Assembly: GCF_018139985.1 (NCBI RefSeq)
Contig: NZ_JAGSOU010000005.1
Coordinates: 1 to 64,000, forward strand
Direction: 5' to 3'
Source: Actibacterium sp. MT2.3-13A
Lineage (GTDB): Bacteria; Pseudomonadota; Alphaproteobacteria; Rhodobacterales; Rhodobacteraceae
Length of the DNA: 64,000 nt
Part shown: one piece after another, positions 1 to 64,000 of the stretch
Position numbering within the stretch: the stretch's first letter is position 1
How the letters are laid out: the number at the start of each line of letters is the position of its first letter
Translations under genes and position numbers: made by a program
The notes under the pieces: model-generated
The model's input: the letters and a program-made list of their open reading frames with translations, nothing else
Told to the model about the DNA's origin: nothing
The model's database searches: none

Positions 1-560
1 CCAACCGCCCGTCTGGCGCCCCAGCCGCGCCTCAGCGCCGCCGGTGAAGGCGTATTTACGGTTCGACGAAGAGAGTCGCAAGCGCTTTTTTCGGTTTTCG
101 TGACAGAAATCCGAAAAAGCCGCCGCACCCCCTTATTTTCAAGGCCTTCCAAGGCTGCGAAGGCCGTTTGCCCCCCTGGACCGGAACGCGCCGCCCCGCG
201 CGTTCATCCAGTGCCGGATGCCACCGCGATTGAGCCGCTGCCGCAGCGCGCCGCGGTCCCGGAGGCCCCCGGTGCCAAGTATATAGGTATCGCCCCCCGC
301 CGATTCCACCGGCGGCGGCGCCAGGCGGACGGTGCAGGGCCGTAGCCGTCGCGCGGCACCTCGCACGCCGGGATGTCGTCGGCACGGTTTTGGCCGAAGG
401 CGATGTCGTTACGGGCGGTATCTTGACCCCCGCCAATCCGCCCGCCTTCGCCCGGCCGCGGACGGCGATCAGGTCCCGGATCGGAGGGACAGCAAAATCA
501 AGCCGCGGCGGCGGGCGCAGCTGGCGGGTCGTGGCCACCATCGGCGTGCCCCGCCGCCCC
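1..560. other. Non-coding left-end region
   Basis: No convincing gene is seen. The open frames here on both strands are arginine- and proline-rich, lack ribosome binding sites and look like by-products of high GC. The only structured elements are the leftward promoter candidate at 53-81 and the AT-rich inverted repeat at 84-120. Confidence 0.5.
53..81 (-). promoter_or_regulatory. Strong leftward promoter candidate
   Basis: Read on the minus strand there is a -35-like TTGCGA (76-81), a 17-base spacer and a -10-like TAAATA (53-58). An AT-rich inverted repeat (84-120, CCGAAAAAGC against GCTTTTTTCGG) lies just upstream. This arrangement resembles promoters of stable RNA or ribosomal genes in Rhodobacteraceae, but the transcribed gene lies outside the window, so the target is unknown. 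Confidence 0.45.
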
Positions 561-2003
561 CGCTCAACGCGCCAGAAGCGCGCCGATGACGTCGCGCTGC
601 AGGGCGCCGTCGGCGCAGCGCGCGTTGTCGCTGAGGGTCATGCACTCCCGCCACAGGGCGCGCAGCGTCGGCCAGTTGGCATAGCCATCGACCGGTCCGG
701 CATAGAGGCCCCGGCGCGCCAGATCGGCCTGCAGCAGATAGACCGCGAAATTCTCGTTCGCGGCGAAGAGCTGCTCTCCGAACCATTTCGACTTCAGTTC
801 GGGGTGGCTGTCGTATTCCGCCGCCATCGCCGGGTAGGCCGATGCGACCCGGAACCTGGCCGCCTCGATGGTCAGGGCGAGCTGCGCGACCTCGACTGGC
901 GTCAGCAGTTCGGAGAAGCGTTCGAGATAGGCTTGCGCCCGATCCGGCTCCTTGCGGATGTTCAGGTGGTTGCCGTCGCGGACCAGGGCGATGAGGTATT
1001 TCAGGGCCGCGGTGTTGCCCGCCTCCGCCGCCTGTTCGAGAATTTCGATCGTGCCGGGGCCGCTGGCGCGCATGCTGATGCCCCACATCCGCCGGATCGC
1101 CTCCAGCACCGCGATCCGCTCTTCGCCCGCCGCGCGCGCCTTCTCGGCGTAGCCGTCGAACTTGGCCCGCGACCGTCCCGCCAGGTAGCCATACATCGCC
1201 CCTTCGGCCAGCGTGGTCCAGGCCGAGCCGCGCCCCAGTTCCCCGGCGCGGCGCAGATACTCCTCCGCCGCGATGCGGTTGCGGACGCTCCACATCAGCT
1301 GGGCACCGTAGCGTTCCAGCCCCTGGCCGTTGCCGGCCTCCGCCGCCTCCTCGAACAGAGCCAGCGCGCGCGCCGGGTCCGGGCTCATCCCGGTGCCGTA
1401 GAGCAGGAACGAGCCCAGCGCGACCTTCGCCTTGGCGTCGCCCTTGGCCACGGCCTGCTCCAGCATCGGCAGACCGGTCTCGACGTCGCGGTCGAAAACC
1501 CAGGCCCCCACCAGCTGCTCGCCGAGCACGCGCAGGGCCTCGGTGTCGCCGCTCTGGGCGGCCTGGCCCAGCAGCACCCGCGCGCGCGCCGGATCGGCCT
1601 CGAGGTGCTCGCCCCACAGCAAGGCGCCCCCCAGCGCCGCCTGCGCGCGCGCATTGCCGGCCGCGACGGCCTCTTCCAGAAGCGGCACCGCCCGTTCCGG
1701 GTCCGCCGGGACATAATAACCGTCGAGCAGAATCTTCCCGAGGCTGGCCTTGGCGCGGATGTCGCCGCCCGCCGCGGCCTGCTCCAGCAGACGCAGCCCC
1801 GCGGCCTGGTCCTGCTCGGCCCCGCCGATGCCGTATACCAGCGCCTCACCCAGGGTGCGTTGCGCCTTCGCGTCCCCCGTCTGGGCCCCCGATCTGAGCG
1901 CGTCCAGATCGAGATCCTGCGCGAGAGCCGTCGAGGCGACGGCGAAATTGATGAGAAAAGCGCCCAGAAGAATGCGCGTTCCGGTCGATACAAGCCCGGT
2001 CAA
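561..2003 (-). CDS. Secreted Sel1-like repeat protein
   Basis: Exported protein of about 479 residues. An N-terminal hydrophobic signal sequence ends at a predicted signal peptidase I site (ALAQ). Then come about ten Sel1-like repeats of roughly 36 residues with the pattern AxxGxxxAxxxLGxxLxxG and a conserved glycine/alanine spacing. The C-terminal part (about residues 330-479) is not repeat-like. Sel1 repeats form alpha-solenoids that mediate protein-protein contact, so a periplasmic scaffold role is likely but no partner is visible. The gene seems to use a TTG start at 2003, because GGAGG lies 7 bases upstream of it; a TTG at 2018 would place this ribosome binding site inside the gene. The gene stands alone, with non-coding DNA on the left and remnants on the right. 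Confidence 0.75.
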
Positions 2004-2109
2004 ATTGCCGCCTCCCAATCCTGATGGCGAAACGATGAAACGCCGTCACTATCCTGTGGATTGGCCCCGACATCAACAAAAGACGAAACCGGCGCGCGGC
2101 GCGGCAGAG

Positions 2110-2376
2110 TCACAGGCCGACAACGCGGTGGATCGCGGCGATCTCCCGGACCAGCCATTTGCGGAACAGGTCGACATGGGACTGCGCGGCGATGCTGGTT
2201 TCGGCGCAGGCCAGCCGGTAGCAGGCGCGCGGCTCGATATGGTTCTCCGAAACGATGGCGCTGCGCTCGCGCCCCACGTCCTGATGGATCAGCGCCCGGT
2301 CCACCAGCGCCACGCCCAAACCCGATCGCGCCGCCCCGATGATCCTGTGCTGGTCGTCGAAGACCAGGTTGGGATG
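2110..2376 (-). pseudogene. Remnant of a LysR-type transcriptional regulator
   Basis: The last 88 codons of an open frame match the C-terminal effector domain of GcvA-like LysR regulators: the FDDQH segment, a GLGVALVD segment, and a C-terminal FRKWLVREI helix are seen in the expected order. The N-terminal winged helix-turn-helix and the first effector subdomain are missing; upstream sequence in this frame (2377-2700) is not LysR-like. I read it as a 5'-deleted pseudogene. Together with the racemase remnant that follows, it suggests decay of a regulator/enzyme pair. Confidence 0.6.
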
Positions 2377-2679
2377 CGCGACCGCCTCAAAGGCGCACGG
2401 CGCCTTGAGGCTTGGAAACCGGCGGCGCGAGGTTCGCGCGGCAGGCTTTGCATTGGTTTCTCTCATGAATGGAAATAACGGTTTTGCGCTGATGACGCCC
2501 GTCCAGCCAGCATACGTTGCCCCCCGGGGACAAGGCAAAACAATCCCGCAGAGAATGATGCAAGAAATCGAATCCCGCGCCCCGTGCGGGACAGGCAGAA
2601 CTGTGTCGATCCCGGAGCGCAAAGCGGTTTGCCATCGGGCGGCCTGCGATTTACCGAACACCAACACGGAGACAGATGA

Positions 2680-3051
2680 ACACAAAAATCCCTGATCCAA
2701 ATCACCGGCCTCGCGGCGGCGCTGAGGGCCGCCGGGCTAACCGGCGCGACCGCCGAGACCCTGCGGGTCGGCACCAATTTCGCCTGCCACACCGGGCTGC
2801 TGCCCACGCGCGAGAACCTCGGCACCTTGGTCGCCCTGGCCGCGCCGATCGAGGCGCGCACGCGGCGCCCGCTCGACATCCTGTCGGGCGGCAACAGCGC
2901 CTCCATCCTGTCGATGCAGCGGGGCGACATCCCGCCGGGGATCAACCAGTTGCGGCTGGGGGCCGGCGACGAGTTGCGCTTCGCGATGAGCTACACCGCG
3001 GTGTCCAACGCCATGTCGGCGCCCTATCCGATGGTGGCGGTGCGCGATTGA
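2680..3051 (+). pseudogene. Remnant of an alanine/ornithine racemase-like PLP enzyme
   Basis: Directly after a TGA at 2677-2679 a frame reads through segments typical of the Orr-type alanine/ornithine racemase family: VGTNFACHTG, PTRENLGTLV, LSGGNSAS and PPGINQLRLG. The sequence then jumps straight to GDELRFAMSYTAVSNAMSAPY, which resembles the far C-terminus of the same family. The N-terminal third with the PLP lysine and a block between the LRLG motif and the C-terminal tail appear deleted. No start codon with a ribosome binding site is seen. It is probably inactive. Confidence 0.6.
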
Positions 3052-3091
3052 CCCCGCCCGCCCCGGCGCGGTCGTCGCCTCGGGCGCCGGC

Positions 3092-4213
3092 CTATCGGCT
3101 GCGGGTCAGCCTCTCGGCGACGTCCTCGGCGATGGACAGGGACGAGGTGAGGCCGGGCGACTCGATCCCATAGAGGAAGACATGCGGGCCAAGCCCGTGG
3201 GTCTCCGGCCCCTCGATGCGGAAATCGGGATACAGCCCGCCGGCGAGTTTGGGACGGACGCCCGCGTAACCGGGATCGAGATCGCCGTCCCGAACCTCGG
3301 GCCAGTAGCGGCGGATGGCCTCGGCGAACGCGCCGCGCCGGGTCGCATCCACGGAATAGTCGATGCCGGCCGGATCGCTTTCGGCGAGCCATTCGGTGTC
3401 GGGGCCGAACCGCGCGCGCCCCGCGAGATCGAGCGTGAGGTGGATGCCAAGGCCGCCGTCGCGGGGCACGGGGTAGATCAGCCGGGAAAACGGCGCCTTG
3501 CGGGACATCAGGAAATAGTTCCCCTTTACCAGCACCAGGTCCGGCGCCGGCGGCAGGCCCTCGATGCGCCGCGCCAGCGCCGGCGCCCACAGGCCCGCGG
3601 CATTGACAAAGGACCGCGCGCGCAGGCGCATCGGCTCTTCGCCGCCGATGTCGAGCCGGATCGTCCCGGCGGGCTCCACCGCGCCGCCCTCGACAGGGGC
3701 GCGCGTCACGGTCTGCGCCCCGTGGGCCTCCGCCTCCCCCAGGAGCGCGAGCATTAAGGCATGGCTGTCCACGATCCCTGTGGAGGGGGACTGCAGCGCG
3801 GCCACCGCGGCGAGCGCCGGCTCCAGCGCCCTCAGGTCTTTTCCCTCGACGAACTCCAGGTCGTCGACACCGTTGGCGCGGGCCCTGGCGGCGATGCCGG
3901 AAAGCCTCTGCGCCTCGTCCGCGTCGCCCGCTACGATCAGCTTGCCACAGCGCCGGTGAGGCACGCCGCGGTCCCGGCAAAACGAATAGAGCAGGGCCCT
4001 GCCCCGGACGCAGTGCCGCGCCTTCAGCGAGCCCGACTCGTAATAGATGCCGGCATGGATGACCTCGGAATTGCGCGCGCTGGTCTCCTCGCCGATGCCG
4101 CCGTTCTTTTCGAGCAGCAGCACCTCGCGCCCGGCCAGGGCCAGCGCGCGCGCGATCGCAATTCCGATGACCCCCGCGCCCGCGATCACCGTATCGACAT
4201 CATGGGTTTCCAT
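3092..4213 (-). CDS. FAD-dependent oxidoreductase, L-2-hydroxyglutarate dehydrogenase family
   Basis: Protein of 373 residues in the DAO/LhgO family, which oxidises L-2-hydroxyglutarate or related 2-hydroxy acids to 2-oxo acids with FAD. The N-terminus carries the dinucleotide-binding motif [13 protein letters not shown] followed by the acidic LLLEK strand end. [14 protein letters not shown], close to residue 45, is a hallmark of this family. [18 protein letters not shown] and YAGVRPKL are further conserved segments, and [21 protein letters not shown] forms the C-terminal FAD contact. The start at 4213 is chosen because a GAGGAAAGG sequence lies upstream; a longer frame to 4354 lacks this and reads as arginine-rich noise. 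No operon partner is visible. Confidence 0.8.
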
Positions 4214-4776
4214 GGAATTGGCCCTTTCCTCAGTTCGCCCTGCCCGCGCACGCCCGGGCAGCCCGCCCTTGGCCCGGAACGGGAACAGGGCGCGCGCGCC
4301 TCTCCCGCCATCTGCACAGACACTGCTTCGGAAAGAGATGCGCGCGCAAGACATGCGTTCGCGCAGGCGCGCCCGCGCGGCAACGCCGCCGATCGCCGAA
4401 CACCGCGGTTTGCCGGCCGTTGCGCGCGGAAACGCCCCACGGCCCCGGCCAGCCCGTCACCGTCGGAGCGCGCCCCTTGCGCCTGGGCTCACCTATTGAC
4501 CTCGCCGCGCAACGCTTCGGAAACGGCCCCGAAGCGCACGCGATATTCGCCCCTGTCTGCGCCTTGCGTCAGACGAAACGGACCATCCGACAAGAACGCT
4601 TTCGGAGCGCGGGAGGGGCAGAGCGCTCAGGCGTGGGACGCATTCCGGAAAAATAAGGTATCGCTGGTGCACCTGAAGGGAGAAACTTCGAACTCTCTTT
4701 TTTCAGAGCTATCAAGATGGAGGAAGCAACTTCGCACGCTCGGAAGGGATATGATCCAAGAACGAGTGTAGAGGCT
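4214..4776. other. Intergenic region and left boundary of the island
   Basis: No gene is supported in these 563 bases. Base composition drops from GC-rich to AT-richer near 4650-4700, where a sequence (4665-4696) resembles the 3' end of tRNA-Thr (see the attachment-site entry). The rest holds only incidental open frames. Confidence 0.5.
4665..4696. other. Possible degenerate left attachment site
   Basis: This stretch begins TGGTGC and ends TTCGAACTC. The tRNA-Thr 3' end on the other side of the island (9354-9379) also begins TGGTGC and ends CTCGAACTC, but the interior differs by several bases and by length (32 against 26). It sits where the AT-richer DNA begins. It could be a decayed attL or a chance likeness. 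Confidence 0.25.
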
Positions 4777-6996
4777 TCAAAATGGCTTCATCTTTGATCT
4801 CAGCCGCTCTGCCTCCGCCTGCAAGTCCGAGTAATCAATACGCAGAAGTGATGGCTTTGTTACCCAACGCATCCTGGCTGATGCAATCGATTGGTTCGGC
4901 TTCACCGCAAGTTCGAAAAGACGCAACCGATCCACCCCGAACGCTAGCGACAGGGCCTCAGCCTTCCGCGCAATCAAATCGCGGAGTTCTGGAATGTCGA
5001 AGCGCATCAGACCAAAGACTGCGACTTCGTCTCCCTGGATCGCAAAAAACGTGACCGGTTTGGCCCTCAGGTTTTGGAAAACGATGGCGAATTTGTCCGC
5101 GAACTGCGCTCGCCCTTCTCCAGAGAGGTCGCGTATAAACGCGTCACCAGCCAGCCAGAACTCGCCGTTTTCCCTCTCCAAAGCTTTCAAGAGATCAAGA
5201 GTCTTCGCTGGGTATTCTTGTGCAGGAATTGTCGCGTTGGGCCAATCCGGATCTGAGAAGTAAGGTCCGATCACATCCCGGTCCATTCCATCCACCCAAG
5301 CGAAATCGACCCCGTGCTCATCAATTAATTCCTTCAGTCGTTGGTCGGCGCGGTTCTGGGAGATGTACGCACCCAAATGGTCCATCTCATCAAAAAGCAT
5401 CACGTTCTGCATAGCGGCCAAGCCCTGTCGAACATCTAGATAATGTAGGAACTCGCCAGTTCCCCTAAGTATTCGACGTATGACCATGAGATCGTCGATT
5501 GAGAGCGAAATGAAATCGTGTTGTCCTTGGATTGCTGACACGTCAGCACTTTCCTTGATGGAGGCGGAGAACGGCGTAAAAGCTTCCACCGTCAAGCCAA
5601 CGGGAAAGATTTTGCGTAGTTCGGTCGCTTTTACTCTAGCGATCTCTCGATACTTGCCGTCCGGCAACAGTTCGTACAGCGGCGCTTCGGGGCGAGAGTA
5701 GAGGTAATCCACGAAGCGTTTGGTCTGCTTATAGGCGCCTCGGACCAGCTTCTCGACTGTCCGAATGTGGTTTTTCAAACTTTCGGCTGGAGGAGCCAGG
5801 GCCTCGGCCCCGGCCTTGGCCTCAACGTTTATGAGCACATCGCCCAGTAGAATTACACAATCGGTTTCCGCCCATTGCTTTACACCGATTGGATAGTAGA
5901 CATCTTTGTATACCTTCGCGCCCCTAAGATGGCCTGACATCAAATCTGCGAACGCATCTTCTGACATGCGCTTTTGCCGCTTGTTCCACTCCTCTCGATA
6001 TTCAGGATCACGACAGATCAGTGCACGTTGGAGGGAGCGATAAGATGCGTCCCTTATGAAATTGGGTTCGGTGCAGAAATAGCCAGAGTCCAGCTTGACC
6101 AGCGGCTTTACTCTTGCAGGAAGTGTCTTAAACGGTGTTCCAGAGATTTCCGATCCATCATCGAACTCGGTGTTCTCGCCGGGATTGAATGCTAGATCTG
6201 CAAGCAACGCGTCGGGTAAGTCGCTGTGCTTGCTCAAATTGAAAAGGCCACCATTGAACATGTCATCGAAGACGCTGGCTGCCTCACCAGAAGTCTCGGG
6301 CGACGCGCTCTTGTTTTTTTCTACGGCAGTCTCAATCTCCTCGGGCGTCATGCTCTCATCGACACCGACCTCTTTCATGAGTTCAATCATGCGACACCGT
6401 GCGTCGTCAAAACCAACTCGTGGAGCATCTGCGATCTTCTGAATTTGTCTTGCCAGATCATTCGAGGTTATGCCGTAAGTGGCTTGGATTGCCTCGTCGT
6501 GTGGGGCCAATGTGTAGGAAAAAAACTCTTCTTCGAGAACTTGATAGCGCCGACCACGTATCATCACCCAGTTGCTAAGAATCTGAAAGGCCAATCGCCG
6601 GTCTTCGATCTTCAAAGCCGCATTTTCTGGTACCGTTGCTGTAATCTCATACTGGAAGCAAAGCTTCAGCGCCTGATCTGATAGGCGAATGATCTCCTGT
6701 CCCACAGCCTCGTCGAACTCTTCAGGTTCATTGGGCACGCCGTCGACGGAAATTGTTGCGTGGACATATTCCATCGCAAACAGAATTGAATTCTCTTGTT
6801 GGGAAACACTTGGCAAATCATGACGGTCTTTGTCCGGCGCGTGCCTGGAAATCAAGGACAGGAGCACTTGCGCCCAGAAGTAACCAATAAGCGCTTGTGG
6901 CGAATTCCGTCTTATGAGTGCACGAATTGTTTGGCAGGTTTCTCGCAGTTCGAGAAGGACATCTTCTGACGAACGTGTTCCCAAAGGGTTGGTCAT
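4777..6996 (-). CDS. Unknown island protein with PD-(D/E)XK-like nuclease motif
   Basis: A 739-residue protein that I do not recognise as a named family. Around residues 377-395 it has the sequence ETDCVILLGD followed by VLINVEAKAG. This fits a PD-(D/E)XK core, with Asp near 379, Glu near 392 and Lys near 394, on two predicted beta strands. The first 240 residues are mostly helical with a charged, low-complexity stretch near 215-245. Residues 415-460 carry a basic helix (VRGAYKQTKRF). The C-terminal 250 residues show no motif I know. No signal peptide or membrane segment is seen. The ATG at 6996 is preferred because GAGG lies 9 bases upstream. GC content is visibly lower than in flanking genes, indicating transfer. 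The island setting with a serine recombinase makes a defence role plausible, but that is inference. Confidence 0.6.
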   Translation of the reverse strand: MTNPLGTRSSEDVLLELRETCQTIRALIRRNSPQALIGYFWAQVLLSLISRHAPDKDRHDLPSVSQQENSILFAMEYVHATISVDGVPNEPEEFDEAVGQEIIRLSDQALKLCFQYEITATVPENAALKIEDRRLAFQILSNWVMIRGRRYQVLEEEFFSYTLAPHDEAIQATYGITSNDLARQIQKIADAPRVGFDDARCRMIELMKEVGVDESMTPEEIETAVEKNKSASPETSGEAASVFDDMFNGGLFNLSKHSDLPDALLADLAFNPGENTEFDDGSEISGTPFKTLPARVKPLVKLDSGYFCTEPNFIRDASYRSLQRALICRDPEYREEWNKRQKRMSEDAFADLMSGHLRGAKVYKDVYYPIGVKQWAETDCVILLGDVLINVEAKAGAEALAPPAESLKNHIRTVEKLVRGAYKQTKRFVDYLYSRPEAPLYELLPDGKYREIARVKATELRKIFPVGLTVEAFTPFSASIKESADVSAIQGQHDFISLSIDDLMVIRRILRGTGEFLHYLDVRQGLAAMQNVMLFDEMDHLGAYISQNRADQRLKELIDEHGVDFAWVDGMDRDVIGPYFSDPDWPNATIPAQEYPAKTLDLLKALERENGEFWLAGDAFIRDLSGEGRAQFADKFAIVFQNLRAKPVTFFAIQGDEVAVFGLMRFDIPELRDLIARKAEALSLAFGVDRLRLFELAVKPNQSIASARMRWVTKPSLLRIDYSDLQAEAERLRSKMKPF

Positions 6997-7282
6997 AAAC
7001 TGCTTCCTCAAAAATTCTTGGGTTCAGTATCGCAGTCGCCTCCTATTCGCGCGACCCACGATCAAAGCGATCCACTTAAGGGGGAATCTATGGGGATGAT
7101 GAGGTAACTTACAACACTGTTGCGGCGAGATTTTTCGCTCCAGCCATTCGATCAGTGAATTCGTGCCTAGGCAGGCAATACCTATCCTAGCCTGCTCCAG
7201 ATCAGGTTCGCCGCCTCCGAAGGATTTGATCGCACCCGTCAGCCCTCTTCCGAAGCAGCGATTCGTGTAAGTAAAATTGACA

Positions 7283-7296
7283 CTTGGCTTGCCAAG
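7283..7296. repeat. Short inverted repeat, possible operator
   Basis: CTTGGC and GCCAAG form 6-base arms around TT. A TTGACA-like sequence (7278-7283) immediately precedes it, so it may be an operator overlapping a -35 element for rightward transcription into the small gene and recombinase. Confidence 0.35.
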
Positions 7297-7327
7297 CTGA
7301 CTTCCGCCTAGCCAGCGCAAAACCGAA

Positions 7328-7416
7328 ATTGTGACATTTCCCAACCATGCGGACTCTGGCCCTGCCAACTGCTTGGATTCCTTGGAGCCGAGAAACCTGA
7401 ATGTGACATTTTCCAA
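7328..7416. repeat. Pair of 17-base direct repeats
   Basis: The repeats at 7328-7344 and 7400-7416 share 15 of 17 bases around the core TGTGACATTT and start 72 bases apart. They lie upstream of the recombinase operon. They may bind a regulator or the recombinase. Confidence 0.4.
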
Positions 7417-7538
7417 TCTGCTGTGCGCAATTTATTCTAACCAAAACAATGCTTTACATGAAGTCCTCGCTTGCATCAGAAATTAATGCAGGGCGTCATC
7501 CATACCCCGTCAATCCAAACTGCAAGGAGGGTTTGAAC

Positions 7539-7796
7539 ATGCACAATCATGGTTCGAAGAACCTTAGACCTGATCAGGCGCCACCGGAGGCTTCCGGCTG
7601 GGCCGATGATCTCTTTTCCGCCCCGGAACGGATCGCACAGGAGAACGCTGAGTTCACCGAGGCACTAGGGATCATTGTCTCGGCCTTTGTCGATCTCGGG
7701 TTCGGCGCATCGGCGGCGCACTACGCCACGCGCGTCGCTAACGACAACCGCCGCCTGATCGCTATCGCCGAAGAATTCCAGCGCAAAGCCGCCTGA
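7539..7796 (+). CDS. Small hypothetical protein upstream of the recombinase
   Basis: An 85-residue soluble protein. The ATG at 7539 follows AAGGAGG with 8 bases spacing, much better than an upstream ATG at 7449. The N-terminal 35 residues are polar and probably unstructured. Residues 40-85 predict two amphipathic helices (FTEALGIIVSAFVDLGFG and AAHYATRVANDNRRLIAIAEEF). The gene ends 23 bases before the recombinase start and is likely co-transcribed. It could be a small accessory or directionality factor, but no homology supports this. Confidence 0.6.
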   Translation: MHNHGSKNLRPDQAPPEASGWADDLFSAPERIAQENAEFTEALGIIVSAFVDLGFGASAAHYATRVANDNRRLIAIAEEFQRKAA

Positions 7797-7819
7797 CACC
7801 CTCAATGAAAGGTAAAGTA

Positions 7820-9391
7820 ATGATCGTCAAATCCCCCGATACCCTTCCCAAGAAAAAGTGCATCATCTATGCGCGGGTTTCCTCGTCCAAGCAGACCAGC
7901 GACGGATCCGGCCTTACCAGTCAGGAGCGAAGCTGCCGCGAATACGCGGAGCGTAAGAACTACGAGGTCGTGGAAGTCTTCACCGATGTCATCTCGGGGC
8001 GCTATGCCGAGCGCCCGGGGATGAACGCCCTGCTCGCCTATCTCCGGCAAGCACACACGACAGACTGCGTCGTCGTCGTCGACGACATCTCCCGCTTCGC
8101 GCGTGACGTGTCCACACATGCCACGCTTCGGGACAAGATCACCGCCAGCGGCGCGAAGATCGAAAGCCCGAACCAGAAATTCGGCGAAGACGCTGGGAGC
8201 CGCTTCATCGAGACGATCATGGCAGCTATTGCGGAACATGACCGCCTCAAGAACGCGGAGCAGTCGCACCGCAGGACCGTTGCCCGCCTGCAGAACGGCT
8301 ACTGGGTGTTTCACGCCCCGATTGGCTATCGCTACGAGAAGGCTTCGGGCGGCGGGAAGCGGCTTGTCCCCGACGAACCTCTGGCGAGCATCGTCAAGGA
8401 GGCGCTGGAAGGTTACGCGGCCGGTCGCTTTCAGACGCAAGTGGAGGTGAAACGCTTTCTAGAATCCAAGCCCGAAATTCCCAAGAGCTACAAGGGCACC
8501 GAAGTCCATTTCGACAAGGTGAAACGGCTGCTCACCAATACCCTCTACGCTGGGTATTTGCAGTTCCCGAAATGGGACATCCCGCTGACCAAGGCACAGC
8601 ATGACCCCCTGATCAGCTACGCGACCCACCAGGTCATTCAGGACCGCCTCAGGGAGCGGAGCGTGGCCCCCGCACGGAAGGACATCAACAAGGATTTCCC
8701 CCTACGTGGCTTTCTCATCTGCGAGACCTGTGGTCATCGGCTCACCGCTTGTTGGGCAAAGAGCCGCACCGGCAAGAAGTATCCCTACTACCTGTGCCAA
8801 TATCGGGGCTGCTCCGAGAAGGGAAAATCCATCCCGCGCGACAAGCTGGAAACGCAGTTCGGCAACCACCTGAAATCGTTGGTGCCAGCTCAAACCACGT
8901 TCGAACTCGCGGAACGCATGTTCAGGGATGCGTGGGACGATCGGAGCAATTCCGCATCGTCTGAAACCAAACGGCTCAAGACGAAGGCTCGCCAGATTGA
9001 CCGTGACATTCACAATTTGCTCAAGCGTCTTGTTCAAACCGGCAACGAAAAGGCGATCTCTGCCTACGAGAACCGCATCTCTGAACTGGAGCAAGAGAAG
9101 GCCCTCATCGAGGAGGAAGCGGCCAGAATCGCCACCCCCGAGCATTCGTTCGACGAAATGTTCGAACACTCGATGCGCTTTCTCGCAAACCCCTATGAAA
9201 TCTGGGAAAACGGTGACCTTGAGACCAAGAAAACCGTGCTTCGACTGGTATTTTCCGCCCCGCTTGTCGTCAGCCGGAAAACGGGTGTTCAAACCGGAGA
9301 AACCACCTTTCCCTTCAAGGCGTTAAAGTTCTTGGAGGGATCGGATTTTAAAGTGGTGCCCCCAGAGAGACTCGAACTCCCGACCCTCTGA
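7820..9391 (+). CDS. Large serine recombinase/integrase
   Basis: Site-specific recombinase of 523 residues that would integrate and excise the island. The N-terminal resolvase domain begins with CIIYARVSSSKQ; the first Ser of that motif, about residue 21, is the expected nucleophile. It continues with DDISRFARD and the Arg-rich helix region. A recombinase domain follows (APIGYRYEK; about residues 160-275). A zinc ribbon with CETCGHRL and YYLCQYRGC spans about 295-335, and a coiled-coil region lies at 370-440. The protein ends PPERLELPTL, the read-through signature of an integrase whose end lies inside a tRNA gene; the last 38 bases overlap tRNA-Thr. ATG at 7820 follows AAAGG; ATG at 7805 lacks a ribosome binding site. 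Confidence 0.9.
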   Translation: MIVKSPDTLPKKKCIIYARVSSSKQTSDGSGLTSQERSCREYAERKNYEVVEVFTDVISGRYAERPGMNALLAYLRQAHTTDCVVVVDDISRFARDVSTHATLRDKITASGAKIESPNQKFGEDAGSRFIETIMAAIAEHDRLKNAEQSHRRTVARLQNGYWVFHAPIGYRYEKASGGGKRLVPDEPLASIVKEALEGYAAGRFQTQVEVKRFLESKPEIPKSYKGTEVHFDKVKRLLTNTLYAGYLQFPKWDIPLTKAQHDPLISYATHQVIQDRLRERSVAPARKDINKDFPLRGFLICETCGHRLTACWAKSRTGKKYPYYLCQYRGCSEKGKSIPRDKLETQFGNHLKSLVPAQTTFELAERMFRDAWDDRSNSASSETKRLKTKARQIDRDIHNLLKRLVQTGNEKAISAYENRISELEQEKALIEEEAARIATPEHSFDEMFEHSMRFLANPYEIWENGDLETKKTVLRLVFSAPLVVSRKTGVQTGETTFPFKALKFLEGSDFKVVPPERLELPTL

Positions 9392-9429
9392 TTACAAATC
9401 AGATGCTCTACCAGCTGAGCTATAGGGGC
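9354..9429 (-). tRNA. tRNA-Thr (anticodon TGT)
   Basis: A complete 76-base cloverleaf on the minus strand. The acceptor stem is GCCCCTA with TGGGGGC (one G-T pair), the D stem GCTC/GAGC, the anticodon stem TCTGA/TCAGA with loop TTTGTAA, and the T arm GGGAG-TTCGAGT-CTCTC. The 3' ACCA is encoded. Anticodon TGT reads ACA and, by wobble, other Thr codons. Its 3' half is the apparent integration target of the serine recombinase, whose gene overlaps it convergently. Confidence 0.95.
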
Positions 9430-9479
9430 ACTGGCCCGGATGTAGCCGTCCGTTGCCCCCCGCGCAAGGGGCCTGTCGG

Positions 9480-11141
9480 TCAGGCCCGGCTGGAGCGCGC
9501 CAGCAGCAGCACGGCCAGCAAGCCCACCCCGATCACCAGCAGCGCCGCCGGGGCCGCGTCGCCCAGATTCTCCAGCGACGCCTTTTCGTAGACCCGCGTG
9601 GCCAGCGTGTTGAAGTTGAACGGCCGCAGCAGCAGCGTGGCCGGCAGCTCCTTCACGCTGTCGACGAAGACCAGCAACAGCGCCGTGCCGACCGAGCCGC
9701 GGATCAGCGGCAGGTAGACCGCCGCCAGCGTGCCCCGCGCCGTGCGCCCGAGAGAGCGCGCGGCCATGGGCAGGCTGGGCCGGATCCGCCCCATCGCCGC
9801 ATCCGCCGCGCCCTGGGCGATGGCGAAGAAGCGCACTGCATAGGCGTAGACGATCGCAACCGCCGAGCCGGTCAGCACCAGCCCGATGTCGAGGCCCAGC
9901 ACCCGCTCGGCCGCGTCCGCCAGCGCGTGATCTGCCGCGGCCATCGGCACCAGCAGGCCGATGCCCAGCACCGCCCCCGGCGCGGCATAGCCGATGGTCG
10001 TGACCGGCAGCAGCATCTTGGGCAGGGCGCGGCCGGTCAGGCGCACGCCGTAGACCAGGAACAGCGCCGCGGCCACGGTCAGCACCGCGGCCAGCCCGCC
10101 CACGGTGACGGTGTTGCCCAGCGCCAGCAGCAGCCCGGGATCGAGCCACCCGTCCCCCGCCGCCAGCGCGTGGTCGGCGATCACCCCCACCGGCAGCACG
10201 AATCCCAGCCCAAAGGGCAGCGCGCAGGCCACTGTGGCCGCCAGTGCGGGCAGGCCGCGCAGCGCGATCGGCGCGATGGGCCGGTGGTGGCGCGCCAGCG
10301 CGTGAAAGCGCAGCCGCCTGCGCGAGGCTTTTTCCAGCGCCATCAGCGCCAGCACCAGCACCAGGATCACGCTGGCGATCTGCGCCGCGCCGCCGGCGTT
10401 GCCGCCCTCCAGCCAGACGGCGAAGATGCCGGTGGTCAGCGTCTGCACCGCGAAATATTCGACCACGCCGAAATCGCTCACCGTTTCCATCATCACGATG
10501 GCGGTGGCGGCGGCGATGGCAGGGCGCGCCAGCGGCAGCCCCACCCGAAGGAACAGCGACACCGGCCCCGAGCCCAGCGCGCGCGCCACCTCGTAGGAGC
10601 AGCCCGACTGCTCGCGGAAGGCGGCGCGGGTCAGCAGGTAGACGTAAGGATAGAGCGCCATCGACAGCACCACCACCGCCGCCCCCTTGGAGCGGATCTC
10701 GGGGAACCAGTAGTCGCGCGCGCTGGTCCAGCCGAAGACCTCGCGCAGGCCGGTCTGGACGGGGCCGGCGTATTCCAGGAAATCGACCAGCGCATAGGCC
10801 CCCACATAGGCCGGGATTGCCAGCGGCAGCAGCAGCAGCCACTCCAGCCAGCGCGACAGTGGAAAGCGGTACATGGTGATCAGCCAGGCCGCGCCCGTGC
10901 CCATCGCCGCGGTCAGAACCGCGACCGAAGCCATCAGCACCCCGCTGTTGGCCAGGTAGCGGGGCAGCGTGGTACGGATCAGGTGCGGCCAGATATTGTC
11001 GGCCGGGTTCAGCGCCATCCAGACCACCGCCGCGATCGGCATCAGCACCAGTACGGCGATCACGACCGCCCCCGCCGACCAGGGATCGACGGCGAGGCGG
11101 CGGCGCGCGGCGGCGTTTACTTGAGTGTTTTGCTCGACCAT
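9480..11141 (-). CDS. Iron(III)-type ABC transporter permease (FbpB/SfuB family)
   Basis: A 553-residue inner-membrane permease made of two fused binding-protein-dependent transport domains, with about twelve membrane segments. Each half has an EAA-like cytoplasmic loop: EVARALGSGPVSLFLRVGLPLARP in the first and AARSLGRTARGTLAAVYLPLIRG in the second. This two-domain layout is usual for ferric iron or thiamine-type importers (FbpB, SfuB, ThiP); the ETVSDFGVVEYFAVQTLTTGI segment is characteristic of the ferric iron group. No binding protein or ATPase gene is adjacent, so this is an orphan permease here. The gene lies alone between tRNA-Thr and a divergent gene. Confidence 0.8.
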   Translation of the reverse strand: MVEQNTQVNAAARRRLAVDPWSAGAVVIAVLVLMPIAAVVWMALNPADNIWPHLIRTTLPRYLANSGVLMASVAVLTAAMGTGAAWLITMYRFPLSRWLEWLLLLPLAIPAYVGAYALVDFLEYAGPVQTGLREVFGWTSARDYWFPEIRSKGAAVVVLSMALYPYVYLLTRAAFREQSGCSYEVARALGSGPVSLFLRVGLPLARPAIAAATAIVMMETVSDFGVVEYFAVQTLTTGIFAVWLEGGNAGGAAQIASVILVLVLALMALEKASRRRLRFHALARHHRPIAPIALRGLPALAATVACALPFGLGFVLPVGVIADHALAAGDGWLDPGLLLALGNTVTVGGLAAVLTVAAALFLVYGVRLTGRALPKMLLPVTTIGYAAPGAVLGIGLLVPMAAADHALADAAERVLGLDIGLVLTGSAVAIVYAYAVRFFAIAQGAADAAMGRIRPSLPMAARSLGRTARGTLAAVYLPLIRGSVGTALLLVFVDSVKELPATLLLRPFNFNTLATRVYEKASLENLGDAAPAALLVIGVGLLAVLLLARSSRA

Positions 11142-11229
11142 GGGCGGTTCTTACAGGAAAGCCGTTGTGCTGTCCAGAATAGCTCGTGTAACAAGGTGCC
11201 ACCAATCAACAAACAAAATGCGGGGCGCC

Positions 11230-12105
11230 ATGCAGGTCGTCTATCATCTCGGGGTCCATTGCACGGATGAAGACCGGCTGCTGAAGTGCCTCCTGAAGAA
11301 CAGGGGAACGCTGGCGCAGCAGGGCATCGTGGTGCCAAGCCCCGGGCGCTACCGCAAGCCTCTTCGCGAGGCCCTGCGCGGGCTCAACGGCAACCCCGCG
11401 TCGGCCGAGATGCAGGAGATGCTGCTCGATGCGGTGATGGACGAGGACCATGCCGCGCGGCTGGTGTTCTCGCAGGAGACCTTCCTCGCCGCCCCGGCGC
11501 GGGCGCTGGACATGAACCTCTTCTACCACGAGGCCGGCGAAAAGACCGCGGCGCTGGCCCGGCTGTTTCCGCAGGCCGGCTGCGAGTTCCACATCGGCAT
11601 CCGCAACCCCGCCACCTTCATCCCGGCGCTGTTCGCGCGCAGCGGGGAGAGCGATTTCGCCGGCTTCGTCGCCGGAATCGACCCACTGTCGCTGTGCTGG
11701 TCGGAGATGGTCGCGCGCATCCGCAACGCCACCCCAGGCGCGACGCTCACGGTGTGGTGCAACGAGGACACGCCGCTGATCTGGACCGAGGTGCTGCGCG
11801 CGCTGGCCGACCACGACCCGCTGACCGAGCTCGAGGGCAGCGACGATTTCCTGGCCTCGATCATGAGCCCTCAGGGCCTGGCGCGGATGCAGGACTACCT
11901 GGCGGGCCACCCGCCGCTGAACGAGCTTCAGCGGCGGCGGGTGGTGGCGGCCTTCCTCGACAAATACGCGCTCGAGGAGGAGATCGAGATCGAACTCGAC
12001 CTGCCCGGCTGGACCGAGGAACTGGTCGAGGAGATGACCGAGGCCTACGAGGAGGATCTCTTCGAGATCGAGCGCATGGAGGGCGTGCGTTTCATCACGC
12101 CCTGA
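11230..12105 (+). CDS. Conserved protein with sulfotransferase-like N-terminus
   Basis: A 291-residue soluble protein. Its opening (YHLGVHCTDEDRLLKCLLKNRGTL, split here across the first strand, loop and helix, then GIVVPSPGRYR) has the layout of sulfotransferase-like proteins, whose first strand, loop and helix read like HIGxHKTGTTxLQ followed by GVxYP. Here the PAPS-binding loop residues are replaced by CTDED, so sulfate transfer is doubtful. The C-terminal 60 residues are strongly acidic. The start at 11230 is chosen because similarity to the fold begins there; an ATG at 11218 is possible. It ends convergently with gapR. Function unknown. Confidence 0.6.
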   Translation: MQVVYHLGVHCTDEDRLLKCLLKNRGTLAQQGIVVPSPGRYRKPLREALRGLNGNPASAEMQEMLLDAVMDEDHAARLVFSQETFLAAPARALDMNLFYHEAGEKTAALARLFPQAGCEFHIGIRNPATFIPALFARSGESDFAGFVAGIDPLSLCWSEMVARIRNATPGATLTVWCNEDTPLIWTEVLRALADHDPLTELEGSDDFLASIMSPQGLARMQDYLAGHPPLNELQRRRVVAAFLDKYALEEEIEIELDLPGWTEELVEEMTEAYEEDLFEIERMEGVRFITP

Positions 12106-12124
12106 GCGCGCCCGGCCCCGGCGC

Positions 12125-12385
12125 TCAGACCATGCCCAGCGCTTCCTTGTACATCTCCAGCACCGCCTCTTCCTCGGCGATGTCGTCCTTGTCGCGCTTG
12201 CGCAGGGAAATGACCTTGCGCATGACCTTGGTGTCATAGCCGCGGCCCTTGGCCTCGGCCATCACCTCCTTCTGCTGGTCGGCGATATCCTTCTTCTCGG
12301 CCTCCAGCCGCTCCCAGCGTTCGATGAACTGGCGCAGTTCGTCGGCGGTCACGCGGTAGGTGGCGTCGGTCACAGTTTCGTCCAT
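12125..12385 (-). CDS. gapR: GapR-family DNA-binding protein (DUF2312)
   Basis: An 86-residue nucleoid-associated protein. In Caulobacter GapR forms a clamp around overtwisted DNA ahead of replication and transcription and stimulates topoisomerases. The sequence shows the expected long helical dimerisation segment (LRQFIERWERLEAEKKDIADQQ) and the basic DNA-contacting region (AKGRGYDTKVMRKVISLRKRDKD). A C-terminal AEEEAVLEMYKEAL helix completes the family pattern. ATG at 12385 starts the conserved part, with AGAGG upstream; the 11 extra codons to 12418 look spurious. It is convergent with the gene on the left. Confidence 0.9.
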   Translation of the reverse strand: MDETVTDATYRVTADELRQFIERWERLEAEKKDIADQQKEVMAEAKGRGYDTKVMRKVISLRKRDKDDIAEEEAVLEMYKEALGMV

Positions 12386-12522
12386 GGTCTGCCTCTGGTG
12401 TCTTGATTTTCTTTCCATCGGATACCGCCCCCCCGCCCCTGCCGCAAGCCCCGCCCTTGCGCGGGTGGCGCCGATCGACTAGGCCGCAGCGAAACGCGGA
12501 AGGCCACTGAGGGGGACGCAGG

Positions 12523-12738
12523 ATGGAATTGCTGATCTGGGCCGGGGCGGCGGTGTCGCTGGTGGGGCTGGCGGGGCTCGCCTGGTGCATCTGGCTGGCG
12601 GCCAGGGCGAAACGCGCGGGGCTTTCCGACGACGCGATGCGCGCCCGGCTGAAAGGCATCGTCGCGCTGAACATGGGCGCGCTGTTCGTCTCGGCCTTCG
12701 GACTGATGCTGGTGGTGGTCGGCATCATCCTGGCCTGA
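12523..12738 (+). CDS. Small two-helix membrane protein
   Basis: A 71-residue protein with two hydrophobic segments (about residues 4-26 and 47-69) separated by a basic cytoplasmic loop (ARAKRAGLSDDAMRARLKGI). GGGGGACGCAGG precedes the ATG. Similar small proteins are found in Rhodobacteraceae but without assigned function. It lies divergent to gapR and ends 4 bases before the convergent fatty-acid oxidation gene. Confidence 0.65.
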   Translation: MELLIWAGAAVSLVGLAGLAWCIWLAARAKRAGLSDDAMRARLKGIVALNMGALFVSAFGLMLVVVGIILA

Positions 12739-12742
12739 GGGC

Positions 12743-14722
12743 TCAGCCCCCGTTCAGATCCGCGAAGCGGCGGCCGTTCTTGATCAGTTCGGCGAACAGC
12801 GGCGCGGGCGCCCAGAACGCCGGGTTCTCCTCGCTCAGGATGTCCAGCGTCCGCTTCACCGCCAGCAGGCCAGTCTGGTCGGCCAGCATCATCGGCCCGC
12901 CGCGCCAGCGCGGAAAGCCCTGCCCCAGCATCATCGCCACATCCACATCCGAGGGGCGCAGCACCACGCCGGCATCGACCAGTTTCGCGCCCGCATTGGC
13001 CGCCGCCGCCATCATCCTCTGCACGATCTCGTCGCCGGAAAGGCTGCGCTGGGGCCTGCCGCCCTCGGCCTGAAGCGCGCGCAGCAGGGCCAGAACCTCC
13101 GGATCCTCGACGCGCGGCTCGGCCTCGCGGTCGTAGCGGTAGACGCCGCGCCCGGCGCCGCGCCCGGTCCAGCCGCGCCGCGCCAGCGCCACGCCCAGCG
13201 CGCCGGCCTGCGCCGCCTGCCCGTCGCGGTCCAGCCGCTCATAGGGCCCCAGCGCGAAGCCGAAGCCGCGCAGCGCGTCGTCGATGCGGTAGGGATCCGC
13301 GCCCCGGAGCAGCATGTCGCCCGCCGCGCGCAGCATCGCCGCGCTCATCGCCGGACCCACCGGCCCGCCCGCGCAGCGCAGCGCCACCCGGCCCAGCCGC
13401 CTGAGCGCGGCAAAGAGCGTGGCGGCGGTTTCGGGGCTCGTCTCGGGCGCCACCAGCACCTCGGCCAGACGCCCGCCTTCGGCGGCGGGCGGCAGGTAGA
13501 GCCCGGCGACACGGCCGCCGCCCCGCGCGGCCGCCGCGCCGGCCACGGCCAGCACCGCCTCGGGGGACAGATGGGCCAGGGCCTCGCCCGCCTGCGCGCG
13601 CCCGGCGATCACCAGATCGGCCCCGGCCAGCGCCGCCGGATCAGACGTCGCGCTCAACCGCGCCAGCCGCGCCACCTGGGCCTCGTCACCGGGGATCCCC
13701 TGCGCCGACACCCCGGCACAATGCCCCGCGACCTCGGCCGTGGCCGCCTCCGGGTCGGGCGCGATCAGCGTCACCGCCAGCCCGGCCTCCAGCGCCGCCG
13801 CCGCGAGGCCGGGATCACCCCCCGCCAGCCCCAGCCGCTGCACGGGGCGCGGCGCGGCGGACCCGCGCCCGGGAATCTTCGCCGCGCGGCGCTCGGCCAG
13901 GAAGGCATGGCGCAGCGCATGCGAGGCGTCGGAGGTCACGCAATCCTCGAAGGCCGCCCTCTCGAAGGCGAGCCCGGTCTCGAAGGGCAAGAGCAGCGCC
14001 GCCTCGACGCAATCGACGATCTTTTCCGGCGCCGGGACCGGCGCGTCGGAAAGCCAGGCGCGGTGATGGCGGATCGCCGCCATATACGCCCGCGTGTCGC
14101 GCAGCCCCGCGCGGCTGTCGCGCGTGCGGCGCGGCCCGGCGTCCGCCGCCAGCAACTCCCGCGCATAGGCCCGCGCGGCCTCGGACAGGTCGCCGCGCAC
14201 CACCCTGTCGAGCAGCCCCAGCCGCTGCGCCTGCGCCGCGTCCACCGGCCGGCCGCCCAGCATGATCTCCAGCGCTGCGGCGCCGCCCGCCAGCCGCGGC
14301 AGCCGCTGCGTGCCGCCCGCGCCGGGCAACAGGCCCAGCGTCACCTCGGGCAGGCCGACCTGCGCATCCTCCGCCGCCAGCCGGTAATGCGCGGCCAGGG
14401 CCAGTTCGAACCCGCCGCCCAGCGCCGTCCCGTGGAGCACCGCGACCACCGGCTTGGCGCATGCCTCGATCCGGTCGCACAGATCGGGCAGCCAGAGGTC
14501 CTGCGGCTTGGCGTGGAATTCGTTGATGTCGGCGCCGGCGGGAAAGGTGCGCCCCTCGGCGGCCAGCAGGATCAGCCGCACGGCGCGGTCGGCCTCGGCG
14601 GCCTCCACCGCGTCCCACAGCGCCCGGCGCACCGGATGGCTGAGCGCGTTGACCGGCGGGTTGTCCACCGCGATGCGGGCGATGCCGTCCGCCGCGACGC
14701 TGAGCGCGACCGGCCCGCTCAT
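12743..14722 (-). CDS. FadJ/FadB-like enoyl-CoA hydratase with degenerate dehydrogenase domain
   Basis: A 659-residue protein with the two-part layout of the beta-oxidation multifunctional enzyme. The crotonase half looks active: ALGGGFELAL carries the first catalytic Glu (106) and GLPEVTLGLLPGAGGTQRLPRL the second (126). The 3-hydroxyacyl-CoA dehydrogenase half is eroded. The Rossmann glycine loop reads LGLAGGDPGLAA near 297-308 instead of GxGxMG, and the HFFSPA-type motif reads GLYLPPA near 407-413, so the catalytic His is replaced by Tyr. The C-terminal helical domain (GFPRWRGGPMML) is well kept. It probably hydrates enoyl-CoA or serves a structural role without the NAD-dependent step. GAGGGT precedes the ATG. 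Confidence 0.8.
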   Translation of the reverse strand: MSGPVALSVAADGIARIAVDNPPVNALSHPVRRALWDAVEAAEADRAVRLILLAAEGRTFPAGADINEFHAKPQDLWLPDLCDRIEACAKPVVAVLHGTALGGGFELALAAHYRLAAEDAQVGLPEVTLGLLPGAGGTQRLPRLAGGAAALEIMLGGRPVDAAQAQRLGLLDRVVRGDLSEAARAYARELLAADAGPRRTRDSRAGLRDTRAYMAAIRHHRAWLSDAPVPAPEKIVDCVEAALLLPFETGLAFERAAFEDCVTSDASHALRHAFLAERRAAKIPGRGSAAPRPVQRLGLAGGDPGLAAAALEAGLAVTLIAPDPEAATAEVAGHCAGVSAQGIPGDEAQVARLARLSATSDPAALAGADLVIAGRAQAGEALAHLSPEAVLAVAGAAAARGGGRVAGLYLPPAAEGGRLAEVLVAPETSPETAATLFAALRRLGRVALRCAGGPVGPAMSAAMLRAAGDMLLRGADPYRIDDALRGFGFALGPYERLDRDGQAAQAGALGVALARRGWTGRGAGRGVYRYDREAEPRVEDPEVLALLRALQAEGGRPQRSLSGDEIVQRMMAAAANAGAKLVDAGVVLRPSDVDVAMMLGQGFPRWRGGPMMLADQTGLLAVKRTLDILSEENPAFWAPAPLFAELIKNGRRFADLNGG

Positions 14723-14873
14723 CCCGAGACCCTCGCCCGCGCCGCGACGGCGCGGACGCGAGCCGCCCCGGCCCGGCGCATCGCCGGGGGCGGCATCAGG
14801 CGGCCGTTGCGGCCCTTATGAAACCCGCAGCCCATTGAGATCATTAGTAGACGGCCGCCCGCGAAACGCAATA

Positions 14874-14901
14874 GCGCGCGCCCGCTTCCGCGGGCGCGCG
14901 C
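14874..14901. terminator. Strong GC hairpin, possible terminator
   Basis: Twelve-base perfect arms around TTCC. It sits 34 bases downstream of the stop codon of the small minus-strand gene at 14936-15148. No U-tract follows, so termination is uncertain. Confidence 0.4.
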
Positions 14902-14935
14902 CACTATCTGGGGTCTTTACCGGCCGCGGCCGGGA

Positions 14936-15148
14936 TCACACCGGCATGTTGTCGAAGATGTCGTCGGCGTCGTCCTGCTCCAGCTCGCTTTCCAGCCGCA
15001 GGATGTCTTCGGGCACCGGCAGGCCGAGCGCGTGGAACTCGGCGATCTTTTCGCGCAGCTCCTCCTGCAGGACATGGCGGTCCTCGGGGCGCTTTTCGAT
15101 CTCTTCGAGGATCAGCGCGATTCCGGCTTTCAGCTGTTCAAAGGCCAT
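14936..15148 (-). CDS. Small conserved hypothetical protein
   Basis: A 70-residue acidic, helical protein. It begins MAFEQLKAGIALILEEIE and ends with an aspartate-rich tail (QDDADDIFDNMPV). AAGGGAG precedes the ATG at good spacing. No membrane segment, signal or catalytic motif is seen. It follows the DksA-like gene on the same strand by about 70 bases, so the two may be co-transcribed. Function unknown. Confidence 0.6.
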   Translation of the reverse strand: MAFEQLKAGIALILEEIEKRPEDRHVLQEELREKIAEFHALGLPVPEDILRLESELEQDDADDIFDNMPV

Positions 15149-15217
15149 CTCGTTCTCCCTTGGGGTGCCGGCCGCGGCGGGTGCCGGGGCGGCAATTACA
15201 GTCGGCGGCGCCAGCCG

Positions 15218-15550
15218 TCACACCGCGCAGCTGCGGCAGAAGGGCGTGGCAGGCAGAAGGTCCAGACGCTCTTCGGCAATCTTGTCGCCGCATTTCGCGC
15301 AATAGCCGTAGGTCCCGTCCTCGATCCGCTTGAGCGCCGCGCGAATCTGCCCCATCTCGGCCTGCTCGGCATTGCCGAGCTCCTGCAGCACCTCGTCCTC
15401 CTCGCGCTCGAGGAACTGCTCCTCGAAGTCCTGCGACGGATGTTCTTGCGACTGGTGCGTGTCCAGCTCGTCCTCAATGACGTGGAGCCGCGAATCCAAC
15501 TCGGCCAGCCTTTTTTCCAAGGCGTTCTTGCGTTCGGCAAGTGTGACCAT
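15218..15550 (-). CDS. DksA/TraR-family zinc-finger protein
   Basis: A 110-residue protein with an N-terminal coiled coil (about residues 1-75) and a C4 zinc finger (YCAKCGD and PFCRSCAV, about residues 83-108). DksA-type proteins insert the coiled-coil tip into the secondary channel of RNA polymerase and act with ppGpp. The tip here is acidic (SQDFEEQFLE) but does not show the exact DxxDxA motif of E. coli DksA, so its effect on polymerase may differ. It is divergent from the persulfide dioxygenase operon. Confidence 0.8.
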   Translation of the reverse strand: MVTLAERKNALEKRLAELDSRLHVIEDELDTHQSQEHPSQDFEEQFLEREEDEVLQELGNAEQAEMGQIRAALKRIEDGTYGYCAKCGDKIAEERLDLLPATPFCRSCAV

Positions 15551-15622
15551 ACCCTAGTGTCCTCCGTAAAGATCAACGCACTGTCCCATGCTGGAGCAAC
15601 GGACGCCTTGATGCACGTCAAT

Positions 15623-15640
15623 AATAGCCTCCCGGCTATT
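15623..15640. promoter_or_regulatory. Inverted repeat upstream of the sulfur operon
   Basis: AATAGCC and GGCTATT form perfect 7-base arms around TCCC. It lies between the divergent DksA-like and persulfide dioxygenase genes, just upstream of a second inverted repeat. Likely operator or hairpin. Confidence 0.4.
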
Positions 15641-15643
15641 GAT

Positions 15644-15669
15644 AAACATATTCAAAATCGCATATGTTT
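15644..15669. promoter_or_regulatory. AT-rich inverted repeat, candidate BigR-type operator
   Basis: AAACATAT and ATATGTTT form perfect 8-base arms separated by 10 bases, ending 29 bases before the chosen start codon of the persulfide dioxygenase gene. BigR/SqrR-type ArsR repressors bind AT-rich inverted repeats in front of this kind of operon. No such repressor is encoded in the window, so the assignment is inference. Confidence 0.45.
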
Positions 15670-15698
15670 TTGGAAACCCTATGGAGGAGTCATTCAAG

Positions 15699-16562
15699 AT
15701 GTCACCCGAAGTGAAGGCCTTCTTCGACGAAGCCACCAACACCGTGTCCTACGTCGTGCGCGACCCGATGAGCAAAAAGGCAGCGATCATCGACTCGGTG
15801 CTCGATTTCGACTACGCCTCGGGCCATACCGACACTCGCTCGGCCGATGAGATCATCGCCTGGGTCAAGGAGCAGGAATTCGAAATCGAGTGGCTGCTGG
15901 AAACCCATGTCCATGCCGACCACCTGTCCGCCGCGCCCTATCTGCAGAAGCATCTGGGCGGCAAGATCGGCATCGGCGAGAAGATCAAGGTCGTGCAGGA
16001 CACCTTCGGCAAGGTCTTCAACGAAGGCACCGAGTTCCAGCGCGACGGCAGCCAGTTCGACCAGCTGTTCAAGCAGGGCGACAGCTTCCATATCGGCCAG
16101 CTGCGCGGCGACGTGCTGCACACGCCCGGCCACACCCCCGCCTGCCTGACCTATGTGATCGAGGATGCCGCCTTCGTCGGCGACACGCTGTTCATGCCGG
16201 ATTTCGGCACCGCGCGCTGCGACTTCCCCGGCGGCTCGGCCGAGACGCTCTACGATTCGGTGCAGAAGATCCTGGCGCTGCCTGACGAGACCCGCATCTT
16301 CGTCGGCCATGACTACAAGGCGCCGGGCCGCGACGTCTACGCCTGGGAATCCACCGTGGGCGAGCAGAAGGCCAAGAACATCCATGTCGGCGGCGGTCAC
16401 GACAAGTCCGATTTCGTCAAGATGCGGACCGAGCGCGATGCGACGCTGGCCATGCCGCGCCTCATCGTGCCCTCGCTGCAGGTCAACATGCGCGCCGGCC
16501 AGATGCCGCCAGCCGAAGACAACGGCACGGTCTATCTGAAGGTTCCGGTCAACAAGCTGTGA
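15699..16562 (+). CDS. MBL-fold persulfide dioxygenase-like protein (Blh/ETHE1 type)
   Basis: A 287-residue metallo-beta-lactamase-fold protein. The metal motif is THVHADHLS (near residue 70), with further ligands in HTPGHTPAC, GDTLFMPDFGTARCDFPGG and FVGHDYKAPGRD. This pattern fits glutathione persulfide dioxygenases, which oxidise persulfide sulfur to sulfite. The gene is followed by two YeeE/YedE-type transporter genes, as in bigR operons that detoxify hydrogen sulfide. The ATG at 15699 has GGAGGAG 9 bases upstream; the frame extends further but without such a signal. No rhodanese domain is fused. Confidence 0.82.
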   Translation: MSPEVKAFFDEATNTVSYVVRDPMSKKAAIIDSVLDFDYASGHTDTRSADEIIAWVKEQEFEIEWLLETHVHADHLSAAPYLQKHLGGKIGIGEKIKVVQDTFGKVFNEGTEFQRDGSQFDQLFKQGDSFHIGQLRGDVLHTPGHTPACLTYVIEDAAFVGDTLFMPDFGTARCDFPGGSAETLYDSVQKILALPDETRIFVGHDYKAPGRDVYAWESTVGEQKAKNIHVGGGHDKSDFVKMRTERDATLAMPRLIVPSLQVNMRAGQMPPAEDNGTVYLKVPVNKL

Positions 16563-16697
16563 CCGTGACGGGGCGGTTCGGGAAAGCCGCCCCATTCGTG
16601 AAGCCGCGGCGCCCCGGCCCGCCGGGACGCCGTTCAAGGGAGACATCCCGCCACCCCTTCGCAACGGGCTGCGCGGGCATAAGGGACATCCGCGAAA

Positions 16698-17126
16698 ATG
16701 ATTGAACAAGATTGGATCTGGGGCTTTGTTGGTGGCCTCGTCATCGGCACGGCCGGCGCCGTCTACCTGCTGGTCAACGGCCGGATCATGGGGGCGAGCG
16801 GCATCCTCGGCGGGCTCGTGGACGGCAGCGGCATGCGCACCATGTGGGAGCGCATCGCCTTCATCGCCGGGGTGATCCTGGCGCCGATCCCGCTCTATCC
16901 GCTCTATAAAGAGGTCGACACACACATCACCGGCAACCTGCTGGCGATCGTGGCGGCGGGCCTGCTGGTGGGCATCGGCACGCGCCTGGCCAATGGCTGC
17001 ACCTCGGGTCACGGGGTCTGCGGCATGTCGCGGCTGTCGCTGCGCGGCATCGTGGCCACCGTGTTCTACATCCTGGCCGGCGGCCTGACGATGGTGGTCT
17101 TCAAACATGTGCTGGGGGTGATCTGA
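16698..17126 (+). CDS. YeeE/YedE-family sulfur-compound membrane protein
   Basis: A 142-residue membrane protein with about four hydrophobic segments. The conserved GxRLANGCTSGHGVCGMSRLS segment (near residue 95-115) has the cysteine and glycines used by YeeE/YedE channels to pass thiosulfate or related sulfur compounds. It forms a half-size unit whose partner is the next gene, which overlaps it at TGATG. The placement after the persulfide dioxygenase fits a role in moving sulfur oxidation products. Confidence 0.8.
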   Translation: MIEQDWIWGFVGGLVIGTAGAVYLLVNGRIMGASGILGGLVDGSGMRTMWERIAFIAGVILAPIPLYPLYKEVDTHITGNLLAIVAAGLLVGIGTRLANGCTSGHGVCGMSRLSLRGIVATVFYILAGGLTMVVFKHVLGVI

Positions 17127-17545
17127 TGCGAAACCTGTTTGCCTTCATCTCCGGCGCGCTGTTCGGCGGCGGACTTTTCATCTCGGGCATGACCGACACC
17201 GCCAAGGTGCAGGGCTGGCTCGACGTGTTCGGCGACTGGGATCCGACGCTGGCCTTCGTGATGGGCGGCGCGATGATCCCCATGGCCATTGCCTGGTGGT
17301 TCACGCAAGGGCGCAAGCCCGCGCTCGGCGGCGACTTCCCCGAGCGCCCCGAGCCCCGGATCGGCCGCAACCTGGTCGTCGGCTCGGTGCTGTTCGGCAT
17401 GGGCTGGGGGCTGGTCGGCCTCTGCCCCGGCCCGTCGCTGGCCTCGCTCACCTATGGCGGTCCCGGACACTGGCTGTTCGTGGCCGCGATGATCGCGGGC
17501 ATGCTTGCCGCGGTGCCGCTGCGCCGCATGCTGCCGGCGACCTGA
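17126..17545 (+). CDS. DUF6691/YeeE-type second half transporter subunit
   Basis: A 139-residue membrane protein with about four hydrophobic segments. It opens with FAFISGALFGGGLFISGMTD and later has GWGLVGLCPGPSLASL, both typical of the partner subunit of split YeeE/YedE transporters; the Cys in GLCPGP matches the channel cysteine position. Its ATG overlaps the stop of the upstream half, which implies coupled translation and a two-protein transporter. Confidence 0.78.
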   Translation: MRNLFAFISGALFGGGLFISGMTDTAKVQGWLDVFGDWDPTLAFVMGGAMIPMAIAWWFTQGRKPALGGDFPERPEPRIGRNLVVGSVLFGMGWGLVGLCPGPSLASLTYGGPGHWLFVAAMIAGMLAAVPLRRMLPAT

Positions 17546-17559
17546 GACCCGGAACAACG

Positions 17560-17590
17560 GCACCGGCCCGTGCCCCGCGCGGGCCGGTGC
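17560..17590. terminator. Hairpin between convergent genes
   Basis: Perfect 11-base arms (GCACCGGCCCG and its complement) around a 9-base loop, located between the YeeE-type gene and the convergent histidine kinase gene. No clear U-tract. It may act as a bidirectional terminator. Confidence 0.5.
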
Positions 17591-17597
17591 TCCCGGC

Positions 17598-20288
17598 TTA
17601 CGCCGCCTCGGCCCGCGAGGCCGGCAGGATCACGCGGAAGGCCGCGCCGCCCTGCCCGGGCAGATAGGCGATCGAGCCGCCCAGCTTGTCCATGATCTCG
17701 CGGCAGATGGCCAGGCCCAGCCCCGCCCCCCCGGCCGAGCTGTGATCGCCCAGCCGCGAGAATTTCTCGAAGATGATGTCCTGGCTCTTTTTCGGGATGC
17801 CGGTGCCGTTGTCGATGAAATCGACCGCCGTGCCCTCGGGCAGGCGACGCACCACGATGGTCAGCCGCGGCGCCGCGGCATCGCAGTATTTATGCGCGTT
17901 GGCGATCAGGTTGATGAAGACCTGGCTCAGCCGGTCGGTGTCGGTCATCAGCGCCACATCCTCCGAGGCCGGGTCGCGCGCGATCGCCATGCGGGCCTGC
18001 GTGTCCAGCGAGCCGGTGGCCGCCACGGCCCGGTCCAGCAACTCGCGCAGGTTGCCGCGCTGGCGGTTGAGCGAGACCTGCCCGCGCTCCAGCACGCTGA
18101 GGTCCAGCAGGTCGTCCAGAAGCCGCGTCAGCCGAATCGCCTCCTCGTAGATGATCGAGGAATAGCGCGTGAGTTGGTCCTCGCTCAGCGCCGCGCCTTC
18201 CATCAGGATCTCCGAGAACGCCCGGATGGAGGTCATCGGCGTGCGCAGTTCGTGGCTGATCTGGCTGAGGAAGGCGTCCTTCTGCTCCGAGATCTCGGTC
18301 AGCTTCTCGTTGGCCTCGCGCAGCTGGCGGGCGGTGCGCGCCAGCTCCTCGGACTTGGCCTCGAGCTGGCTGGAATATTCCATGATCTGCGCCGCCTCGT
18401 CGGCAACCGCCATCAGGTCCTCGACCGAGACCGAGGAATGGCCCGCGATCTGCCCCACCATCGCATGCGCCGTGGCCGCCCCGACCGAGCCCGCCAACTC
18501 GCGCTCCAGCCGCTCGATGAATTCGGGGGTGGGCTCGGGCAGGTAGCCCGCCTTGCCCTGCTCGGAGGCGGCGCGCTGAAACAGCGCCTGCGCCTCGCGC
18601 GAGCCGAGGATGCGCTGCGCCATCATCAGCAGGTCCTCGGCCTCGGCCGCGCCGTGGCTCCAGCCGCGCGCGCCGCTGGAATGCTCGAACACGTTGACGA
18701 ATTGCGCGCCCTGCAGGCGCTCCATCGGCGAAGGGAAGCCCGACAGCGACACCGCGAAAAAGGCGAAGGTGTTCAGCGTGATGCTCCAGAACACCGCGTG
18801 CACCACCGGGTCGATCCCGGTGACCCCGAACAGCGCCTGCGGGCGCAGCCAGTCCAGCCCGAACGGCCCGTTGACCATGATCTCGGCGCTCATCGCCACG
18901 CCGGGGCCGAAGCTGGGCAGAAACAGCGTGTAGGCCCAGGTGGCGAAGCCCAGGATCAGACCCGCCGCCGCACCCTTGCGCGTCGCCCCGCGCCAGAAGA
19001 TGCCGCCCAGCAGCGCCGGCAGCACCTGCGCCACGCCCGCGAAGGACACCAGCCCGATCGCGGCCAGAACCTCCGACCCGCCGGTCAGCCGGTAATAGAG
19101 ATAGCCCAGCACCAGGATCGCCGCGATCGAGATCCGGCGCGCGCGCAGCACGATCTTTCGGACGTCGCCGGAGACGGTGGCGCCGGCCTCCTTCCAGTGC
19201 AGCCAGAGCGGCATGACGATATGGTTGGACACCATGGTCGACAGCGCGATCGCCGCCACGATCACCATCGAGGTCGCCGAGCTGAACCCGCCGAGGAAGG
19301 CCAGCGCCGCCAACCCCTCCTGCCCCTGCGACAGCGGCACGGTGAGCACGAAGAGGTCGGGGTTCGCCCCCTCCGGCATCACCCGCAGGCCGGTCACCGC
19401 GATCGGCACCACGAAGAGGCTCATCAGGAACAGGTAGAGCGGAAAGGCCCAGGAGGCGGTGGCAAGGTGCCGCTCGTCGGCGTTTTCCACCACCAGCACC
19501 TGGAACATCCGCGGCAGCGTGAAGATCGCTGCCGCCGAGAGGAAGGTCAGCCCCACCCAGCGGCCCGAGTTGAAATGCGTCTCGGCCAGGGGCGATGCCT
19601 CGATCCGGGTCAGCATCTCGCCCAGGCCCCCGGCCACGCCCCAGATCACGAACAGCCCCACCGCCAGCAGCGCGATCAGCTTGACCACCGCCTCCATGGC
19701 GATGGCGGTGACCACGCCGTGGTGGCGTTCGTTGGCATCGAGGTTGCGGGTGCCGAACAGCACCGTGAACAGCGCCAGCCCCGCCGCCACCCACAGCGCG
19801 GTGGCGTTCAGGTCGCCCATCGCCCATTGCGCCGGGCCGCGCTCGGCGAAGACGGCGAAGGACAGCGTCACCGATTGCAGTTGCAGCGCGATATAGGGGG
19901 TGGTGCCGACCACCGCCATCAGCGTCACGATCACGCCCAGCACGTTCGACTTGCCATAGCGCGACGAGATCAGGTCGGCGATCGAGGTGATGCGCTGGGT
20001 CTTTCCGATGCGCACCAGCTTGCGCAGCACCACCCACCAGCCGATCAGCACCAGCGTCGGGCCGAGATAGATGGTCACGAATTCCAGCCCCGAGCGCGCC
20101 GCGTAGCCGACCGCGCCGTAGAAGGTCCAGGCGGTGCAGTAGACCGACAGCGACAGCGTGTAGACCAGCGGCGAGCGCAGCCAGGCCACACGGCCCGCCG
20201 CCGCCCGGCGCTCGGCCACGAAGGCCACCACGAACAGCAGCACCACATAGGTCAGGCAGACCACCACGAGCATGTTGAAGGTTATCAT
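17598..20288 (-). CDS. SSS-STAC sensor histidine kinase (CbrA/CrbS type)
   Basis: An 896-residue membrane sensor. Residues 1 to about 490 form a sodium:solute symporter-like domain with about thirteen membrane helices (SVYCTAWTFYGAVGYAARSG near the start). A STAC-like linker follows (about 565-640, ERELAGSVGAATAHAMVG), then a coiled coil, the H-box FLSQISHELRTP (His 679), the N-box NLIANAHKY and G-boxes IDNGTGIPKK and GAGLGLAICREIM. Such kinases (CbrA; CrbS/MxtR) sense or respond to carbon sources, and CrbS controls acetyl-CoA synthetase. It has no receiver domain; the likely partner is the response regulator encoded upstream. Its start overlaps the preceding small gene by 4 bases. The acs gene cluster is close by. 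Confidence 0.88.
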   Translation of the reverse strand: MITFNMLVVVCLTYVVLLFVVAFVAERRAAAGRVAWLRSPLVYTLSLSVYCTAWTFYGAVGYAARSGLEFVTIYLGPTLVLIGWWVVLRKLVRIGKTQRITSIADLISSRYGKSNVLGVIVTLMAVVGTTPYIALQLQSVTLSFAVFAERGPAQWAMGDLNATALWVAAGLALFTVLFGTRNLDANERHHGVVTAIAMEAVVKLIALLAVGLFVIWGVAGGLGEMLTRIEASPLAETHFNSGRWVGLTFLSAAAIFTLPRMFQVLVVENADERHLATASWAFPLYLFLMSLFVVPIAVTGLRVMPEGANPDLFVLTVPLSQGQEGLAALAFLGGFSSATSMVIVAAIALSTMVSNHIVMPLWLHWKEAGATVSGDVRKIVLRARRISIAAILVLGYLYYRLTGGSEVLAAIGLVSFAGVAQVLPALLGGIFWRGATRKGAAAGLILGFATWAYTLFLPSFGPGVAMSAEIMVNGPFGLDWLRPQALFGVTGIDPVVHAVFWSITLNTFAFFAVSLSGFPSPMERLQGAQFVNVFEHSSGARGWSHGAAEAEDLLMMAQRILGSREAQALFQRAASEQGKAGYLPEPTPEFIERLERELAGSVGAATAHAMVGQIAGHSSVSVEDLMAVADEAAQIMEYSSQLEAKSEELARTARQLREANEKLTEISEQKDAFLSQISHELRTPMTSIRAFSEILMEGAALSEDQLTRYSSIIYEEAIRLTRLLDDLLDLSVLERGQVSLNRQRGNLRELLDRAVAATGSLDTQARMAIARDPASEDVALMTDTDRLSQVFINLIANAHKYCDAAAPRLTIVVRRLPEGTAVDFIDNGTGIPKKSQDIIFEKFSRLGDHSSAGGAGLGLAICREIMDKLGGSIAYLPGQGGAAFRVILPASRAEAA

Positions 20289-20566
20289 CGCCCGTCCCCG
20301 CCCTCGCGGACCTCGCCCTCCTCGCCGTCCAGTCCCTCGCGCGAGAGCCGCCGCGCCAGCGCCCAGGCCATCACGATCAGCCCGAACCAGGCGAGGAAGA
20401 AATAGACCAGGTTGGTCGCGGTGCGGCTGATCCCCTCCGGCCCGCCCAGCAGCGGCAGCATGAAGGCGAACAGCCCCAGCACCGGCAGCAGCCGGGCGAG
20501 GTCCATCATCCGGCGACGGCGATAGCTCTGCCGCTCTAGGAACAGGGGCTCACCTCGGCGGGGCAC
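20285..20566 (-). CDS. Small membrane protein in the sensor kinase operon
   Basis: A 93-residue protein with two membrane helices (about residues 24-43 and 48-70), an Arg-rich N-terminus (LFLERQSYRRRRMM) and an acidic tail. It begins with GTG at 20566, four bases after the response regulator stop, with GAGG just upstream; the LFLER-YRRRR start is a conserved feature of such proteins in Rhodobacteraceae. It overlaps the kinase start at ATGA. Small two-helix proteins often accompany SSS-type kinases and may help the membrane sensor; this is inference. Confidence 0.65.
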   Translation of the reverse strand: MPRRGEPLFLERQSYRRRRMMDLARLLPVLGLFAFMLPLLGGPEGISRTATNLVYFFLAWFGLIVMAWALARRLSREGLDGEEGEVREGGDGR

Positions 20567-20570
20567 GGCC

Positions 20571-20939
20571 TCAGCCTTCCGCCAGCTCGCGCACGGCGCT
20601 CAGCACGTCGGTGTTGGAAAACGGCTTGGCCATGAAGCGGCTGGCGCCGATCTGCTCGGCCATTTCGCGGTCCTTGGCCTGGCCCTTGGCGGTTAGCATC
20701 AGCACCGGCAGCGCCCCGGTCTCGGACCCGCCGCGGATGTCGCGCAGGATGTCGAAACCGCTCTTGCCCGGCAGCATCACGTCGAGAATCACCACGTCGG
20801 GTCGCTTCTCCAGCACCGACTGATAGGCCGTGGTGCCGTCGGAATGGGTGTGCACCACCCAGCCGTCGCGGGACAGGATGAAGCGGATCGCCTCTATGAT
20901 ATTCGGTTCATCCTCGATCAGAAGGACAGTCCTGCCCAT
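20571..20939 (-). CDS. Single-domain response regulator
   Basis: A 122-residue CheY-like receiver domain without an output domain. The acidic pocket is at EDEP (near residue 10), the phosphoacceptor is Asp in VILDVMLPGKSG (near 53), the Thr switch lies in MLTAKGQ and the Lys in FMAKPFS. GGGGGGAGG precedes the ATG. It is the first gene of a three-gene unit with the small membrane protein and the SSS-type kinase, so the kinase probably phosphorylates it. CrbS normally pairs with a DNA-binding regulator (CrbR), so a receiver-only partner is unusual. Confidence 0.88.
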   Translation of the reverse strand: MGRTVLLIEDEPNIIEAIRFILSRDGWVVHTHSDGTTAYQSVLEKRPDVVILDVMLPGKSGFDILRDIRGGSETGALPVLMLTAKGQAKDREMAEQIGASRFMAKPFSNTDVLSAVRELAEG

Positions 20940-21013
20940 TCAGATCCTCCCCCCTGTCCGGATGCGCCTTCGCGCTTTTGTTGGCGCAACTATCACCAAG
21001 AAGGCCACCGCTG

Positions 21014-22327
21014 TCAAAACCCATCGGCCAGGATCGAGGGTTCGCGCCGCGCCACGCAATCGCGCCGCGGGCAGATCCGGCAGCTCGTGCCGGCCGGCAG
21101 CACCTCGCCCTGCGCCGGCGCGAGCGGCGGGTCGGGCAGGATCAGCATCGCCGCCTCCAGCACCTGCGGCCCGTCGAAACGCGCCATCTGCGCGGGCTGG
21201 CAGATCGCATAGGTCAGGAAGCGGCGGGTGCTGCGCCCGGCCAGCTCGATCACCGCGCGCACCGGCGTCATCGGGCGCGACAGCGCCTGGTAGAGCGGCC
21301 ACAGCGGACAGGCCGCGCCGAAGCGCGGCGGCGAAAACCCCTTTACCGGCTTGCGGAAGGTCAGCGTGCCCGAGCCGTCGCACATCACCAGCCCTGCGGC
21401 GACGCCGATCCGCTCTTCGGGCATGGCGGCGACCCGCCGGAACACCGCGCCGAGATCGACGCCGAAACGCTGCGCCAGCCGCGCCGGGTCGAGTTTCATC
21501 TCGACCGCTGCCGCGGCGAAGGCGGCCAGCGGCATATGCGCGGCGTCGCGGGCGTAGCGCTCCAGATAGCGCCGGGCGAGGTCGCGCGCCGGGCTCGACG
21601 ACAGCTCGCGCGCCGCCTCGATCAGGCCGTCGATGCGCGGCGGCAGGTTCCGCTCCAGCGCCGAGACGTGGTAATCCTGCGCCCGCAGATAGGCCTCGAC
21701 CTCCTCCTGCGGCGAACTGCGGACATGTTCCTCGGCCGCGCTGTCCTCGTCGAGATAGGCCACCAGCGCCTGCGCGCCCTCGGCCAGGCGCTGGCTCTCG
21801 TCATAGAGGTTGCGGTGAAAGCGGTCCTGCCAGTCGCTGTCGATGTCCTCGGTCTCGACCAGGATCGACGCGGTGGAGCGGATCGCGGTCACCGTGGACA
21901 GCACCTCGTGCAGCGAGGCCGACAGGAACGGGTCGTGGGTCATGCGGTCGGTCAGCAGTTCCACCGTGCGCTCCAGTTCGGCCACCCGGCGGTGGCTGTC
22001 GGCCAGAAGCTGCGCCCAGCCCGGAAAGCGGCCGACCAGTTCCTCGATGCGCGGCAGTTCGCGCGCGGCGGCCTCGTGGCCCACCGCGGCGTCGCGCAGC
22101 GCCTCCAGCAGCGCCGCCTCCACGCCCTGGGTCAGGGCCGAGGGCTCCACGTCCAGCTTGCGCGCGATATCCATCAGCAGCTTGCCGCCGATTCTGCGCC
22201 GGTTGTGCTCGATCAGATTGAGGTAGGACGGCGAGATGCCGACCGAACGGGCCAGATCGGCCTGCCGCAGCCGCATCCCCATGCGGCGTTCGCGGATTCG
22301 GGTGCCTGTCAGCGTGCTGCGCGCCAT
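21014..22327 (-). CDS. ScfR/PccR-family short-chain fatty acyl regulator
   Basis: A 437-residue transcription factor. The N-terminus is an Xre-type helix-turn-helix (RQADLARSVGISPSYLNLIEH, about residues 20-45). The long middle region is helical and occupies the place of an IrrE-like domain, but lacks an HExxH motif. The C-terminus has the DUF2083-like part with GFSPPRFGAACPLWPLYQA, and a cysteine group CRICPRRDC near the end. Relatives (RamB, PccR, ScfR) sense short-chain acyl-CoAs and control acetate or propionate genes. ATG 22327 has GGAG 8 bases upstream. The gene is divergent from an ABC transporter-acs operon across repeated operator-like sites. Confidence 0.85.
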   Translation of the reverse strand: MARSTLTGTRIRERRMGMRLRQADLARSVGISPSYLNLIEHNRRRIGGKLLMDIARKLDVEPSALTQGVEAALLEALRDAAVGHEAAARELPRIEELVGRFPGWAQLLADSHRRVAELERTVELLTDRMTHDPFLSASLHEVLSTVTAIRSTASILVETEDIDSDWQDRFHRNLYDESQRLAEGAQALVAYLDEDSAAEEHVRSSPQEEVEAYLRAQDYHVSALERNLPPRIDGLIEAARELSSSPARDLARRYLERYARDAAHMPLAAFAAAAVEMKLDPARLAQRFGVDLGAVFRRVAAMPEERIGVAAGLVMCDGSGTLTFRKPVKGFSPPRFGAACPLWPLYQALSRPMTPVRAVIELAGRSTRRFLTYAICQPAQMARFDGPQVLEAAMLILPDPPLAPAQGEVLPAGTSCRICPRRDCVARREPSILADGF

Positions 22328-22341
22328 CTGGAAAACTCCGG

Positions 22342-22492
22342 CCTTTACAAGGGCTTTCTGCGCCTGCGTGATAACTTGTTTACAATGCATACCGTTGCAT
22401 TGTGTAATTGTTTACAAAAAAAACGTTGCATTGAAAGCAGTTGTTGCGAAATTTTCGATACGACCGCGATACTGATGTTGCCTTGTAAAAGG
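22342..22492. promoter_or_regulatory. Repeated operator sites between scfR-like gene and ABC-acs operon
   Basis: The heptamer TTTACAA occurs at 22344-22350, 22379-22385 and 22411-22417 and inverted at 22483-22489. Two direct repeats of 27 and 26 bases (22376-22402 and 22408-22433) each start with TTGTTTACAA and end with GTTGCATTG, 32 bases apart. The outer copies are near-palindromes (CCTTTACAAGG and CCTTGTAAAAGG). Placement between the divergent regulator and transporter genes suggests that the ScfR-type protein binds here and controls both. Confidence 0.6.
22444..22473 (+). promoter_or_regulatory. Candidate promoter of the ABC-acs operon
   Basis: TTGCGA (22444-22449), an 18-base spacer and GATACT (22468-22473) lie downstream of the direct repeats and 75 bases before the binding protein start. 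The fit to a sigma-70 consensus is moderate. Confidence 0.35.
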
Positions 22493-22548
22493 CCGTGACC
22501 CGCGCAGAGGAGGCGCGGCGTCGCAGTTCACATCACGGGAGGATATTC

Positions 22549-23895
22549 ATGTCCAATTCGAAATTCACACGTCGCGGCGTGCTGAAGACCGGGGCCGTTA
22601 CCGGCGCCGGTCTTGCGCTGCCGACCATCTTCACCGCGTCCTCGGCCTCGGCGTTCACCAACGAGCCCACCGGGGCGTCGGTGACGCTGGGCTTCAACGT
22701 GCCCCAGACCGGCCCCTATGCCGACGAAGGCGCCGACGAGCTGCGCGCCTATGAGCTGGCGGTGGAGCACCTGAACGGCGGCGGCGACGGCGGGATGATG
22801 AACACCTTCTCGTCGAAGGCGCTGCAGGGCAACGGCATCCTGGGCAAGAAGGTGGAATACGTCACCGGCGACACCCAGACCAAGTCGGACGCCGCCCGCG
22901 CCTCGGCCAAGTCGATGATCGAGAAGGACGGCGCCATCATGATCACCGGCGGCTCGTCCTCGGGCGTGGCCGTCGCCGTGCAGGGCCTGTGCCAGGAGGC
23001 CGGCGTGATCTTCATGGCCGGTCTGACCCATTCCAACGACACCACCGGCAAGGACAAGAAGGCCAACGGCTTCCGCCACTTCTTCAACGCCTACATGTCG
23101 GGCGCCGCGCTGGCGCCGGTGCTGGCCAAGATGTACGGCAATGACCGCAAGGCCTATCACCTGACCGCCGACTACACCTGGGGCTGGACCCAGGAGGAGT
23201 CGATCGTGGCCGCCACCGAGGCGCTGGGCTGGACCACCGTGAACACGGTCAAGACGCCGCTCGCCCAGACCGACTTCTCGGCCTACATCACCCCGATCCT
23301 GCAGACCGACGCCGACGTGCTGGTGCTCAACCACTACGGCGGCAACATGGTGAACTCGCTGACCAACGCGGTGCAGTTCGGCCTGCGCGACCGGATCGTG
23401 AACGGCAAGCAGTTCGAGATCGTCGTGCCGCTCTACTCGCGCCTGATGGCGCGCGGCGCCGGCGAGAACGTGAAGGGCATCTTCGGCTCGACCAACTGGC
23501 ACTGGTCGCTGCAGGACGCGGGCTCGCAGGCCTTCGTGAAGTCCTTCGGCACCAAATACGGCTTCCCGCCGAGCCAGGCCGCGCACACCTGCTATGTGCA
23601 GACGCTGCTCTATGCCGATGCCGTGGAGCGCGCCGGCAGCTTCAACCCCTGCGCCGTGGCAGAGGCGCTGGAGGGCTACGACTTCGACGGTCTGGGCAAC
23701 GGCCCGACCCATTACCGCGCCGCCGACCACCAGTGCTTCAAGGACGTGCTGGTCGTGCGCGGGAAGGAGAACCCGACCTCCGAGTTCGACCTTCTGGAAG
23801 TCGTGGAAGTCACCCCGCGCGCCCAGGTCGAATACGCCCCCGATCACCCGATGTTCGCGGGCGGCTCGCTGGGCACCTGCAACCCGGGCGCGTGA
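22549..23895 (+). CDS. ABC transporter substrate-binding protein, HAAT family, Tat-exported
   Basis: A 448-residue periplasmic binding protein of the type I (Leu/Ile/Val-like) fold. The N-terminus carries a Tat signal, FTRRGVLKTG, then a hydrophobic stretch and an Ala-x-Ala-type cleavage site near residue 35. Mature segments GFNVPQTGPYADEGADELR and ITGGSSSGVAVAVQ are typical of the family. Its operon includes two permeases, two ATPases and acetyl-CoA synthetase under a ScfR-type regulator, so a short-chain carboxylate is a more likely ligand than an amino acid; this is inference from context. GGGAGG lies upstream of ATG 22549. Confidence 0.8.
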   Translation: MSNSKFTRRGVLKTGAVTGAGLALPTIFTASSASAFTNEPTGASVTLGFNVPQTGPYADEGADELRAYELAVEHLNGGGDGGMMNTFSSKALQGNGILGKKVEYVTGDTQTKSDAARASAKSMIEKDGAIMITGGSSSGVAVAVQGLCQEAGVIFMAGLTHSNDTTGKDKKANGFRHFFNAYMSGAALAPVLAKMYGNDRKAYHLTADYTWGWTQEESIVAATEALGWTTVNTVKTPLAQTDFSAYITPILQTDADVLVLNHYGGNMVNSLTNAVQFGLRDRIVNGKQFEIVVPLYSRLMARGAGENVKGIFGSTNWHWSLQDAGSQAFVKSFGTKYGFPPSQAAHTCYVQTLLYADAVERAGSFNPCAVAEALEGYDFDGLGNGPTHYRAADHQCFKDVLVVRGKENPTSEFDLLEVVEVTPRAQVEYAPDHPMFAGGSLGTCNPGA

Positions 23896-23910
23896 TCTGA
23901 GTCACTCCCG

Positions 23911-23942
23911 GCCGGCCGCGCCCTCGCGCGCGGCCGGCTTTT
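23911..23942 (+). terminator. Hairpin after the binding protein gene
   Basis: Perfect 10-base arms (GCCGGCCGCG and CGCGGCCGGC) followed by TTTT, 16 bases after the stop of the substrate-binding protein gene. It probably terminates part of the transcripts or protects the 3' end, giving higher binding protein levels than permease levels. Confidence 0.6.
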
Positions 23943-24006
23943 CGGCCTTTACTGCCCGGTCACGCCCGGCGCAGGCCACCAATCCAATGCTGCATGGGTG
24001 GGGATA

Positions 24007-25038
24007 ATGGACGCGATCCTACTGCAAATTCTAAACGGTCTGGACAAGGGCTCGGCCTACGCGCTGATCGCCCTCGGACTGACGCTCATCTTCGGCACGC
24101 TGGGCGTGGTGAACTTCGCGCATGGCGCGCTGTTCATGATCGGCGCCTTCTGCGCCGTCACGCTGTCGAAGTTCCTGACGCTCAGCTTCGAGACCGTCGA
24201 CCCGACCAAGACCGACTTCCTCGGCCAGCCGCTGAAGGTGAAGACCCCCTATGTCGAGGCCTGGTTCGGCCCCGACTTCGGCGGCGCGCTCATCGACTGG
24301 GCGGTGCCGCTGTCCATCCTCTTCGCCATCCCCGTCATGATCACCGTGGGCTTCGTGATGGAGCGCGGCCTGATCAAGCATTTCTACAAGCGCCCGCATG
24401 CCGACCAGATCCTGGTGACCTTCGGCCTGGCGATCGTGTTGCAAGAGATCATCAAGCAGGTCTACGGCGCCAACCCTATCCCGACCCCCGCGCCCGACGC
24501 GTTCCGCGGTTCGTTCGATTTCGGGGTGCTGCTGGGCTTCGACCCGAGCGTGATCATCTACCCATACTGGCGGCTGGTCTATTTCCTGTTCGCCGCCGTC
24601 ATCATCGGCGCGGTCTTCGCCTTCCTGCAGTTCACCACCTTCGGCATGGTTGTGCGCGCCGGCATGGCCGACCGCGAGACCGTGGGGCTGCTGGGCATCA
24701 ACATCGACCGCCGCTTCACCATCATGTTCGGCATCGCCGCCGCCGTGGCGGGGCTGGCCGGCGTGATGTACACGCCGATCAACTCGCCCAACTACCATAT
24801 GGGCATGGATTTCCTCGTGCTCAGCTTCGTGGTGGTCGTGGTCGGCGGCATGGGCAGCCTGCCCGGCGCCGTGGCCGCGGGCTTCCTGCTCGGCATTCTC
24901 GAAAGCTTTGCCTCGATGAACGAGATCAAGTCGCTCATTCCCGGCATCGACCAGATCATCATCTACCTGGTGGCGATTGTAATCCTGCTCACCCGCCCGC
25001 GCGGGCTCATGGGCCGCAAAGGCGTGATGGAGGACTAA
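24007..25038 (+). CDS. LivH-type ABC permease
   Basis: Inner-membrane permease of 343 residues with about eight membrane segments. It opens with ILNGLDKGSAYALIALGLTLIFGTLG and VNFAHGALFMIGAF, the LivH family signature. The cytoplasmic coupling loop is near RAGMADRETVGLLGINIDR. It works with the LivM-like protein encoded next, and both engage the two ATPases of this operon. A GTG at 23998 is an alternative start; ATG 24007 is favoured by the upstream GGGG. Confidence 0.88.
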   Translation: MDAILLQILNGLDKGSAYALIALGLTLIFGTLGVVNFAHGALFMIGAFCAVTLSKFLTLSFETVDPTKTDFLGQPLKVKTPYVEAWFGPDFGGALIDWAVPLSILFAIPVMITVGFVMERGLIKHFYKRPHADQILVTFGLAIVLQEIIKQVYGANPIPTPAPDAFRGSFDFGVLLGFDPSVIIYPYWRLVYFLFAAVIIGAVFAFLQFTTFGMVVRAGMADRETVGLLGINIDRRFTIMFGIAAAVAGLAGVMYTPINSPNYHMGMDFLVLSFVVVVVGGMGSLPGAVAAGFLLGILESFASMNEIKSLIPGIDQIIIYLVAIVILLTRPRGLMGRKGVMED

Positions 25039-25041
25039 TTC

Positions 25042-26259
25042 ATGCTCGGTCTCGACAAGAAAGACTGGACCCTTCTGCTGATCGTGGCGGTGCTGGCCCT
25101 GGCCGCGCCCTTCATCCTGAACCCATTCCCGGCCGGCAGCGAACTGGCGCAGTTCAACGCAGGCTATCCCGACCTGATGCAGCGCTTCGCGATATTCGGG
25201 ATCTTCGCCATCGGCTTCAACATCCTGTTCGGCCTGACCGGCTACCTCTCTTTCGGCCACGCGGCCTTCCTCGGGGTGGGGTCCTACTCGGCGGTGTGGA
25301 TGTTCAAGCTGCTGAGCATGAACGTGGTGCCAGCGATCCTGCTGTCGATGGTGGTGGCGGCGCTGTTCTCGCTGCTGATCGGCTTCGTGTCGCTGCGCCG
25401 CTCGGGCATCTATTTCTCGATCCTGACGCTGGCCTTCGCGCAGATGTCGTTCAACCTGGCCTATTCGGTGCTGACCCCGATCACCAACGGCGAGACCGGC
25501 CTGCAACTGACGCTGGACGACCCCCGCATCCTCGGCGCCTCGGCGACCGCGGACGGCTCGATCCCGGTGACCAACCTGTTCGGCCTGGAGATGCGCTCCA
25601 CGTTCGAGCTGGAGATCGGCGCCTGGCTGTTCCAGTTCAACGCCGGCTACTACCTCTGCGCGGTGATCATGCTGCTGGCCTTCTACGCCGCGATGCGGAT
25701 CTTCCGCTCGCCCTTCGGCATCATGCTGCGCGCGGTCAAGTCGAACCAGCAGCGCATGACCTACACCGGCCTGAACCCGCGGCCCTACACGCTCGCCGCC
25801 TTCGTGATCTCGGGCATGTATGCCGGTCTCGCCGGCGGCCTGATGGCCTCGATGGACCCGCTGGCGGGCGCCGAGCGGATGCAGTGGACGGCAAGCGGCG
25901 AGGTGGTTCTGATGACGATCCTCGGCGGCGCCGGCACCCTGCTGGGGCCGGTGCTGGGCGCGGGCTTCATCAAGTATTTCGAGAACATCTTCTCGAAGAT
26001 CAACGACAACGTCCTGCATGGCTGGTTCTCCTTCCTGCCCGACGGGCTGGAGGATCTGCTGGTGAGCATCGTGCACCCCTTCGTCGGCAAGGGCTGGCAC
26101 CTGACGCTGGGCATCCTGTTCATGCTGGTGGTGATCTTCCTGCCCGGCGGCCTGATCGAGGGCGGCCAGCGCATCGTGCGGCTGTTCCGCAAGAAGAAGG
26201 CGCCCAGGGGCGAGGATGCCGATCATCACCCCAAAGAAACGCCCCATGTGGCCGAGTGA
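25042..26259 (+). CDS. LivM-type ABC permease
   Basis: A 405-residue inner-membrane permease with about ten membrane segments. [18 protein letters not shown] and [15 protein letters not shown] are LivM signatures, and [18 protein letters not shown] is the coupling loop. The C-terminus has an extra hydrophilic, Lys-rich tail. The gene starts three bases after the upstream permease stop and is part of the same transcript. It pairs with the LivH-type permease. Confidence 0.88.
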
Positions 26260-26272
26260 GGAGGACGCACAG

Positions 26273-27028
26273 ATGGGAATTCTTGAAGTCAAGGGCGTCA
26301 ACAAGCGCTTCGGCGGCCTCCAGGCGCTGGGGGATGTGAACCTCAGCGTGCAGGAGAACACCGTGCACGCCATCATCGGGCCGAACGGCGCGGGCAAGTC
26401 CACCCTGCTCAACTGCCTGGTGGGCAAGCTGATCCCCGACACCGGCTCGGTGATGTTCGACGGTCAAAGCGTGCTGGGGCGCAAGCCGCACGAGATCAAC
26501 CAGATGGGCATCTCCCGCGTGTTCCAGACGCCCGAGATCTTCGGCGACCTGACGGTGCTGGAAAACGTGCTCATCCCCTGCTTCGCGCGGCGCGACGGCG
26601 CCTTCCGCATGCACGCCTTCGAGACCGTCGCCAATGAGGCCGAGATGATCGAAAAGGCCATGACCATGCTCGAGGACGTGAACATGGCCGACAAGCGGCA
26701 CATGCACTCTGCCTCGATGTCGCGCGGCGACAAGCGGCGGCTGGAAATGGCCATGTGCCTGGTGCAGGAACCCAAGCTGCTGCTGCTCGACGAGCCCACC
26801 GCCGGCATGGCCCGCGCCGACACCAACAACACGATCGACCTGCTCAAGGAGATCAAGGCGAAGCGCGACATCACCATGGCAATCATCGAGCACGACATGC
26901 ATGTGGTGTTCTCGCTTGCCGACCGGATCACGGTCTTGGCCCAGGGCACGCCGCTGGTCGAGGATACGCCGGAAAACATCAAGGGCCACCCCAAGGTGCG
27001 CGAAGCCTATCTGGGCGAAAGCGCGTAA
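26273..27028 (+). CDS. LivG-type ABC ATPase
   Basis: A 251-residue ATPase. Walker A is GPNGAGKST near residue 38, followed by the LivG-type VFQTPEIFGDLTVLENV. The signature region reads SMSRGDKRRLEMAMCL, where the usual LSGG is changed to MSRG. Walker B is LLLDEPTAGM and the switch His is in IIEHDMHVVF. The altered signature motif is notable, since the Ser-Gly-Gly contacts ATP in the dimer. ATG 26273 is preceded by GAGGAGG; an upstream in-frame ATG would overlap the permease gene. Confidence 0.85.
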   Translation: MGILEVKGVNKRFGGLQALGDVNLSVQENTVHAIIGPNGAGKSTLLNCLVGKLIPDTGSVMFDGQSVLGRKPHEINQMGISRVFQTPEIFGDLTVLENVLIPCFARRDGAFRMHAFETVANEAEMIEKAMTMLEDVNMADKRHMHSASMSRGDKRRLEMAMCLVQEPKLLLLDEPTAGMARADTNNTIDLLKEIKAKRDITMAIIEHDMHVVFSLADRITVLAQGTPLVEDTPENIKGHPKVREAYLGESA

Positions 27029-27040
27029 GGAGCCGATGCC

Positions 27041-27796
<756 letters not shown>

Positions 27797-27875
27797 GCCC
27801 GTCCCTGCCTGGGGCCGCCGAAACGCGCGCCCCCGGGCAGGGCATTCCAAGACAGACTTCCAAGGGGGGAGACCC

Positions 27876-29825
<1,950 letters not shown>

Positions 29826-29863
29826 CGCTCCCCGAAGGCGGCCCCGCGGGGCCGCCCTCCTGC

Positions 29864-29894
29864 GGGCCGGCCTTGCGCCGGCCCTTTTCTTTTT
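29864..29894 (+). terminator. Rho-independent terminator after acsA
   Basis: GGGCCGGC and GCCGGCCC form 8-base perfect arms around a 5-base loop, directly followed by TTTTCTTTTT. It ends the ABC transporter-acs operon. A second GC hairpin without U-tract lies just upstream (about 29838-29857). Confidence 0.85.
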
Positions 29895-30052
29895 CGGAGA
29901 GGCCGAAAACCGCGGCCGGAGGGGCCGGTGCGCTGATCAGGCATCCCGCCTGCCCTTGTCACTGCCCCTCTCCACAAGCGCCCGCCCCAAAGAAAAGCGC
30001 CCGCCCTCACCGGACGGGCGCCAACCCCTGTCACGAATGGCAGTCGCCTGTC

Positions 30053-30202
30053 TCAGCAACCCGGCGGCGTCACCGTGGCCATCTCGCTGATCTCGGCCAC
30101 GCCGGGCTCGCATTCGCCGATCTCCTCTTCGGTGGCGCAGGCGGTCAGCACGCTCAGCCCGACCAGGCAGGCGGCGATGCGCAGGGCAGTCTTGACGGTC
30201 AT
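30053..30202 (-). CDS. Small predicted lipoprotein
   Basis: A 49-residue protein. The N-terminus is basic (MTVKTALR), then a hydrophobic core and a lipobox LTAC with Cys near residue 22. The mature part is acidic (ATEEEIGECEP) with two further Cys residues, one at the very C-terminus. GGGAGAGAAG precedes the ATG. It resembles small entericidin-like or other cell-envelope lipoproteins in size only. Function unknown. It faces away from the neighbouring lipoprotein gene. Confidence 0.6.
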   Translation of the reverse strand: MTVKTALRIAACLVGLSVLTACATEEEIGECEPGVAEISEMATVTPPGC

Positions 30203-30409
30203 CTTCTCTCTCCCTCGTTGCGTGATGGGGTCCGGCCCGCATCCCTCCCGGCGATCTTTGCCAAGGCTTCGCGGCGGGTCAAGCGCGCCGGTTGCGCGAC
30301 CCGACGTCAGCGGCCGGGGCGGGTTTGATGGATATCAATCCGCGCCCGCCGCCAAGCCGCTATCATGAGCGTGGGAAACCATTCCCCCACACGAGAGAGG
30401 AGTCTCGAG

Positions 30410-30685
30410 ATGCGCAAGAATATCCTGATGGCCGCCACTGCCGGCCTGTTCACCCTGGCCGCCTGCAACGGCATGTCCCGCGACGAGGAGATGTTCGTTG
30501 GCGCCCTGGCCGGGGCCACCCTCGCCATCATCACCGCCGACGCGCTGGACGCCGACCCCAACTGGGTGGTCGTGGCCGCCCTGACCGGGGCCGCGGTGGG
30601 CTCGCTGGTCGCCATCGACCGGCGCAACGACCGCTGCGCCTATGCCCGCGCCGACGGCCGCTACCGCGTCACGCGCTGCCGCTGA
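30410..30685 (+). CDS. Small glycine-zipper-like lipoprotein
   Basis: A 91-residue protein with a lipoprotein signal ending in LAAC (Cys near residue 19). The mature part has small-residue-rich segments (FVGALAGATLAIITADAL and ALTGAAVGSLVAI), resembling glycine-zipper helices that insert in the outer membrane. The C-terminus is basic with two Cys residues. GAGAGGAG precedes ATG 30410. A 17-base gap separates it from the convergent dehydrogenase gene start side. Function unknown. Confidence 0.65.
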   Translation: MRKNILMAATAGLFTLAACNGMSRDEEMFVGALAGATLAIITADALDADPNWVVVAALTGAAVGSLVAIDRRNDRCAYARADGRYRVTRCR

Positions 30686-30694
30686 ACCGGCGGC

Positions 30695-31498
30695 TTACTG
30701 CGCCGTCCAGCCGCCATCTACCGGGATGGCGGTGCCGGTGACGTTATGCGCGATGGGCGCGCAAAGCCACAGCGCCAGCGCCCCGATCTCGGACGGGTCC
30801 GAGGTGCGGCGCGAGGGTTGCTTTTCGGCCAGGAGATCGGCGATGCCGGCGTCGCGGTCGCCGCCATGCGCCTTGGCGCGCGCCGCGACCTGCGGCTCGA
30901 TCAGCGAGGTCTCGGTCCAGCCGGGGCAGATGCAGTTGACGGTGACGCCGCCCTGCGCCTTGGTGCCCGCTGCGGCATATTCCAGCGCCGCCACCCGGCT
31001 CAGACCCACCAGGCCGAATTTCGCCGCCACATAGGGCGCCTTCTCGACCGAGGCCACCAGCCCGTGCACCGAGGCGATGTTGATCACCCGCCCGTAGCCG
31101 CGCGCGGCCATGCCCGGCAGCGCCGCCTGCATGGTGGCGAAGGCCGCCGACAGGTTCACCGCCAGGATCGCGTCCCATGTAGCGCGCGGCATCTCGGCCA
31201 GCGGCGCGGTGTGCTGGATGCCGGCATTGTTGACCAGGATGTCCGGCCCGCCCCAGGCCGCCACCGCCTTCATCAGCCGCGCGGTCTCGTCGGCATCGCG
31301 CAGGTCTCCGTGAAAGAACTCCGCCTCCGGCGCGCCGGCCTTTTCCAGATGCGCGCAGGCCTCGCGGATCTCCATGTCGCCGGCGATCCCGTGCACCGCG
31401 ATACGCGCGCCCGCACCCGCCAGCGCCTCCGCGATGGCCAGCCCGATGCCCTGCACCGAGCCCGTCACCAGCGCCGTCTTCCCAGTCAAGTCGGTCAT
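30695..31498 (-). CDS. bdhA: 3-hydroxybutyrate dehydrogenase (SDR family)
   Basis: A 267-residue short-chain dehydrogenase. The NAD motif is TGSVQGIGLAIAEAL, the NNAG motif is present, and the active site reads INIASVHG with YVAAKFGLVGLSR (Ser, Tyr, Lys). VHGLVAS and CPGWTETSLIEPQV are typical of D-3-hydroxybutyrate dehydrogenase, which converts 3-hydroxybutyrate to acetoacetate in polyhydroxybutyrate turnover. Its ATG overlaps the TGA of the acyl-CoA synthetase gene upstream, so the two are co-translated. Confidence 0.85.
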   Translation of the reverse strand: MTDLTGKTALVTGSVQGIGLAIAEALAGAGARIAVHGIAGDMEIREACAHLEKAGAPEAEFFHGDLRDADETARLMKAVAAWGGPDILVNNAGIQHTAPLAEMPRATWDAILAVNLSAAFATMQAALPGMAARGYGRVINIASVHGLVASVEKAPYVAAKFGLVGLSRVAALEYAAAGTKAQGGVTVNCICPGWTETSLIEPQVAARAKAHGGDRDAGIADLLAEKQPSRRTSDPSEIGALALWLCAPIAHNVTGTAIPVDGGWTAQ

Positions 31499-33012
31499 GT
31501 CTCCGTCTCCTCCAACATCTTGCGCAGCTCGGTCTTCAGGACCTTGCCGTAATTGTTCTTGGGCAGTTCGGGCAGCATGACATAGGCCTTGGGCCGCTTG
31601 AAGCGCGCGATCTGCGCCAGGCAATGCGCGTCGAGCGCCGCCTCGTCGATCCCGGCGCCCGGCGCCGCCACCAGGAAGGCCACCACCTCCTCGCCCCACT
31701 CCGCCGATGGCCGCCCCACCACCGCGGCCTCGCGCACCGAAGGATGGCTCAGCAGCACTTCCTCGACCTCGCGGGGGTAGATGTTGCTGCCGCCCGAGAT
31801 GATCACGTCCCTGGAACGGTCGACCAGCGTCAGGTAGCCCTCCGCGTCCAGCGTGCCGAGGTCGCCGGTCATCAGCCAGCCGTCCCTCAGCGTCTTCCGC
31901 GTGGCCTCCGGCGCCTGCCAGTAGCCCGGCATCACCGGCAGGCCGCGCACCGCGATCTCGCCCACCTCGCCCGGCGGCAGCGCCGCGCCCGCGCCATCGA
32001 CCACCGCCACGTCCACCACCGATTGTGCCCGCCCGACCGAGGCCAGCCGCGCGCGCCAGCGCGGATGGGCGCGGTCGGCGACCTCGGCGCGGGAAAGCGC
32101 GGTGATCGCCATCGGGCATTCGCCCTGGCCGTAGATCTGGACGAAGCGCGGGCCGAACCAGTCCACCGCCTCCTCGATGTCCGCGCGGTACATCGGCCCG
32201 CCGCCGTAGACGATGGTCTTGATTCCGGCGCCGCGCTTGCCCGTTGCCCGCGCCGCGTCGGTCAGCCGCCGCACCATGGTCGGGGCCATAAACATCGACA
32301 GCGGTCCCAGCCGCTCCGCCAGGTCCAGCACTTCGCCGGCGTCGAAGCCCTGCGACGCCGGGCACAGATGCCGGGCCCCCATCCGCACATGGATCGGCGC
32401 ATAGAGCCCCGCCCCGTGGCTCATCGGGGCGGCGTAGCAGGCCGCATCCTCGGCGCGCACCTCATCGACGTCGATCGGATAGGACAGCGAAGTCGCCGCC
32501 AGCATCCCGTGGGTGATCTGCACCCCCTTGGGCCTGCCCGTCGTGCCCGAGGTGTAGAACAGCCAGGCCAGATCCCCCGGCGCGCGCGGCGCCGGCGCCA
32601 TGCCCACGCCCGCCGTCATCCCGGCGAAGGCCGCGCCGGTGACATCGACCAGCGGCACGTCGGTCTCCGCGGACAGCGCCGCCCCCGGATCGGGCGTCAC
32701 GAATCCCAGCTTCGCGCCGCTCGCGGCGATGATCCACGCCGCCTCGCGCGCGTGCAGCTTGGCATTGACCGGCACCGCGGCCGCCCCCGCGAACCAGATT
32801 CCATAAAGCGCGACCAGATACTCGGGGCAATTCTTCATGAACAGCGCCACCCGGTCGCCGGGCGCCACGCCGCGTCCAGCCAGCGCCGCGCCCAGCGCGG
32901 CCGCGCGCGCGGCGAAGCCGGCATAATCGGCCACCACCCGCTCGCCCAGCATCAGCGCCGGCCGGTCGCCCCGCGCCCCCGCCACCCGCTGCAACCAAAG
33001 CGCAAGGTTCAT
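31495..33012 (-). CDS. Acyl-CoA synthetase (AMP-forming)
   Basis: A 505-residue adenylate-forming ligase. The P-loop reads [29 protein letters not shown] occupies the A5 position; WLMTGDLGTLD and DVIISGGSNIYPREVEEVL are the A7 and hinge motifs; the catalytic Lys lies in PKNNYGKVLKTEL. Length and motifs fit medium- or long-chain acyl-CoA or aryl-CoA ligases more than acetyl-CoA synthetase. The pairing with 3-hydroxybutyrate dehydrogenase suggests it may activate acetoacetate or a related acid. ATG 33012 follows GGGAGGAGGGG. Confidence 0.8.
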   Translation of the reverse strand: MNLALWLQRVAGARGDRPALMLGERVVADYAGFAARAAALGAALAGRGVAPGDRVALFMKNCPEYLVALYGIWFAGAAAVPVNAKLHAREAAWIIAASGAKLGFVTPDPGAALSAETDVPLVDVTGAAFAGMTAGVGMAPAPRAPGDLAWLFYTSGTTGRPKGVQITHGMLAATSLSYPIDVDEVRAEDAACYAAPMSHGAGLYAPIHVRMGARHLCPASQGFDAGEVLDLAERLGPLSMFMAPTMVRRLTDAARATGKRGAGIKTIVYGGGPMYRADIEEAVDWFGPRFVQIYGQGECPMAITALSRAEVADRAHPRWRARLASVGRAQSVVDVAVVDGAGAALPPGEVGEIAVRGLPVMPGYWQAPEATRKTLRDGWLMTGDLGTLDAEGYLTLVDRSRDVIISGGSNIYPREVEEVLLSHPSVREAAVVGRPSAEWGEEVVAFLVAAPGAGIDEAALDAHCLAQIARFKRPKAYVMLPELPKNNYGKVLKTELRKMLEETET

Positions 33013-33080
33013 GCCGCCCCTCCTCCCCACAGGCTTTCGCCCAGAACGCCACGGCCCGGCAGCCTTGTCAAACCGCCCCC

Positions 33081-33174
33081 TTCTTCTTGGCGAAAATACT
33101 CGTTCCACGGCCGCCCCCGCGCCCCCGCGCGAGGCCCTCGCGCATCGCGTTTTGAGTATTTGCGCCAAGAAGAA
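33081..33174. repeat. Long inverted repeat of the dispersed intergenic family
   Basis: Two 21-base arms (33081-33101 and 33154-33174) match at 20 of 21 positions; they carry the core TTCTTCTTGGCG and AATACTC. The arms flank a GC-rich 52-base loop. It lies between the binding protein gene and the acyl-CoA synthetase gene. Related half-copies occur at 38391-38438, 42024-42040 and 50490-50507. Confidence 0.7.
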
Positions 33175-33224
33175 AGGGCGCCCGATCCAGGGGCGCCCTT
33201 CCGGTCGGGCCGATGGCGCGGGGC

Positions 33225-34214
33225 CTATTTCAGCGCCGCGTCGGTGATGGCGTGGGTCCAAGCCCCCTCGGGCTCGCGCGAGATCACCGGGTCCGAGCCG
33301 CCCGACAGCAGCGAGGCCACCGTGCGCGCGTAATCCCCCGGGTCGAGCGCGCCGTTCGAGCCGGCGGTCAGCTTTGCCACCTCGCGCATCATGCGCTTCT
33401 GGTGCTTCTCCGTCTGGGCGCCGGTCTCGTCATTCTCCAGCACGATCTCGGCGGCCTCGTCGGGGTTCTCCTCGGCCCATTTCCAGCCCTTCATGGAGGC
33501 CCGGACGAAGCGCACCAGCTTGTCCACCTCGGCCGGATCGGCCAGTTTCTCCTCAAGAACATAAAGCCCGTCCTCCAGCGTCGCCACGCCCTGGTCCTCG
33601 TATTTGAAGGTCACCAGATCGTCGGGGCTGAGCCCCGCGTCGATCACCTGCCAATACTCGTTATAGGTCATGGTCGAGACGCAATCGGCCTGCTTCTGCA
33701 GCAGCGGATCGACGTTGAACCCCTGCTTCAGCACGGTCACCCCATCCGCCCCGCCATCGGTGGGGATGCCCAGCTGGCTCATCCAGCTCAGGAAGGGGAA
33801 CTCGTTGCCGAAGAACCACACGCCCAGCGTCTTGCCCGGGAAATCCTCGGGGCCCTTGATCCCGGTCTCGGCGCGGCAGGTCAGCATCATGCCCGATCTC
33901 TTGAAGGGCTGGGCGATATTGACCAGCGGCAGCCCCTTCTCGCGCGCCGCCAGCGCCGAGGGCATCCAGTCGATCACCACATCCGCGGCGCCGCCCGCGA
34001 CCACTTGGGTGGGCGCGATGTCGGGCCCGCCCGGCTTGATCGTGACATCCAGATCCTCTTCCTCGTAGAACCCCTTGTCGAGGGCCACGTAGTAGCCGGC
34101 GAACTGCGCCTGCGTGACCCATTTGAGCTGGAGCGTCAGGTCGTCCGCGGCCTGCGCCCCCCCGGCCATCAGGGTGACGGCCCCGGCCAGCGTCGTCGTT
34201 AATAGCTTCCTCAT
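33225..34214 (-). CDS. NMT1/THI5-like ABC substrate-binding protein
   Basis: A 329-residue periplasmic binding protein with a signal peptide ending GGAQAAD (cleavage near residue 22). The mature start LTLQLKWVTQAQFAGYYVALDKGFYEEEDLDV is the NMT1/THI5-like pattern of importers for pyrimidine or thiamine precursors and related bases. FNVDPLLQKQADCVSTMTYNEYW is also characteristic. It is the most distal gene of a long minus-strand operon with pyrimidine catabolic genes, so uracil, thymine, dihydropyrimidine or hydantoin is a likely ligand. Confidence 0.82.
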   Translation of the reverse strand: MRKLLTTTLAGAVTLMAGGAQAADDLTLQLKWVTQAQFAGYYVALDKGFYEEEDLDVTIKPGGPDIAPTQVVAGGAADVVIDWMPSALAAREKGLPLVNIAQPFKRSGMMLTCRAETGIKGPEDFPGKTLGVWFFGNEFPFLSWMSQLGIPTDGGADGVTVLKQGFNVDPLLQKQADCVSTMTYNEYWQVIDAGLSPDDLVTFKYEDQGVATLEDGLYVLEEKLADPAEVDKLVRFVRASMKGWKWAEENPDEAAEIVLENDETGAQTEKHQKRMMREVAKLTAGSNGALDPGDYARTVASLLSGGSDPVISREPEGAWTHAITDAALK

Positions 34215-34243
34215 GTCTAGACCTCCATGTTGTCGCCTGGTTC

Positions 34244-35095
34244 TTATCTGCGTTGCGAGGGGTGCCAGAACGTCACCCCTTTCTCGACGGCCGCGACCGC
34301 GCCATAAAAGGCCGACCCGGCGAGGGCCGCCACCGCGATCTCCGCCCAGACCATGTCGAGGCTCAGCCGCCCGACCTCGGTGGAAATGCGGAACCCCATC
34401 CCCTTGATGGGCGAGCCGAAGAACTCCGCCACGATCGCGCCGATCAGCGCCAGTGTCGTCGCGATCTTGAGCCCGTTAAAGATGAAGGGCATGGCCGCCG
34501 GCAGGCGCAGCTTCAGCAGCGTCTGCCAGTAGCTCGCCGACCAGGTCTTCATCAGGTCGCGCTGCATCGCGCTGGTGTCGGCCAGCCCCTGCACGGTGTT
34601 CACGAGGACGGGGAAGAACACCATCACCACGACCACCGCCGCCTTCGACTGCCAGTCGAAACCGAACCACATCACCAGGATCGGCGCGGTGCCGATGATC
34701 GGCAGCGCCGCGATGAAATTGCCCACCGGCAACAGCCCGCGCTGCAGAAAGGGAGAGCGGTCGATCAGCACCGCCACCAGCACCGCCGCGCCGCAGCCCA
34801 TCGCGTAGCCCGACAGCGCCCCCTTCACGAAGGTCTGAACGAAATCCACCCACAGGATGTCCAGCGAGCCCCCGATCCGCGCCGCGATCGCGCTCGGCGG
34901 CGGCAGGATCACGCCCGGCACCTCCAGCCCGCGCACCAGCCCCTCCCAGACCACCAGGATGGTGATCCCGAAAATCGCCGGCACGGCCAGCCGCGCCGCC
35001 CGCCCGCCCGCATGGCGCGATGCCGCGATCCGCGCGTTGAGCCACCACGCCCCGGCCCAGAAGAGAAGCGCCAGCCCGACCAGGATCATGCCCAC
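34244..35095 (-). CDS. ABC permease, NitT/TauT family (pyrimidine cluster)
   Basis: A 283-residue inner-membrane permease with about six to seven membrane segments. The EAA-like loop is LMKTWSASYWQTLLKLRLPAAMPFIFNGLK. The family supplies permeases for NMT1-type importers. GTG at 35095 and ATG at 35089 are both possible starts. It lies 29 bases upstream of the binding protein gene and 22 bases after the other permease gene, so the importer has two permease subunits. Confidence 0.85.
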   Translation of the reverse strand: MGMILVGLALLFWAGAWWLNARIAASRHAGGRAARLAVPAIFGITILVVWEGLVRGLEVPGVILPPPSAIAARIGGSLDILWVDFVQTFVKGALSGYAMGCGAAVLVAVLIDRSPFLQRGLLPVGNFIAALPIIGTAPILVMWFGFDWQSKAAVVVVMVFFPVLVNTVQGLADTSAMQRDLMKTWSASYWQTLLKLRLPAAMPFIFNGLKIATTLALIGAIVAEFFGSPIKGMGFRISTEVGRLSLDMVWAEIAVAALAGSAFYGAVAAVEKGVTFWHPSQRR

Positions 35096-35117
35096 GCCCC
35101 CTGCTTCGCGAACGCCC

Positions 35118-35981
35118 TCATCGCGCCATCCCCATCCGCCTCAAGGTGATCCGCTGCGCCAGCCCGATCAGCCCGACCAGGGCCGCCGCCAGCACCGCCG
35201 CGCCGATCAGCGCACTCCAGATCTGCACGGTCTGGCCGTAATAGCTCCCGGCCAGCAACCGCGCGCCGAGCCCCCGCACCGCCCCCGTGGGCAGCTCGCC
35301 CACGATCGCGCCAACAAGGCTCGCCGCCATCCCCACCTTCAGCGAGGCAAAGAGATAGGGCATCGAGGAGGGCCAGCGCAGCTTCCACAGGGTCTGCACG
35401 CTGCTGGCGTTATAGGTCTTCAGCAGGTCAAGCTGCATCGCGTCCGGGCTGCGCAGCCCCTTGACCATGCCCACCACCACCGGAAAGAACGACAGATAGG
35501 CCGAGATGAACGCCTTGGGCAGAAGCCCCTGCACCCCGACCGAGTTCAGCACCACGATGATCATCGGCGCGATGGCGAGGATGGGAATGGTCTGCGAGGC
35601 GATCGCCCAGGGCATCACGCTCATGTCCATGGCGCGGTTGTGCACGATGCCGATGGCCAGCGCGATCCCCGCAGCGGTGCCGATGGCAAAGCCCAGCAGC
35701 GTCGCGCTCAGCGTGATCCCAGCGTGATAGACCAGGCTGCGCTTTGAGGTGATCTTCTTCGCCACGGTGGTGTCCCACAACTCGGCGGCCACCTGGTGCG
35801 GCGCGGGTAGCTTGGGGCGCTCCTGGTGCAGGGTGTCGGCCACCACCTCGGCCAGCGACAACTCGACCCCGGCGCGCACCGCCTGGTCGCGCGTCCAGGC
35901 CGCATTCATGCCCACGGCCGCAGCGTACCACAGCGCCAGGATCGCGGCGACGATCGTCACGATGGGCAGCACGCCTTTCAT
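35118..35981 (-). CDS. ABC permease, NitT/TauT family (pyrimidine cluster)
   Basis: A 287-residue permease with about six membrane segments and an N-terminal membrane anchor. The coupling loop reads LLKTYNASSVQTLWKLRWPSSMPYLFASLK. A periplasmic segment (about residues 30-80, EVVADTLHQERPKLPAPHQV) is typical of this family. It is likely the heterodimer partner of the other permease in this operon. Confidence 0.85.
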   Translation of the reverse strand: MKGVLPIVTIVAAILALWYAAAVGMNAAWTRDQAVRAGVELSLAEVVADTLHQERPKLPAPHQVAAELWDTTVAKKITSKRSLVYHAGITLSATLLGFAIGTAAGIALAIGIVHNRAMDMSVMPWAIASQTIPILAIAPMIIVVLNSVGVQGLLPKAFISAYLSFFPVVVGMVKGLRSPDAMQLDLLKTYNASSVQTLWKLRWPSSMPYLFASLKVGMAASLVGAIVGELPTGAVRGLGARLLAGSYYGQTVQIWSALIGAAVLAAALVGLIGLAQRITLRRMGMAR

Positions 35982-36059
35982 GGCCGCGCCTCCGTCGCGA
36001 AAGGTTTCACACGAGGGCCATATGGCAAACGCATGCTCCCCTGATCGCGGCTTCCGGCT

Positions 36060-36884
36060 TCAGTCGTCATAGGCATGCCCCGCCCTCAGCCCCTGGCGCA
36101 CCCGGTGCGCCACCTCCAGGAATTCCGGCGTGTCGCGGATATCGAGCGGCCTCTCCCTCGGCAAAGGGCTCTCGATCACGTCGGTGATCCGCCCCGGCCG
36201 GGGCGACATCACCACGATCTTCGTCGACAGATACACCGCCTCGGGGATGGAGTGGGTGACGAAGCCGATCGTCTTTCCCGTCCGCGCCCAGAGCGCCAGC
36301 AACTGCTCGTTCAGATGATCGCGCACGATCTCGTCCAAGGCCCCGAAGGGCTCATCCATCAGCAGGATGTCGGCATCAAAGGCCAGCGCCCGCGCGATGC
36401 TCGCCCGCTGCTGCATGCCGCCCGACAGCTGCCAGGGGAACTTCTTGCCAAACCCGGCAAGATCAACGAGTTGCAGCACCTTCTCGACGCGCTCCTGCTG
36501 CTCCGCCCTGGAAAAGCCCATGATCTCAAGCGGCAGCCTGACATTGCCCGCGATGCTGCGCCAGGGGTATAGCCCCGCCGCCTGGAACACATAGCCATAG
36601 GCCCGGCTGCGCCGCGCCTCGTCCGAGGTCATGCCGTTGACGCTGACTGCGCCCCCGGTGGGGTGCTCCAGCCCCGCGATGACCCTCAGAAAGGTGGTCT
36701 TGCCGCAACCCGAGGGGCCGATGAAGCTGACGAAATCGCCCTTTTCGATCTCAAGGTTCACATCCTTAAGCGCCTGCACCGGCCCGTCGCCCGTCTGGAA
36801 GGTCAGGTCCAGCCCCCGCGCCGCGATCACCGGCGCGGGCGCGTCCGCGGCGCCATCGGAACAGAGGATTTTCTCCTGCTTCAT
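36060..36884 (-). CDS. ABC ATPase, NitT/TauT family (pyrimidine cluster)
   Basis: A 274-residue ATPase. Walker A is GPSGCGKTTFLR, the Q-loop FQAAGLYPWRS, the signature LSGGMQQRASIARAL, Walker B LLMDEPFGALDE and the switch His FVTHSIPEAVYLS, all canonical. It energises the two permeases encoded downstream. The start at ATG 36884 follows GAGG; a TTG one codon earlier is also in frame. It begins 9 bases after the hydantoinase gene. Confidence 0.9.
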   Translation of the reverse strand: MKQEKILCSDGAADAPAPVIAARGLDLTFQTGDGPVQALKDVNLEIEKGDFVSFIGPSGCGKTTFLRVIAGLEHPTGGAVSVNGMTSDEARRSRAYGYVFQAAGLYPWRSIAGNVRLPLEIMGFSRAEQQERVEKVLQLVDLAGFGKKFPWQLSGGMQQRASIARALAFDADILLMDEPFGALDEIVRDHLNEQLLALWARTGKTIGFVTHSIPEAVYLSTKIVVMSPRPGRITDVIESPLPRERPLDIRDTPEFLEVAHRVRQGLRAGHAYDD

Positions 36885-36896
36885 CAAGACCTCGCC

Positions 36897-38351
36897 TCAC
36901 ACGCCGCTGGCCGGGATTCCGGTCCGTTCCACCTTGCGCGGCGCGGTCAGCTCCTTCCAGCTGGACAGCGCCCGGTTCACCGCCCCGTTCGGGTCGCGCC
37001 GGACAAAGCGGCCGTGGCCCTCCCGGGTGCGGATCTCGCCGTCATGCACGGCCACATGGCCGCGCGTCAGGGTAAACCGCGGCAGCCCCTTCACCGCCTT
37101 GCCCTCGAACACGTTGTAGTCGATGGCCGATTGCTGGATGGCGGCGCTGATCACCTTTTCCTTCTCCGGGTCCCAGACCACGATATCGGCATCAGCGCCG
37201 ACCAGGATCGCGCCCTTCTTCGGGTAGCAGTTCAGGATCTTGGCGATATTGGTCGAGGTCACGGCCACGAATTCGTTCGGCGTCAGCCGACCGGTGCTGA
37301 CCCCGTGGGTCCAGAGCATCGGCATCCGGTCCTCGAGGCCCCCCGTGCCGTTGGGGATCTTGGTGAAATCGCCCAGGCCGTAGCGCTTCTGCTCGGTGGT
37401 GAAGGCGCAGTGATCGGTGGCCACGACCGACAGCGACCCCGACTGCAATCCGGCCCACAGGCTGTCCTGGTGCTGCTTGTTTCGGAAGGGCGGGCTCATC
37501 ACGCGGCGCGCGGCATGGTCCCAGTCCTTGTCGAAATACTCGCTCTCGTCCAGCGTCAGGTGCTGGATCAGCGGCTCGCCCCAGACGCGCTTGCCCTGCA
37601 TGCGCGCCCGCCGGATCGCCTCATGCGCCTCCTCGCAGGAGGTGTGCACGACGTAAAGCGGCACGCCCGCCATGTCGGCGATCATGATCGCGCGGTTGGT
37701 GGCCTCGCCCTCCACCTGCGGCGGGCGCGAATAGGCATGGGCCTCGGGGCCGTTGTTGCCCTCGGCCAGCAGCTTGGCCGACAGCTCCGCCACCACATCA
37801 CCGTTCTCGGCATGGACCAGCGGGATCGCCCCTAGTTCGGCGCAACGCTTGAAGGAGGCGAACATCTCGTCGTCGTTGACCATCAGCGCGCCCTTATAGG
37901 CCATGAAATGCTTAAAGGTGTTGATCCCCTTCTCGCGCACCACGGTCTCCATCTCGTCGAAGACCTGCTCGCCCCACCAGGTCACCGCCATGTGGAAGGA
38001 ATAGTCGCAGTTCGCGCGCGTCGACTTGTTGTCCCACATCTGGATGGCATCGAGCAGCCCCTGCCCCGGCGAGGGCAGCGCGAAATCCACCACCATGGTG
38101 GTGCCGCCGGCCAGCGCCGCGCGCGTGCCGCTTTCGAAATCGTCCGAACTGTAGGTGCCCATGAAGGGCATCTCCAAATGGGTATGCGGGTCGATCCCGC
38201 CGGGCATCACGTAGCAGCCCGTGGCATCCAGCACCTCCGATCCCTTCAGATCCGCGCCGATCCCGACAATCTGGCCGCCCTCGACCAGCACATCGGCCTT
38301 GTAGGTCAGATCGGCGGTGACAATCGTCCCGCCCTTGATGACCGTGCTCAT
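36897..38351 (-). CDS. hydA: Dihydropyrimidinase/hydantoinase
   Basis: A 484-residue amidohydrolase that opens dihydrouracil or dihydrothymine (and hydantoins) to N-carbamoyl-beta-amino acids. The metal motif GGIDPHTHLEMPF lies near residue 55; the carbamylated Lys is in FKHFMAYKGALM; HAENGDVV and YVVHTSCEEAHE provide His ligands; SVVATDHCAF provides the Asp. The ATG at 38351 is preferred because GGGAG lies 7 bases upstream. The gene sits between the N-carbamoyl hydrolase gene and the ABC importer genes. Confidence 0.92.
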   Translation of the reverse strand: MSTVIKGGTIVTADLTYKADVLVEGGQIVGIGADLKGSEVLDATGCYVMPGGIDPHTHLEMPFMGTYSSDDFESGTRAALAGGTTMVVDFALPSPGQGLLDAIQMWDNKSTRANCDYSFHMAVTWWGEQVFDEMETVVREKGINTFKHFMAYKGALMVNDDEMFASFKRCAELGAIPLVHAENGDVVAELSAKLLAEGNNGPEAHAYSRPPQVEGEATNRAIMIADMAGVPLYVVHTSCEEAHEAIRRARMQGKRVWGEPLIQHLTLDESEYFDKDWDHAARRVMSPPFRNKQHQDSLWAGLQSGSLSVVATDHCAFTTEQKRYGLGDFTKIPNGTGGLEDRMPMLWTHGVSTGRLTPNEFVAVTSTNIAKILNCYPKKGAILVGADADIVVWDPEKEKVISAAIQQSAIDYNVFEGKAVKGLPRFTLTRGHVAVHDGEIRTREGHGRFVRRDPNGAVNRALSSWKELTAPRKVERTGIPASGV

Positions 38352-38390
38352 ATCCATTCTCCCTGTTCCAGAGGGACTCTCCGGCCCCTT

Positions 38391-38438
38391 TTTCTTCTGG
38401 CTCGAAATATTCCGGGGGTCCGGGGGCAGAGCCCCCGG
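38391..38438. repeat. Dispersed intergenic repeat with hairpin
   Basis: Contains CTTCTGGCTCGAAATATTCC followed by a GC hairpin with 8-base arms CCGGGGGC/GCCCCCGG around AGA (38420-38438). It lies between the carbamoyl hydrolase and hydantoinase genes inside the operon. It shares the GGC-AAATA-TCC core with the copies at 33081 and 42024. Confidence 0.55.
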
Positions 38439-38450
38439 CCCGCCCTCAAC

Positions 38451-39701
38451 TCATTCCACGACCTCCGCCACCTCCAGAACCGCGTGCAGCAGCACATCCG
38501 CCCCGACGGCAGCCCATTCCGGCGTGATCTCCTCCGCCTCGTTGTGGCTGAGACCATCCACGCAGGGGCACATCACCATTGCGGTCGGCGCCACGCGGTT
38601 GATCCAGCAGGCGTCATGGCCTGCGCCCGAGATGATGTCGCGATGCGAATAGCCCAGCCGCTCGGCCGCGTTGCGCACCGCGGCCACGCAGCCCTCGTCG
38701 AAGGTCACCGGGTCGAAGCCGCCGACCTTTTCGAATTCGACCTCCAGCCCCATGTTGTCGCAGATCTCGCGCGCGCCGGCCTTCAGCCGCTCTTCCATGT
38801 CCAGGATCACCGCCGGCTCCGGCGAGCGGAAATCGACCGTGAACACCACCTTGCCGGGGATCACGTTGCGCGAGTTGGGGTAGACGTCGATATGGCCCGC
38901 CGCCCCCACCGCATGCGGCGCATGAGACAGCGCGATCTCGTCCACCAGTTCCAGCACCCGCGCCATGCCCAGCCCGGCGTTGCGCCGCAGCGGCATCGGG
39001 GTGGAGCCGGTATGCGCGTCGCGGCCGGTGATCGTGACCTGCATCCAGCTCAGCCCCTGGCCGTGGGTGACCACGCCGATATCCTTGCCCTCGGCCTCCA
39101 GGATCGGACCCTGCTCGATATGCAGTTCGAAGAAGGCGCGCATCCTGCGCGCGCCGACCTCTTCCTCGCCGCGCCAGCCGATGCGCTGAAGCTCGTCGCC
39201 GAAACGCTTTCCCTGGGCATCCTGGCGCGCGTAGGCCCAGTCCTGCGTGTGGACGCCCGCGAAGACGCCCGAGGACAGCATCGCGGGGGCGAAACGCGTT
39301 CCCTCCTCGTTGGTCCAGTTGGTGACCACGATCGGGTGGCGGGTCTTGATGCCCAGGTCGTTGAGCGTGCGGATCAGTTCCAGCCCGCCCAGCACGCCCA
39401 GAACACCGTCGTATTTCCCGCCCGTGGGCTGGGTGTCGAGGTGGCTGCCGACATAGACCGGCAGCGCTTGCGCGTCGGAGCCCGGCCGGAGGGCAAACAT
39501 GTTGCCCATCTGGTCGAGCCCCATCTCGCAGCCGGCCGCCTCGCACCATTTGCGGAACAGGGCGCGCCCCTCGCCGTCCTCGTCGGTCAGGGTCTGGCGG
39601 TTGTTGCCTCCCGCCACCCCCGGGCCGATCCTGGCCATCTCCATCAGGCTGTCCCACAGACGGGCGCCGTTCACCCGCAGGTTCTCACCGGGTGCGGTCA
39701 T
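38451..39701 (-). CDS. Zn-dependent N-carbamoyl-amino-acid hydrolase (M20 family)
   Basis: A 416-residue amidase/carbamoylase that removes the carbamoyl group from N-carbamoyl-beta-alanine or N-carbamoyl-amino acids, the third step of reductive pyrimidine degradation. GSHLDTQPTGGKYDGVLGV carries the first metal His and Asp; TNEEGTRF the Glu pair; HIEQGPILE a further His; and SGAGHDACWINR the distal His region. QVTITGRDAHTGSTPMPLRRNAG is the M20 dimerisation signature. GGGAG precedes the ATG. Confidence 0.9.
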   Translation of the reverse strand: MTAPGENLRVNGARLWDSLMEMARIGPGVAGGNNRQTLTDEDGEGRALFRKWCEAAGCEMGLDQMGNMFALRPGSDAQALPVYVGSHLDTQPTGGKYDGVLGVLGGLELIRTLNDLGIKTRHPIVVTNWTNEEGTRFAPAMLSSGVFAGVHTQDWAYARQDAQGKRFGDELQRIGWRGEEEVGARRMRAFFELHIEQGPILEAEGKDIGVVTHGQGLSWMQVTITGRDAHTGSTPMPLRRNAGLGMARVLELVDEIALSHAPHAVGAAGHIDVYPNSRNVIPGKVVFTVDFRSPEPAVILDMEERLKAGAREICDNMGLEVEFEKVGGFDPVTFDEGCVAAVRNAAERLGYSHRDIISGAGHDACWINRVAPTAMVMCPCVDGLSHNEAEEITPEWAAVGADVLLHAVLEVAEVVE

Positions 39702-39741
39702 CGTAGTCTCCCTGTTGTTTCCGGCCGTTTGCGGCAGGTTG

Positions 39742-41070
39742 TCAGTCCAGGCCTTGCAGCACCTCCCGCAGTGTGCCGATCAGCTGGTCGATATGGTCCT
39801 TTTCGATGATCAGGGGCGGCGACATGGCGATGATGTCGCCGGTGGTGCGGATCATGATCCCCTTGTCATAGGCCTTGAGGAAGGCGGAGAAGGCACGCTT
39901 GGTGGGCGCCCCCGCGATCGGCTCCAGCTCGATCGCGCCGATCAGACCCATGTTGCGGATGTCGATGACATGGCGCGTGCCCTTGAGCGAATGCAGCGCG
40001 TCCTCCCAATAGGGCGCCATCTCGGCGGCGCGCTCGAAAAGCCCCTCCTCGCGGTAGGTTTCCAGCGTCGCCAGGCCGGCGGCCGAGGCGATGGGCGAGC
40101 CGGAATAGGTGTAGCCGTGGAACAGCTCGATCAGGTGCTCGGGGCCCTGCATGAAGGCGTCGTGGATCGCCGGGGTGGTCAGCACCGCGCCCATCGGGAT
40201 GACGCCGTTGGTCAGGCCCTTGGCGGTGGTCATCAGGTCGGGCAGAACGCCGAAATGGTCGGCGGCGAAGGCCGAGCCCAGGCGGCCGAACCCGGTGATC
40301 ACCTCGTCGAAGATCAGCAGGATGCCGTGCTTGGTGCAGATCTCGCGCAGCCGCTCAAGATAGCCCTTGGGCGGCAGCAGTACGCCGGTGGAGCCCGCCA
40401 TCGGCTCGACGATCACCGCGGCGATGGTCTCTGCCCCGTGCAGTGCGACGATATCCTCCAGCTCGTCGGCGAGATGCGCGCCGTGCTCGGGCTGGCCGCG
40501 GGTGAAGGCGTTCTGCTCGGGCAGGTGGGTGTGCGGCAGGTGGTCTACGCCGTTCAGCAGCGATCCGAAGACCTTGCGGTTGTTGACGATGCCTCCGACA
40601 GAGATGCCGCCGAAATTGACGCCGTGATAGCCCCGCTCGCGCCCGATCAGGCGGGTGCGGCTGCCTTCGCCGCGGGCGCGGTGATAGGCGATGGCGATCT
40701 TCAGCGCGGTCTCGACGCTTTCCGAGCCGGAATTGGTGAAGAAGACATGCTCCATCCCCGCCGGCGCCATGTCGCGCACCGCATTGGCCAGTTCGAACGC
40801 CTTGGGGTGGCCCATCTGGAAGGCCGGCGCATAGTCCAGCTCGCCCGCCTGCTGCCGGATCGCTTCGACGATCTTGGGGCGGTTGTGGCCGGCGTTGCAG
40901 CACCACAGGCCAGCGGTGCCGTCCAGCACATCGCGCCCGTCGGAGGTGCGGTAATGCATGCGGTCGGCAGAGACCAGCATGCGCGGGGCCTTCTTGAACT
41001 GGCGGTTCGCGGTGAACGGCATCCAGAAGGCGGACAGATCATTCGGGGCGGGCTTGCGGTCAAGCGCCAT
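39742..41070 (-). CDS. Class III aminotransferase, omega-amino acid:pyruvate type
   Basis: A 442-residue PLP enzyme. The cofactor motif LLIFDEVITGFGRLGS gives the Asp, and the Schiff-base Lys is in LMTTAKGLTNG. GTAGLWCCNAGHN and FFTNSGSESVETALKIA are typical of beta-alanine--pyruvate transaminases. It would convert beta-alanine or 3-aminoisobutyrate, the end product of the pyrimidine pathway, to malonate semialdehyde or its methyl form. First gene of the seven-gene minus-strand operon; a RutR-type operator lies 57 bases upstream. Confidence 0.9.
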   Translation of the reverse strand: MALDRKPAPNDLSAFWMPFTANRQFKKAPRMLVSADRMHYRTSDGRDVLDGTAGLWCCNAGHNRPKIVEAIRQQAGELDYAPAFQMGHPKAFELANAVRDMAPAGMEHVFFTNSGSESVETALKIAIAYHRARGEGSRTRLIGRERGYHGVNFGGISVGGIVNNRKVFGSLLNGVDHLPHTHLPEQNAFTRGQPEHGAHLADELEDIVALHGAETIAAVIVEPMAGSTGVLLPPKGYLERLREICTKHGILLIFDEVITGFGRLGSAFAADHFGVLPDLMTTAKGLTNGVIPMGAVLTTPAIHDAFMQGPEHLIELFHGYTYSGSPIASAAGLATLETYREEGLFERAAEMAPYWEDALHSLKGTRHVIDIRNMGLIGAIELEPIAGAPTKRAFSAFLKAYDKGIMIRTTGDIIAMSPPLIIEKDHIDQLIGTLREVLQGLD

Positions 41071-41126
41071 GGCAGGTCTCCCTTCGTATCCTTTCCCGGT
41101 GCCATGGCCGGAAAAGTTGATTTAAT

Positions 41127-41142
41127 TTGACCAATTGGTCAG
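41127..41142. promoter_or_regulatory. RutR-type operator
   Basis: TTGACCA-AT-TGGTCA followed by G matches the E. coli RutR consensus TTGACCAnnTGGTCAA at every fixed base except the last. It lies between the divergent aminotransferase (start 41070) and TetR-family (start 41333) genes and probably controls both. Confidence 0.8.
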
Positions 41143-41332
41143 GATTACGCTAGCAGAGCGTCTAGGCCAGTCAAGGATTACCATCTTTGTCTACGAAGCG
41201 CGAGGTGGGAAGCGGGTGCCGGAGCAGCAGCGAAAAGGGAGAAGTGATGCAAATTTGGGCGTCAGCTGAACAGGTTACCGAGACAAGGCCGGAGGCGCCC
41301 GCGCCGCGGAACTGTGCAGCGGGGGGCCGGCC

Positions 41333-41947
41333 ATGACCTTGCCGCGCCCGCGTACGCGAATCCAGCGAAAAAACATCACCGCGATCCTGGAGGCGGCGCT
41401 GGAGGTGTTCTCGCAATACGGGTTCCGCGGGGCGACTCTGGACCAGATCGCGCAGGCGTCGGGACTGTCGAAGCCGAACCTGCTGTATTACTTCCCTTCC
41501 AAGGAGGCGATCCACGCCGCGCTTCTGGCGCAGCTGCTGGACACCTGGCTCGACCCGCTGCGCGCGCTCGACCCGGCGGGCGACCCGCGGCAGGAACTGC
41601 TGGCCTATGTCCGGCGCAAGCTGGAGATGAGTCGCGATTTTCCTCGCGAAAGCAGGCTCTTCGCCAACGAGATTCTGCAGGGCGCGCCGCGCATCATGGA
41701 CGCGATCGAGGGCGAGCTTAAACCGCTGGTCGACGAGAAGGCCGCGGTTATCCGCGGCTGGTCGGCGGCGGGCAAGATCGCGGATGTGCATCCCTATCAC
41801 CTGATCTTCTCCATCTGGGCGCTGACCCAGCACTACGCCGATTTCGACGTGCAGGTGCGGGCGGTTCTGGGCGAGGAAGGGGCAGACCCCTTCCCCGAGG
41901 CCGAGCGGTATCTGGACATGCTGTTCACCAAGTTGCTGGCGGTTTGA
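41333..41947 (+). CDS. rutR: RutR-like TetR-family regulator of pyrimidine catabolism
   Basis: A 204-residue TetR-family protein. The N-terminal HTH is ILEAALEVFSQYGFRGATLDQIAQ followed by ASGLSKPNLLYYFPSKEAIH. The C-terminal part (FANEILQGAPRIMDAIEGELKP and SIWALTQHYADFD) matches RutR/YcdC, which binds uracil and thymine. In E. coli RutR is released from DNA by uracil. The nearby near-consensus operator and the pyrimidine genes on both sides support the call. Confidence 0.87.
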   Translation: MTLPRPRTRIQRKNITAILEAALEVFSQYGFRGATLDQIAQASGLSKPNLLYYFPSKEAIHAALLAQLLDTWLDPLRALDPAGDPRQELLAYVRRKLEMSRDFPRESRLFANEILQGAPRIMDAIEGELKPLVDEKAAVIRGWSAAGKIADVHPYHLIFSIWALTQHYADFDVQVRAVLGEEGADPFPEAERYLDMLFTKLLAV

Positions 41948-42023
41948 GCGGTTTCGTTTGCGGTGAGGGCAGGTCGGGGGCCCTGCCCGTCGCCATTGTC
42001 GCCCGGACCAATGGCGCTCCAAT

Positions 42024-42040
42024 GGCGGCCCCGGAGTATT
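42024..42040. repeat. Short copy of the dispersed intergenic repeat
   Basis: On the minus strand it reads GGCGGAAATACTCCGGG, sharing the core with the other copies at 33081 and 38391. It lies between the convergent rutR-like and preA genes. Confidence 0.5.
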
Positions 42041-42066
42041 TCCGCCGATAAAATCAGGGCGGCGGA

Positions 42067-43371
42067 TCATTCGGCCGCGCATGTGGCGCCGGGGTTGTTG
42101 GGGTGGGTGGTCCAGTTGACGTAACCGCCGACCACCTGGCCGGTGCGGGGGTCGGTCTGGCCCTTTGGCATTTCGACCATGGTGATGCAGTTCTCCACCG
42201 GGCAGACATTGACGCAGAGATTGCAGGCCACGCAGTCCTCGTCCTTCACGGTGAAGGTTCGGTCCCCGGACATGGCGATGGCCTGATGCGAGGTGTCCTC
42301 GCAGGCGGCATAGCAGCGGCCGCATTTGATGCAGGCGTCCTGGTCGATCCTGGCCTTGGTGACGTAGTTGAGGTTCAGATACTGCCAGTCGGTGACATTG
42401 GGCACGGCGCGGCCCACGACCTGATCGACCGATGCGTAGCCCTTTTCGCCCATCCATTGCGACAGGCCCGATTTCATCTCCTCCACCACGCGGAACCCAT
42501 AGGTCATGGCGGCGGTGCAGACCTGGACGTTGCCGGCGCCCAGCGCAAGGAACTCGGCCGCGTCGCGCCAGGTGGTGACGCCGCCGATGCCGGAGATGGG
42601 CAGCTTGGCGGTTTCCGGGTTGCGGGCGATCTCGGCCACCATATTCAGCGCGATGGGCTTGACCGCCGGGCCGCAATAGCCGCCGTGGGTGCCCTTGCCG
42701 TCGATGGTGGGCTCGGGCGCCATGGCGTCGAGATCGACCGCGGTGATGGAGTTGATGGTGTTGATCAGCGAGACCGCGTCAGCGCCGCCCTTCAGCGCGG
42801 CGGTGGCGGGGCCGAGGATGCTGGTAATGTTCGGCGTCAGCTTGACGATCACCGGCATCCGGGTGCTGGCCTTGCACCAGCGCGTGACCATCTCGACATA
42901 TTCGGGGACCTGACCCACCGCCGAGCCCATGCCGCGCTCGGCCATCCCGTGCGGGCAGCCGAAATTCAGCTCCACCCCGTCGGCTCCGGTTTCCTCGACC
43001 ACCGGCAGGATGGCCTTCCAGGCCTCCTCCTCGCAGGGGACCATGAGCGAGACCACCAGAGCGCGGTCGGGGTAGTCGCGTTTCACCGATTTGATCTCGC
43101 GCAGGTTCTGCCGCAGCGGGCGGTCGGTGATCAGCTCGATATTGTTCAGGCCTAAGAGGCGCCGGTCGCCCCCCCATATGGCGCCGTAACGCGGGCCGTT
43201 GACGTTGACCACCGGCGGGCCTTCGGAGCCGAGCGTCTTCCAGACGACGCCGCCCCAGCCGGCCTCGTAGGCGCGGCGGACATTGTATTCCTTGTCGGTG
43301 GGGGGCGCCGAGGCGAGCCAGAAGGGGTTGGGCGATTTGATGCCCGCGAATTCGCTTGCAAGATGTGCCAT
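42067..43371 (-). CDS. preA: NAD-dependent dihydropyrimidine dehydrogenase subunit PreA
   Basis: A 434-residue protein. Residues 1 to about 330 form the FMN-binding dihydroorotate-dehydrogenase-like barrel (NFGCPHGMAERGMGSAVGQ; KLTPNITSI; SGIGGVTTWRDAAEFLALGA). The C-terminus carries two 4Fe-4S clusters: CIKCGRCYAAC and CVACNLCVNVCP. With PreT it reduces uracil and thymine to the dihydro forms, the first step of the reductive pathway. It is downstream of preT by 11 bases on the minus strand. Confidence 0.95.
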   Translation of the reverse strand: MAHLASEFAGIKSPNPFWLASAPPTDKEYNVRRAYEAGWGGVVWKTLGSEGPPVVNVNGPRYGAIWGGDRRLLGLNNIELITDRPLRQNLREIKSVKRDYPDRALVVSLMVPCEEEAWKAILPVVEETGADGVELNFGCPHGMAERGMGSAVGQVPEYVEMVTRWCKASTRMPVIVKLTPNITSILGPATAALKGGADAVSLINTINSITAVDLDAMAPEPTIDGKGTHGGYCGPAVKPIALNMVAEIARNPETAKLPISGIGGVTTWRDAAEFLALGAGNVQVCTAAMTYGFRVVEEMKSGLSQWMGEKGYASVDQVVGRAVPNVTDWQYLNLNYVTKARIDQDACIKCGRCYAACEDTSHQAIAMSGDRTFTVKDEDCVACNLCVNVCPVENCITMVEMPKGQTDPRTGQVVGGYVNWTTHPNNPGATCAAE

Positions 43372-43382
43372 TCTGTCCTCCC

Positions 43383-44717
43383 TCAGCCGATCAGGCTGGC
43401 GTGAATGTCTTCGGCGGCGTCGCGCCCCTCGGCCACCGCGGTCACGGTCAGGTCGTCGCCGCCCGCGGCGCAGTCGCCCCCGGCCCAGACCCCGGCGAGG
43501 CTGGTGCGCCCCGGCCCGGTGACGGCGATCTTGCGGCCGGACAGCGCCAGCCCCTCCGGCGCACCGTCGAGCGTCTGGCCGATGGCCTTGAACAGCTGAT
43601 CGGCGCGCAGGTGGAAGGTCTCGGCGGTCATCGCCAGACTGCCGCCCTCGTCGCGCGTGTAGGCGAATTCCACCTCGCGCACCGCGCCGTTGCCGATGAT
43701 GCGAACCGGCGCGGCGCCGGTGATGATGCGCACGCCCTTGGCGGCGGCTTGGTTCCGCTCGGCCTCGGAGGCGCTCATCTGGGCGCGGTCGCGGCGATAG
43801 ACGATGGTGACGTTCTCGGCGCCCAGCAGTTTCGACTGCACGGCGGCGTCCACCGCGGTCATGCCGCCGCCGATCACCACCACGTCGCGCCCGACGGGAA
43901 GTTTCGACAGGTCGGTGGACTGGCGCAGTTCGGCGATGAAATCGACGGCGTCGCGGACGTGGCCCTTGTCCTCGCCCTCGGCGCGCAGGGCATTGACGCC
44001 GGCGAGGCCGATGCCGAGGAACACGGCGTCATAGTCCGCGCGCAGCGCGTCGAGCGTCAGATCGCGGCCCAGCGCCCTGCCGTTTTCGATCGTGATGCCG
44101 CCGATGCCGATCAGCCACTCCACCTCGCGCCGGGCGAAGCCGTCCGCCGCCTTGTAGGCGGCGATGCCGTATTCGTTCAGCCCGCCGGGTTTTTCGCGGG
44201 CATCGAAGAGCACCACGTCATGCCCCCGCGTCGCCAGACGGTGCGCGCAAGCCAGCCCCGCGGGGCCGGCCCCGACGACCGCCACGCGCCGGCCCGTGGA
44301 CGCGGCGCGCGCATAGGGATGCGACCCGCCGGCCATCAGCGCGTCGGTGGCGAAGCGCTGCAATCGGCCGATCTCAACCGGCTGCCCCTCTGCCGCCTCG
44401 CGCACGCAGACCGCCTCGCAGAGCTGCTCGGTCGGGCAGACGCGGGCGCACATGCCGCCCAGGATGTTCCGGTCGAAGATGGTTCGCGCCGCAGCCTCGG
44501 GCCGGCCTGCCGCGATCTGGCGGATGAACATCGGGATGTCGATCGCGGTGGGGCAGGCGCGGGTGCAGGGCGCGTCATAGCAGAAATAACAGCGGTCCGC
44601 CGCCACCGCCGCCTCATGCGGGTCGAGCGGCGGCACCTTGTCGGAGAAATTCTCGGCATAGGCGCCGGCGGCCAGTCGGCCCGGGACCACGCCGGGGGTG
44701 CGATGGGTGTTGGACAA
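43383..44717 (-). CDS. preT: NAD-dependent dihydropyrimidine dehydrogenase subunit PreT
   Basis: A 444-residue FAD and Fe-S protein homologous to the small subunit of glutamate synthase. N-terminal Cys groups [14 protein letters not shown] and [15 protein letters not shown] bind Fe-S clusters. Two Rossmann motifs follow: [19 protein letters not shown] (FAD) and [13 protein letters not shown] (NAD). It passes electrons from NAD(P)H to PreA. The start is a TTG at 44717, with GGGAGGG 7 bases upstream; no ATG fits better. Confidence 0.93.
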
Positions 44718-45009
44718 GGACGAACCCTCCCTGTTGGCTTGTCATTGGCTGGGTCCAGTGTGGCACGAGTCTGTTTTTTATCAAAAGGTAAATTTTAAGC
44801 CCGCTCCATTTCCCGCCCGTGGTCCGCACGCACGGCGGTTTTCGGCGCCACGCGCCCAAAAAATCGGCAAAGGCCGCGCGGGCTTGTGTCGGAATGCGGC
44901 CCGGATTACCTATCTGAAGCTTTCAACGGCTCCACGCCTCGCGTATAAGCGGGCGCAACAAAAGGCGCAGACCTGCCCCGGTGCAGGCACAAGACCGATC
45001 GAGGACGGC

Positions 45010-45501
45010 ATGACAAAACACACCCATGACGCGGACGTGGCCTTCATCCAGGCCCTTGCGGAGCTCCTGCGCGAGAACGACCTGACCGAGTTGCAGGTCA
45101 AGCGCGAATACGGCGAGGACGACAGCCTGGACGTGCGCGTGTCGCGCGCCGCCCCCGTGGCTGCCCCCGCCCCGGTGGCCGTCGCGGCCCCTGCCCCGGC
45201 ACCGGCCGCTGCCCCCGCTCCGGCCGCCGCGCCCGCCGCGCAGACCGTCGAGGATCTGGCCCGCCTGCCCGGCGCCGTGACCTCGCCGATGGTCGGCACC
45301 GTCTACCTGCAGCCCGAGCCGGGCGCGCAGCCCTTCGTCAGCGTCGGCCAGACCGTGACCGAGGGCCAGACCCTGCTGATCGTCGAGGCGATGAAGACCA
45401 TGAACCAGATCCCCGCGCCGCACGCGGGCACCGTCAAGCGCATCCTGGTCGAGGACGGCGCGCCGGTGGAGTTCGGCGCTCCTCTGATGATCATCGAATA
45501 A
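45010..45501 (+). CDS. accB: Biotin carboxyl carrier protein of acetyl-CoA carboxylase
   Basis: A 163-residue protein. The N-terminal part (about 1-45) is the subunit-interaction region, followed by an Ala-Pro linker (about 48-78), then the biotinyl domain. The biotin motif is EAMKTMNQI, with Lys near residue 124. It carries carboxyl groups from AccC to the transferase for malonyl-CoA synthesis. The gene lies 10 bases before accC. The usual aroQ neighbour is absent. Confidence 0.95.
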
Positions 45502-45511
45502 GGCCCGGCCA

Positions 45512-46861
45512 ATGTTCGAGAAAATCCTGATCGCCAACCGTGGGGAAATCGCGCTGCGGGTGATCCGTGCCTGCCGCGAGATGGGCATCAAATCGGTGGC
45601 GGTCCATTCCACCGCCGATTCGGACGCGATGCATGTGCGCATGGCCGACGAGGCCGTGTGCATCGGCCCGCCCCCCGGCGGGCAGAGCTACCTGTCGATC
45701 CCGGCGATCATCTCGGCCTGCGAGATCACCGGCGCCCAGGCGATCCATCCCGGATATGGCTTCCTGTCGGAAAACGCCAATTTCGTGCAGATCGTCGAGG
45801 ATCACGACATCACCTTCATCGGCCCCACCGCCGAGCATATCCGCATGATGGGCGACAAGATCACCGCCAAGGACACCATGAAGGCGCTGGGCGTGCCCTG
45901 CGTGCCGGGCTCGGACGGCGGCGTGCCGGATCTGGAGACCGCCCGCAAGGTCGCGGCCGAGATCGGCTATCCGGTGATCATCAAGGCGACCGCCGGCGGC
46001 GGCGGGCGCGGCATGAAGCTGGCCAAGACCGCCGACGACCTGGACTACGCCTTTCAGACCGCGCGCTCGGAAGCCAAGAGCGCCTTCGGCAACGACGAGG
46101 TCTATATCGAGAAATACCTCGGCAAGCCGCGCCATATCGAGATCCAGGTCTTCGGCGACGGCAAGGGCAACGCCGTGCATCTGGGCGAACGCGACTGCTC
46201 TCTCCAGCGGCGCCACCAGAAGGTCTTCGAAGAGGCCCCCGGCCCCTGCATCGACGAAGAGACCCGCGCCCGCATCGGCCAAGTCTGCGCCGAGGCCGTG
46301 GCCAGGATCAACTATATCGGCGCCGGCACGATCGAGTTCCTCTACGAGGATGGCGAGTTCTATTTCATCGAGATGAACACCCGCCTGCAGGTCGAGCACC
46401 CGGTCACCGAATCGATCTTCGGCGTCGATCTGGTGCGCGAGCAGATCCGCGTCGCCGAGGGGCTGCCGATGTCCTTCACCCAGGACGAGCTGCAGCTCAA
46501 CGGCCATGCGATCGAGGTTCGCATCAACGCCGAAAAACTGCCGAATTTCTCGCCCTGCCCGGGCCGGATCACGGCGTTCCACGCGCCCGGCGGCCTGGGC
46601 GTGCGGATGGATTCGGCGCTTTACGACGGCTATGTCATCCCGCCCTATTACGACAGCCTGATCGGCAAGCTGATCGTGCACGGGCGCGACCGCAAGGAGG
46701 CGCTGGCGCGCCTGGCGCGTGCGCTGGGCGAGCTGATCGTGGACGGCGTCGACACCACCGTGCCGCTGTTCCATGCGCTGCTGCAGGAGCCCGACATCCT
46801 GGCGGGGAACTACGACATCCACTGGCTGGAGCACTGGCTGGAAAGCACCTTGTCCGCCTGA
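45512..46861 (+). CDS. accC: Biotin carboxylase subunit of acetyl-CoA carboxylase
   Basis: A 449-residue ATP-grasp enzyme that carboxylates biotin on AccB. It opens with [20 protein letters not shown]. The glycine-rich ATP loop is [13 protein letters not shown], and [22 protein letters not shown] with [16 protein letters not shown] contains catalytic Glu, Asn and Arg residues. Length equals the family norm (about 449). It forms the accBC operon. Confidence 0.96.
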
Positions 46862-46885
46862 GCCCGGCCGCAAGGCGAGGCGCGA

Positions 46886-47527
46886 TTGGAACCGGAACTG
46901 ACCCCCGACCTGCTGCTCAGGGCCTATGCCGCCGGCGTGTTCCCGATGGCAGAATCCCGCGACGACCCGGAGATCTTCTGGGTCGATCCGCGGCATCGGG
47001 GGATCATTCCCTTGGACGGTTTCCACATTTCCAGGTCTCTGCGCCGGGCGATCCTGCGGGGAAATTACACGATTCGAACAGACAGCGATTTCGCGGGCGT
47101 TCTGCGCGGCTGCGCCGACCGTGACGAGACCTGGATCAGCGACACGATCTTCGGCCTCTATCTCGCGCTGCACGAGGCGGGCTTCGCCCACAGTCTCGAG
47201 GTCTGGGACGGGGCCGATCTGATCGGCGGCGTCTACGGCGTGGCGCTGGGCGGGGCGTTCTTCGGCGAGAGCATGTTCTCGCGCCGTGCCAACGCCTCAA
47301 AGATCGCGCTGGCCTATCTGGTGGACCGGCTGCGCGCCGGCGGCTTCACCCTGTTCGACACGCAGTTCCTGACGCCGCATTTGGCCAGACTCGGCGGCAT
47401 CGAGATTTCCCGCAAACGCTATCGGGAGCTTCTGGGCGGGGCGTTGCAGGTCGCGGCGGATTTCGACCGTGCCGGCCCGCCGCCCGCGCCTCACTCCCTG
47501 ATGCAGCGCATGACCCACACGTCATAG
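46886..47527 (+). CDS. aat: Leucyl/phenylalanyl-tRNA--protein transferase
   Basis: A 213-residue enzyme that adds Leu or Phe to proteins with N-terminal Arg or Lys, marking them for ClpAP. AYAAGVFPMAESRDDPEIFWVDP, GGVYGVALGGAFFGESMFSR and FDTQFLTPHLARLGGIEISR are family hallmarks. Its TTG start at 46886 has GGCGAGG upstream; no in-frame ATG precedes the conserved start. It lies 24 bases after accC, as in other alphaproteobacteria. Confidence 0.93.
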   Translation: MEPELTPDLLLRAYAAGVFPMAESRDDPEIFWVDPRHRGIIPLDGFHISRSLRRAILRGNYTIRTDSDFAGVLRGCADRDETWISDTIFGLYLALHEAGFAHSLEVWDGADLIGGVYGVALGGAFFGESMFSRRANASKIALAYLVDRLRAGGFTLFDTQFLTPHLARLGGIEISRKRYRELLGGALQVAADFDRAGPPPAPHSLMQRMTHTS

Positions 47528-48042
47528 CGCGGATGATCCAGCGCGTTCAGCGCCGGGCTCGAGGCGATCATCCAGCCGCCGAAAAGCGGCCTGTCCGCGC
47601 GCCGGTCGCGAATCGTCAGATAGGCATAGGCGTCCGAGGACGGATTGTCGGCGGGATATCGGCATTCGCCCAGCGTGATCTCGAGATAGCCGTAATCCGC
47701 GCTCTCACCGGCGAGGAGATCGAGATCGGTCAGCTCCCCCGACACCCGGTCGAGCCCGCGCAGGACCGCGCCGGGCGCGACGGCGGCCTCGGGCGCCTGC
47801 GGGGCGGTCTCTTCGAGCGGCGTGGTCTCGAGCACCGGGCCGGCGCCAGGCGCCTCTTCCAGCGGGGTGATCTCGATCTGCGGCAGGGTGCCCTGCGCCG
47901 GATCCAGCGGCTGGATCTCGATCTGCGGCAGGCTGTCCCGCATCGGGTCGAGCGGCAGGATCTCGATCTGCGGCAGGGGCTCCTGCGCGGCCAGCGGCGC
48001 GGCGGCGATCAGCCCCAGGCCCAGCGCCAGGCTGCGGATCAC
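47491..48042 (-). CDS. DUF2155 periplasmic protein
   Basis: A 183-residue exported protein with a signal peptide ending LAAQE. Residues 22-80 contain five related segments of the type LPQIEI-PLD(E), a low-complexity spacer. The C-terminal 100 residues are the DUF2155 domain (VLRGLDRVSGELTDLDL, FGGWMIASSPALNALDHPRYDVWVMRC). DUF2155 proteins are found next to envelope transport genes; here the gene overlaps mlaD by 4 bases. The 3' end overlaps the aat gene by 37 bases on the opposite strand. Confidence 0.8.
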   Translation of the reverse strand: MIRSLALGLGLIAAAPLAAQEPLPQIEILPLDPMRDSLPQIEIQPLDPAQGTLPQIEITPLEEAPGAGPVLETTPLEETAPQAPEAAVAPGAVLRGLDRVSGELTDLDLLAGESADYGYLEITLGECRYPADNPSSDAYAYLTIRDRRADRPLFGGWMIASSPALNALDHPRYDVWVMRCIRE

Positions 48043-48515
48043 TGCCCGTCTCCGTCGGCGGCCCCGCTGCCGGTGCTGGAGGCGACGAATTTCATCAGCA
48101 GCGATACCAGGCTGACCGAGCCCTGCGTGTCCTCGATCTCGGCCCCGGGCTCGAGATTGAAGGGCGAGCCGCCGGGCACGATCTCCACGTAGTTGCCGCC
48201 CAGCAGCCCCTCGGAGGAGATCAGGATGGAGCTGTCGTCCGGCAGTTCGAGGCCGTCCTGCACAGTCAGCCGCGCGTCGGCGCGGAACGTGGTCGGGTTC
48301 AGGTCGAGATCGGTGATCGTGCCCACCTTGACCCCCGCCATCCGCACATCGGTGCCGACCGAGATGCCCTGCACCGAGCGGAAGCTGGCCGTCAGTTCAT
48401 AATAACCGTCGCGGCCACCGCCAACATCGGTGGCGTTCGAGGCATAGACCAGGAACCCCACCGCCGCGGCCAGCACCAAGCCGCCCACTGCCACTTCTGT
48501 TGCGTTCTCGGCCAT
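48039..48515 (-). CDS. mlaD: MlaD-family phospholipid transport protein
   Basis: A 158-residue protein with one N-terminal membrane anchor (VGGLVLAAAVGFLVYAS) and an MCE domain (SFRSVQGISVGTDVRMAGVKVGTITDLDL, followed by LLGGNYVEIVPGG). MlaD forms hexameric rings that carry phospholipids between the two membranes. ATG 48515 begins the anchor; upstream sequence overlaps the NDUFA12 gene and is not conserved. Other mla genes are not in the window. Confidence 0.88.
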   Translation of the reverse strand: MAENATEVAVGGLVLAAAVGFLVYASNATDVGGGRDGYYELTASFRSVQGISVGTDVRMAGVKVGTITDLDLNPTTFRADARLTVQDGLELPDDSSILISSEGLLGGNYVEIVPGGSPFNLEPGAEIEDTQGSVSLVSLLMKFVASSTGSGAADGDGQ

Positions 48516-48517
48516 GA

Positions 48518-48901
48518 TTATTCCGGTTGCCACGCCTCGTAATCGCGCCGCTCGACCGGCGCGGCCTGGCGGATCGAACCCGGCGGCGCATAGGCGAGAG
48601 CGGTGCCGGTCAGGTTCTCCTGATGCGGCCGTTCCCATGCCTTGTGCTTGAGCGGCGCCTTGGTGGGCGGTTCGTCATAGGTGTGGTGCAGCCAGCCGTG
48701 CCAGTCGGGCGAGACGCGCGAGGCTTCGCATTCGCCGTTGTAGATCACCCAGCGCCGCTTGCCGTCGCGGGTCTGGTAGAAGACATTGCCCTGCTCGTCC
48801 TCACCGACCTTGACGCCGTTGCGCCAGGTGAAGAGCTGCGTGCCGATGGTCTGGTCGTTCCACCAGGTGACGGCGCGAAGAACGGTGTTGATGATACCCA
48901 T
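48518..48901 (-). CDS. NADH:ubiquinone oxidoreductase accessory subunit, NDUFA12 type
   Basis: A 127-residue protein. [24 protein letters not shown] and [31 protein letters not shown] match NDUFA12 (B17.2), a complex I accessory subunit shared by mitochondria and alphaproteobacteria. It contributes to stability or assembly of complex I. The gene lies two bases before mlaD on the same strand, and this order is common in Rhodobacterales. Confidence 0.92.
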
Positions 48902-49097
48902 GTAACCCTCCGGGAGCGTTCCCTTTCATATGGACCAAGTGGCGCGCGAGGTCTAGGGCCAAGGCCCGCCCCCGGCGAAAGGATGCGTATCCCTGCGCGC
49001 GTCGTCGCAACGGGGGCCGAAATGCAGGGCTGCGCCCGCCCGCAGGCGGAGGCCTGCGCGCTCAGATCCAGGCGCGGCGCGCGGGGGCATCTCCCAT

Positions 49098-49123
49098 GAA
49101 AAAGGCGGGCCGAAGCCCGCCTT
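49098..49123 (-). terminator. Rho-independent terminator after clpX
   Basis: AAGGCGGGC and GCCCGCCTT form 9-base perfect arms with a 4-base loop. On the minus strand the hairpin is followed by TTTTTC. It lies 26 bases downstream of the clpX stop codon. Confidence 0.8.
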
Positions 49124-49148
49124 CCATTCCTGTCCCGTGCCAGCCTCC

Positions 49149-50417
49149 TCAGCCGGCGCTGGCGCCCTCGGACTTGGAGTCGGCGTAGATCATCAGCGGC
49201 TTGGCCTCGGGGTGGATGACCGCCTCTTCGTTCACCACGACCTCTTCGACCTCGTCCATGCCGGGCAGTTCGAACATGGTATCCAGCAGGATGTCCTCCA
49301 TGATCGAGCGCAGGCCGCGCGCGCCGGTCTTGCGCTCGATGGCGCGCTTCGCGATCGCCTTCAGCGCGTCGTCGGTGAAGGTCAGCTTGGTGTCCTCCAG
49401 TTCGAACAGGCGCTGGTACTGCTTGACCAGGGCGTTCTTCGGCTCGGTCAGGATGGTGACCAGCGCCTCCTCGTCGAGGTCCTGCAGCGTGGCGATCACC
49501 GGCAGGCGGCCGACGAATTCGGGGATCAGGCCGAATTTCAGCAGATCCTCGGGCTCCAGTTCCTTGAAGACCTCGCCGATGCCGCGGGTGTCCCGTTCCT
49601 TCACGTCGGCGCCGAAGCCGATGGCAGACCCCTTGCCCCGCTGGGCGATGATTTTTTCCAGACCGGCGAAGGCGCCGCCGCAGATGAACAGGATGTTGGT
49701 GGTGTCCACCTGCAGGAATTCCTGCTGCGGATGCTTGCGCCCGCCCTGCGGCGGCACGGAGGCCACGGTGCCCTCCATGATCTTCAGCAGCGCCTGCTGC
49801 ACGCCCTCGCCCGACACGTCGCGGGTGATCGAGGGATTGTCGGACTTGCGGGTGATCTTGTCGACCTCGTCGATATAGACGATGCCGCGCTGGGCGCGCT
49901 CGACATTGTACTCGCTCGCCTGAAGCAGCTTAAGGATGATGTTCTCGACGTCCTCGCCCACATAACCGGCCTCGGTCAGGGTGGTGGCGTCGGCCATGGT
50001 GAAGGGCACGTCGAGGATGCGCGCCAGCGTCTGCGCCAACAGCGTCTTGCCGCAGCCGGTGGGGCCGATCAGCAGGATGTTGGATTTCGCCAGTTCGATA
50101 TCGCCGGACTTGGCCGCGTGGTTGAGCCGCTTGTAATGGTTGTGCACGGCGACCGACAGCACGCGCTTGGCATGGGCCTGGCCGATCACATAATCGTCCA
50201 GAACCTCGCAGATCTCCTTGGGCGTGGGAACGCCGTCGGTGGATTTCAGGCCGGTGCCCTTGGTTTCCTCGCGGATGATATCCATGCACAGCTCGACGCA
50301 TTCATCGCAGATGAACACGGTCGGGCCCGCAATCAGTTTGCGAACCTCATGCTGGCTCTTGCCGCAGAACGAGCAGTAAAGCGTGTTCTTGGATTCGTTG
50401 CCGGAGTTGTTCGCCAT
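49149..50417 (-). CDS. clpX: ATP-dependent Clp protease ATP-binding subunit ClpX
   Basis: A 422-residue AAA+ unfoldase. The N-terminal zinc domain has CSFCGKSQ and CDECVELC. Walker A is [12 protein letters not shown], Walker [11 protein letters not shown], and the ClpP-contact IGF loop lies in [10 protein letters not shown]. It feeds substrates to ClpP. Length matches the family. The gene follows clpP on the same strand after about 135 bases. Confidence 0.97.
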
Positions 50418-50489
50418 ATCAATCCTCTGAGGCTTCTTGTGGCGGGGACGCGTTGCGCAGCCCGCCCCTGTCTACCCTTCGCACCAGCC

Positions 50490-50507
50490 TAGGGCAGAGT
50501 ATTTCCG
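50490..50507. repeat. Partial copy of the dispersed intergenic repeat
   Basis: CAGAGTATTTCCGGGC shares the AGTATTT-CCGG core with the copies at 42024 and 38391. It lies between clpP and clpX. Confidence 0.35.
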
Positions 50508-50552
50508 GGCACAACGCCAAAATCCGGCGATGCGCCCCATGTGTCCTGCGGC

Positions 50553-51179
50553 TTATTCCCCGTCGCCCTTGGCGCGGCTCTCGACGATCTCGTCGATCAG
50601 GCCCCAGGCCTTCGCATCCTCGGGCGACATGAAGTTGTCGCGTTCCAGCGCCGCTTCGACGGCGCCCAGCTCCTGGCCGGTGTGCTTCACATAGATCTCG
50701 TTGAGCCGGGTCTTGAGCTTCTGGGTCTCCTGGGCGTGGATCATGATATCCGTCGCCTGGCCCTGGTAGCCGCCCGAGGGCTGGTGCACCATGATGCGCG
50801 AGTTGGGCAGCGAGAAGCGCATTCCCGGCGCGCCCGCGGCCAGCAGCAGCGAGCCCATCGAGGCCGCCTGCCCCACCACCAGCGTCGAAACCTTGGGCTT
50901 GATGTATTGCATCGTGTCGTAGATCGACAGGCCCGAGGTCACAACGCCGCCAGGGCTGTTGATGTACATGCTGATCTCTTTCGACGGGTTTTCCGCCTCC
51001 AGATGCAGCAGCTGCGCCACGATCAGGCTGGCCATGCCGTCATGCACGGGGCCGGTGACGAAGATGATCCGTTCCTTCAGCAGGCGCGAGAAGATGTCAT
51101 AGGCCCGCTCCCCGCGCGCGGTCTGCTCGACCACCATCGGCACCAGGTTGTTCATGTAGAATTCGTAAGGATCGTTCAT
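50553..51179 (-). CDS. clpP: ATP-dependent Clp protease proteolytic subunit ClpP
   Basis: A 208-residue serine protease. The catalytic Ser is in [14 protein letters not shown], His in [13 protein letters not shown], and Asp in the following [15 protein letters not shown] region. [21 protein letters not shown] is the family signature. Forms the tetradecameric proteolytic chamber with ClpX or ClpA. AGGCGGGCAG precedes the ATG. Confidence 0.97.
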
Positions 51180-51389
51180 CTCTGCCCGCCTGTTGCTGTG
51201 CGCCCATGGTAGCGGCGCGAAACCTCACAGAGTCTTAGGGCCGCGTTCGGGGGGCTGCAAGGGGCGCGGCACCAGTTTCCTGCCCCTCAAGGGCGTTCAC
51301 GCCCGCACACGGGCATTTGTGCCATCGGGTCCTTCCCTGACCCGCGCCGGCTTGGCATAACCGCCGAAGGGGCAATGGAGGAACCAATA

Positions 51390-52595
51390 ATGCTGAAACG
51401 CCTGATCGTGGGGCTGGGGCTGTCGCTCGCAACCGCCGCCGGCGCCGCGCCGGACCCGAAAAACTGGGACGCCGTGCTGGACGAGGCCAAGGGCCAGACC
51501 GTCTATTGGAACGCCTGGGGCGGGTCCACGGCGACCAACGACTTCATCCGCTGGGCAGGCGATCAGGTGGCATCGCGCTACGACGTGCGCGTCGAGCATG
51601 TGAAGCTGTCGGACACCGCCGACGCCGTGGCCCGCGTGCTGGCCGAAAAGACCGCCGGCAAGGACGAGGGCGGCGCGATCGACCTCATCTGGATCAACGG
51701 CGCCAATTTCGCAGCGATGAAAGACAACGGATTGCTGTTCGGCCCCTGGGCCGGGGATCTGCCGAACTGGCACTATGTCGATGTCGCGGGCAAGCCCGCC
51801 GTGGTCTCGGATTTCACCGTGCCGACCGAGGGGCTGGAAAGCCCCTGGGCCATGGCGCAGGTGGTGTTCTACTACGATACCGCGCGCCTGCCCGAGCCGC
51901 CGAAATCCATGCCCGCGCTGCTGGACTGGGCCCGCGCGAATCCGGGCCGGTTCACCTTTCCGCAGCCGCCGGATTTCCTCGGCACGACCTTCATGAAACA
52001 GGCGCTTTACGGCATGGTCGCGGACCCCGCCGTGCTGCAACAGCCGGTGGAGGATGTCGATTACGACGCCGTCACCGCGCCGCTCTGGGCCTTTCTCGAC
52101 GAGCTGACGCCGAACCTGTGGCGGCAGGGCCGGGCCTATCCGCAGACCGGGCCGCGCCAGATCCAGCTGATGGCCGATGGCGAGATCGACCTCGCGATCT
52201 CCTTCAGCCCGGGCGAGGCCTCGACCGCCATCGCCAACGGCCAGCTGCCCGACACGGTGCGCAGCTTCGTCCTCGACGGCGGCACCATCGGCAACGCCAG
52301 CTTCGTCGCCATCCCCTACAACGCCAACGCCAAGGCGGGGGCGATGGTGCTGGCCGATTTCCTGCTCTCGCCCGAGGCACAGGCGCGGGCCCAGGACCCC
52401 AGCGTTCTGGGCTACGGCACGGTGCTGGACCTCGCCAAGCTCGGCGCCGATGACCGTGCTCGTTTCGACGCGCTGGAGCTGGGCATCGCCACGCTCTCGC
52501 CTGAGAATCTCGGTCCCGCCCTGCCCGAGCCGCACCCGTCGTGGATGACCCGGATCGAGGCCGACTGGCAGGCGCGCTTCGGCACCGCGCAGTAG
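51390..52595 (+). CDS. YnjB-type ABC substrate-binding protein
   Basis: A 401-residue periplasmic protein with a signal peptide ending TAAGAAPD (cleavage near residue 20). The mature start WDAVLDEAKGQTVYWNAWGGSTATNDFIRWAGDQV matches YnjB, the binding component of the E. coli ynjBCD transporter. The ligand of this family is not established here. ATG 51390 is preferred over 51375 because GGAGGA lies 8 bases upstream. Followed by a permease and an ATPase gene in one operon. Confidence 0.85.
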   Translation: MLKRLIVGLGLSLATAAGAAPDPKNWDAVLDEAKGQTVYWNAWGGSTATNDFIRWAGDQVASRYDVRVEHVKLSDTADAVARVLAEKTAGKDEGGAIDLIWINGANFAAMKDNGLLFGPWAGDLPNWHYVDVAGKPAVVSDFTVPTEGLESPWAMAQVVFYYDTARLPEPPKSMPALLDWARANPGRFTFPQPPDFLGTTFMKQALYGMVADPAVLQQPVEDVDYDAVTAPLWAFLDELTPNLWRQGRAYPQTGPRQIQLMADGEIDLAISFSPGEASTAIANGQLPDTVRSFVLDGGTIGNASFVAIPYNANAKAGAMVLADFLLSPEAQARAQDPSVLGYGTVLDLAKLGADDRARFDALELGIATLSPENLGPALPEPHPSWMTRIEADWQARFGTAQ

Positions 52596-52599
52596 GCTG

Positions 52600-54282
52600 A
52601 TGCGCCTGCGTTACGCCCCCGCGCTGACGCTGGCGCTGATGCTGGGCCCGGTGCTGGCCGGGCTGGCGGGCACATTGCTGCCGGCCTTCGGCATCTTTCC
52701 CGCGCTGGGCGGCACCGCGCCCAGCCTCGCGGCCATGCGCGCGCTGCTGGGCTGGCCGGGCCTTGGCCCTGCCGCGGGCCTGTCGCTGAGCACGGGCCTC
52801 GCCGCCACCGTGCTGTCGCTGATCCTGACGGCGCTGATCGTGGGCAGCTGGCACGGCACGCGGGCCTTTCGCTGGCTGGAGGCCGCGCTGTCGCCGCTGC
52901 TGTCGGTGCCCCACGCCGCCGCCGCCTTCGGCCTCGCCTTCCTGATCGCGCCCTCGGGCTGGATCGCGCGGGCGCTGTCGCCCTGGGCCACGGGCTGGAG
53001 CCGCCCGCCCGACCTGCTGATCGTGCAGGACCCCTGGGGGCTGACCATGACCCTTGGCCTCGTGACCAAGGAGATGCCCTTTCTTCTGCTGATGATGCTG
53101 GCGGCGCTGCCCCAGGCCCAGCCGCGCCGCAGCCTGACGGTGGCGCAGGCGCTGGGCTACGGGCGGCTGACCGGCTGGCTGAAGGTCATCTTTCCCCGCG
53201 TCTACGCCCAGATCCGGCTGCCGGTATATGCGGTGCTGGCCTATTCGATGTCGGTGGTGGACGTGGCGCTGATCCTCGGGCCGAACACGCCGCCGCCGCT
53301 CGCCGTGCAGGTGGTGCGCTGGATGAGCGATCCCGACCTTGCGCAACGGTTCACCGCCGCGGCGGGGGCGACGCTGCAACTGGCGCTGGTGGTCGCCGCG
53401 CTGGTCCTGTGGCGTCTCGCGGAGACCGCCGCGGCGCGGCTGGGCCGCGCCTGGGTCGCGGGGGGGCGCCGCCACCATGCCGATGCGCCGGCGCGCCGTA
53501 TCGCGCTGATCCTCGGGGCGCTGTCGGCAGGGGCCGTTCTGGCCGGCCTCGCGGGGATGGCGTTGTGGTCGGTGGCGGGATTCTGGCGCTTTCCCAACGT
53601 CCTGCCCGACACGTTGACCCTCAATCCCTGGATGCGCCACGGCCCGGCGCTGCTGGACCCGACCATCGACACGATCCTGATCGCGGGCGCCGCCACCACG
53701 CTGGCGCTGGCCCTGACGCTGGCCTGCCTTCAGGCCGAGCAGCGTTACGGCCTCAGCCCCGGCGCGCGCAGCCTGTGGCTGCTTTATCTGCCGCTGCTCA
53801 TTCCCCAGGTCGCCTTTCTGCCCGGGTTGCAGACGCTGGCGCTGATGGCGGGGGCCGACATGGGGCGGGGCGCGGTGATCCTGGGGCACCTCGTTTTCGT
53901 CCTGCCCTACGTCTTTCTGTCGCTGGGCGACCCGTTCCGAAGCTGGGACAGCCGGCAGGCCACCGTCGCAGCGGCGCTTGGCGCGGGTTCCGCCCGCATC
54001 TTCTGGACGCTGCGCCTGCCGATGCTGCTGGCCCCGGTTCTGACCGCCGCGGCTGTCGGCTTCGCCGTCTCGGCCGGGCAATACCTGCCGACGCTGCTGA
54101 TCGGGGCGGGGCGGGTGCAGACGCTGACCACCGAGGCGGTGGCGCTGGCCTCGGGCGGCGACCGGCGGCTGATCGGGCTTTACGCCATTGCTCAGACCGG
54201 CGTGGTGGTGCTGGGGTTCGCGCTGGCCATCGCCGCGCCGCGGCTCATTTGGGCCAACAGACGGGGGATGCGCGCGGGATGA
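52600..54282 (+). CDS. YnjC-type two-domain ABC permease
   Basis: A 560-residue permease with two fused membrane domains and about twelve helices. EAA-like loops are VAQALGYGRLTGWLKVIFPRVYAQIR and VAAALGAGSARIFWTLRLPMLLAPV. YGLSPGARSLWLLYLPLLIPQVAFLPG in the second half fits YnjC. The stop codon overlaps the ATPase start (ATGA), and the start lies 4 bases after the binding protein stop. Confidence 0.85.
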   Translation: MRLRYAPALTLALMLGPVLAGLAGTLLPAFGIFPALGGTAPSLAAMRALLGWPGLGPAAGLSLSTGLAATVLSLILTALIVGSWHGTRAFRWLEAALSPLLSVPHAAAAFGLAFLIAPSGWIARALSPWATGWSRPPDLLIVQDPWGLTMTLGLVTKEMPFLLLMMLAALPQAQPRRSLTVAQALGYGRLTGWLKVIFPRVYAQIRLPVYAVLAYSMSVVDVALILGPNTPPPLAVQVVRWMSDPDLAQRFTAAAGATLQLALVVAALVLWRLAETAAARLGRAWVAGGRRHHADAPARRIALILGALSAGAVLAGLAGMALWSVAGFWRFPNVLPDTLTLNPWMRHGPALLDPTIDTILIAGAATTLALALTLACLQAEQRYGLSPGARSLWLLYLPLLIPQVAFLPGLQTLALMAGADMGRGAVILGHLVFVLPYVFLSLGDPFRSWDSRQATVAAALGAGSARIFWTLRLPMLLAPVLTAAAVGFAVSAGQYLPTLLIGAGRVQTLTTEAVALASGGDRRLIGLYAIAQTGVVVLGFALAIAAPRLIWANRRGMRAG

Positions 54283-54926
54283 GCGACAGCGGACTGATCC
54301 TCGAAAACCTGGCCATCCTGTGGCGTGGCGCACCGCTGGTCTCCGTCGACCTGCGGATCGCGCCCGGCGAGGTGGTCACGGTGATGGGCCCCTCGGGGGT
54401 CGGCAAATCCACGCTGCTGGCGGCGATCACCGGGACGCTGGCGCCGGGTTTCGCCCTGCAGGGCGGCATCAGGCTCGACGGGCGCGAGCTGACCGCGCTG
54501 CCACCCGAGGCGCGGCATGTGGGCATTCTGTTCCAGGACGATCTGCTGTTCCCGCATCTTTCGGTGGGGGCCAACCTGGCCTTCGGCCTCAGCCCCCGCA
54601 TCCGGGGCCGCGCCGCGCGCCGGGCGCGGGTTGAGGCGGCGCTGGCCGAGATCGGGCTTGCGGGCTTCGCCGCGCGCGATCCGGCCACGCTGTCGGGCGG
54701 GCAGAAGGCGCGGGTGGCGCTGATGCGGATGTTGCTGTCGGAGCCTTGCGCGCTCCTGCTGGACGAGCCGTTCTCGCGGCTCGATGCCGCCCTGCGCGAC
54801 CAGATCCGGGAGCTGGTGTTCACCCGTGCCCGGGCGCTGCGCCTGCCGACGCTTCTGGTCACCCATGACGCCGCCGATGCCGAGGCCGCCGGGGGCCGCG
54901 TGATCGAGCTGGCCACGCCGGGCTAA
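54279..54926 (+). CDS. YnjD-type ABC ATPase
   Basis: A 215-residue ATPase. Walker A GPSGVGKSTLLAAI, Q-loop LFQDDLLFPHLSV, signature LSGGQKARVALMRMLL, Walker B CALLLDEPFSRLD and switch His LLVTHDAADAEAAGG. It is short and lacks a regulatory C-terminal domain, as in YnjD. It is convergent with modC. Confidence 0.87.
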   Translation: MSDSGLILENLAILWRGAPLVSVDLRIAPGEVVTVMGPSGVGKSTLLAAITGTLAPGFALQGGIRLDGRELTALPPEARHVGILFQDDLLFPHLSVGANLAFGLSPRIRGRAARRARVEAALAEIGLAGFAARDPATLSGGQKARVALMRMLLSEPCALLLDEPFSRLDAALRDQIRELVFTRARALRLPTLLVTHDAADAEAAGGRVIELATPG

Positions 54927-54930
54927 AGCC

Positions 54931-56022
54931 CTAAAGCACCCTGCGGTCGAAGGAAATCGCCTTGAGGACGGCAAAGACACGCTGCCCCGGCGCCAGCCCC
55001 AACTGCGCCACCGCCGCGCGGGTGACGCGGGCGCGCAGGGGCTGGGCGCCGACGCCGAGGAATATCTCGGCGAAGGCGGTCTCGGGCTCCTCGATCACCT
55101 CGCGCAGTTCCGCCTCCAGCACGTTCTGCGCACTCAGCCCCTCGGGGCGCCTTGTGGCCAGCAGCACGTCGCGCGCCCGCACGCGGAGCTGCACCTTCGC
55201 GCCGGGCTCGACCGGGGCGGCGGGCATGACCAGCGTCTGCCCGCCGAGATCCAGCCGCATCAGCTGCCAGCGCGCATCCAGCGCCGCGACGCGCGCCTCC
55301 AGGATCACGCCCGCCTCGAACCGGCTGCCGCCCGCGTCGATGTCGAGCCGGGCGAAGACGTCGGCCACCGGCCCCGCGGCCACCACGCACCCATCCTTGA
55401 GCGCGATCATGTCGTGGGCGATGCGGGCGACCTCGTCGATGGCGTGGGTGACATAGAGCACCGGCATCCCGAAGGCTTCGGGCAGGCGGGCGATATAGGG
55501 CAGGATCGCGGCCTTGCGCCTGAGGTCGAGCGCGGCCAGCGGCTCATCCATCAGCATCAGGCGCGGGCGGCTGAGCAGGGCGCGGCCGATCGCCACCCGC
55601 TGCCGCTCGCCCCCCGAAAGCTGCGCCGGACGGCGGCCCAGCAGCGGGCCGAGGTCCAGTGCCGAGATCACCGCGTCCGCGGCGATCTCGGGCGCCACGC
55701 CGCGCGCGCGCCGTTCCGCGTAGCGCAGGTTGCCCGCCACGCTGAGATGGCCGAATAGCCGCGCGTCCTGGAACACCATGCCCACGCCGCGCCGCTGCGG
55801 CGGCACGAAGAGGCGCCGGGCGCTGTCCTGCCAGACGGTTCCATCAAACCCGACGCGCCCCGCCGCGCCCCGCTCCAGCCCCGCGATGACGCGCATAAGC
55901 GTGCTCTTGCCCGCGCCCGATGGCCCGAAGAGCGCGGTAATCCCGGGCAGGTCGCCCGCGTGGCGCGCCTCCAGCCGGAAGCCCGGATGCGAAAGCGCCA
56001 GATCGAAGGACAGCTCCGCCAT
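54931..56022 (-). CDS. modC: Molybdate ABC transporter ATPase
   Basis: A 363-residue ATPase. Walker A GPSGAGKSTLMRVI, Q-loop VFQDARLFGHLSV, signature LSGGERQRVAIGRAL and Walker B LMLMDEPLAALD. The C-terminal part (about 290-360) is the TOBE/Mop domain that binds oxyanions, with LRARVTRAAVAQLGLAPGQRVFAVLKAISFD at its end. Co-transcribed with modA and modB; begins three bases after modB. Confidence 0.93.
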   Translation of the reverse strand: MAELSFDLALSHPGFRLEARHAGDLPGITALFGPSGAGKSTLMRVIAGLERGAAGRVGFDGTVWQDSARRLFVPPQRRGVGMVFQDARLFGHLSVAGNLRYAERRARGVAPEIAADAVISALDLGPLLGRRPAQLSGGERQRVAIGRALLSRPRLMLMDEPLAALDLRRKAAILPYIARLPEAFGMPVLYVTHAIDEVARIAHDMIALKDGCVVAAGPVADVFARLDIDAGGSRFEAGVILEARVAALDARWQLMRLDLGGQTLVMPAAPVEPGAKVQLRVRARDVLLATRRPEGLSAQNVLEAELREVIEEPETAFAEIFLGVGAQPLRARVTRAAVAQLGLAPGQRVFAVLKAISFDRRVL

Positions 56023-56025
56023 CGC

Positions 56026-56703
56026 CTAGCCCACATGCACCGGAAAGCGGCGGTTCACGCTGTAGACCACCAGCAGGATGAGGAAGGAAAAGACCAGCAT
56101 CCCGGCCGAGAGCAGATGCGCCTCGGCATAGTTGATGGTCTCGACATGTTCGTAGATCGCGATGGAGATCACCTTGGTCTGGCCGGGGATGTTGCCGCCC
56201 ACCATCAGCACCACGCCGAATTCTCCGATCGTATGCGCGAAGCTGAGCACGATCGCGGTCAGATAGGCCCGCGCCGATTGCGGCACCACCACCGAGAAGA
56301 ACGCGTCCCACGGCCCGGCGCGCAGGGTGGCCGCGGCCTCCAGCGGCGCGCGGCCCAACGCCTCGAAGCCTGCCTGAAGGGGCTGCACCATGAAGGGCAG
56401 CGAATAGAGGCAGGAGGCCACCACCAGCCCGGTGAAGGTGAAGGTCAGGCTCTGCCCCGTCACGTCGCGCCAGGCCGCGCCGAGCGGCGCGTTGGGGCTG
56501 AGAAAGACCAGCAGGTAGAAGCCCAGAACCGTCGGCGGCAGGACCAGCGGCAGCGCGGTCACCGCCTCGACCACGGGTTTCCACCGCCCCCGCCCCCGCG
56601 CCAGCGCCCAGGCCAGCGGCGTGCCGATGAGCAGCAGCGCCAGCGTGGTCACCGCCGCCAGCTTCAGGGTCAACCACAGGGGGGCGAGGTCAGGCAGGCT
56701 CAC
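56026..56703 (-). CDS. modB: Molybdate ABC transporter permease
   Basis: A 225-residue inner-membrane permease with five membrane helices. GTPLAWALARGRGRWKPVVEAVTALPLVLPPTVLGFYLL is a ModB-type N-terminus, and the coupling loop is EAAATLRAGPWDAFFSVVVPQ. SFAHTIGEFGVVLMVGGNIPGQTKV is the ModB signature. Lies three bases after modA. Confidence 0.94.
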   Translation of the reverse strand: MSLPDLAPLWLTLKLAAVTTLALLLIGTPLAWALARGRGRWKPVVEAVTALPLVLPPTVLGFYLLVFLSPNAPLGAAWRDVTGQSLTFTFTGLVVASCLYSLPFMVQPLQAGFEALGRAPLEAAATLRAGPWDAFFSVVVPQSARAYLTAIVLSFAHTIGEFGVVLMVGGNIPGQTKVISIAIYEHVETINYAEAHLLSAGMLVFSFLILLVVYSVNRRFPVHVG

Positions 56704-56706
56704 GCG

Positions 56707-57495
56707 TCACTCCACCCCGTAGCCGAAGCGCGCGATCACCGCGCGGGCCTCGTCCGATTTCAGGAAATCGAGAAAGGCGCGGGCCGCCGCATTGTCGCCG
56801 TTCAGCAGGGCCGCGTCCTGGCGGATCGGCTCATAGGCCGATCGCGGCACGTCCCAGCGGCTGCCCGAGGCCGCGTTGCGCGGGCTCAGCGCGGCCGACA
56901 GCGCCACCAGCCCCATCTCGGCATTGCCGGTGGCCACCATCGAAAAGGTCTGGCCGATGTTCTGCCCCATCACCAGCTTGCCCCGCACCTGATCGGCAAT
57001 GCCCAGCGCCGCCAGCGCCTGTTCGGCGGCCGCGCCATAGGGCGCGAGATCGGGGTTGGCGATGGCGATGAAATGCGTCTCCGGGTCGGTCATCGCGGCG
57101 ATGCCGTCGCCCCGGATGCGCGCCGGGTCGGGCGACCACAGGGTCAGGCGCCCCACCGCGTAGGTGAAGCGCGCGCCGGGCACGGCGTCACCCTCCTCCT
57201 CCAGACGGGCCGGGCGGGCCTGGTCGGCGGCCAGCAGCAGGTCGAAGGGCGCGGCGGATTTGATCTGGGCGTAGAGCTTGCCGGTTGAGCCGGTCGTCAC
57301 CACCAGATCCGCCTCCGGGTGGGCGTCCTCGAAGAGCGGCTCGATCTCGGCCATCGCCTCGGCGAAATTGGCGGCGACGGCGGCCAGCACGCGCTCTTTC
57401 GCGGCGGCGGGCAGCCCGCCCAGCGCCAGCGCCACGGCGGCCACGCCGAGCGCTCGCAGGATCGGGCGGATCGAGGACGGAAGGGATTCGGTCAC
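56707..57495 (-). CDS. modA: Molybdate-binding protein
   Basis: A periplasmic protein of 262 residues from the favoured start. A signal peptide ends GLPAAAKE. VAANFAEAMAEIEPLFEDAHP, TTGSTGKLYAQIKSAAPFDLLLAAD and FIAIANPDLAPYGAAAEQAL are ModA hallmarks; the Ser and Tyr contacts to molybdate lie in these. A GTG at 57495 has GGAG 6 bases upstream. The ATG at 57507 directly abuts the ModE operator and lacks a ribosome binding site. Confidence 0.92.
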   Translation of the reverse strand: MTESLPSSIRPILRALGVAAVALALGGLPAAAKERVLAAVAANFAEAMAEIEPLFEDAHPEADLVVTTGSTGKLYAQIKSAAPFDLLLAADQARPARLEEEGDAVPGARFTYAVGRLTLWSPDPARIRGDGIAAMTDPETHFIAIANPDLAPYGAAAEQALAALGIADQVRGKLVMGQNIGQTFSMVATGNAEMGLVALSAALSPRNAASGSRWDVPRSAYEPIRQDAALLNGDNAAARAFLDFLKSDEARAVIARFGYGVE

Positions 57496-57507
57496 GGAGG
57501 ACTCCAT

Positions 57508-57531
57508 CGTTATGCATGGACAAACATAACG
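57508..57531. promoter_or_regulatory. ModE-type operator
   Basis: CGTTATG and CATAACG form perfect 7-base arms with 10 bases between, the same layout as the E. coli modA operator. It lies directly before modA and after the end of the ModE-like gene. A third half-site CGTTATG occurs at 57552-57558. Confidence 0.8.
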
Positions 57532-57553
57532 ACGACGCCTCCCGCCGCAACCG

Positions 57554-57916
57554 TTATGCGTCATCGGACAGATCGCCCAGCATCGTCGCCATGTCCGCGC
57601 GGCTGCCCTCGGTGGCGGCCAGCGCCTCCTCCTGCATCCGGCGATAGAGGGCGAGCACCGCTTCGCCGGTGTCCGACAGCCGCGCGCCGCCGCCCTCGGC
57701 GCCGCCGCGGCTGGTCTCGACCACCGGGGCGGCGAAGGCGGCGTTCATCGCCTCGACCAGCGACCAGGCGCGGCGGTAGCTCATGCCCAGCGCCCGCCCC
57801 GCCGCCGAGATCGAGCCGGTGCGCGCGATCCCGTCCAGGATGTCGGCCTTGCCCGGGCCCATGGCGAAATCGGCGCTGAGCTTGACCCGCAGCCGCAACA
57901 CGGGTTCATCCCTCAT
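57554..57916 (-). CDS. ModE-like regulator with only the DNA-binding domain
   Basis: A 120-residue winged helix-turn-helix protein. DILDGIARTGSISAAGRALGMSYRRAWSLVEAMN and FAAPVVETSRGGAEGGGARLSDTGE match the N-terminal domain of ModE. The molybdate-binding TOBE/Mop domains of full ModE (about 260 residues) are absent, so molybdate sensing is not built in. It sits between the ion channel gene and modABC, next to a ModE-type operator, so it probably regulates modABC. The start at ATG 57916 overlaps the channel gene by 11 bases. Confidence 0.85.
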   Translation of the reverse strand: MRDEPVLRLRVKLSADFAMGPGKADILDGIARTGSISAAGRALGMSYRRAWSLVEAMNAAFAAPVVETSRGGAEGGGARLSDTGEAVLALYRRMQEEALAATEGSRADMATMLGDLSDDA

Positions 57917-58349
57917 CGACATAGCCCTCGACCTGCTCGGAGCGGACACGGCGCAGGATCTCGACCAGCATGGCGGTATAGAGCCCCATGTTCAGCAGCC
58001 CGTTCGAGGCCGCCAGCCCGCCCAGGATGCGCCACTCCAGCGGCAGCAGAACATCCCCGAAGCCCAGCGTGGTGAAGGCCACGATCGAGAAATAGGCCGC
58101 CGGCTCCAGCGCGTCGAACACGCCGAGATAGATGAAGGCCAGCGCCCAGACCCAGACCGAGATCGTCAGGATGGCCAGCACCATCAGCACCGTCACCAGC
58201 AGCGTCAGCGCCAGTTTCAGCGCATGCGGCGGGCGGATCAGCCAGAAGCCGGTCAGCGTGACCAGCGCCTCGGCCGCCCAGAAGCCTCCAGCGGCGATGA
58301 CAACCGTCACCAGTATCAGTTCCGTGCCGATCAGCAGCTGGTAGAACAT
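57906..58349 (-). CDS. Two-helix potassium-channel-like protein
   Basis: A 147-residue membrane protein. It has about four hydrophobic segments and the pore motif IVAFTTLGFGDVLLP, in which TLGFGD corresponds to the potassium selectivity filter TVGYGD. The short hydrophilic tail has no RCK or cyclic nucleotide domain. It probably forms a small tetrameric cation channel. Co-transcription with a ModE-like gene is unexplained. Confidence 0.75.
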   Translation of the reverse strand: MFYQLLIGTELILVTVVIAAGGFWAAEALVTLTGFWLIRPPHALKLALTLLVTVLMVLAILTISVWVWALAFIYLGVFDALEPAAYFSIVAFTTLGFGDVLLPLEWRILGGLAASNGLLNMGLYTAMLVEILRRVRSEQVEGYVDEG

Positions 58350-58422
58350 GCCTCAAACCCTTGCGGCCTAGCCGTTTCGCGCCATTTGACCCAAATGCGC
58401 CCGGCGCCGCAAGCGGGCAGTC

Positions 58423-58671
58423 CTAGCCGCCCAGCCGCTGCGCGAGGTAGGCCACGGCCTTGTCCGGGGTCTCTATCCGCGGATAATCCTCCTCGGCGAT
58501 GGAGACGCCCAGGCGCTTGTGCAGCGCCGTCACCAGATTGAGGATGTCCATCGAATCGAGTTCGAGGTCATCCTGCAGATGCTCGTCGCCCTCCAGCGTG
58601 TCGGGGTCGATATCGGGCGCGATACTGACCAGTTCCTCGAGAAAGGCTTTGCGGATGTCGTCAGGGGTCAT
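58423..58671 (-). CDS. Acyl carrier protein
   Basis: An 82-residue helical acidic protein. The phosphopantetheine site is LELDSMDILNLV, with Ser 40. GDEHLQDDLELDS and EDYPRIETPDKAVAYL fit the helix II-III layout of carrier proteins. It is not the fatty-acid synthase ACP by context: its start overlaps the E2 acyltransferase stop by 4 bases (ATGA). It may carry an acyl group made by the E1-E2 complex or bind a lipoyl-derived unit; this is inference. Confidence 0.87.
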   Translation of the reverse strand: MTPDDIRKAFLEELVSIAPDIDPDTLEGDEHLQDDLELDSMDILNLVTALHKRLGVSIAEEDYPRIETPDKAVAYLAQRLGG

Positions 58672-59876
58672 AGGGCCTCCGGATCTTGCAGAAGGGTTTC
58701 GATATCGGTCAGGAATTTCGCGCCGAGGCGGCCGTCGCTGGCGCGGTGGTCGCCGGCCAGCGACAGGGTGATCATCGTGCGCGGCACCACCTGACCCGCG
58801 ACCACCGCCGGCTCCTCCGCCGGCGCGCCGAAGCCCACCAGCGCCACCTGCGGCGGGTAGATGATGCCGGCCAGCGCGCCCACCCCGTTCTCGCCGAGGC
58901 TTGAGACCGTGATCGTGCCGTCGGTCAGTTCCGAGCTGCGCAGCCGCCCCGCGCGCACCCGCGCGATCACGTCGCGCATGGCGGCCATGGTCTCGTCCAG
59001 GCTCAGCCGGTCGGCATCGCGGATCGCGGGCGCGATCAGCCCGCCGCCGCGCATCGCCACGGCAAAACCCGCATGGACCGCCTTGGAGGGGGTGAAGCCA
59101 TCGGCGTAATGCCCGTTCACCGCCTTGGATCTGGCCGCAGCCACCGCCGTCGCCTTCAGCAGCAGCGCGCCCATCAGCAGCCGCTCTTCGGGGCCGCGCT
59201 GCGCGTTCGCGGCCGCCAGCCAGTCGGTCGCCGCCTGAAGGTCCACCTTGTGGAACAGGTAGTAATGCGGGATCTCGCGCTTGGATTTCGACATCGCCGC
59301 GGCGATCGCCTTGCGCATCTCTGCCAGCATCTGCCCCCGGTCGGCGGCGGGCGGCGCGGGGCGGGGGCGGCCGCGGTCCAGATCGGCCAGCCGCACCGCC
59401 CCCCCCGGTCCGGAGCCGGCGACGGCGGACAGGTCGATCCCGCGCAGCCGCGCCTCGTGCCGCGCGGCGGGCGACGCGGGGATCACGCCCCCGAACGCGG
59501 CGGATGCGGCAGGCGCAGGCTCCGGCGCGGGCTTCGCCACCTCCACGGGGGCGGCGGGTGCAACGGCCTCCGGCGCCTCGGCGGGCGGCGCGGCCGCCTC
59601 GGGTTCCGCGGCCGCCTCAGGGGCGGGCGCCGCCGTCTCCCCCGCGCCGCGGATCAGCGCCAGCGGCGCGCCCACGGGCAGTTTCTGCCCCACCGCCGCG
59701 TCCAGCCGGGCGACCTCGCCCTCGTCGAATATCTCGATCTCGATTGCGCCCTTCTGGGTTTCGACCACCGCAACCACGTCGCCGCGCTTCACCTGGTCGC
59801 CCGGGGCCACCAGCCATTCGACCAGCGTGCCCGCCTCCATGTCCGCGCCCAGCGAGGGCATCGTGAAAACGCCCAT
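58668..59876 (-). CDS. Dihydrolipoamide acyltransferase (E2) of a 2-oxoacid dehydrogenase complex
   Basis: A 402-residue protein. One N-terminal lipoyl domain (1-78) carries the modified Lys in VETQKGAIE; the usual DKA is changed to QKG. An Ala-Pro-Glu linker (80-128) follows, then a subunit-binding domain (SPAARHEARLRGIDL, GSGPGGAVRLADL) and the acyltransferase domain. The catalytic motif reads GDHRASDGRLGAKFL (His and Asp kept). It would move the acyl group from E1 to CoA, or possibly to the adjacent ACP. No E3 gene is seen in the window. Confidence 0.88.
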   Translation of the reverse strand: MGVFTMPSLGADMEAGTLVEWLVAPGDQVKRGDVVAVVETQKGAIEIEIFDEGEVARLDAAVGQKLPVGAPLALIRGAGETAAPAPEAAAEPEAAAPPAEAPEAVAPAAPVEVAKPAPEPAPAASAAFGGVIPASPAARHEARLRGIDLSAVAGSGPGGAVRLADLDRGRPRPAPPAADRGQMLAEMRKAIAAAMSKSKREIPHYYLFHKVDLQAATDWLAAANAQRGPEERLLMGALLLKATAVAAARSKAVNGHYADGFTPSKAVHAGFAVAMRGGGLIAPAIRDADRLSLDETMAAMRDVIARVRAGRLRSSELTDGTITVSSLGENGVGALAGIIYPPQVALVGFGAPAEEPAVVAGQVVPRTMITLSLAGDHRASDGRLGAKFLTDIETLLQDPEAL

Positions 59877-59878
59877 CG

Positions 59879-61873
59879 CTACCTCCCCAGCGCGGCCTTC
59901 GCCGCCGCCACGATGCGCGGCACCTGCGGGATGGCCGCATCCTCCAGATGCTTGGGATAGGGGATCGGCACCTCGGCCGAGCAGACCCGGCCGACCGGCG
60001 CGTCCAGCGTCCAGAACACGGTCTCGGTGATCCGCGCCGAGATCTCCGCCGAGATCGAGCCCGAGCGCCAGCCCTCGTCCACGATCACCGCGCGCCGCGT
60101 GCGGCCGACCGAGGCCATGATGGTGGCGTCATCGAGCGGCCGAAGGGTCCGAAGGTCGATCACCTCGGCCGAGATCCCCTCCCTGGCCAGCTCCTCCGCC
60201 GCCTCCAGCGTCTTGTAGAGCGATCCGCCATAGGTGATCAGCGTCAGATCCTGTCCGGCGCGCCGCACGGCGGCCTTGTCGATGTCCACCGCGCCGGCAT
60301 TTGCCGCGATCTCGCCCTCGTAATTGTAAAGCAGCGCGTTTTCGAAGATCAGCACCGGATCGGGATCCTGCAGCGCCGTCCACAGCATGCCGCGCGCGTC
60401 CTCCAGCGTGGCCGGGGCCAGCACGCGCAGGCCGGGAATGTGGGCATACCAGCCCTCCAGCGAATGCGAGTGCTGCGCGGCGAGCTGCTTGCCCGCGCCG
60501 GTGGCCATGCGGATCACGCAGGGCACGCCGAACTGCCCGCCCGACATGTGGCGGATGGTGGCCGCCGTGTTCATGATCTGGTCGAGCGCGAGCAGGCTGA
60601 AATTCACCGTCATCACCTCGATGATCGGGCGCATCCCGGCGGCGGCGGCGCCGATCCCCGCCCCGGTGAAACCGCTTTCCGACAGCGGCGTGTCGCGGAT
60701 GCGGTCCTCGCCGAACTCGGCCATCAGCCCCTTGGAGACCGCGTAGCAGCCGCCATAGGCGCCCACGTCCTCGCCCATCAGAAACACGCGCTCGTCGCGG
60801 TGCATCGCCTCGCGGATCGCCTGTTTCATCGCCTCGCGATAGGTCATGGTGACCTTCTCGGCCGAGGGCTCGACCGGCGGGGGCGGCGCGGGGCGCTCCT
60901 CGGCCATGACATGGCGGGTCAGGGTCTCCAGCGGCTCCCACGGGCTTTGCTCGGCGAACTCCACGGCCTCGGCGATCTCGGCGTCGATCTCCGCCTCGAT
61001 GGCGTCGACCTCCGCCTCGTGCAGCAGCCCGTTTTCCAGAAGCCACCCCTGGAATTTCACGATCGGCCCGCGCAGGCGCCACGCCGCCACCTCGTCCTTG
61101 TCGCGGTAGAGCTGGGCGTCGAACATCGAATGCGCGCGGAAGCGGTAGGTGAGGCATTCCAGGAAGTGCGGCTGGCCGGTCTCGCGCACCGCGGCCAGCG
61201 CCTTGCGCGCCGCCACCTCGACCGCGACCACGTCCATGCCGTCGACCTGATGCGCCTCGATGCCGTAGCTCGCGGCCTTGGCGCGGATCTCGGTCTGGCT
61301 TTCGGTGCGCGCCAGCGCCGAGCCCATGGCGTAACCGTTGTTCTCGCAGACGAACAGCACCGGCAGCTTCCACAGTTTGGCAAGGTTCATCGCCTCGTGG
61401 AACTCGCCCTCGGCAACGGCGCCCTCGCCGAAGAAACAGACGGTGACATGCGGCAGCCCGCGCATCCTGTCGGCCAGCGCCAGCCCTGCGGCCAGCGGCA
61501 GCCCGCCGCCCACGATGGCGTTGCCGCCGTAGAAATTCAGCCCGGCGTCGAAGATATGCATCGAGCCGCCCCGCCCGCCCGAGGCGCCGGTGGCCTTGCC
61601 GTACATCTCGGCCATGACCTGGGGCATGGGCACACCGCGGGCCAGCGCGTGGCCGTGCTCGCGGTAGGTGGCGACGATGCGGTCCGACGGCTCCAGCGCC
61701 GGGATCACACCCGTCGCGATCGCCTCCTCGCCGTCATAGAGATGCAGGAAGCCGCGGATTTTCTCCTGCGTGTAGGCTTCGGCGCATTTGTCCTCGAACT
61801 TGCGGATGCGGATCATGCCCTTGAGCAACTCGCGCACATGGTCATGGGTCAGGTGGGGTTTGTCGGCGCTCAT
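59879..61873 (-). CDS. Fused E1-alpha/E1-beta 2-oxoacid dehydrogenase
   Basis: A 664-residue ThDP enzyme. Residues 1 to about 320 are E1-alpha: [27 protein letters not shown], and the ThDP motif [17 protein letters not shown] with ENNGYAMG. The GDG of the classical motif is GEG here. A proline-rich linker (about 325-340) joins the E1-beta part: [51 protein letters not shown] and [20 protein letters not shown]1 subunits are usually separate in alphaproteobacteria. It decarboxylates a 2-oxo acid, probably pyruvate. It overlaps the AcsA gene by 4 bases. Confidence 0.88.
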
Positions 61874-63615
61874 TTCTCATCCGTCTCCAGCGTGGAAATA
61901 TCGCCCTCGGGCAGGCCCAGTTCGCGCGCCTTGAGAAGGCGGCGCATGATCTTGCCCGAACGGGTTTTGGGCAGGGTCTGGCGGAACACCACCTCGCGCG
62001 GGGCGACCGCGGGGCCGAGCTTTTTCCGCGCATGGCCGCGGATGGATTTCTCCAGCTCCTCCGAAGGTTCGAACCCCGGGTTCAGGGCGACATAGGCCTT
62101 CACCACCTCGCCCGCGGTCTCGTCGGGGATGCCGATCACCGCGGCCTCGGCCACGGCCTCGTGCTCGATCAGGGCGCTTTCCACCTCGAAGGGGCCGATC
62201 AGGTGGCCGGAGGTCTTGATCAGGTCATCGGCGCGGCCCACGAACCAGAAATAGCCGTCCTCGTCGCACATGGCGAGGTCGCCCGACAGGTACCAGCCAT
62301 CGACGAAAGCCTTCTGGTAACGCGCCTCCTCGTGCAGATAGGCGCGCATCATCGAGGGCCAGCCGGGGCGCAGGGCCAGTTCGCCGATCTCCCCCGGTTT
62401 CAGTTCCCGCAGGGTGCCGTCCTCGCGCTCCACGATGCCGGCGCTTATCCCCGGCAGCGGCTTGCCCATCGAGCCCGGCTTGATGTCCATCGCCAGGGTG
62501 TTGGCGATCATGATGCCCCCCGTCTCGGTCTGCCACCAATTGTCGTGGAAGGGCTGGCCGAAGACCTCGTTGCCCCAGACCACCGCCTCTGGGTTGAGCG
62601 GCTCGCCCACCGAGGCCATGAAGCGCAGGTTGCCGAAATCGTAAGGTTCCGCCGCCGCCTTGCCCGCGCGCATCATCATGCGGATGGCGGTGGGGGCGGT
62701 GTACCAGACCTCAACCTTCTCGTCCTGGAGGATCGTGTACCAGCGGTCGAGGTCGAACTCCGCCTCATCCACGATCATCGTGCAGCGATGGACCAGCGGC
62801 GCGATGATGCCGTAGGAGGTGCCGGTGACCCAGCCCGGATCGGCGGTGCACCAGAATTTCGTGCCCGGCACGAGTTCCAGCGCATAGCGGCCGGTCATGG
62901 CGTGGTTGACCACCGCGCCATGCACATGCACCGCCCCCTTGGGCCGGCCGGTCGTGCCGGAGGTGAAATGGATCAGCGCGGTCTCCTCGGGCGCGGTGTG
63001 CACCACGTCGAACCGCGGATCGGCCGCCGCCATCGCCGGGCCCAGCGCCACGCAGCCCTCGGGCGCCTCGTCGCCCACGACAAGAACGCATTTGAGCGAG
63101 GGGATCTCCGCCGCCCAGTCCGCGATCTTGCGGCGGTAGAGGCCCGCCGTGGTGACCAGCACATTGGCCTCGGCGATCTCCATGCGGGTGCGGATCGGCT
63201 CGGGGCCGAAGGCCGAGAACAGCGGCGAAAACGTCATCCCCGCCTTCAGCGTTCCCAGCGCGGCGATGTAAAGCTCGGGCTCGCGGCCCATCAGGCCGTA
63301 GACCCGGTCGCCGCGCTCCAGCCCCTGCGCCTTCAGCACATTGGCGAAACGCGCGGTCGCCTCGGCGAGATCGGCATAGGAGAAATCGCGCCTCTCGCCC
63401 GATTTGCCCATCCAGCGCATCGCCACCTGCCCGCCATGTCCCGCCGCCACATGGCGGTCCACCGCCTCATGGGCGATGTTCAGCGCGCCGTCGGGCATCC
63501 CGTCGAGCATCGCGCGCGCCTCGTCCCAGTCGAAGCCGGCGCGCGTGGCGTCGGGGTCGGGCAGCACGGCGCGCGCCCTGGTCGCTGCGTCCTTCCTGAT
63601 CGTGGCCCAGGTCAT
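61870..63615 (-). CDS. AcsA-type acyl-CoA synthetase
   Basis: A 581-residue adenylate-forming ligase. The P-loop is [25 protein letters not shown]5 NWWQTETGG, hinge [19 protein letters not shown] and catalytic [14 protein letters not shown]. Length (about 580) and the GRPGWPSMM-like segments resemble Bacillus AcsA rather than the 650-residue Acs encoded at 27876. The probable substrate is acetate or another short acid. ATG 63615 is preceded by GGGAGGAGACAGA. Second gene of the minus-strand operon. Confidence 0.85.
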
Positions 63616-63657
63616 TCTGTCTCCTCCCAATCACCTCTTGGCCGGCATGAGGTTCGG

Positions 63658-64000
63658 CTAGCCCTCCGCCTCTGCCACATGATGTTTCACGGCCATGAAA
63701 CTGTCCGGCGTGACCGAAATCGTGTCGATCCCCGCCTCCACCAGATACCGCGCGAAGGCGGGGTTGTTGCTGGGCGCCTGCCCGCAGAGCCCGACCTTGG
63801 CGCCCGCCTTGTGCGCGCGCGCGATCACCTCGCGGATCATCCACAGCACCGCCGGGTTGCTCTCGTCGAACAGCCCCGCCAGTTCGCCCGAGTCGCGGTC
63901 GACCCCCAGCGTCAGCTGGGTCAGGTCGTTCGAGCCGATGGAGAACCCGTCGAAGCGTTTGGCGAATTCCTCGGCCAGGATGACGTTGGAGGGGATCTCG
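63658..64000 (-). CDS. ppsA: Phosphoenolpyruvate synthase, C-terminal part (partial)
   Basis: The last 113 codons of a PEP synthase; the gene continues beyond the right edge. FAKRFDGFSIGSNDLTQLTLGVDRDS and KVGLCGQAPSNNPAFARYLVEAGIDTISVTPDSF are the conserved C-terminal segments, with the catalytic Cys in GLCGQ. The enzyme makes PEP from pyruvate and ATP. It ends 43 bases before the AcsA-type gene on the same strand, so it is the upstream member of the operon. Confidence 0.9.
   Translation of the reverse strand, partial: EIPSNVILAEEFAKRFDGFSIGSNDLTQLTLGVDRDSGELAGLFDESNPAVLWMIREVIARAHKAGAKVGLCGQAPSNNPAFARYLVEAGIDTISVTPDSFMAVKHHVAEAEG

What the first reader, a model, noticed from the sequence alone, without database searches (positions are those of the whole stretch)
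4777..6996. Unrecognised 739-residue island protein with a PD-(D/E)XK-like core
ETDCVILLGD and VLINVEAKAG fit a restriction-type nuclease core inside a large protein with no other known domain. A lone large nuclease-like gene as island cargo is a common sign of an anti-phage system. It could be a new single-gene defence family.
Basis: partly seen in the sequence, partly recalled or inferred. Interest (0 to 1): 0.65.

Follow-up and report, generated by a model that had tools for sequence, protein, structure and literature searches.

The report
Undescribed mobile PD-(D/E)XK defence-like nuclease
A small mobile DNA island carries one large gene for a DNA-cutting-type enzyme from a widespread protein family that I found described nowhere; it probably helps bacteria stop viruses or other invading DNA, but that has not been tested.

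Summary
Window 4777-6996 (-) is an intact 739-aa gene. Its predicted structure (pLDDT 87.5, pTM 0.87) has a PD-(D/E)XK core at residues 333-455; E346, E377, D379, E392 and Q424 are identical in 81 of 81 aligned sequences, K394 in 77 (Arg in four). It passes no Pfam or NCBIfam cut-off, and PADLOC and PHROGs give nothing convincing.

It belongs to a family of mostly 730-790 aa proteins: at least 78 genome loci (capped list), 9 plasmid records (two only fragments), 7 of 5,426 E. coli genomes and 6 viral contigs. RefSeq names members 'SEC-C', 'YecA family', 'NERD' or hypothetical. Most relatives end in a SEC-C zinc tail (71 of 80); the window protein lacks it. The gene rides on plasmids, an ICE-like island and prophages, shows no fixed partner, and lies in defence-rich islands (two loci have Upx next door).

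The only PDB match at Foldseek E below 0.001 is Upx, a listed antiphage nuclease, but sequence profiles do not join the families. Most likely it is a single-gene immune nuclease: the fold is well supported, the role is inferred from context. Ten paper searches found no description. New variant of a known kind; moderate interest.

The parts
4777..6996 (-). 739-aa PD-(D/E)XK protein, the finding itself
   Evidence: intact ORF, ATG start; AF2 pLDDT 87.5, pTM 0.87; homologues
6187..6996 (-). N-terminal helical region, residues 1-270; possible sensor or assembly part
   Evidence: secondary structure of the model; function inferred
5632..6000 (-). PD-(D/E)XK core, residues 333-455
   Evidence: model; Nt.BspD6I VIA Z 10.5, rmsd 3.5, 165 aligned; NERD Pfam hit in 4 of 45 family members
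5959..5961 (-). Glu346 codon
   Evidence: 81 of 81; codon checked
5860..5868 (-). Glu377-Thr-Asp379
   Evidence: E and D 81 of 81
5815..5823 (-). Glu392-Ala-Lys394, the ExK motif
   Evidence: E 81 of 81, K 77 of 81 with Arg in 4
5725..5727 (-). Gln424 in the helix after the core strands
   Evidence: 81 of 81
5365..5391 (-). second conserved block DEMDHLGAY, residues 536-544, role unknown
   Evidence: D536 and E537 81 of 81, D539 79 of 81, H540 80 of 81
4780..5208 (-). C-terminal alpha/beta region, residues 597-739, ending without the SEC-C tail of relatives
   Evidence: model of 470-739, pLDDT 91.3; no SEC-C pattern in the three frames of the coding strand over 600 nt downstream
7805..9391 (+). 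large serine recombinase, probable island integrase
   Evidence: Resolvase 3.3e-28, zinc ribbon 4.6e-8, Recombinase 2.7e-4; phrog_95 integrase 5.3e-77
9354..9429 (-). tRNA-Thr (TGT), probable insertion site
   Evidence: ARAGORN; Rfam tRNA 71.6 bits at 9357-9429
7449..7796 (+). 115-aa ORF of unknown role inside the island
   Evidence: ORF only; no family hit

Best explanation
The gene encodes a stand-alone, metal-dependent PD-(D/E)XK nuclease that travels as island cargo and most likely acts as a single-gene immune effector. The helical N-terminal part would keep the protein assembled and quiet, an infection cue would release or load the nuclease, and the nuclease would then cut invading (and perhaps host) DNA, stopping replication. 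In most relatives a SEC-C zinc tail adds a docking part that this lineage does without. Shown by computation: intact gene, nuclease fold, conserved catalytic-type residues, mobile carriage, no fixed partner detected. Inferred: nuclease activity, DNA as the substrate, the trigger, and the immune role.
For: Fold and residues. Family spread: 78 genome loci kept from 89 confirmed stretches under a cap, 9 plasmid records, 5 of them with at least 80% cover, 7 of 5,426 E. coli genomes, 6 viral contigs. Rare and patchy: 1 of 101 genomes, the window's own, among relatives; 2 of 299 full length in the phylum sample, own genome included. Copies in Lysobacter, Marichromatium and Halomonas have end branches of 0.0056-0.011, which implies recent transfer. 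Prophage cargo: in L141 the gene starts 55 bp after a phage integrase; in L144 it sits beside tail genes. Defence genes in the same islands: Lit-family protein beside the Aliarcobacter member; AbiEii 2 kb, HEPN/Toprim and AbiV 6-7 kb from the Bradyrhizobium member; HigA, PIN, NERD and DUF262 proteins in E. coli; PADLOC hits among neighbours such as MkoA 1e-252, PD-T7-1 8.9e-192, Upx 1.3e-137, Old 3.7e-60 and AriA 1.5e-37. PADLOC models hit at 1e-10 by 71 background ORFs: 13, against 31 and 180 for two sets of 71 neighbours. Upx is the only PDB chain at Foldseek E below 0.001.
Against: No activity data exist. The PADLOC counts are of models, not of proteins, and one ATPase can hit dozens; ORFs more than 6 kb from the gene in the same loci hit 63 models, so the enrichment belongs to whole islands rather than to the gene's own neighbours. 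Pfam finds housekeeping genes among neighbours too, such as ribosomal L13, RF3 and GMP synthase. In the window itself the companions found are the recombinase and a small ORF, neither of which looks like a defence gene. The Upx fold match has TM-scores of only 0.17 and 0.12 and rmsd 18.8 in Foldseek. Four of 81 relatives have Arg for the Lys. The model is less sure (mean pLDDT 75) around E392 and K394.
Confidence: 0.65

Rival explanations
1. It serves the mobile element rather than the host's antiviral immunity: it excludes or destroys competing plasmids or related elements, or secures the element's maintenance, with the same nuclease.
For: Carried by plasmids, an ICE-like island and prophages, at times beside the integrase: a BLAST-detectable integrase lies within 2 kb in 8 of 78 loci, a lower bound from three probes, with near-duplicates among the 8.
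Against: A place beside an integrase is also usual for anti-phage cargo (general knowledge); no partner antitoxin recurs.
Confidence: 0.2
2. It is a modification-dependent (type IV-like) restriction enzyme that recognises modified invader DNA through the N-terminal or C-terminal part.
For: Stand-alone PD-(D/E)XK protein without a recurring methyltransferase or partner; the core matches a McrBC chain (6hz4_M, Z 8.0) and Nt.BspD6I (Z 10.5).
Against: No modified-base reader was recognised; the C-terminal model gave no PDB match at Foldseek E 0.001 and no VIA Z of 5 or more, which is inconclusive.
Confidence: 0.15
3. It is an ordinary DNA repair or housekeeping nuclease that happens to be mobile, or the window copy is a decaying outlier with no function.
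For: Long end branch of 1.6; SEC-C tail missing; several relatives have split frames.
Against: Frame of 739 codons intact and all catalytic-type positions kept; not found in 100 of 101 related genomes, unlike a housekeeping gene.
Confidence: 0.1

Closest known systems
Upx (PADLOC PDLC02221; PDB 9wuf, 'Restriction endonuclease'; listed under nuclease-type antiphage systems in a table of PMC10855318, passage seen, reference [19] there, which I recall as Gao et al. 2020)
   Same: PD-(D/E)XK-type protein listed as an antiphage system; the fold match covering more than the core: Foldseek E 7.4e-4, prob 0.96; VIA Z 10.0, rmsd 5.5, 408 aligned, model 14-590 to chain 28-533. Upx genes lie 141 and 121 bp from a family member in L060 and L075; against the Upx of L101 they are 26.5% and 25.6% identical over about 1,260 residues.
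   Different: 1,272 aa against 739; the intact D..ExK (GDIDLLAW..VIECK) of two Upx sequences lies near their C-terminus, while the half matched by fold lacks it by my reading; no PADLOC Upx hit; profile comparison not significant, prob 0.3.
E. coli WP_049590371.1, 'nuclease-related domain-containing protein', 716 aa
   Same: hhalign prob 99.4, E 8.4e-22 over profile columns 268-777; the SEC-C tail adds to the score by an amount not separated; encoded 373 bp upstream of the E. coli family member.
   Different: QxK in place of ExK and most of the DExDHLG block not kept (read); outside the family as gathered here.
Shedu (SduA, PDB 8ps4)
   Same: PD-(D/E)XK defence nuclease (recalled as a single protein); similar core, VIA Z 6.6, rmsd 4.2, 154 aligned.
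   Different: Z lies in the range where only the common fold may be shared; no hit named Shedu or SduA.
NERD nucleases (Pfam PF08378)
   Same: Hit in 4 of 45 family members, best E 3.4e-4; RefSeq calls the Lactococcus member a NERD protein.
   Different: The window protein itself has no NERD hit at E up to 1.

Membership tests
PD-(D/E)XK nuclease superfamily | core of helix, three strands, helix, further strands | tested here: met
   residues 333-455 of the model; Nt.BspD6I Z 10.5, McrBC chain M Z 8.0, Can2 Z 7.8 in VIA
PD-(D/E)XK nuclease superfamily | acidic residue plus (D/E)xK on adjacent strands | tested here: met
   D379 and E392 81 of 81, K394 77 of 81
PD-(D/E)XK nuclease superfamily | metal-dependent phosphodiester cleavage | not testable with these tools
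   needs purified protein
Upx | match to the PADLOC Upx model | tested here: not met
   no Upx hit at E up to 1; none in 45 family members at 0.01
Upx | length near 1,270 aa with the intact D..ExK near the C-terminus | tested here: not met
   739 aa, core at 333-455; alignment of two Upx sequences
Upx | shared fold of the N-terminal half | tested here: inconclusive
   Foldseek E 7.4e-4 but TM 0.17/0.12; VIA Z 10.0 over 408 residues at rmsd 5.5; hhalign prob 0.3
NERD (PF08378) | match above Pfam's gathering score | tested here: not met
   window protein no hit; 4 of 45 relatives hit, best E 3.4e-4
Shedu | SduA family sequence match | tested here: inconclusive
   no hit of that name in Pfam, NCBIfam or PADLOC; weak core similarity, Z 6.6
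SEC-C / 'YecA family' as named in RefSeq | C-terminal CxCGSGxKxKxC(H/C) zinc motif | tested here: not met
   absent from the window protein and from three frames of 600 nt downstream; present in 71 of 80 relatives of at least 600 aa
anti-phage defence system | protection against phage infection | not testable with these tools
   context only

The most novel reading that the evidence does not exclude
PD-(D/E)XK-SEC-C proteins form an undescribed superfamily of single-gene immune nucleases in which the zinc tail is the sensor or docking part (SEC-C binds SecB or ribosomal sites in SecA, recalled), so that the nuclease watches protein export or translation for phage takeover; the window's branch dropped the tail and relies on another cue. 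Tandem relatives, as in E. coli and Providencia, would be sensor-effector pairs.
Probability: 0.15. Interest if true: 0.75.

Novelty: new variant of a known kind. Interest (0 to 1): 0.48.

Why it matters
Genes of this family are named after a short C-terminal tail ('SEC-C', 'YecA family'), after NERD, or 'hypothetical', so defence scans are likely to miss them: the PADLOC (2023) and NCBIfam (2026) copies searched here gave the window protein no convincing hit. If it protects, it adds a widespread stand-alone nuclease to the immune repertoire, with natural members with and without the zinc tail that make the tail's role directly testable.

Tried and rejected
Sequence-only searches for the window protein gave nothing convincing: Pfam (best HisKA_3, 0.013, below cut-off), NCBIfam none, PADLOC PDC-M23B 7.3e-4 over 35 residues, PHROGs 0.19, PDB none at E up to 5. 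Phage genome records gave no match to the window protein; with the Aliarcobacter relative 22 records matched, and the 20 listed do so only at its C-terminal end from residue 685 on. Among 45 family members, PADLOC's PDC-S12 (best 3.4e-9), E1-E2 and several E2 models hit up to 38, the same number as Pfam SEC-C; I take these as tail matches, but the matched positions were not shown.

Membership of Upx by sequence was tried and not supported (one search compared L075:12155-15712, which is not Upx, so it says nothing). Upx itself is rare: 1 of 299 and 1 of 274 genomes, the same genome both times; on plasmids two partial Salmonella matches. A sensor in the C-terminal part was sought with a model of residues 470-739: best Foldseek E 6.6e-3 (SSO0001, a Cas4 protein as I recall), no VIA Z of 5 or more. 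Several weak rows there are nucleases of the PD-(D/E)XK type (RecE, MGME1, splicing endonuclease; class recalled), which hints at a second, degenerate nuclease-like part, but the scores do not support a claim. The viral structure library gave nothing below E 0.001.

PADLOC neighbour counts: 213 neighbour ORFs were listed, 142 scanned, 71 left out; each answer shows 25 models only. The first control, 71 drawn from 166 ORFs over 6 kb away in the same loci, was itself rich in defence models (63) and so does not show enrichment at the gene. The second, 71 drawn from 107 ORFs of 20 arbitrary 7-kb stretches, gave 13. In a profile search of 299 genomes 294 had a 'match', but only two places are full length (G178 and the window's own); the other places listed cover only the profile's C-terminal end, mostly in frames near 900 aa that look like SecA tails (the list is cut).

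Island ends: none of the direct repeats listed (20 of 34 families) joins the tRNA end with the left side, as a serine recombinase would allow. The empty site in relatives was not worked out: homologues of the flanking oxidoreductase reach at best 58% identity in relatives and I did not examine their surroundings. A DNA search of the whole island against plasmids listed only tRNA-sized matches in the 10 of 135 records shown; the recombinase matched one plasmid record over 45%. No sigma-70-like promoter at 4500-7900.

Papers: ten searches gave no paper describing the family. In one search no paper of the library held 'SEC-C', 'phage' and 'nuclease' together; some searches showed only part of their lists (for example 20 of 659). 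Term look-ups in six papers gave passages in four and no occurrence in two. Otherwise only listings and starts of abstracts were seen. Supplements could not be read, so lists of predicted systems there are unchecked.

Full report
What is there. Window 4777-6996 on the minus strand is a 739-codon open frame with an ATG start and a GAGGAAG stretch 6 nt before it. G+C is 0.516 in the gene, 0.539 over 4777-9391 and 0.684 in the rest of the window (profile). The same stretch holds a large serine recombinase (7805-9391, +) whose 3' end overlaps a tRNA-Thr gene (9354-9429, -), and a 115-aa ORF without a family. This is the anatomy of a small integrated island at a tRNA gene. Among 101 related genomes only the window's own holds the gene.

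Is the nuclease core real? Profile libraries do not see it. With relatives aligned, E346, E377, D379, E392 and Q424 are identical in 81 of 81 sequences and K394 in 77 of 81, Arg in the other four. The 81 are the window plus 80 relatives of at least 600 aa; four loci with shorter frames (L056, L058, L060, L080) were dropped and L008 gave no frame. AlphaFold2 with 65 sequences gives pLDDT 87.5 and pTM 0.87, with helix 333-352, strands 361-369, 375-384 and 387-394, helix 407-434 and further strands: a PD-(D/E)XK arrangement with E346 on the first helix, D379 on the second strand and E392-x-K394 at the end of the third. Confidence dips to a mean of 75-83 over residues 391-420. VIA matches to solved structures: Nt.BspD6I Z 10.5, rmsd 3.5, 165 aligned; a McrBC chain Z 8.0; Can2 7.8; SduA 6.6. 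The first aligned pair 340/412 would put E346 near E418, the residue changed in 6qnz; that is an inference from the range, since the alignment itself was not shown. The D-x12-ExK spacing followed by a Gln resembles RecB-type nucleases (recalled).

The family. tblastn found 9 plasmid records, 5 with at least 80% cover and two of the others covering only 30%. A profile scan of genome contigs confirmed 89 stretches, of which the best 80 were kept as 78 loci, so 78 is a lower bound. Their record titles and the tree show Pseudomonadota for the most part, and Bacillota, Thermodesulfobacteriota, Planctomycetota, Verrucomicrobiota, Nitrospirota and Nitrospinota. Seven of 5,426 E. coli genomes hold a relative; the three annotated stretches viewed share one island with a tyrosine recombinase and transfer genes, and in one of the three the gene is split into two frames. 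Six viral contigs hold one. Annotation names: 'SEC-C metal-binding domain-containing', 'YecA family', 'NERD domain-containing', 'hypothetical'. Of 84 extracted relatives 70 are 730-790 aa long. In a phylum sample 2 of 299 genomes hold a full-length member, one being the window's own.

The SEC-C tail. 71 of the 80 relatives of at least 600 aa carry the motif in their last 60 residues; Pfam SEC-C hits 38 of 45 members scanned. The nine without it are L006, L007, L010, L012, L016, L029, L039, L046 and L051. L010 and L012 still have the motif encoded just beyond their stop, and L039 and L016 end 44 and 53 nt before the end of their sequence, so cannot be judged fully; L006 has a separate SEC-C ORF after an IS30 transposase. 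The window shows no such motif in three frames of 600 nt downstream. In a tree of 67 of the 81 rows, with 45 residues cut from the end of SEC-C rows, holding the window together with L016, L029 and L046 gives a log-likelihood 6.92 higher than the free search and p-AU 0.727. One loss is thus allowed but not proved: the group was named after a first tree had been seen, and the window has a long branch of 1.6.

Context. Up to three ORFs on each side were compared in 77 loci; no neighbour family recurs in more than 5, and that cluster includes annotated IS3 transposases. So no obligate partner is visible, though distant kinship between neighbours could be missed. Near-identical copies in Lysobacter, Marichromatium and Halomonas (end branches 0.0056-0.011) show recent transfer. 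In L141 the gene starts 55 bp after a phage tyrosine integrase (phrog_1, 9e-52), and in L144 it sits beside tail and tape-measure genes; three neighbours in L142 matched no PHROG. A BLAST-detectable integrase lies within 2 kb in 8 of 78 loci, a lower bound from three probes. Nearby genes include a Lit-family protein, AbiEii, HEPN/Toprim and AbiV proteins, HigA, PIN, NERD and DUF262 proteins, and PADLOC hits such as MkoA, PD-T7-1, PD-T7-5, Upx, Old and AriA. PADLOC models hit at 1e-10: 31 and 180 for two sets of 71 neighbours, 63 for 71 ORFs further than 6 kb in the same loci, and 13 for 71 ORFs from arbitrary stretches. These are counts of models, not of proteins, and one ATPase can hit dozens. 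Pfam on the second set also shows conjugation and housekeeping genes. The honest reading is that the gene lives in defence-rich islands, not that its immediate neighbours are special.

Closest known things. Upx is the only PDB chain with Foldseek E below 0.001 (7.4e-4, prob 0.96), but with TM-scores of 0.17 and 0.12 and rmsd 18.8; VIA gives Z 10.0, rmsd 5.5 over 408 residues, model 14-590 to chain 28-533. That 9wuf is Upx was checked: the PADLOC-found Upx L101 matches it over its whole length. Sequence profiles do not join the two (prob 0.3), and the intact D..ExK of Upx is near its C-terminus, not in the matched half by my reading. So it may work like Upx but is not shown to be Upx. Upx genes lie next to family members in L060 and L075. 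A true sequence relative is the 716-aa E. coli protein encoded just upstream of the family member (hhalign 99.4, E 8.4e-22, SEC-C included), with QxK instead of ExK.

Mechanism and limits. The best-supported reading is a stand-alone metal-dependent nuclease released or loaded by an infection cue. The fold, residues, mobility and lack of a detected partner are shown by computation. Cleavage, DNA as target, the cue and protection are inferred. The strongest points against are the absence of any functional test, the absence of a recognisable defence gene beside the window copy itself, the four Arg variants, and the unclean neighbour control.

Print record. Ten paper searches and term look-ups in six papers (passages; no occurrence) gave no description of the family. 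No paper in the library holds 'SEC-C', 'phage' and 'nuclease' together. The library is limited to open licences, several lists were cut, and supplements could not be read, so a prediction in a supplementary list is possible.

Noticed in passing
L099:9112-11262 and L043:7438-9588: A 716-aa PD-(D/E)XK protein lies about 370 bp upstream of the family member in E. coli and Providencia. The E. coli copy ends in SEC-C and is a distant relative (hhalign 99.4); the Providencia copy clusters with it. Possible tandem pair.
   Followed up: partly
L060:978-4742 and L075:5759-9535: Upx genes of 1,254 and 1,258 aa lie 141 and 121 bp from the family member in a planctomycete and a sphingomonad; the L060 family member is itself split into two frames.
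   Followed up: partly
window 5365-5391: A second conserved block, D536-E537-x-D539-H540-L-G-x-Y544, outside the nuclease core has no known role.
   Followed up: no
window 4780-5208: The C-terminal alpha/beta part gives only weak fold matches, several of them to nucleases: perhaps a degenerate second nuclease-like part.
   Followed up: partly
L006:5358-8718: On a Lactococcus plasmid an IS30 transposase separates the nuclease part from a SEC-C ORF.
   Followed up: no
L010 and L012, downstream of the ORF: The SEC-C motif is still encoded beyond the stop, out of frame in L010 and in frame in L012, so recent loss or sequencing error.
   Followed up: no
window 7449-7796 and 7024-7416: A 115-aa ORF (+) between the gene and the recombinase has no family; a 130-aa frame (-) beside it was not scanned. 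Either could be a regulator, or no gene.
   Followed up: no
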